Of a stretch of DNA of 23,231 nucleotides, positions 1-23,231 are shown in pieces (the stretch's first letter is position 1; each line of letters starts with the position of its first letter). Under the pieces are notes generated by a model. The model worked only from the letters and a program-made list of their open reading frames with translations. It had not been told where the DNA came from and did no database searches. Position numbers and translations under genes: made by a program. This DNA comes from a virus. Where the stretch lies: the IMG/VR virus record IMGVR_UViG_3300048837_000243, positions 1 to 23,231 of that record; one strand, written 5' to 3'.

Positions 1-684
1 CGGCGACCAGCCGCCCGTCTTGTCGTAGAACTTGCCGACCTCGGTTTCCGAGAAGCGCCGATCGCGGCCGCGCTCCTTGTCGCGCAGGACCTCGGCGAGT
101 TGCACACGACGGTCGTACTCCGCCTGTTCGCCGCGCTTCTTGTCGGCATCGAGCTGGATCGATCCGCTCTGGCTCTGGCGGATGAGGTCGCGCTGCAGAT
201 CGGCGTCCTTCTCCAGCGCGCGCCGCTCGGCGCCGTTCCGAAACTGCCCCCTGCTCAGCTTGTCCATGACGGCCTTGAGCATCGCCTCTGGGCTATTGGC
301 CGCCTGCGCCTCCGCCGGCGACGAGACGCCGATGCCCAGATCCTTGCGAAGCGCGTCGCCGTATCCCAGTGCGGCCGATCCCAGCGCAAGCGTCGGACTG
401 CCGATCGCCATGCCGGATTGAACGCCGGCGTTGGTCAGATTGGACAGCGACGGATCGGCCATCGCGCCCGCGACGGCATCCGATGCCCGGTCGAACTGAC
501 CAGCAACCGCCTGCGCCGGCATCGAGCCGTAGCGCAGTACCGCCTCTCCGAGCTGAGCGGCCGTCGATGGCTGAGCCTGGCTCAGTTCATCGTTCGGCAG
601 CCCGCGGCGCGTGCGGTCCGTTACCGGACCCAGGCCGTACCCCGTCAGCGCGCTCGCCAGGGCGGCACGTTCGGCTTCTGTCAT
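1..684 (-). CDS. Probable ejection/internal virion protein, 3' end cut by window
   Basis: The frame opens at ATG 684-682 and stays open for 228 codons to the window edge, so the C-terminus is missing. It starts 13 bases after the TAA of the preceding large virion gene, with a GAGGA ribosome site just upstream. The protein begins MTEAERAALASALTGYG. Its first half is rich in Ala, Gly and Ser; from about residue 135 it becomes highly charged and helix-forming (RRALEKDADLQRDLIRQSQS and onward to KRGEQAEYDRR), consistent with a coiled coil. No catalytic motif is seen. As the fourth large gene after the tail hub it sits where podoviruses encode proteins ejected into the cell with the DNA. The role is inferred from position and composition only. 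Confidence 0.7.
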   Translation of the reverse strand, partial: MTEAERAALASALTGYGLGPVTDRTRRGLPNDELSQAQPSTAAQLGEAVLRYGSMPAQAVAGQFDRASDAVAGAMADPSLSNLTNAGVQSGMAIGSPTLALGSAALGYGDALRKDLGIGVSSPAEAQAANSPEAMLKAVMDKLSRGQFRNGAERRALEKDADLQRDLIRQSQSGSIQLDADKKRGEQAEYDRRVQLAEVLRDKERGRDRRFSETEVGKFYDKTGGWSP

Positions 685-697
685 GTCCTGTTTCCTC

Positions 698-2995
698 TTA
701 GCGGCCGATCATGCCGCGGATCGCACGGCGACGCTCTTCCTGCTCGCGCCAGTTGGCGCTGTTCTCGGAGACCGTCGCGCCGGCGGCCGGGCCGATCATG
801 CCGCGGATCGGCCGCCCGACCATCTCCCCGGCCTCGCTGCGGGCCTGCGTCACACCGCTGAGCGCCCGCAGGATCTGCAGTTGCCGAAGTGGATCCTCCT
901 CGGTCAGCATCGGCATCATCCGCGCGTTGCGGTCAGCGTTGTAGCGTCGGGAAATCTGCTCGCCCGCGTATTCGAGCACCTTCTTCGGGTTCAGCATGTC
1001 GACCGCACTGCTCATCCGCGGCGCCCAATCGAGATCCTCCATCGCGGCCTTCAGCGGTGTCGTCTGCGAACCAAACTGAGAGCCGTAGGTGCGGAGCATG
1101 GCGTGCTCGGCGTCGATGACCCGCAGAAGTTCGGCCGTCCGGCGTGGGCCTAGAACTTCCGTCAGCATCTGCTGCGCCGCCGGCAACCGAAGAGTGCGCG
1201 TCAAGTCGTTCGTCACGCCCTGATTGGCTAGCTGATCGTTGAGAGCGCGCACCAAGCCGACCCGGAAGAGCTCCATCCGCGCTTCCGCGCCGGCGACACG
1301 CGCAGGATCACCGGCCTGTCGGGCTTCGCGCATTGCTCTGGCTGCGGCCTGCCATTCGTCAAGGCCTTCCCTCGTCCGCGCATTCAACCGCGTCGACATG
1401 CGCGCGCCCGCCTCGAGCGCGTTCTGAGCAGCCATGCCATCCGCCCAAATGTCGTCGGCGATACCCCACAGCGGATTCGTTGACCGAACCTCGGTCGACA
1501 ACTCTTCCCTGAGTTGCACGAGGGATCTCGTCACAGCGCTGTTGCGCCCATACTCGCGTTGCGCCTTGTCTATCGCCGCCGTCAGATTCTGCCGGGCGTC
1601 GATGAACTCCTGCAGGCTACGCGGAGGTACGAGCTCGTTAGCAACCGTCGCACCCGTGACCTGATTGCGTACCGGCCGCGAGCGGAGCATCGAATTCACG
1701 CCCCTCATCGACTCTTCCGGCACCGGCCCTCTCCGGCCGTCCAGTCGACGCGTCCAGCGATCGAAGATCGGCTGCAGATCGAAGGGCATCTCATGGCGAT
1801 ATGCGAAGCCGTAGGCGTTGTTTGCTGCGTCCTGCAGCGCGTCGGTGTGACGAGCAGCCGCTCCCTCGTAGTCGCTGGTGCCGATCAGTCGATCGAAGGC
1901 CTCGCCCAAACGGCTGTGAGCGCCCACTTGGCGTTCCAGGAGCGCCTCGCGAGCGATGCCTCGTGCCTCACCAGGCGTTGCCGCCGCCGCCCGTAAGGTC
2001 ATCTGCGTGTTGTCGCCCGATCCTGTGCGGACCATCCCGGCGCGATCGGTGATGTTGAGCGGTCCGCGAGCTCCGGTGCGTGCATCGCGAAGCGCCGTGC
2101 GGACTGCACTCTCACCAGGCCCATTCAGCCGGCCCGCAATCTGCGCCGGCGTGTAGCCGGAATCGCTGAGGCGCACAGCCTCCTCGATCATGTCGTCGGT
2201 CCAGGTTTGGCGCGCACCTGGGCGACCGAAGTTGCGCGGCCGAGCTCTCCCTCCCATGAACTCGTTGCGCACCTGCCCGATGAGATCATCCGGCGAGATC
2301 CGGTCACGCTCGAAGCCGCGCGCCATTGCAAGCAGAGCGCCCTGTCGCGCATCGTCGGTCTCAAGACGCGCCGCTGCTCGAGCACCGCCGATGTGCTGGG
2401 CGACTCGGCTTACGCCATGCCCGATGAGACCCATCGGACCAGCAACCATGCCAGACACCACCGCCCCGGACCCAGCGCCCTTGGCACGCTCGAGCAACGC
2501 CTCGCCGGTGCTCTTCGTGTTCTCCGTGTCCGTGTTGCCTGCGCCCGATAGAGCGCCGTACGTCATGCCGGTCTTGACCGCCTGTCCTACCGCGCCCACG
2601 GCAGTGGTCGCCTGCGCAGGGTTGAGCAGGTTGATCGCACCGCGCACGAGGTTGGCACCGCGTGCCGTGAGCACGCCGCCGGCAGCGGGAACCGCTAGAG
2701 GCGCAGCAGCAGCGGCTCCCGCCATTGGAACAAGCCCGCCGGCCATCTCGCCGGCGAAGAAGGTCCACGGATTGGCCTTGCGAGCAGCCTCCCGCTTGGT
2801 CTTGTCCTGAAGGCCGATCTCGTCGTCGAAACCGAACGTCGCGCCAGTGCCAGCGCCGCGAAAGAAGCTCTCCAGCTTGCCCGGTGTTTCAACCGTCATG
2901 CGTGGGTCGTTGATATCAAACTGGTCGAACACATTCCCGCTCGGTGCCGACGCGGTGTTCGACTGCGCATCGAACTGATCGAAGACGTTGGCCAT
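698..2995 (-). CDS. Large ejection/internal virion protein with FDQFD repeats and an embedded helix-turn-helix
   Basis: 765 residues, starting at ATG 2995 three bases after the previous stop. The N-terminus carries two copies of NVFDQFD (residues 3-9 and 21-27), a short repeated motif I associate with large phage virion proteins. Residues about 75-205 are Ala/Gly-rich and hydrophobic, which would suit membrane interaction. Residues about 264-306 (TWTDDMIEEAVRL, then SGYTPAQIAGRL) look like a helix-turn-helix similar to the N-terminal region of GcrA-type regulators. The remainder is helical and charged. The C-terminus holds two copies of RGMIG (731-735 and 760-764), encoded by an exact 21-base direct repeat. 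Its place after the tail hub and its size suggest a protein ejected with the genome. That role is inferred; the motifs are seen directly. Confidence 0.75.
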   Translation of the reverse strand: MANVFDQFDAQSNTASAPSGNVFDQFDINDPRMTVETPGKLESFFRGAGTGATFGFDDEIGLQDKTKREAARKANPWTFFAGEMAGGLVPMAGAAAAAPLAVPAAGGVLTARGANLVRGAINLLNPAQATTAVGAVGQAVKTGMTYGALSGAGNTDTENTKSTGEALLERAKGAGSGAVVSGMVAGPMGLIGHGVSRVAQHIGGARAAARLETDDARQGALLAMARGFERDRISPDDLIGQVRNEFMGGRARPRNFGRPGARQTWTDDMIEEAVRLSDSGYTPAQIAGRLNGPGESAVRTALRDARTGARGPLNITDRAGMVRTGSGDNTQMTLRAAAATPGEARGIAREALLERQVGAHSRLGEAFDRLIGTSDYEGAAARHTDALQDAANNAYGFAYRHEMPFDLQPIFDRWTRRLDGRRGPVPEESMRGVNSMLRSRPVRNQVTGATVANELVPPRSLQEFIDARQNLTAAIDKAQREYGRNSAVTRSLVQLREELSTEVRSTNPLWGIADDIWADGMAAQNALEAGARMSTRLNARTREGLDEWQAAARAMREARQAGDPARVAGAEARMELFRVGLVRALNDQLANQGVTNDLTRTLRLPAAQQMLTEVLGPRRTAELLRVIDAEHAMLRTYGSQFGSQTTPLKAAMEDLDWAPRMSSAVDMLNPKKVLEYAGEQISRRYNADRNARMMPMLTEEDPLRQLQILRALSGVTQARSEAGEMVGRPIRGMIGPAAGATVSENSANWREQEERRRAIRGMIGR
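703..810 (-). repeat. Exact 21-base direct repeat, two copies in frame
   Basis: The copies lie at 703-723 and 790-810, 87 bases (29 codons) apart, and are identical over 21 bases; the flanking bases differ. Both are read in the same frame and encode RGMIG at the extreme C-terminus of the 765-residue virion protein. Related GMI motifs (GGMITAG, TGMIGGG) occur in the neighbouring 706-residue virion protein. Confidence 0.85.
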
Positions 2996-2998
2996 GGA

Positions 2999-5119
2999 TC
3001 AGAACCCGTAAGCAGAGCCGCGCTGCGACCAGCGCTTGCGGCGTTCGTCCTGCTGCAGGTACCGCTTCGCGGCGCCGGCGCCGTACTTCGTTTCGAACTG
3101 CTGAACGATCGCCGGATCTCTGGAATTGGCCTTGAGGTACCCGATCGCAGCAGCAGGCGGGCCACTGCCAACTGATGCCGGCGAAGGCGTCGCGACAGCC
3201 GGTGCGCTTTTGGTCGATGGCGCCTGTGGCACAGTCGGTACCGCATCCTTCCGGCGCGCCGCTTCGCGAGCCTTGAACTGAGCAAACGGGTCCGGTAGCG
3301 CCTTGATGCGCTCCGTTCCTTCCTGCCTCGAGACCAGCCCGTTCGCGACATCGTTGGCGATCGCTGCTCGTTGAACGCGATAGTCGTGCAGCGCCTGGAA
3401 CTGGTCGAGAATCTGCAATCTGCCTTCCGGCGTGTTCGACAACTGCGGCAGCGACGCCATGAAGATGGACATGTCCTTGTCGGACGTCGAACCGGAGCCG
3501 CTTGGACGCATGTTCGGCGCCAACTTGTTCGCAATCGCCTGGAATGCCTGGGCCTCACCGAGTCCCCTGACCGAGACGCCGAGGCTTTCCGCCCACGGCC
3601 CGATCGTCGGCTTCCAGCCTTCCCATGCGCCCGTGCCGACAACCTGACTGAGCTCGCGCATCCGCTCGAGATCGGCGTTCGCCGTCGTGCTCTTGTCGCC
3701 GTCCTCGATGTACCCCTGGATAATCTCGGCCTGCTTCTTGCCCATCGCTTCGCGGAAGTGCTTCTGGCCGCCACCCCCGGCGCCTTCGGGTGGAGTAATC
3801 CACTCGGTCCGGCCGGTGCGCGGGTCGTAACTCATGACCCGCTCGTCCTCCTTCACCGTCTTGACCTGCGTCTTCGGTGCGTCGAGCTCGCGCTGCTTCG
3901 TCGCGATGTCGAGCTCAACGCCGCGACGCTGCAGATCGGCCATCGGATCCATCAGTTTGTAACGCTGTCCGCGGATCTGCTCGAGCTCGCGCAGCGCTGA
4001 ATCGCGCGTAGCGGGATGCGCCAGGCCGCGCTGAGCGCGAGCCTCCTGCGCGTCCAGCCAGGACGCGCGAGGATCGGCCGGGGCACCGGCGGGCGTCGCA
4101 GCCAACCGCTCGCCACCCCCGATCATGCCGGTCGGGACCGGTGGCGGTGCCATGGCCTCAGAACGCACCTGCGGGCCGTCAAACCCTGCACCCGGTGCAA
4201 CCATGCCGCCGGCGATCATGGGACGGTTGGTATCCAGCGCTTGCGTCGGGCTCGGGTTGGTCCCGAACGAGCGGCCGGCCGTGATCATGCCGCCAGGCGC
4301 CGCAGGCGCGGCGGGAGCGGCCGTTTGCGCCTCAGGGGCGACGCCAGGAGCCGGCGAAGCACTCGCGCCACCGTAGGCGCTCCAGGCCGCATTCTCGGCT
4401 GCCGTCCCCTTGCGAAGCTCTCCGAGCACATGGGATCGCGTCGCCGTGTCGTAGATCTTGTCACCGAGTTGAGACAGAGCCTCGCCGACGTTGCGCGGAG
4501 CTTGGCGATTACGACTACCGAGCAGTCCCATGCTCGCCAGCGTCTTCATGTGCTCCGGGCTGATCGCCCCCAGCGCATTTGGATCACCGGCCGGAGCCGC
4601 CGCCGGCGCCGCCGGTTTGATCGCCGGCCGGAGCATGCCCAAGGGCTGCTGCATCGTCTGACCTCCTGTCGAAGCCGGGATTGCTGCCCCTGCCGGTGCA
4701 CCGCCTGCCCGGTACCAATCGAAACCCTGACCCCAGGTGTCAGGCTTCACAGGGCCGGCAGCCCCTCGCCCTTCGTGCTGGCTCATTCCGCCGAAGAAGC
4801 GCGTCATTCGATCGCGGTCGCCAAGAAAGCTGTCGTCGACCCGCATCGACGGATCGAAGCCGGCCGGCACGGCCAGCGATCCATTGCCGCCACGCCACTT
4901 TCGAACCGCGTCGGCGAGCGTCAGGCCGCGATAGCTGCGGCTGAAGTTGTCCATGTTGGCGGCCGCGCCATGCGCTTCGCTCGGGAAGTGCGCAATCTTG
5001 TGACCACCACCAATGAGGCCGAAGCCGGTCATGCCGAAGCGCTTCGCGCGCTCGCTCGGGTACTGCGCACCCGGATTGTTGTACCGAACAGCGGCCGTTC
5101 GGCCGTCGTAAGGAATCAT
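2999..5119 (-). CDS. Large ejection protein with a lysozyme-like N-terminal segment
   Basis: 706 residues, ATG 5119, three bases after the preceding TAG. Residues about 8-80 contain RYNNPGAQYP, FGLIGGGHKIAHFPS, then RGLTLADAVRKWRGG. This order (NNPG, then an F-x-S/T-x-E-A-G-like region, then TL-x-x-A-x-x-W) resembles the region found in phage endopeptidase or transglycosylase-like virion proteins that start near a NNPGN motif. The middle (about 135-360) is a long Ala/Pro/Gly linker with repeated GMI motifs. Residues about 375-640 are charged and helical, and the C-terminal 30 residues are basic. A plausible role is an internal virion protein that locally opens peptidoglycan and helps DNA cross the envelope. 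The enzymatic part rests on weak motif resemblance; the virion role rests on position. Confidence 0.7.
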   Translation of the reverse strand: MIPYDGRTAAVRYNNPGAQYPSERAKRFGMTGFGLIGGGHKIAHFPSEAHGAAANMDNFSRSYRGLTLADAVRKWRGGNGSLAVPAGFDPSMRVDDSFLGDRDRMTRFFGGMSQHEGRGAAGPVKPDTWGQGFDWYRAGGAPAGAAIPASTGGQTMQQPLGMLRPAIKPAAPAAAPAGDPNALGAISPEHMKTLASMGLLGSRNRQAPRNVGEALSQLGDKIYDTATRSHVLGELRKGTAAENAAWSAYGGASASPAPGVAPEAQTAAPAAPAAPGGMITAGRSFGTNPSPTQALDTNRPMIAGGMVAPGAGFDGPQVRSEAMAPPPVPTGMIGGGERLAATPAGAPADPRASWLDAQEARAQRGLAHPATRDSALRELEQIRGQRYKLMDPMADLQRRGVELDIATKQRELDAPKTQVKTVKEDERVMSYDPRTGRTEWITPPEGAGGGGQKHFREAMGKKQAEIIQGYIEDGDKSTTANADLERMRELSQVVGTGAWEGWKPTIGPWAESLGVSVRGLGEAQAFQAIANKLAPNMRPSGSGSTSDKDMSIFMASLPQLSNTPEGRLQILDQFQALHDYRVQRAAIANDVANGLVSRQEGTERIKALPDPFAQFKAREAARRKDAVPTVPQAPSTKSAPAVATPSPASVGSGPPAAAIGYLKANSRDPAIVQQFETKYGAGAAKRYLQQDERRKRWSQRGSAYGF

Positions 5120-5122
5120 CGG

Positions 5123-6268
5123 CTACATTCCGAACATCTTGCCGCCGGCGGCGCCCATCAGGCTCCCGCCGCCGGTCATCGGCGCCATCAGCAGACTGCC
5201 GCCAAGCGAGATCAGGCCAGCCGTCATCTGCTGCTGCTGCTCGACTCGGGCCTGCCATTTCTGCATGTCCATCGCCGCCGAACGGTAGACATACTCGCCG
5301 ACCGGCGTGTCCGAGATGTGCCCCGCCCGGAACGGCTGGAACTGCGGGACCTGCACCTGCCCGCCGCTCATCAGCGCCGAGATCTCGTTGATCACTTGGT
5401 TGCGCTCCGCCAGGAACTCCTGCAACGCGCGCTCCCGCAGCGTTTCGACGAACACGCCGAGCTCGCGCTGGATCTGGAAGACCTTCGTGCGCACGTTGTT
5501 GACGAACTCGACGACGACGATCCCCTGCCGGAAGGCCTGCTCCTGCGCCGCGTTCGCGAAGTTCCCGATCTTCTCTTCGAGCGTGATGATCCGGTTCTGC
5601 TCCTGCTGGGCTGCCAGATAGGCCTGCGTCCGCGCGTCGTTCGACTGGCGATCGAACGCCAGCATCTCGCGCGTGTAGGCCTCAGCGCCGGGGAATATCC
5701 CCATGTTGGCCAGCTTCACGATCCGGGCGTCGCGGTCGATCTCGATCTGGTACTGAAGGCGCGCGTCGATCGCGTCACGGATCTCCTCGAGGTGCGCAAC
5801 CAGATCGGCGTCACCGATCGACGCGACGATCGCACCAGGCGTCGGTGCGGTGTCGCTCAACGTCGGCAGCGTCGGCGCCGTCCCATGCTCCGGCAGCTCG
5901 TCGAGCGAGAAGGCCTCCTGCCAGCGCTCGCCCAGCGCTTGCGCCTGCGCTAGCGCCGCCTGGTTCATGGCGATCGCAATCTGCTGCTGCTGCGCGAACT
6001 GCGTCTGGCCTTCGGTCGAGAGACTAACCGTCTTTCGGAAGCGCGGGATCTCGCGTGGGGTAGTACCGATCAGCGCGCCGGCGTCGTCGTACTGATAGGT
6101 GTTGACCTCGGCCGTGCCGACGACCTCATAGGTGACGGTGCCGTCCGGACGCACCTCGTCGGCATTGGCGAGGTAGCTGTTCGCAATCGCCGTCTCGATG
6201 TTCGCCATCTGCTGAGCAGAGGCGACAGCGTACGGGTTCGGCGTCTCCGGAGGGCTGGGCGCCTTCAT
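5123..6268 (-). CDS. Virion structural protein, probable ejection or tail-associated
   Basis: 381 residues from ATG 6268. An upstream in-frame ATG at 6298 exists, but 6268 forms an ATGA overlap with the stop of the preceding gene, the pattern used through this operon, and gives the N-terminus MKAPSPPETPNPYAVASAQQ. The early region (residues about 12-50: NPYAVASAQQMANIETAIAN, later DGTVTYEV) matches a common start in phage proteins placed just before ejection proteins. Residues about 110-290 are Gln- and Glu-rich and likely helical. The C-terminus is Gly/Met-rich (from SLGGSLLMAPMTGGGSLMG to KMFGM), possibly membrane-interacting. No enzymatic motif is seen. Function is inferred from position and from resemblance to that phage family. 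Confidence 0.7.
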   Translation of the reverse strand: MKAPSPPETPNPYAVASAQQMANIETAIANSYLANADEVRPDGTVTYEVVGTAEVNTYQYDDAGALIGTTPREIPRFRKTVSLSTEGQTQFAQQQQIAIAMNQAALAQAQALGERWQEAFSLDELPEHGTAPTLPTLSDTAPTPGAIVASIGDADLVAHLEEIRDAIDARLQYQIEIDRDARIVKLANMGIFPGAEAYTREMLAFDRQSNDARTQAYLAAQQEQNRIITLEEKIGNFANAAQEQAFRQGIVVVEFVNNVRTKVFQIQRELGVFVETLRERALQEFLAERNQVINEISALMSGGQVQVPQFQPFRAGHISDTPVGEYVYRSAAMDMQKWQARVEQQQQMTAGLISLGGSLLMAPMTGGGSLMGAAGGKMFGM

Positions 6269-6804
6269 GCCGGACTCTCCAGCGTCCAGAATGGGCACTC
6301 CTCAGGCAGCAGCCCGAAAATGCCCACATCGCCACCGCCCTTGCCCTTCTTCCGCTTACGGCCCTCGAGCTTGAAACCGAGCTTTTCAGCCTGCTGGATG
6401 GCGTGCCCGTTACTCATGTCGATCTCGGCCGAGAGCCGGCGCACCTTCAAGTCGCCAAAAGGATACTCGAGCAATCGGCGCACCGCAGTCGGGCTGAGCG
6501 CCGTGCTGCCGTCCGTCGCCGCGGCCATGTAGAGGTCCGACACGTCGTCCAGACCCTTGCGATGATCATCGTGGCTGAAGAAGTACGCGCCGGCGACAAC
6601 CTTGTTGTTGCTGTCGAGCGCACCCAGCGCGACGAATGGTACCTCGACGAGCGCGCCGCCTATCCGACGGTTGATCCATTCGGCCATCTCGGCGTCCGCG
6701 CCGTACAGCACGTCATCGATGATCAGCCACTTCGGCTTGTCCTTCGTCGCCACCTCGGCGCCATCGAACACGATCTTGGGGACTTTGCGCGGCTTGCCCG
6801 TCAT
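6265..6804 (-). CDS. GNAT-type N-acetyltransferase-like protein
   Basis: 179 residues, ATG 6804, overlapping the tail hub gene by ATGA and the next gene by ATGA. Residues about 118-150 (LKVRRLSAEIDMSNGHAIQQ followed by AEKLGFKLEGRKRK) match the C-terminal half of the GNAT fold: a strand, then the helix with conserved Asn, then the K/A-LGF-x-x-EG signature. The N-terminal part (residues 28-100) with strands around VPFVALGAL and GAYFFSHDD fits the central sheet. The family transfers an acetyl group from acetyl-CoA to amines of proteins or small molecules. GNAT-like genes are seen among phage structural genes and may modify virion or host proteins; the substrate here is unknown. Fold assignment is fairly secure, activity is not shown. 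Confidence 0.7.
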   Translation of the reverse strand: MTGKPRKVPKIVFDGAEVATKDKPKWLIIDDVLYGADAEMAEWINRRIGGALVEVPFVALGALDSNNKVVAGAYFFSHDDHRKGLDDVSDLYMAAATDGSTALSPTAVRRLLEYPFGDLKVRRLSAEIDMSNGHAIQQAEKLGFKLEGRKRKKGKGGGDVGIFGLLPEECPFWTLESPA

Positions 6805-8228
6805 GACCTGCTTCCCGTGACCTCAAAAGCTGCGATGTAGCCCATGAATACGCCCTCTACCTCGCTGAACTGAGCACCCATCATCATGGCCGCCACGTCA
6901 CCGCGCCCCGCAGCACCGCGCCATTGGCCAAGCCGCGCCGAAACAGGGCGCTCCCACTGCATCGGCTGCGACGGCCAGGTGATGTCTTCCCAGAACCAGT
7001 ATTTCGAGTTGATCGACGCCGCCTCCCAGGAAGCAGGGACGTCACGATAGTCCGGCAGGAACTCGATGCGCGCGCGGTACGGCTGCGCGATCTTGTAGAT
7101 CGGCTTGATCCTGCGGAACGTCTTCTTACCGCTCACCCCGAACCGATCGGCGCCATCGATGACAACCGTCTTCACCGCCTGCTCGCCGTCTATCCCGCCA
7201 TCGTACTGGCGCACCTGGTTGCCGCTCACAAAGAACAGACCCTCAGGGGTATCGAGCCAGTGCGAGGCGTTGAGGCCGGTCCACCTCGTCCAGCCCTTGG
7301 TCTCGGCGTCCCTGACGTACTGGACCGATCCGGCGTGCACGATCGTCACTTCCGCGTGCTCGCTGTCGATCACGGCAGAGGGTGACAGAGGCTCCAGCGT
7401 CGGCGTGATGTTGCGCGACAGCGCGATGAGTGGCTTGCCGCTGGCAGCAGATGACAACACCTGCGGAACCGACAGCAGGCCCTTGACGGTCAGCAGCGTC
7501 ACGCCGGTGCCGTAAGGGGCAAAGCACCGCTTCCCGACCGGCGGCGGCACAGTGTACACGCCGACCAGAGACCATGTCGCACTATCGTTCGGATTGGAGC
7601 CGGAGAAGATGATCAGCTCGCCCTCGCTGGTGATGATCGCCAGCCGGTCTTCCGGGCCGTCGCCGCCGTCCATCTTCATCGACGCGATCGAGACGAGCTC
7701 GCCACCACGGCGCGCCAACGCCTGCAGCGGCAGAAGCCTCGCTGGACCGCCGATCGCATCCGCGTCCAGATACCAGAGATTGAGCGTCCCGTGCTCGATC
7801 GCCCACAGTCGGCGGACGTGCCAGCGGAACATCGAGAGCTTCGTGCTGTCGACGCCTGTGATCACGGCCGTCGTGAAACTCGATCCGTCGTACTTGAGCG
7901 GCGCGGCACCGTTCCGCCCGATGACAAGGAAGCGGCCGCCGGCGTTCGCGACAACGTCGCCCATCCAGTCGCCGTCCGTCCGGGCCACCACGCTGCCCGG
8001 ATACCAGTTCAGCGAGGTGATTGGGGATCCGAGCGTCTGCGCGACCGTGTAACCCTTCCGGACATGCAAGCCGTCGGCCCGACAGATCCAGTTATCGGCG
8101 ACCTGGGCGTAACCATCGCCGATATCGGTGATCAAATCGGCCGAGTTGAGCCCTTTGATCGGCGCCGAGCGCTCCCGATCGCGGACTGCACTCTTGGCAG
8201 CGTGCGCCGGCGGACGGACGATCGCCAC
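6801..8228 (-). CDS. P22 gp10-like tail accessory / packaged DNA stabilization protein
   Basis: 475 residues, close to the 472 of P22 gp10. The start is GTG 8228, with GGAGAG six bases upstream (plus strand 8235-8240); no nearby in-frame ATG fits better. The N-terminal segment (KGLNSADLITDIGDGYAQVA, then WICRADGLHVRKGYT) is the usual beginning of tail hub proteins of this type, followed by repeated short beta strands with W/Y-x-G-D-like turns through residue 450, consistent with a beta-propeller. In P22 gp10 binds below the gp4 adaptor and plugs the portal channel after packaging. Here it directly follows the adaptor gene, in the same order as P22. Assignment rests on family resemblance, length and order. 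Confidence 0.7.
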   Translation of the reverse strand: MAIVRPPAHAAKSAVRDRERSAPIKGLNSADLITDIGDGYAQVADNWICRADGLHVRKGYTVAQTLGSPITSLNWYPGSVVARTDGDWMGDVVANAGGRFLVIGRNGAAPLKYDGSSFTTAVITGVDSTKLSMFRWHVRRLWAIEHGTLNLWYLDADAIGGPARLLPLQALARRGGELVSIASMKMDGGDGPEDRLAIITSEGELIIFSGSNPNDSATWSLVGVYTVPPPVGKRCFAPYGTGVTLLTVKGLLSVPQVLSSAASGKPLIALSRNITPTLEPLSPSAVIDSEHAEVTIVHAGSVQYVRDAETKGWTRWTGLNASHWLDTPEGLFFVSGNQVRQYDGGIDGEQAVKTVVIDGADRFGVSGKKTFRRIKPIYKIAQPYRARIEFLPDYRDVPASWEAASINSKYWFWEDITWPSQPMQWERPVSARLGQWRGAAGRGDVAAMMMGAQFSEVEGVFMGYIAAFEVTGSRS

Positions 8229-8230
8229 CG

Positions 8231-8959
8231 TCAGCTCTCCGGAACGATCAGCGCCGCGGACTTCATCCGCCGCACCATGTCGTCTGAACTCTTTGCCGCC
8301 CCGCCCATGCGCAGCACGCGGCCGCCACCATCGCGCTTGATCCAGTCCGCCTTCATCTTCTCGAAGTCGAGCTGCTCGGACGCGTAGGCCTCATGGTCGT
8401 TCTTCAGGTGGTTCATCACCATGCCGAGGGTGATCAACTCGTCATCCCAGAGCGTCGTATCAGTGTCAGCCGCAAAGCGCGCGAGCAGATCGCCGTCGTC
8501 GTTCTTGCCGATCGCTTTGCGGATATACGTGAAGGCGATCGTGCTGCCCGCCAGTGGCGTCGGCGACAACCGGTACGTGTCGCCCATGATCGCGAACGCA
8601 GGCTCGATCCGGCCGATCGTGCCAGACTTCGCCTCAGCCCACTCCTGAGCATTCAGAGGGCCGCACAGGCGCCGGCGCAACGTCTCGTCCCACGCCGTAT
8701 CGAGCACCGCGCGATCGAAGTCGGCCGGCAATCCAGCCGTCTGTATCTCGGCTGCGATCGTCGTGAACGAATGCCGCTCCTGCAGGACCTGCCAATCGAA
8801 GTCGGCGGCGAGATGCCGACAGGTCTGCGTCAGCGCGCGCAGCAGCTTCCTATCGCTGACGTCGCCCTCGTTGTACGCTCCGAAGAGCGTCAACGGGCGC
8901 TGCAGGCCGAGTTGGTCGGCGACGTCAATCACCAACTCGAGGATCGTCGAGCGGATCAT
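8231..8959 (-). CDS. Head-to-tail adaptor (P22 gp4-like / gp11-like connector)
   Basis: 242 residues, ATG 8959, overlapping the exonuclease gene by ATGA. The N-terminus (TILELVIDVADQLGLQRP, then KLLRALTQTCRHLAADFDWQ) is the helical pattern typical of phage adaptor proteins: a helix, a loop naming a sequence position, and a second helix ending in D-W-Q. A middle beta-rich part (RLSPTPLAGSTIAFTYIRK, about residues 128-146) and a C-terminal helix with HEAYASEQLDFEKMKAD follow. Adaptors form a dodecameric ring under the portal and hold the tail hub. P22 gp4 is shorter (166 residues), so the match is to the wider adaptor family. Its place between capsid genes and the gp10-like gene supports the call. 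Confidence 0.7.
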   Translation of the reverse strand: MIRSTILELVIDVADQLGLQRPLTLFGAYNEGDVSDRKLLRALTQTCRHLAADFDWQVLQERHSFTTIAAEIQTAGLPADFDRAVLDTAWDETLRRRLCGPLNAQEWAEAKSGTIGRIEPAFAIMGDTYRLSPTPLAGSTIAFTYIRKAIGKNDDGDLLARFAADTDTTLWDDELITLGMVMNHLKNDHEAYASEQLDFEKMKADWIKRDGGGRVLRMGGAAKSSDDMVRRMKSAALIVPES

Positions 8960-9384
8960 ACGACGACCTCACAAAGCCGATCGACGTGCCACTCCATCAG
9001 CGCTAGCGCGTCAGACAGAGCGTTATGAGGATTGGCAGGCGAAAGCGGGCCGGACTGTATAAGTCTCATTTGCAGCTCCAGCCTCGGCGCAATGCCTCCT
9101 GGCAGGCACAGCGACTGCATGAGGTGCGCGAAGTCCTCCGGCCAGTCCGCATAAATCGTCTCTCCCTGGTGGCGTTGGAGATAGGCCCAGAGCGCGCCCT
9201 GAAACGCGTCGTGGTCAACCGGATCGCTCGCCAAGATTGGCAGTACGTGCTCTGCCACCCACGGGTGGACGTCGCGCGGCGGCGGAAGGACCGCGTAGAA
9301 GTGATCGCCGTCGGTTGACGCCAGGGCGAGCGAAATCAACTCGCCCTTAAAGCCGTTGAACTCGGTGTCCAGGTAGAGCGGCAT
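8956..9384 (-). CDS. DEDDh-type 3'-5' exonuclease/exoribonuclease
   Basis: 142 residues, ATG 9384, sharing one base (TGATG) with the preceding stop. It shows all five residues of a DEDDh nuclease in order: Asp6 and Glu8 in LDTEFN, Asp80 in YADWPEDF, His120 and Asp125 in PHNALSDALAL. The compact size and LDTEFNGFKGELISLALA opening resemble the Rv2179c-like 3'-5' exoribonuclease group and RNase T relatives. Such enzymes remove nucleotides from 3' ends of RNA or single-stranded DNA with two metal ions. It lies among virion assembly genes, between a coiled-coil protein and the adaptor, which is unusual for a nucleic acid enzyme. The substrate cannot be told from sequence. Confidence 0.75.
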   Translation of the reverse strand: MPLYLDTEFNGFKGELISLALASTDGDHFYAVLPPPRDVHPWVAEHVLPILASDPVDHDAFQGALWAYLQRHQGETIYADWPEDFAHLMQSLCLPGGIAPRLELQMRLIQSGPLSPANPHNALSDALALMEWHVDRLCEVVV

Positions 9385-10037
9385 CAGGCAGCTGCTCTGC
9401 CAGCGCTTCTCCGGCTACCCGTCGCCGCAGGCGCCGGCGTGTCTTCCGTCGACGCAGGCTCAGGACGGGTCATCTCCTGCATCAGCGCCATCATCTCCTT
9501 CAACTGCTCTTTGAGCTCCGCATTGTCCTGTTCGAGCTTGGCCATCCGAGCAGCGTCGCCGGCGGTCGTCTCGGCGGCGAGGAACTTCTTCGCCAGATCC
9601 CGAAGAGCGAGGGCGTTGGCAAGCCCGGTCTTCATGATGACGATGTCCGAGGCGTTGGCCACCTCCTCGATCGAGGTCAGGCCTGACTGCTTCAGAACTG
9701 CCGCCTGGGCCGGCGTCACAGCGGGCCAAGCGCCCAGCGGCGTGCCGCTCTCGGGCATGGCATTGTTCTTCTTCCAATGATCGTAGTCCGGCTGGACGCG
9801 CTGCCAGAGCTTGAGAGCAATCAGCGACGCGATATTGTCGCCGCACTCCTCGAGCGGCCGGACCTTCATCATCTTGCGGACTTCGCGGATGATGACCGTC
9901 TTGCTGTCGCCCTGCGGCGAGTACGTGATCACATCGAACTCTTCGAGTTCGCCAGTCGATGATGAGCGGCGGTAATGCGTCTCGAAGCCGTGGATCTTGA
10001 TCGCGATGTCGTTCTTGATCTGGATGTCGGAGCTCAT
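9384..10037 (-). CDS. Unassigned coiled-coil protein of the structural operon
   Basis: 217 residues from ATG 10037, chosen over an upstream in-frame start at 10088 because GAGG sits five bases before it and the upstream extension would run through a strong hairpin. The first 75 residues look beta-rich (DIAIKIHGFETHYRR, SKTVIIREVRKMM). Residues about 105-150 carry SGTPLGAWPAVTPAQAAVLK and SGLTSIEEVANASD, the latter like a helix-hairpin-helix turn. Residues 165-200 form a clear coiled coil (AKLEQDNAELKEQLKEMMAL). The C-terminus is Pro/Ala-rich and disordered. Proteins of this build occur near the capsid gene in related phages, but I cannot name a function. Confidence 0.65.
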   Translation of the reverse strand: MSSDIQIKNDIAIKIHGFETHYRRSSSTGELEEFDVITYSPQGDSKTVIIREVRKMMKVRPLEECGDNIASLIALKLWQRVQPDYDHWKKNNAMPESGTPLGAWPAVTPAQAAVLKQSGLTSIEEVANASDIVIMKTGLANALALRDLAKKFLAAETTAGDAARMAKLEQDNAELKEQLKEMMALMQEMTRPEPASTEDTPAPAATGSRRSAGRAAA

Positions 10038-10056
10038 GAATTCCTCGAAGGGTAAT

Positions 10057-10080
10057 GGGTGACGGGAACGCCCGTCACCC
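10057..10080 (-). other. Perfect 10-bp stem hairpin after the decoration gene
   Basis: GGGTGACGGG at 10057-10066 pairs fully with CCCGTCACCC at 10071-10080 around a 4-base loop. It lies 18 bases after the stop of the 198-residue gene and 19 bases before the next start. On the minus strand no U-run follows, so it is not a standard rho-independent terminator. It may block 3' exonucleases, partly pause polymerase or mark a processing site. Confidence 0.8.
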
Positions 10081-10098
10081 CGCTGCATGGGCTCCAGA

Positions 10099-10695
10099 TC
10101 AGACGCGCTGCAGCGTCACGAAGCCGTTGATGGTTCGGCTGCCGGTCGAAGAACCACTGCCGACCAGCGTGATCGTGGCGCCCTGATCGCCGGTGTTGGC
10201 GGCCGTCGGCGTTGCACTGTCCTTGTCGCCTGCGGCAGAACCGGCCTGCGTGACGGTCACAACACCGTCGGTGACGTCGACGCCGGCGATCTTCGTTGTC
10301 AGCACGAAGTTGCCGCTGGCGAGCGCGCCGCCCAACAGCACGGTGTCGATCCGCTTTATGCGGAAGTTGAACGGCGCCACGATCGTGGCCGTCGCGGCAT
10401 CGCCACCGTTGGCCGAGAGTGCGTAGAACGGGATGACAACCTCGTCCTCTGCCGACTGGCGGACCCAGCCGTACTCTCCAGAGGCGAAGGCAGCATCAGC
10501 GTACCAACCCGCACCCGATGAAATGACGCCGCTGTTGGGATCGAACTCGCAAGGCCCAGCCGAAATGGACCCCGCGGCCTGGCCGTAGCCAATCAGCTGG
10601 TTGGCGTTCGCGAATTCGGTGACGCCCAGCGCATGTTCCTTGTAGGTCGTGCGGTGCGTGGTGTTCGCACCGAGGTGATTCTTGCTGTAGTACAT
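10099..10695 (-). CDS. Probable head decoration or minor head protein
   Basis: 198 residues, ATG 10695, with GGAG seven bases upstream. The C-terminal half (residues about 85-198) alternates short hydrophobic strands with Thr/Gly/Ser turns (NFRIKRIDTVLLGGALASGN, TDGVVTVTQAGSAAG, ATITLVGSGSSTGSRT), the pattern of a beta-sandwich surface protein. There is no signal peptide, membrane segment or enzymatic motif. It sits immediately after the major capsid gene, the usual place of a decoration (cement) protein. It is separated from both neighbours by strong hairpins, suggesting its transcript level is set apart. The decoration role is inferred from position and composition; another surface structural protein is possible. 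Confidence 0.6.
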   Translation of the reverse strand: MYYSKNHLGANTTHRTTYKEHALGVTEFANANQLIGYGQAAGSISAGPCEFDPNSGVISSGAGWYADAAFASGEYGWVRQSAEDEVVIPFYALSANGGDAATATIVAPFNFRIKRIDTVLLGGALASGNFVLTTKIAGVDVTDGVVTVTQAGSAAGDKDSATPTAANTGDQGATITLVGSGSSTGSRTINGFVTLQRV

Positions 10696-10726
10696 TGGGT
10701 TTCTCCGATGGATGGGGATATGCGAA

Positions 10727-10744
10727 GGGGCGCCGAAGCGCCCC
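10727..10744 (-). other. GC-rich UUCG-loop hairpin after the capsid gene
   Basis: GGGGCGC at 10727-10733 pairs with GCGCCCC at 10738-10744; read on the minus strand the loop is UUCG, an unusually stable tetraloop. It lies 29 bases after the capsid stop. No U-run follows, so full termination is unlikely; a stabilising or partly terminating hairpin that keeps capsid mRNA high is plausible. Confidence 0.8.
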
Positions 10745-10773
10745 CTGTCTCAGCCTCTGTCTGTCAGTGTCGC

Positions 10774-11751
10774 TTACGCAGCGACGAACCGGCCCTGATG
10801 CCGAAGGCTCGTGCAAACCATCTGGCCCATCCAGAAGTACGGGATGGCGATGCCGTCCTGATCGACCGGCACCCGCTCGTTTTCAGCACCCCAATGAGCA
10901 TCTTCGTGCTCGATCATGTAGAGGTACTTCGAGTTGGTCGCGTACCCGGTCTCGCCGGTGAACCCACCGTTGGCGTTGAGGTCGTGAATAACCGGCACAC
11001 CATCCGTCATCGCCAGCGTCTCGAAGCCGAGCTCGGCCTTCTTGACGCTCATGAAACGCTGCTGCGCCTGAAGTGACGCTTGGTAGACCTCGTAGAGGTC
11101 GTTGGTCAGCGTGTAGAGGTCCGGTTTCTCGGCGCCGATCGTGCACTTGATGTGCAGCTTGTTGAGAGAGCGCTTGACGTTGTCCGGCGTGCCCCAATAG
11201 CCCGAATTGTCCTCGACCTGGACCTTGTTGCGCCACCACGGATTGACGCTCGCCGTCCCCTGGATGCCTCCGCGAGTACCTTCCCCGCTTTCGGTGATGA
11301 GCGCGTCCAGGCCTCCGATGGAGCCGTCAACCGAACCATCCCCATAGACCTCGGTCGCCATCGCGTTTGCGATGCCCGAAACCAGGTTGTCCTTCTTCGC
11401 CTTGACCAGCTTGATCATGGCGCCCTTGCCGCGGTTGATGCGGAGCTCCTTGCCGGAAGCCACCACATAAGCCGCTTTCTGGCGCCAGTCGTACTTCACG
11501 GCGCTCAGGAAGTCGTTCTGGCTCAGGTTGAGGCGCTGGAAGTCGGTGTAGTTCATGATCGTCTGGTTGTGAGCGTACGCGATCGGGTAAGTGATCTCGG
11601 TGCCGCCATCCACTTCTCGGCGAATGTGGCCGCGCTCTTTCATCAAACGCCAGAGGGCGTTGTGTTCGATCACCTGATCGGTGATCGTCTTGCCCTGGAA
11701 ACGATGCTGAGCCGTGATCATCTGGGTGAACACGGCACTTGGACCTGCCAT
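10774..11751 (-). CDS. Major capsid protein
   Basis: 325 residues, starting MAGPSAVFTQMITAQHRFQ. It directly follows the scaffold gene and has a strong AGGAG site (11761-11765) nine bases before its ATG, as expected for the most abundant virion protein. Features fit a tailed-phage capsid subunit of the HK97 fold group: an N-terminal arm, LTNDLYEVYQASLQAQQRF around residues 214-232, and a closing region naming FMGQ-like contacts (YFWMGQMVCTSLRHQGRF). It is shorter than P22 coat (430 residues). The call rests on order (terminase, portal, scaffold, then this), size and general resemblance to phage major capsid proteins; I cannot test the fold here. Confidence 0.8.
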   Translation of the reverse strand: MAGPSAVFTQMITAQHRFQGKTITDQVIEHNALWRLMKERGHIRREVDGGTEITYPIAYAHNQTIMNYTDFQRLNLSQNDFLSAVKYDWRQKAAYVVASGKELRINRGKGAMIKLVKAKKDNLVSGIANAMATEVYGDGSVDGSIGGLDALITESGEGTRGGIQGTASVNPWWRNKVQVEDNSGYWGTPDNVKRSLNKLHIKCTIGAEKPDLYTLTNDLYEVYQASLQAQQRFMSVKKAELGFETLAMTDGVPVIHDLNANGGFTGETGYATNSKYLYMIEHEDAHWGAENERVPVDQDGIAIPYFWMGQMVCTSLRHQGRFVAA

Positions 11752-11760
11752 GACTTTAGT

Positions 11761-11765
11761 CTCCT
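11761..11765 (-). promoter_or_regulatory. Strong ribosome binding site of the capsid gene
   Basis: The minus strand reads AGGAG nine bases before ATG 11751. It lies in the short gap after the scaffold stop, one of few gaps in an operon otherwise joined by overlaps, consistent with high independent translation. Confidence 0.75.
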
Positions 11766-11775
11766 ATGAGGGGGA

Positions 11776-12993
11776 TCAGGCGGCCGATGCGCGGTCGAAT
11801 ACGTCCGCGAGCATGTCATCCTCGCTCGCGAAACGCTGAACCGCCTTGGCCGCGGTGCTGACGTTCACCGCGCCGGCGCGCTTCGCCTTCTCCGCGGCCG
11901 TCCTGGCTTCTTCAGCCTGACGACTGGCGGTCGCTTCGCGCTTCGCAGCTTCGATCAACGGCTTGACTGCGAGCTCGTACGCCTCCGGCAGGGTGGATGC
12001 TTTGCCATCGGCAAGGATCTGACCCATCGAAGCTCGAACGATCTCGAAATGCGGGTACTTCGGCTGCCCACCCTCGTCGACGGTGGCCGCGAATTCCGCG
12101 ACAGACCGTTCGAGGTTGGCACTTGCCGTCGTTTGCGTGTTGCGCTCGATTGCATCGAGGCGCGCCTGCAGGCGTGCATTCTGTTGCTGGAGATCGTGCA
12201 CCATCGGATGATGCTCGCTCGTCGGAAGCGAGGGATCCGCCTGGTCATCAGGCTCCATCAGTTGCAGAGGAACGCCGTAGTCACGAGCCATCCCCATCAG
12301 AACGGCCTGCTTCTGTTTGAAGGTGCCGTGACGCAGCGCCTGCTCTGTACTCAAAATACCCTTGATGATGTCGGCAGGCGTCGACTTGAACGCGGCCGAG
12401 AGCTCATCGAAATACTCAGCATGCTCATTCACCAAAGTCACAAGCGGATCGGCCGACTTGCGCAGGTCGGCGAGGTCCTGTTGCGCCTTCGTCAACGCGC
12501 CGAGCTGGGCCGACTGACGCGCAACGACGAACTTCTGCGCTTCGGGCGATAGCTTGGCGAACTCGGCCTTGTCTTCCTCCGACCAGCCGCGCTGATGGCC
12601 GGAATAGTCCACCTTGGACTGATCGGCCTTCGTATCCGCGGGAGCCTTCTCGGTTGACGCCGCCTTCTTGTCGGCCGGCTCCTTGGCAACGACCTTGTCA
12701 GGTGCTGCCTCCTTGTCGGCCTTCAACTCCGGGTTCTTCGAGACGAATTTGCCGCTCGCGTCGCGCTCCGGCGCGCCGCCACCATCGGCCTTTGCCACCT
12801 TCTGAGCATCGTCGTCGCCGGCGGCGGATTCGTCCTCCTCGGACGCCTCGTCATAGACGCGCGACAGCAGCTCGTCCTCTGTTTCAGTCGATGCCGCCGA
12901 CAAGTCGGCCTTCGCCGGCGTGGCGGCAGCCTGTGTCGTCTCCGTCGAGCTCGAGCTCGCGGACTGGGTCGTCTCAGCGGTTTCGATTGTCAT
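11776..12993 (-). CDS. Capsid scaffolding protein
   Basis: 405 residues from ATG 12993, which overlaps the preceding stop as ATGA; an in-frame start at 13053 would lie inside the upstream gene. The N-terminal 140 residues are acidic and low in complexity (SEEDESAAGDDDAQKVAKAD, many Lys-Ala-Asp runs), typical of disordered scaffold. GWSEEDKAEFAKLSPEAQKF (about residues 135-154) is a segment commonly seen in phage scaffolds. Residues 160-290 are helical, with a coiled coil near LQQQNARLQARLDAIERN. The C-terminus is basic and Ala-rich (KRAGAVNVSTAAKAVQRF), as needed to bind coat. Scaffolds shape the procapsid and leave before or during packaging. Position just before the capsid gene supports this. 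Confidence 0.8.
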   Translation of the reverse strand: MTIETAETTQSASSSSTETTQAAATPAKADLSAASTETEDELLSRVYDEASEEDESAAGDDDAQKVAKADGGGAPERDASGKFVSKNPELKADKEAAPDKVVAKEPADKKAASTEKAPADTKADQSKVDYSGHQRGWSEEDKAEFAKLSPEAQKFVVARQSAQLGALTKAQQDLADLRKSADPLVTLVNEHAEYFDELSAAFKSTPADIIKGILSTEQALRHGTFKQKQAVLMGMARDYGVPLQLMEPDDQADPSLPTSEHHPMVHDLQQQNARLQARLDAIERNTQTTASANLERSVAEFAATVDEGGQPKYPHFEIVRASMGQILADGKASTLPEAYELAVKPLIEAAKREATASRQAEEARTAAEKAKRAGAVNVSTAAKAVQRFASEDDMLADVFDRASAA

Positions 12994-13355
12994 GCAGGTG
13001 CCTTGATCGCTGCGGCCTTCTTGGCCTGGCTGTCGAGCTTGTTCTTCGCCCACTCCTTCGTGGCCTCATCCGTCTTGAGGCCGCGCTTGCGGCAGAACTC
13101 TTCGTTGATGAGACCGCGCGGGCGGTTGTTGATCGGCTCCCATGGCGCCAGGCCGCGGTCCGCGAGGCGCTTGATTTCCTCGCGACGCTGAGACCGGCCG
13201 CCGATCACCGCGCCGTTTTCAACAACCGACTGGTACGGTTCCATGTCCTTGATCACGTACATCGGCTTGCAGATGCCCTTGCGCTTCGGCATCGGCATCG
13301 GCTTCCCCGTCTTCGGGTCGCGGAACTTCCCGTCACGCCAGACGTAGCGCGTCAT
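12990..13355 (-). CDS. Small basic conserved phage protein between portal and scaffold
   Basis: 121 residues, ATG 13355, preceded by AGGAAGG, overlapping the scaffold gene by ATGA and the small coiled-coil gene by 23 bases. It is Lys/Arg-rich. The N-terminus YVWRDGKFRDPKTGKPMPMP reads like a short beta hairpin, followed by PYQSVVENGAVIGGRSQRRE and the EWAKNKLDSQAKKAA tail. Similar small proteins occur beside portal genes in other alphaproteobacterial phages. No catalytic or metal motif is seen. Its function is unknown; a head assembly role is suggested by position only. Confidence 0.65.
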   Translation of the reverse strand: MTRYVWRDGKFRDPKTGKPMPMPKRKGICKPMYVIKDMEPYQSVVENGAVIGGRSQRREEIKRLADRGLAPWEPINNRPRGLINEEFCRKRGLKTDEATKEWAKNKLDSQAKKAAAIKAPA

Positions 13356-13476
13356 TCGTCACCTTCCTGAGTTTGAACTCAGCCTCTGCCAGCCGCTGCT
13401 GCGCTGCCTTCAGCTCGCGCAACGCTGTCTGCAGCTCGAGCTTCGCCGCACGGCGTCCCTCACGCGATAGCTTCAC
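13333..13476 (-). CDS. Short coiled-coil protein (47 aa) after portal
   Basis: The start is GTG 13476, overlapping the portal stop as GTGA, with AAGG six bases upstream. It runs 47 codons to TGA 13335-13333, inside the next gene. The product is nearly one amphipathic helix: KLSREGRRAAKLELQTALRE followed by LKAAQQRLAEAEFKLRKV, with Leu/Ala at heptad spacing and 9 or more basic residues. It fills the only otherwise uncovered stretch between portal and the 121-residue gene, and the stop-start overlap matches the operon. It could be a small virion or assembly factor. Confidence is limited by size; the 23-base overlap with the next gene is larger than others here. Confidence 0.55.
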   Translation of the reverse strand: MKLSREGRRAAKLELQTALRELKAAQQRLAEAEFKLRKVTNDALRLA

Positions 13477-15779
13477 CGCGTTGCCTTGCCGTTGCTGGGG
13501 CGCTGGCTCGCCTTCTGCTTGGCTGCCTGGGCCGCAATGCCGGCGAGCTCGCGCTTGTCGGCCATCGTCTCAACGCGGTCCTGCCGATCGAGCTCGCGGT
13601 CCTCGTGCGCTGCTTCGCGCGCATCGTCGCGATCGGTAACGTCCTGCTCGCGCGCCACGGCGCGATCGATGCGGTCCTCTTCCCGCGCATCCGCGTCGGC
13701 AGCAACCTTCTGTTCCTGTCCGGCGAGGCCGATGCCAGCCTTCTGCAGCTCGATCTCGGAACGCCGCAGGTCTATCTGCTTGATGGCGAACGTGAGATCC
13801 TGCATCTGGAAGTCCCAGCGCGCCTTCTGCTCGTACGACGCGATCTCGCGCTCATGACGTTGCGCTTCGCGTTGGTCCTTGCGATCCTCGAGCGCGAGCG
13901 CCCATTCGCGCTCGTCCTGCTTCGCTGCCTCGGCAGCTGCAGCCGCCTCGCTGCCATCGTCCTGAGGTGCCGGCGGTTGCTTGGCAGCCTCGCCCAGCTT
14001 GTCGAGCGCGTCCTCCCCGGCCTTGCCGAGGTTGAACTGGCGGGCAAACGAGATGAAGACCTCGAGCAGCGCGGCAACCGCGAACGGCATCACCGGCGCC
14101 ATCGCCGCGGCTGCCTGGACGATCTGAGCCGTCCCCTGCAGGAACATGTTCAGCTCTTCCTGCCGGCGGCCTACATCGGCGCGCACCGTCGAATCCGTCT
14201 CGATGTCGATCGAGTAGGACCGCATCTGCGTCCGCATGATGCGCATCTCTTCCGGGCCGACCTCCAAGCCGCTCATCAGGCTCAGCTGCTCGGCCGTGAA
14301 CAGCCGGTGCATGATCTCGGCCTTCATGCGGTAGATCTCGCGCGCGACCGCCGCAACACGGTCCTGCCCGCGCTTCAAACGCTGGCTGCCCGCTTGCGCC
14401 TTGATCTCGCTCTGCCCGAGCTTCTCGCGCGGGTCCACCGTGCCGCGCAGAATGTCCGACACGCCCATGATCTCGTAGATCGTCTTCTTGACGCTCTCGC
14501 GGGCCTCATACAGCCCCTGTAGTACCGTCAGGATCGTCTCAAGTGGCCAGTGGTGCACGGCATCAGCCAGGCCGTGGTTGGCGCCTTTGACGAACTCCTC
14601 GCTCGTTCCAGCCGGGATGTACTCGCCGTCCTCGCAATCCTTGAGCGCCTCGAAGTCGGGCGCGTACTTCGGATCGTAAAGGCCGCGGACCTTGAGCTCC
14701 TTCACCAGCGCGCGAATCCGGCGCGTCAGGTCATCCATCTCCTCGATCTGGGTGCGGTAGATGTCGTAAGGGCAGACGGGCGTCAGGCTCCGGAGGCGCC
14801 ATACCGCCTGTAGCGGCTTCGGTACCGGGAAGAAGTTCGCCAGACCAAGCGGATCATCCACGACAAGCAGCGGACGCTCCTTGTCGTGCGGCGTGATGAA
14901 GAGCACCTCGCGCTTCTCACCGCGTGACCAGATCTCATAACCCGGGATGGTCTTCAAGACGCCCTTCGCCTTCGACCGCCGGTCGTTCTCGCTCTCCGAA
15001 TCTGTTCCTTCACTGCTCAGACCGCCAAACCCGAGATCCTCCAGCCGCTTGTCAGCGTCGTTCTCTCCCCGCATCAGCAGGCGAATCTCATCGCGCGAGA
15101 GATCGTGGGCGAACGCAACGAACGGGACCTTCTCCCACAGCAGTCCAGGACCGCGGATGAACCGATCCCACGTCACGAGCTCCGCGCGCACGCTTTGGTC
15201 GGTGATTGACTCTCCTTCAACAATCGGCGTGTACCGGATGCGAGGCACGCCACGGCCGGTCACCTCGGAATCGCGGACGACGTACTCCATCGTGCCGTTG
15301 AAGTCGTATTGATCCACCGAGTACGCCAGACAGCGCTCAGTGATGTCCGCAACGCGCTTGTACTGGCGGGCCTGCTGCATGACCTGACGCCGGCGCTGCT
15401 CGAACTGTCCCATGATCGCCTGGGCTTGCTGCTGAGCCTCTGGCGGCGCATTCTCGTCGATCGGCGGCATCTCCGGAGGATCGGGCATCTCCGGCTCATA
15501 ACGCCGACGAACGTCGGAAACAGGCGTCGAGTTGTACAGCGCGGGAACGCGGACCTCCACGTTGCTGTGGTAGATGTTGAAAGCGGACTGGATATCGTGC
15601 TTCTCACCGCTGCCGGCCTCGTACGTGTCAGACGCTCGGTTCGCGCTGTCGCGCCACGTCTTCTCTTCCTCCTTCGCAGCCTCGATCTTCAGCAGCCACA
15701 GCTCGACCTCGGTCTTCCCGTCCTCGCGAGCGGCACTCTCCGAGGAGATCTGACCTTCTTTGGCGAGTGCATCAGCCAT
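13473..15779 (-). CDS. Portal protein
   Basis: 768 residues, ATG 15779, overlapping the previous gene by eight bases. Size is close to P22 portal (725). The N-terminal region (SAFNIYHSNVEVRVPALYNS, PVSDVRRRYE, about residues 66-95) is the segment that opens many podovirus portals, followed by the wing region with DQYDFNGTMEYVVRDSEVTG and a stem region around residues 330-420. The C-terminal 170 residues are long charged helices (EREWALALEDRKDQREAQRH to DREDARE-like repeats), matching the barrel/coiled-coil tail seen in P22-type portals. Portals form a dodecamer at one capsid vertex, through which terminase loads DNA. Its position after large terminase is standard. Confidence 0.85.
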   Translation of the reverse strand: MADALAKEGQISSESAAREDGKTEVELWLLKIEAAKEEEKTWRDSANRASDTYEAGSGEKHDIQSAFNIYHSNVEVRVPALYNSTPVSDVRRRYEPEMPDPPEMPPIDENAPPEAQQQAQAIMGQFEQRRRQVMQQARQYKRVADITERCLAYSVDQYDFNGTMEYVVRDSEVTGRGVPRIRYTPIVEGESITDQSVRAELVTWDRFIRGPGLLWEKVPFVAFAHDLSRDEIRLLMRGENDADKRLEDLGFGGLSSEGTDSESENDRRSKAKGVLKTIPGYEIWSRGEKREVLFITPHDKERPLLVVDDPLGLANFFPVPKPLQAVWRLRSLTPVCPYDIYRTQIEEMDDLTRRIRALVKELKVRGLYDPKYAPDFEALKDCEDGEYIPAGTSEEFVKGANHGLADAVHHWPLETILTVLQGLYEARESVKKTIYEIMGVSDILRGTVDPREKLGQSEIKAQAGSQRLKRGQDRVAAVAREIYRMKAEIMHRLFTAEQLSLMSGLEVGPEEMRIMRTQMRSYSIDIETDSTVRADVGRRQEELNMFLQGTAQIVQAAAAMAPVMPFAVAALLEVFISFARQFNLGKAGEDALDKLGEAAKQPPAPQDDGSEAAAAAEAAKQDEREWALALEDRKDQREAQRHEREIASYEQKARWDFQMQDLTFAIKQIDLRRSEIELQKAGIGLAGQEQKVAADADAREEDRIDRAVAREQDVTDRDDAREAAHEDRELDRQDRVETMADKRELAGIAAQAAKQKASQRPSNGKATR

Positions 15780-16032
15780 CAGCGGGCTCGTATGTGGCTT
15801 CGAAGATGTCCGGCTTGCAGGGATAGAGTTCGCCTTTCACGCCGCGAATGATCCAGTCGCCCGGCTTGGCCTCCATGACGCCCTCGAGCGTCTGAATGAG
15901 CATGGTGCCTTCTTCCGTATATCGAACCCGTCCGTCGTTGACGTCCTGCGCCACCTCGTATCGCTCTTCGCCTGCGCGGAACTCGAAAGCCTCGATCACG
16001 ACCGGCTTCTTCCTGAACTTCGCCATGCTCAA
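15772..16032 (-). CDS. Small conserved phage protein of unknown function
   Basis: 86 residues, ATG 16032 overlapping the terminase stop as ATGA; a second ATG two codons in (16026) is an equally possible start. The N-terminus KFRKKPVVIEAFEF and the C-terminal PGDWIIRGVKGELYPCKPDI are a pair of motifs repeated in many phage and prophage small proteins. It looks like a compact alpha/beta domain of mostly strands. Its role is not known to me. Lying between terminase and portal, it is co-translated with the packaging genes. Confidence 0.7.
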   Translation of the reverse strand: MSMAKFRKKPVVIEAFEFRAGEERYEVAQDVNDGRVRYTEEGTMLIQTLEGVMEAKPGDWIIRGVKGELYPCKPDIFEATYEPADG

Positions 16033-17510
16033 CCTGCCTTCTTTCGTTGGCGCCTAACGGCCTCAATGAACCGCTTGGCCTTTTCCTGGGGCGACAAGTC
16101 TTCGACCGGCTCGAAGACAGCCGCTGACGGCTGCTGCCCGCCATTGCCGATCGAGACCTGGTTCAAATCGAGCTTGGGCTTCTTCGGAACGATGATCGCC
16201 GGTGGCTCGATCCCGCAGTTCATCGCCCACTCGCCGAACGCGTGCGCACCATGAGAGTTGATGTCGTGGAGCTCGCCCGTATAGGTCCCAAGCTGGTCGT
16301 TCATCTTGCGCGAGTAGCGCCTCAGTCGCTGCAGGCCTCGCGCAACCCGCGGCGTGTTGTTGAACCGAACCACCGGCAGCAGCTTGCGGACCGCCGCAAC
16401 GCGCTCCTCCGGGTTCGCCGCAACGCCCTTGTGTATCCCCTTCACGCCCAGACCTTGGATGATCTGATAGCGATGACGGCCGCCTGATCCTTGCTCGCGA
16501 ACCTTGACGTCGTGCGGCAGAAAGTGGCCGGCGTACTTGAAAGGCTGCTCGCGCTTGAGCAGCTTCAACGCGTTCTCTCGCGACCAGCCGACAAAGCGTT
16601 CCTCATTCGGCGGCGGAATGAACAGCTCCGGCATGCACACCGAAATGATGTCGTCATAACCGTCGCCGCTGACCTCGTAGTAGTCGAGCACCGTCGCCGT
16701 GAAACCATCGTCGGCGATGAACCAGATCGCCGTGTAGTCGTCAATGCCCAGGTCCCACGCCGTCCGGATGCGCGTGCGGCCATCCCATGGGAAATGGCCA
16801 ACGCGGCCTTCCTTCTCAGCCTGGGCGAGTTGCCGGGCGAAATACGCACCTTCCGAGATGATCTCGTAGCCGCCACCCCAGACGTGCTCGGCCATCTCGG
16901 AATCAGCCGCGTAGTCAGCGTCCTTCTCCTTGCGAAGGACCTCCGGAAGCCACGGGTTGTTGTTCCAATTGGACTCGACGACAATCGCACCTTCAGGCTT
17001 GTGCGGCCCGCGCAGCAGCTTGTCGACGGCGTCCGTGTCGTGCCTGGGGTTCCAGCTGAACCACAGCTCGCTGCCTTCCTTGCGGATCGTCGGCCGAAGC
17101 ATCCTCAGCGAGCGCTCGGATAGCGTCTGGGCCTCCTCTACCCAGGCGATGTCAAACCCCTCAAGGGACTTGATGTTCTCCGCGTTGAACGACTGCATGC
17201 CGCGGAAGATAATCAAACCACCGTGAGGGGACCGGATCTCGCCCTCGTCAGAGAGCGGCTCGAACATGTCCTGGACGCCGCGATACTCGATCTTGTCCAG
17301 GATCAGCTGCTTGACCGATTCCTTGATCGTGTTCTGCACCTCGCGGATGCAGACGATGCGCAACTGCCGGCCAACGCTGCGGCTGACGACCTGGTCCGCG
17401 AAGAAATGCGACTTGGCGCTGCCTCGGCCTCCGTGAGCGCCCTTGTAGCGCGAAGGAACCAGAAGCGGCGCGAACACTCGCGCCACCGGAACATGCAGGA
17501 TATCGGCCAA
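16029..17510 (-). CDS. terL: Terminase large subunit (packaging ATPase-nuclease)
   Basis: 493 residues, close to P22 TerL (499). The ATPase has Walker A GGRGSAKS (27-34), Walker B IAWVEE (about 122-127) with the catalytic Glu, and the coupling motif LWFSWNP (150-156). The nuclease begins at AWDLGIDD (251-258) with its metal-binding Asp residues. The group is PBSX/Terminase_3-like by motif spacing. The start must be TTG 17510: the frame closes at a TAG a few codons upstream, and no ATG or GTG lies before Walker A. AAGGGA lies ten bases upstream and the start is eight bases after the small terminase stop. The enzyme cuts concatemers and pumps DNA through portal. Confidence is high. Confidence 0.93.
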   Translation of the reverse strand: MADILHVPVARVFAPLLVPSRYKGAHGGRGSAKSHFFADQVVSRSVGRQLRIVCIREVQNTIKESVKQLILDKIEYRGVQDMFEPLSDEGEIRSPHGGLIIFRGMQSFNAENIKSLEGFDIAWVEEAQTLSERSLRMLRPTIRKEGSELWFSWNPRHDTDAVDKLLRGPHKPEGAIVVESNWNNNPWLPEVLRKEKDADYAADSEMAEHVWGGGYEIISEGAYFARQLAQAEKEGRVGHFPWDGRTRIRTAWDLGIDDYTAIWFIADDGFTATVLDYYEVSGDGYDDIISVCMPELFIPPPNEERFVGWSRENALKLLKREQPFKYAGHFLPHDVKVREQGSGGRHRYQIIQGLGVKGIHKGVAANPEERVAAVRKLLPVVRFNNTPRVARGLQRLRRYSRKMNDQLGTYTGELHDINSHGAHAFGEWAMNCGIEPPAIIVPKKPKLDLNQVSIGNGGQQPSAAVFEPVEDLSPQEKAKRFIEAVRRQRKKAG

Positions 17511-17517
17511 GCGGCCA

Positions 17518-17796
17518 TCATCCCTTCGGGTCTACGATCTGGTACTCGACCTTGGTGATCGTCTTCAGCGGATTCTCGTCGTCACCAGCAATGGTCATCG
17601 GCAGCACCCTGCCGATAAGAGCGAGGAATGCATTGCGGTTCGTCTTCGAACAGCGCAGCAGATACTGAGGCCCACCGGCGTCGTTCAGCGCCTCAAGGAC
17701 CATCGCTTTCACATCTGCGCTGATCTTGTTCGGCGTACCCTTCTTGCGGCCCGAGCCCCGGCGCTTGCCGCCGCTGCGCTTCTTCGCTCCCGCCAT
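17518..17796 (-). CDS. terS: Probable terminase small subunit
   Basis: 92 residues, ATG 17796. The N-terminus is very basic (KKRSGGKRRGSGRKKGTPNK), followed by an Ala/Leu-rich helix pair (DVKAMVLEALNDAGGPQYLL) and a FLALIGRVLPMTIAGDDE segment. This order, and the position eight bases before large terminase, match a short protein family that stands in the small-terminase slot of many phages. Small terminases bind the packaging site and recruit the large subunit. The family is shorter than classic TerS, so the assignment rests on position and pattern. The start codon lies inside a perfect inverted repeat. Confidence 0.7.
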   Translation of the reverse strand: MAGAKKRSGGKRRGSGRKKGTPNKISADVKAMVLEALNDAGGPQYLLRCSKTNRNAFLALIGRVLPMTIAGDDENPLKTITKVEYQIVDPKG

Positions 17797-17827
17797 TTGA
17801 TTTAGGCCTCTATTTTATCAAATGGCG
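17791..17827 (-). promoter_or_regulatory. 10-bp inverted repeat enclosing the small-terminase start
   Basis: CGCCATTTGA at 17791-17800 is the exact inverse of TCAAATGGCG at 17818-17827, with 17 bases between. On the minus-strand RNA the 3' arm contains the terS start codon and the 5' arm contains the stop of the 74-residue gene; the likely ribosome site (AGAGG) sits in the loop. Folding would hide the start codon until ribosomes finishing the upstream gene open it. Confidence 0.75.
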
Positions 17828-18042
17828 CCCCGAACGACGATCCGTGGCTTCGGCCACTCGTCGCTCGTCACCCACTGCCAAAGCGTCTCGGCTTCCTTCG
17901 CCAGCTGACGTGCCGTCAGCGGCTTCGCGCGGCGGCTCGCATTCTCTGTCGCCACCTTCAAAACAGCGAGCGCAAGATCGTGGTCGCGAGCGTCGTCATT
18001 GGCTTGCCGGCGCGCCAGAGCCTCCTGCGACGGTCGCTGCAT
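17818..18042 (-). CDS. Small unassigned protein (74 aa), first gene of packaging operon
   Basis: The start at ATG 18042 was chosen because AGGAGG (plus strand 18048-18053) lies just before it. An in-frame start at 18144 would put 34 extra codons through a rho-independent terminator. The product MQRPSQEALARRQANDDARD continues as a helical stretch, then ends TLWQWVTSDEWPKPRIVVRG. It is mainly helical with a Trp-rich C-terminal end. No known motif is seen. It is the first open frame after the terminator and is joined to small terminase through an inverted repeat, so it could be a packaging helper or a translational regulator. Function unknown. Confidence 0.65.
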   Translation of the reverse strand: MQRPSQEALARRQANDDARDHDLALAVLKVATENASRRAKPLTARQLAKEAETLWQWVTSDEWPKPRIVVRGAI

Positions 18043-18047
18043 GGTAA

Positions 18048-18053
18048 CCTCCT
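18048..18053 (-). promoter_or_regulatory. Ribosome binding site deciding the 74-aa gene start
   Basis: The minus strand reads AGGAGG five bases before ATG 18042, the full anti-16S core. It decides the start in favour of the shorter protein over the in-frame ATG 18144. Confidence 0.8.
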
Positions 18054-18065
18054 GATTTTTTAATG

Positions 18066-18095
18066 AAAAACCCGCCTCGGAATGCCGGGCGGGTT
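18066..18095 (-). terminator. Rho-independent terminator ahead of the packaging operon
   Basis: AACCCGCC (18069-18076) pairs with GGCGGGTT (18088-18095), extended inside by CGG/CCG (78-80 with 85-87). On the minus strand the stem is followed at once by five U residues (plus strand A run 18066-18070) and a further A/U-rich stretch. It stands between the 114-residue CxxC protein gene and the 74-residue gene, so late transcription must start after it or read through it. Confidence 0.85.
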
Positions 18096-18102
18096 CGATT
18101 TT

Positions 18103-18181
18103 GGTCGCGATGCGCGAGTTTGGCAAAAATGGGGTGATTTGCATGACACGTCAAGACGGTCGCGATTTCGCTTGGTCGCAT
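18103..18181 (+). repeat. Three short direct repeats GGTCGC(G)AT around the late leader promoter
   Basis: GGTCGCGAT occurs at 18103-18111 and 18158-18166, and GGTCGCAT at 18174-18181, all in the same orientation. They flank the TTGACG promoter candidate, in otherwise gene-free DNA except that the last copy touches the upstream gene's stop. They could be binding sites for a regulator. Confidence 0.55.
18126..18154 (-). promoter_or_regulatory. Candidate promoter for the packaging/late operon
   Basis: On the minus strand TTGACG (18149-18154) is followed after 17 bases by CATTTT (18126-18131). The -35 is one base from consensus; the -10 matches only three of six positions. Transcription would begin near 18119, giving a leader of about 24 bases before the terminator stem at 18095. 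The interval 18043-18180 holds this promoter, the terminator and short repeats, and no gene. Confidence 0.45.
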
Positions 18182-18525
18182 CACTTCATCCAACCTTCCC
18201 GGTAGCCGCCAGTCATTCGGCTCGTCGCCGGATTGTCCAAGCCAAGATACCCGGCCGGGCAACCGCACGCCGTGCACCGCATCGCCCGTTCGATCACCAG
18301 TAGCGGGGTATCCATCGGCACGTTGAAACGCTCGGCAAACTCGATGGGTGAAATGATCTCGCCGTGATGCTGACACGCCTTGCAACCAGGCTTCAGACCC
18401 ATCCCGAGGGATTGATAGTGCTCCAGCGTGCACCGCTTCCAGTCATCGTCCTTCGGCCAGCGATGCCAAGTCTCGACCCTGAAGGCCGCAGGTGTCAGAG
18501 ACCGCCGGCCACCGTAGTAGCGCAC
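18181..18525 (-). CDS. SOS-box-controlled protein with two CxxC pairs; possible antiterminator
   Basis: 114 residues. The start is GTG 18525, with GGAG (18535-18538) nine bases upstream; a TGA lies in frame just before. The chain starts MRYYGGRRSLTPAAFRVETW, then has CKAC (Cys48, Cys51) and CTACGC (Cys84, Cys87, Cys89), plus Cys32 and a His pair at 53-54. Two CxxC pairs about 33 residues apart fit a structural zinc site. Small proteins of this build are common in alphaproteobacterial genomes and phages with no known role. It stands alone in its own unit, between a LexA-type promoter and the terminator preceding the late genes, the slot in which lambdoid phages place the Q antiterminator. That role is inference from position and zinc-like motif. 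Confidence 0.7.
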   Translation of the reverse strand: MRYYGGRRSLTPAAFRVETWHRWPKDDDWKRCTLEHYQSLGMGLKPGCKACQHHGEIISPIEFAERFNVPMDTPLLVIERAMRCTACGCPAGYLGLDNPATSRMTGGYREGWMK

Positions 18526-18538
18526 GCCTGAATACTCC

Positions 18539-18558
18539 GAACATCACACATGATGTTC
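18539..18558. promoter_or_regulatory. Palindrome in the 5' leader of the CxxC gene
   Basis: GAACATCA (18539-18546) and TGATGTTC (18551-18558) form a perfect 8-bp inverted repeat around CACA. Its right arm shares GTTC 18555-18558 with the LexA-type box, so it lies at and just after the expected transcription start. It could be a second operator or an RNA hairpin near the ribosome site. Confidence 0.7.
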
Positions 18559-18569
18559 TTATTATGTTC
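18555..18569 (-). promoter_or_regulatory. LexA-type SOS box (GAAC-N7-GAAC)
   Basis: The minus strand reads GAACATAATAAGAAC, an exact match to the direct-repeat operator bound by alphaproteobacterial LexA. It covers the whole -10 element of the promoter for the CxxC gene, so a bound repressor would block polymerase. No other perfect copy next to a promoter was found in the window. Confidence 0.75.
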
Positions 18570-18589
18570 TCGTCGAGGCGCGGCGTCAA
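18561..18589 (-). promoter_or_regulatory. Near-consensus promoter for the CxxC gene
   Basis: TTGACG (18584-18589) and CATAAT (18561-18566) are 17 bases apart, each one base from the sigma-70 consensus. The -35 overlaps the stop of the 160-residue gene. A start near 18554 gives a leader of about 29 bases with GGAG before GTG 18525. It is the best promoter in the window and is overlapped by the LexA-type box. Confidence 0.75.
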
Positions 18590-19068
18590 CCCGCCCCTTT
18601 AGGGCCGGGCAGCAGCGGCACCATCTTCTCGGTCTTGTAGGCGGCCGCAATGCGCGGCTTCACGTGCTGCCCCACTGTCATGCCATCCGGCATCACCACG
18701 TGTGCCATGAAGGCTTCCTCGAATGTCTCGATGCCCTCGTCGACGCTGACCAGTTTGGCGCGGATCGAAAGCAGCAGCGCACGCCAGCGCCGCCGGATGA
18801 CCTTGTCGTAGGCTGCGCGTGCCCCGGCTGGGGTGCGCGCCTCCTCGCCACGGAAGCCGCCCTGGCGGTGTGTGAACTCCTTCGCCGTCGCATCGGGCAT
18901 CGGCATCCGAAACATCACGCGGCGGCCGTCGATCTCGAAGCAGATCGCGGCCTCTCGCGGCGAATTGAACACGGCGGTCGCCTGCGCCTTGTACTGCTCG
19001 AGCAGGCGCTCGAGCTCGAAGCGCGTCTTCTCAACAGGTACGTCGGTCTCGGCTGCGAACTTCGCCAT
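18586..19068 (-). CDS. Conserved phage protein of unknown function (160 aa)
   Basis: 160 residues from ATG 19068, chosen because it overlaps the previous stop as TAATG and follows AGGGA at six bases; the in-frame start at 19128 would lie inside the upstream gene. It begins MAKFAAETDVPVEKTRFELE, then has FEIDGRRVMFRMPMPD (about 44-59) and a long helical C-terminal region (RRWRALLLSIRAKLVSVDEG). This beginning and the strand pair are those of a small protein often found in alphaproteobacterial phage early regions. No catalytic motif is visible. As the last gene before the switch region it belongs to the replication operon. Function unknown. Confidence 0.7.
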   Translation of the reverse strand: MAKFAAETDVPVEKTRFELERLLEQYKAQATAVFNSPREAAICFEIDGRRVMFRMPMPDATAKEFTHRQGGFRGEEARTPAGARAAYDKVIRRRWRALLLSIRAKLVSVDEGIETFEEAFMAHVVMPDGMTVGQHVKPRIAAAYKTEKMVPLLPGPKGAG

Positions 19069-19280
19069 TATTTGTCCCTTCTGATCCAGAAGCCTCCACC
19101 CCACACAACGCCGACCGTGAACGGCCAAGGGGGCAATCCTTTCACAAGCGCTTCATTCAAATAAACGTCTGCGGCTTCCACCGTCACAACATCACCGACG
19201 TCCATCCCGGCGAAGATCGAAAGCAAACCCCGCTCGAACTCTGCCAGATTCGGCGTCACAGCGATCGAAAGCGGCTTCAT
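19068..19280 (-). CDS. Small unassigned early protein (70 aa)
   Basis: 70 residues, ATG 19280, joined by ATGA to the gene before and by TAATG to the gene after. It begins MKPLSIAVTPNLAEFERGLL and ends WPFTVGVVWGGGFWIRRDK. The composition suggests a small alpha/beta fold with a hydrophobic tail of strands (FTVGVVWGGGFWI), not long enough to call a membrane helix with confidence. No family is recognised. Tight coupling on both sides supports a real gene. Confidence 0.65.
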   Translation of the reverse strand: MKPLSIAVTPNLAEFERGLLSIFAGMDVGDVVTVEAADVYLNEALVKGLPPWPFTVGVVWGGGFWIRRDK

Positions 19281-20266
19281 CGCGAATTCCAGTTCTTCAG
19301 CAACACGCGCTCGGCCTCTGTCAGCCGAGACTTCCTCACGTTCGGAACACCGCCACTCGCCAAATCACGCTGCCCTGCGCGATCGCGGTCGTACTCTCCG
19401 AACAGCCGAGCCAGCACCGCGCACGTCGTGATGATCGCCCCATGCGATACGCCCACCTGCCTGCGCGCGTCGCTCGTGCCGCCGTAGATCTTGCCGAACT
19501 CCTGCATCGTCAGCGGCGCGTCCCGACCAGGCGGCGAGGCCTGCAGGATGAAATTCGATGCGATCGTCTGTAGCGTTCGCGGGAGACCATTCCACACAGC
19601 CTTGAACTCGATCGACGCCTGCAGCTGGTCGTCACGGATTGGCGGCCGAGAACCGGGAACGCCGCCCGTGGTCCGATCATAGCCTGTGGTCTTCGGCTGG
19701 TTGGTACGCACGTCGAAGGCAATGCGCAGCCGCTCAGCGGCGGCGTAGGCGTCCATTGACAGCTGTGGACGCACGGCGTCGACCGGCCACAGCACTCGGT
19801 ACCGCGGCCCGCTGAGAGGGCTTTTGTCAGCCTCTGCCAGCTCTTGCTTCGGCGCCTCGTCGAGCTTGCGCTCGCGCTCCTTCGTCGGTGCCGCCAGAGG
19901 CGCCGGCGGCGCAGGACGGCGCTCGAAGCGCTTCAAGACCTCCCGATGGGCCTTGGTGTTGTTCGGTGCGCGCTCGAGCCGCCGGCGCGCTTCCTCGACC
20001 TTGTCGAGCTCCATCCGCCCGTCCCGCACGCGGTCGCGCAGGTTGGCCGTGATCTTCGCCGAACGCTCAGCCCGTCGCTCGAGCTTGGCCTTGATCACAT
20101 CCCGCGCCGATGACACCAGGCGCCCGACGTCGTAACCCGCCTCGATCAGACACTCGTACGCTTTCTGCCGCAGCACCGCCGCCGAGCTCGTCTGCAGCTC
20201 CTCGATGCGCTCGACAAAGGCCGATGGGTTGAACTCAGGCGGCTGGTACTCATCGTGCAGTGACAT
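19277..20266 (-). CDS. Unassigned early protein with coiled coil (329 aa)
   Basis: 329 residues, ATG 20266, six bases after the methyltransferase stop. Residues about 15-120 are highly charged helix, probably coiled coil (DVIKAKLERRAERSAKITAN, KVEEARRRLERA). A Pro/Ala linker (about 118-150) leads to a C-terminal domain: SMDAYAAAERLRIAFDVRTN, GLPRTLQTIASNFILQ, then VSHGAIITTCAVLARLFGEY. That C-terminal layout loosely recalls the DUF6456-type proteins of Alphaproteobacteria, some of which are DNA-linked regulators; the resemblance is weak. It may act in replication or regulation since it lies among such genes. Function unknown. Confidence 0.65.
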   Translation of the reverse strand: MSLHDEYQPPEFNPSAFVERIEELQTSSAAVLRQKAYECLIEAGYDVGRLVSSARDVIKAKLERRAERSAKITANLRDRVRDGRMELDKVEEARRRLERAPNNTKAHREVLKRFERRPAPPAPLAAPTKERERKLDEAPKQELAEADKSPLSGPRYRVLWPVDAVRPQLSMDAYAAAERLRIAFDVRTNQPKTTGYDRTTGGVPGSRPPIRDDQLQASIEFKAVWNGLPRTLQTIASNFILQASPPGRDAPLTMQEFGKIYGGTSDARRQVGVSHGAIITTCAVLARLFGEYDRDRAGQRDLASGGVPNVRKSRLTEAERVLLKNWNSR

Positions 20267-20272
20267 CAGGTG

Positions 20273-20926
20273 TCAGCCTCTGTTTGCAAATCGAGCAACA
20301 TCGCCGGGTCGCGTTAGGCGCTTCCGAGTGCCAGGCGGCACCCAGCCGAATTCCGTCCTCCCACAAAACGATCCATCCCAAATCACCCAGCAATAGGATG
20401 TCGCGGTCGATGCCTCAGGGTCCCAGCGGCCCTTGACCATCGGCACGCGCTCGGCGAACTGAAGGATCGCGGTAGGAGGAAATGGCGCGAATAGCCGGAC
20501 AAACCGATCGCCTCCTTCAAGCCATGCCGTACGCACCAACAAAGCCACGCCGGCGGGCTCCAGGTTGATCGCCCTCAGGGCGAAGTCGATGGCAAGCCGG
20601 AACGGCGGGTTGGTGATGATCCAATCAGCGCCGCGATCCACGATCACATCCGGCCCAGAGCCGACAAACGATCCGATCGCATCGCAGTGTCCGTAGTCGA
20701 ACACATCCGAAGAGAACACACGCCAGGGAAGCTCAGCCAACACCTCCGCCATGTGTCCGGCGCCGCAGGCCGGTTCCCAGCACACCATCTCCTCGTCAAC
20801 TCGATCCTCGAGGTGTTCGCACAGCGCCCGCGTCGCCCAGGGCGGCGTGGGGAAATAGTCCAGGCTGCCGGGTGGTTCCGTACGCGAAGCCATTACTGCG
20901 CCATGGCCACGAGGAATGCTCGTCAT
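20273..20926 (-). CDS. Adenine-specific DNA methyltransferase candidate (NPPF type)
   Basis: 217 residues, ATG 20926; a second ATG at codon 12 (20893) could be the start and would still keep all motifs. The order is: SLDYFPTPPWATRAL (21-35), the AdoMet-binding motif EPACGAGH (51-58), an acidic SDVFDYG (73-79) and the catalytic NPPF (106-109). NPPF is the active-site form in N6-adenine and N4-cytosine amino-methyltransferases. The short length leaves no large target-recognition domain, so specificity may be limited or supplied by loops. Phage enzymes of this type protect DNA from host restriction or change gene control. No restriction enzyme partner is present nearby. Confidence 0.8.
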   Translation of the reverse strand: MTSIPRGHGAVMASRTEPPGSLDYFPTPPWATRALCEHLEDRVDEEMVCWEPACGAGHMAEVLAELPWRVFSSDVFDYGHCDAIGSFVGSGPDVIVDRGADWIITNPPFRLAIDFALRAINLEPAGVALLVRTAWLEGGDRFVRLFAPFPPTAILQFAERVPMVKGRWDPEASTATSYCWVIWDGSFCGRTEFGWVPPGTRKRLTRPGDVARFANRG

Positions 20927-20929
20927 CGA

Positions 20930-21421
20930 TCACCGATCCAACACAGCCGCTATCAGATCATCCCGGATGATCACCGTCACGATCGACGACAGCAGCTCGC
21001 TGGGCGTCGTGCCGCGATACTCCGCCGCCGTTACCAGCGTCCACATCTGATCCGGCGTCAGCTCCGTCGTCAGAACCGATGCACCGTCCATGAAGGGATG
21101 CACCATCGCGCGCGCCTTGGCGCGATCGAAGATCAGCCGGAGCTCGTCCACAATCGACGACGAGATCTCCAACGGGTTGCGCAGCATTGCGATGATGGTG
21201 CTGTGATCGCGGCCGCCCAGCGCGCGGCCAATCTCCGGAAGGGAGAAGCCAAACTCGCGCGCTACCTGCGCAAACATCTTCCGAGCGTGAACCTCGTTGC
21301 CGGATCTGTTCCGCCCAGCGAGGCGCGTCTCGGTGATCCCGTTGAGGCCCGCCACGCGCTCCGCCAGAACGCGCAGGATGTCGCGCCGGGCGGCCGAGAC
21401 CTTGGGCGGGAGCGGCTTCAT
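20930..21421 (-). CDS. Free-standing DnaA domain IV (DNA-binding) protein
   Basis: 163 residues, ATG 21421, overlapping the ParB-like stop as ATGA. Residues about 44-82 match DnaA domain IV: VHARKMFAQVAREFGFSLPE, then IGRALGGRDHST, which is the DnaA signature recognising the DnaA box. Domains I-III, including the AAA+ ATPase, are absent: full DnaA is three times longer. The C-terminal 80 residues are helical and unrelated to DnaA as far as I can see. The product could bind DnaA boxes in phage or host DNA, either helping phage initiation or competing with host DnaA. DNA-binding is well supported by the motif; the outcome is inference. Confidence 0.85.
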   Translation of the reverse strand: MKPLPPKVSAARRDILRVLAERVAGLNGITETRLAGRNRSGNEVHARKMFAQVAREFGFSLPEIGRALGGRDHSTIIAMLRNPLEISSSIVDELRLIFDRAKARAMVHPFMDGASVLTTELTPDQMWTLVTAAEYRGTTPSELLSSIVTVIIRDDLIAAVLDR

Positions 21422-22269
21422 TCAGCAGCCTCGCGCGCGCCTTGGGCCAATATCTCGGCCAGCCGCTGTCTCAACATCCCGGTGAAGATGTCGAGCTGAC
21501 TCACGCGCTTCTTGGTTGCCTCGATCGACGCGGTCGCCACCATGCCCGCCAACGAAACGTCTTCCATAGCCAACAGGAGATCGTCTCGGCGATGCACCAG
21601 CGACGGAGGTCCAGCGACGATTGACACCATCGCCTTGATGACGACCGAGCGCAGCATTCCGGCATTCCCCCCCCTTGTGCGGGTGATGCCCTCCAACGCC
21701 ACGGTGACAATCTTCGCGTGATGGGCGCGTAGGGCTTGCTCGATAGAGCCGATCGCAAGCGTTTCTCCCGGCTTATAGGCCTCGGTTTGCCCCTTGGCCT
21801 TCAGCACAGTCACACCGGCGGCATCCATCACAGCCTGCACCTGCTGCGCCCATTGTTCGCCACTGGCCAAGCGCGCGAACCAGATCTGACCGAGCGTCAT
21901 CGCCGTCACGCGGCCGTTGATCGCTGCAAAGCAGCTGGCGGCCGTAGCGACGTCGTTTGCCTCGATCACCATGCACGGCACCATGTCGACGTCGGGATGC
22001 ATCATCGCCGCAGTCGCACGATGCTGGCCGTCGATGATCGCGTACTTGCCGTCCTCCACCCGCGTAACGATCAGAGGCGCGAACTTCCGCCAGTCGAAGC
22101 ACTCGAGGATCTGCAGGATGTTGCGCTTGCCCGCCGGCGTGATCGGCCGCTGATAGCGATCGTCGACAACCAGGCGCTCGATCGGCAGCATGACGAGCTC
22201 CGCGCGCCGACCAATGTCGCGGGCCGGGCGAATGTCGACGCCTAGATCAAGGTGCTTCAGATGGCGCAT
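21418..22269 (-). CDS. ParB-type nuclease-domain protein
   Basis: 283 residues from ATG 22269, one base after the GapR-like stop, with AGGAG (22276-22280) six bases upstream. An in-frame start at 22500 would add 77 Ser/Arg-rich residues read through the upstream gene, so it is rejected. The ParB N-terminal domain is seen as PIERLVVDDRYQRPITPAGK (29-48), LIVTRVEDGKYAIIDGQHR (66-84). The DGQHR box corresponds to the ParB/Spo0J GERR/GxHR site. Residues 90-140 (MVPCMVIEANDVATAASCFA) complete the domain; the C-terminus is helical. ParB-domain proteins bind or cut DNA and many use CTP. A G8 run (21667-21674) lies inside. Role here is unknown, but it likely acts on phage or host DNA. Confidence 0.8.
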   Translation of the reverse strand: MRHLKHLDLGVDIRPARDIGRRAELVMLPIERLVVDDRYQRPITPAGKRNILQILECFDWRKFAPLIVTRVEDGKYAIIDGQHRATAAMMHPDVDMVPCMVIEANDVATAASCFAAINGRVTAMTLGQIWFARLASGEQWAQQVQAVMDAAGVTVLKAKGQTEAYKPGETLAIGSIEQALRAHHAKIVTVALEGITRTRGGNAGMLRSVVIKAMVSIVAGPPSLVHRRDDLLLAMEDVSLAGMVATASIEATKKRVSQLDIFTGMLRQRLAEILAQGAREAAE

Positions 22270-22270
22270 G

Positions 22271-22591
22271 TCAGGCTCCTGGCCGGCTTTCGCGCGTTGA
22301 TGATGCCTTCGCTTCCTGCTCGATCCGCCAGTCGTCGAGCGGAGTACCTTCCATGCCCAGCGCGTGCAGATAGATCGCGAGGATCGCGTCCTCCTCCTCG
22401 CGCTCCGCTTTTGACTGCTTCCGGATTTTGAGTACCAAACGGATGATCTTCGGGTCGAAGCCCATTGCCTTGGCTTCAGTGAACTTGTCGGTGATGTCAC
22501 CAGACAAGGCTTTCTTCTCCTCGCCTAGTCGCTCGAGCGACTCGACGATCTGACGAAGCTGTACCTGCGCTGATGCCTGTAACGCGCTCAT
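22271..22591 (-). CDS. GapR-like (DUF2312) nucleoid-associated protein
   Basis: 106 residues from ATG 22591, chosen by ATGA overlap with the upstream gene; the in-frame start at 22717 would run inside that gene. The core LRQIVESLERLGEEKKALSG, then DITDKFTEAKAMGFDPKIIR, then LVLKIRKQSKAEREEEDAIL, AIYLHALGM is the GapR/DUF2312 family in full. GapR of Caulobacter is 89 residues; it wraps overtwisted DNA, stimulates topoisomerases and favours replication and transcription ends. A 20-residue Ser/Glu tail is extra. Phages of Alphaproteobacteria often carry it. The likely job is to handle supercoiling at the phage fork or to disturb the host nucleoid. Confidence 0.88.
   Translation of the reverse strand: MSALQASAQVQLRQIVESLERLGEEKKALSGDITDKFTEAKAMGFDPKIIRLVLKIRKQSKAEREEEDAILAIYLHALGMEGTPLDDWRIEQEAKASSTRESRPGA
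22276..22280 (-). promoter_or_regulatory. Ribosome binding site deciding the ParB-like start
   Basis: The minus strand reads AGGAG six bases before ATG 22269, inside the 3' end of the GapR-like gene. It sets the ParB-like start against a longer upstream in-frame ATG. Confidence 0.7.
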
Positions 22592-23231
22592 GCCGCTGCT
22601 CCCGTCTCTTTCGGCTTCGTCGGCCACATGGTGCGGACCTGCAGGACGCCGGCCCTGCGAGCGACCGCGGCCAGCTGAGGTTCGTAGCGATCGAGGTGAT
22701 CGAGCCAGCGGTGCCACTGCGCGCTGCCCGGCTTCACGACGATGCGCGCACCGGCCTTGATCGCCGTCGCGATCGCCGTTGCGAGACGCTCGGCCTTGAC
22801 GACCTTCACGTCCGCCTCGAGCACATCGCGGGCCGCGCGGTCGAGCGCTTCAGGCTCCAGGCCGTTGGCGCGCCGACCGAGCTCGGTCAGCGTCGCGAGC
22901 TTGTCCGCTGTGCTCAGCCGGCGCTGATCGAGGATCGGTCGGAAAACACGTTCGATGACGTCGACGCTGACGCCATTGGCAAGGACGCGACCGAGCAGTG
23001 CGCTGATGCCCTTTTCGTCATCCTCAAAATCGCGCTTCTTCCCCCTCTGGGGGTAAGGGGGAATCGGCGCCTGTCGGCGAAAGTCGGTACGCGCGTGCTC
23101 TATATACGGGGGGTGTTCCGCATGCGGGACAGAGGTGTTCCCGCCATCGGAACACCCCTGTTCCCTGGGGGGAACACCCCCACCGGGGGGGAGTGTTCCC
23201 TCCGCGGAACACCCCTCGGCGTCTGGGGGTG
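22588..23231 (-). CDS. Probable replication initiator, 5' end outside window
   Basis: The frame is open from the window edge (23231) to TGA 22588, at least 213 codons; the start is not in the window, and the GTG at 22824 is only an internal candidate. The visible part begins with a Gly/Pro/Glu-rich linker (about 40 residues, encoded by the iteron-like array) and then two helical segments: KGISALLGRVLANGVSVDVI, RLSTADKLATLTELGRRANG and a C-terminal VVKPGSAQWHRWLDHLDRYE with TMWP near the end. A G-S/T-x-Q-W-x-x-W motif before a Trp-Pro C-terminus is common in phage replication proteins that have an N-terminal helix-turn-helix. Linker plus repeats recalls lambda O. The call is by context and this partial pattern. 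Confidence 0.5.
   Translation of the reverse strand, partial: PPDAEGCSAEGTLPPGGGVPPREQGCSDGGNTSVPHAEHPPYIEHARTDFRRQAPIPPYPQRGKKRDFEDDEKGISALLGRVLANGVSVDVIERVFRPILDQRRLSTADKLATLTELGRRANGLEPEALDRAARDVLEADVKVVKAERLATAIATAIKAGARIVVKPGSAQWHRWLDHLDRYEPQLAAVARRAGVLQVRTMWPTKPKETGAAA
23110..23215. repeat. Iteron-like array of GGAACACCCC copies in both directions
   Basis: GGAACACCCC is exact at 23149-23158, 23171-23180 and 23206-23215; the inverse GGGGTGTTCC is exact at 23110-23119, and near copies are at 23132-23141 and 23190-23199, with a partial copy near 23155-23165. Centres are 16-22 bases apart. Several pairs face each other as hairpins (23134-23141 with 23149-23156; 23192-23199 with 23206-23213). 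The array lies inside the presumed initiator gene, at its linker, as in lambda O. It is a candidate replication origin. Confidence 0.75.

Follow-up and report, generated by a model that had tools for sequence, protein, structure and literature searches.

Results

The window that we analyzed is a complete virus record of 23,231 bp, and the repeats of interest lie at its extreme right end. There, an open frame on the minus strand (22588..23229) holds the 3′ part of an initiator gene, 213 codons that encode a linker and then a C-terminal domain. On the right, the contig stops before the frame does, and the N-terminus is therefore absent from the window. A first-pass annotation had placed the missing part to the left; since the gene is on the minus strand, its 5′ portion is to the right of the window instead. 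The visible 213 amino acids match no Pfam or PHROG family, Phage_rep_O (PF04492) included, with the N-terminal part lying off the contig, and the C-terminal domain fits no named family. Searching for close relatives of the C-terminus returned none, either by exact peptide scan (0 in viral contigs, 0 in 85k genomes) or by tblastn (0 in phage or plasmid records).

Directly after the initiator, on the same strand, is a gene for a GapR-like DNA-binding protein (22271-22591; GapR_DNA-bd, PF10073, E 1.5e-26), which points to an alphaproteobacterial host. Two more minus-strand genes were inspected: a ParB_N/DUF6551-like gene (21418-22270), about 0.8 kb downstream of the repeats, and a gene for a small protein that has DnaA domain IV but lacks the ATPase part (20930-21421; Bac_DnaA_C, E 4e-12). 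Among the genes scanned in the window, these three included, we recognized neither a helicase nor a loader for one. Phages of several hosts carry relatives of the ParB-like gene (33 phage records), and a lone DnaA-C gene like that of the window is also present in Sulfitobacter phage phiGT1. Relatives of the locus sought in viral contigs through the ParB-like neighbor were not found.

The repeats fall at 23110-23215, within the linker-coding part. The first-pass annotation had reported at least six copies or near-copies of a 10-mer in both orientations, and of GGAACACCCC/GGGGTGTTCC we recovered four copies that are exact and two that carry one mismatch. GGAACACCCC is exact at 23149, 23171, and 23206 on the plus strand and GGGGTGTTCC at 23110; the one-mismatch copies start at 23132 (GAGGTGTTCC) and 23190 (GGAGTGTTCC), and a seventh, partial half-site, TGTTCC, is at 23159. 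Elsewhere in the window, the 10-mer at up to one mismatch has one copy, at 19344. The 7-mer core occurs 6 times in these 106 bp, against about 0.017 expected. The array is better described as four hyphenated dyads, TGTTCC-N6/7-GGAACA, than as 10-mers. These unstranded dyads are D1 (23114..23131; TGTTCC-GCATGC-GGGACA, in which the right half, GGGACA, is degenerate), D2 (23136..23154; TGTTCC-CGCCATC-GGAACA), D3 (23159..23176; TGTTCC-CTGGGG-GGAACA), and D4 (23194..23211; TGTTCC-CTCCGC-GGAACA). They are 18, 19, 18, and 18 bp long, with centers 22.5, 22.5, and 35 bp apart.

Such an arrangement does not arise readily by chance: none of 2,000 dinucleotide shuffles gave three nonoverlapping dyads with one shared 6-bp word in 131 bp, and the rest of the window, taken in pieces of 131 bp, never scored three same-word dyads. 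The predicted single-stranded fold of the array, at −42.1 kcal/mol versus −25.4 kcal/mol for shuffles (z −5.6), is as strong as a set of inverted repeats would lead one to expect. A tandem-repeat artifact was rejected, as spacers and orientation vary among the copies.

Homologues of the initiator were then found outside the viral contigs. Among 398 genomes of a single phylum, we retrieved one relative, L159, a full-length protein of 331 amino acids from a bacterial genome, with a C-terminal domain 32% identical to that of the window (E 2e-11). The N-terminus of L159 carries an HTH_36 domain (E 1e-9) of the replication-initiator type and matches PHROG "replication initiation" families. A two-row profile search in related genomes added L163 and L166, clear homologues that share one genome, and a weaker one, L164. 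These prophage initiators have the C-terminal domain in common with the window, and they too carry dyads in the linker: TGTCCA-N6/7-TGGACA about 21 bp apart in L159, two GTGCCG-N8-CGGCAC in L163, and five GGGTCC-N7-GGACCC about 23 bp apart in L164; in L166, the iterons are degenerate, with GGTCCA as the half-site word. None of the four words (TGTCCA, GTGCCG, GGTCCA, and GGGTCC) is that of the window. Judging from these alignments and repeats, the initiator group keeps the place and geometry of the linker dyads, while the linker peptide and the repeat word vary.

The domains of L159 and the dyads in homologous linkers support the earlier suggestion of a candidate origin with iterons in the linker of an initiator gene. 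The accompanying idea, that DNA rather than peptide is conserved, holds in part: the peptide is not kept and the dyad layout is, but the repeat word is not. The expectation that relatives would keep the 10-mer itself failed, since the homologues carry other words. Lambda, P22, and phage L are described in the same way: their initiators are distantly related, and the iterons inside the genes (gene 18 in P22 and phage L) differ from one phage to the next (PMC8022706). The change of word does not speak against an origin, since a private set of iterons is what one expects of every initiator (PMC8022706).

We also tried the 10-mer as a shared motif and rejected it: most of what the pattern scans returned was chance dyads or arrays without relation to this one, and no match had the window's word in a relative of the initiator gene. 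Two arrays from viral contigs deserve mention in their own right. In L131 (IMGVR_UViG_3300044960_000212), eight GGTGTTCC/GGAACACC half-sites at 577-770 lie both within and immediately ahead of the beginning of a helicase-like phage gene; this may be an unrelated origin whose word is almost that of the window. L089 (IMGVR_UViG_2861618822_000003) has an iteron-like cluster at 9451-9633, where about 180 bp hold twelve half-sites of the GGAACA/TGTTCC type; it translates as GTPGTP, VPGVPG, and EHREHR in several frames. In the terminase-related Bradyrhizobium ppBeUSDA76-2 and Sulfitobacter phiGT1, the stretches that we inspected showed no clear array of iterons.

Arms of 6 bp with a spacer of 6 to 7 bp are also typical of sites for dimeric repressors, and several such dyads two helical turns apart could form an operator cluster, serving transcription control by the helix-turn-helix protein or another phage regulator rather than replication. 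We consider this improbable. The dyads lie deep within a coding frame, not at a promoter; in the homologues, the linker again holds an array, although the word is new; and the annotated origins of P22 and lambda share this place and plan.

Downstream of the dyads on the coding (minus) strand, 46 bp from the array, is a second element that lay outside the first-pass finding. This C-tract element (23039..23063) reads TTCCCCC-TTA-CCCCC-AGA-GGGGGAA and is predicted to form a hairpin (z −4.2). C-tracts of matching form follow the dyads in three of the four prophage homologues (L159, L163, and L166; L164 is without one), and another is present in the O-like gene of Stenotrophomonas phage BUCT708.

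To follow the element without bias toward known relatives, we scanned the viral collection with the pattern TCCCCCTNACCCCCN{2,6}GGGGGA, taking the reversed pattern as the control. The scan returned 112 stretches, versus 1 for the control. By rough k-mer clustering, 111 of 113 sites fall in 34 protein clusters, 25 of which we judged, by the domains they contain, to encode replication initiators. One "replication initiation O-like" PHROG is matched by at least 16 of the 35 members scanned, and the Pfam matches of the genes include Phage_rep_O, HTH_36, DUF1376, DnaD_N, and Phg_2220_C. Most C-tract sites are inside phage initiators, and these belong to unrelated families. Across 29 initiator genes, the element occupies all three reading frames (13, 8, and 8 cases), an argument for conservation of the nucleic acid rather than of the peptide. 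Its orientation is sense with respect to the gene in every initiator cluster found.

The strict pattern gave no match in 398 bacterial genomes across the phylum (control, 0), so the C-tract is not a common chromosomal repeat. With a relaxed pattern, 4 of 249 genomes of one order matched (control, 0), all four in prophage initiators. Two of these matches were homologues already known by protein from the same order. The other two were found blind, and both are prophage initiator-like genes, one of which (L293) has GGTGAC-N6-GTCACC repeats.

The 40 bp before the element are more AT rich than the gene in 29 of 29 cases, with means of 65% and 46%. Many of the initiator genes have short-period AT-rich repeats within this stretch (for example, TTCTTCATC, GATGAAGAT, and AAAGACAAT), reminiscent of DnaA-trios or of repeats bound as single strands by initiators. 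The window is the lowest of the 29 genes examined, with 35% AT in these 40 bp against 32% for the gene. Its spacer between the iterons and the C-tract (23064..23109, unstranded) is the place expected for an unwinding element and includes CTATATA; at only about 35% AT, versus the 65% mean of the C-tract genes, a typical DNA-unwinding element is not evident.

Of 24 genes directly downstream of C-tract-bearing initiators, a small sample in which related phages are not independent, 16 match DnaB_C. This hints that the C-tract element may be linked to helicase loading. An initiator of a Vibrio phage, L173, adjoins a DnaB-like helicase gene and is without the C-tract.

The same 24 downstream genes bear on whether the dyads could be a partition site, a centromere for the ParB-like protein encoded at 21418-22270. 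Sites of the parS type are inverted repeats, and the ParB_N/DUF6551-like gene is only some 0.8 kb away, but a ParB-like match was found in just 1 of the 24, and no ParA was identified among the genes scanned. ParB-type sites are not expected in an initiator linker with a private word for each initiator, and the arrays of the homologues go with the initiator gene. A centromere is therefore very improbable.

The C-tract also marks a well-studied phage. The annotated rep_origin of P22 (841-985 of L296) ends exactly at CCCCCTTACCCCCTAAAGGGGG (964-985), and the element thus belongs to a classical phage origin. This bears on another reading, in which the hairpins work at the mRNA level, in attenuation or in the control of translation, with no protein on the DNA. 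Strong predicted folding of both the array and the C-tract hairpin would suit such an RNA element, as would the uniform sense orientation of the C-tract. Among homologues, though, loops and arms differ freely while the spacing stays close to two turns of the helix, in keeping with protein-DNA phasing, and the C-tract of P22 is within a DNA origin. The hairpins are not followed by the T-run that a terminator needs, and a terminator was rejected on that ground. We regard an RNA element as highly unlikely.

Discussion

The array at 23110-23215 very probably serves a podovirus-like phage as its replication origin, which follows the lambda/P22 plan and lies within the gene for the phage's own initiator. 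According to this model, the encoded protein, presumably of the winged-helix type, would bind the four dyad iterons as dimers, one dimer per dyad. Dimers bound about two helical turns apart could assemble into an O-some-like complex and strain the neighboring DNA toward the C-terminal coding part. Strand opening would then follow in the DNA that separates the iterons from the C-tract. The replicative helicase would be loaded at the opened region, near the C-tract, whose hairpin probably delimits that region or keeps its edge in place. Helicase loading is our best guess for the role of the C-tract, because P22 and many relatives have a DnaB-like helicase gene adjoining the initiator.

The C-tract may have wider reach than the origin of one phage. 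We propose that C5-TNA-C5-N2-6-G5 is a general, so far unrecognized cis-acting origin module, placed where the AT-rich region ends on its far side, in unrelated initiator families and in any frame. It may be a structure for the strand border or helicase loading, such as a hairpin, possibly with the second C or G tract folding back as a triplex. We hold the chances of this proposal to be about even. Among openly accessible papers, we found none that treats the C-tract as a general feature and none with CCCCCTAACCCCC in a phage context. The element deserves further work. As a marker of initiator genes across unrelated families, it is a larger gain than the probable origin of the window. If it acts in helicase loading or strand opening, it provides a general and easily tested handle on the start of temperate-phage replication, together with a simple motif to locate origins in unannotated sequence. 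The dyads carry a message of their own: origins of the lambda/P22 type keep dyad geometry and place and change the recognition word, so that metagenomic phage origins should be predictable from linker dyads alone.

How the window compares with known origins also decides what is new in it. The first-pass annotation was right in substance, but the novelty it claimed, inverted iterons unlike the same-direction iterons of lambda, is wrong. The four iterons of lambda O are inverted repeats of 18 bp, and an O dimer binds to every one of them (PMC6022878); in the lambda sequence we find them as four annotated 18-bp inverted repeats inside O. Since the lambda iterons are themselves dimer-bound inverted repeats, the 10-mers facing both ways in the window are halves of lambda-like sites, a likeness rather than a contrast. 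In both phages, four hyphenated inverted repeats of about 18 bp, some 20 to 23 bp apart, lie in the initiator linker, and all four dyads of the window are inside the open frame 22588-23229. The iteron words differ. Lambda has a clear AT-rich region by its iterons and no C-tract, whereas the window has a C-tract and no AT-rich tract adjoining its iterons, CTATATA aside. For helicase loading, lambda uses the P loader.

EBPR podovirus 2, with a terminase that resembles that of the window, has an initiator-like gene, gp8, with iterons in the linker. Unlike those of the window, they are direct 14-bp repeats, AAACCCGGAATGAC, and gp8 has neither dyads nor a C-tract element.

The resemblance to P22 gene 18 extends to the second element. 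In both, mid-gene iterons are followed by a C-tract, CCCCCTTACCCCCTAAAGGGGG in P22 and CCCCCTTACCCCCAGAGGGGG in the window, where C5-TNA-C5-Nn-G5 spans 23041-23061. P22 has an AT-rich stretch before its C-tract, whereas that of the window is AT poor, and a DnaB-like helicase gene (gene 12) adjoins P22 gene 18 where the window has the GapR-like gene. The window very probably holds another origin of the lambda/P22 type, with a second element that is apparently general.
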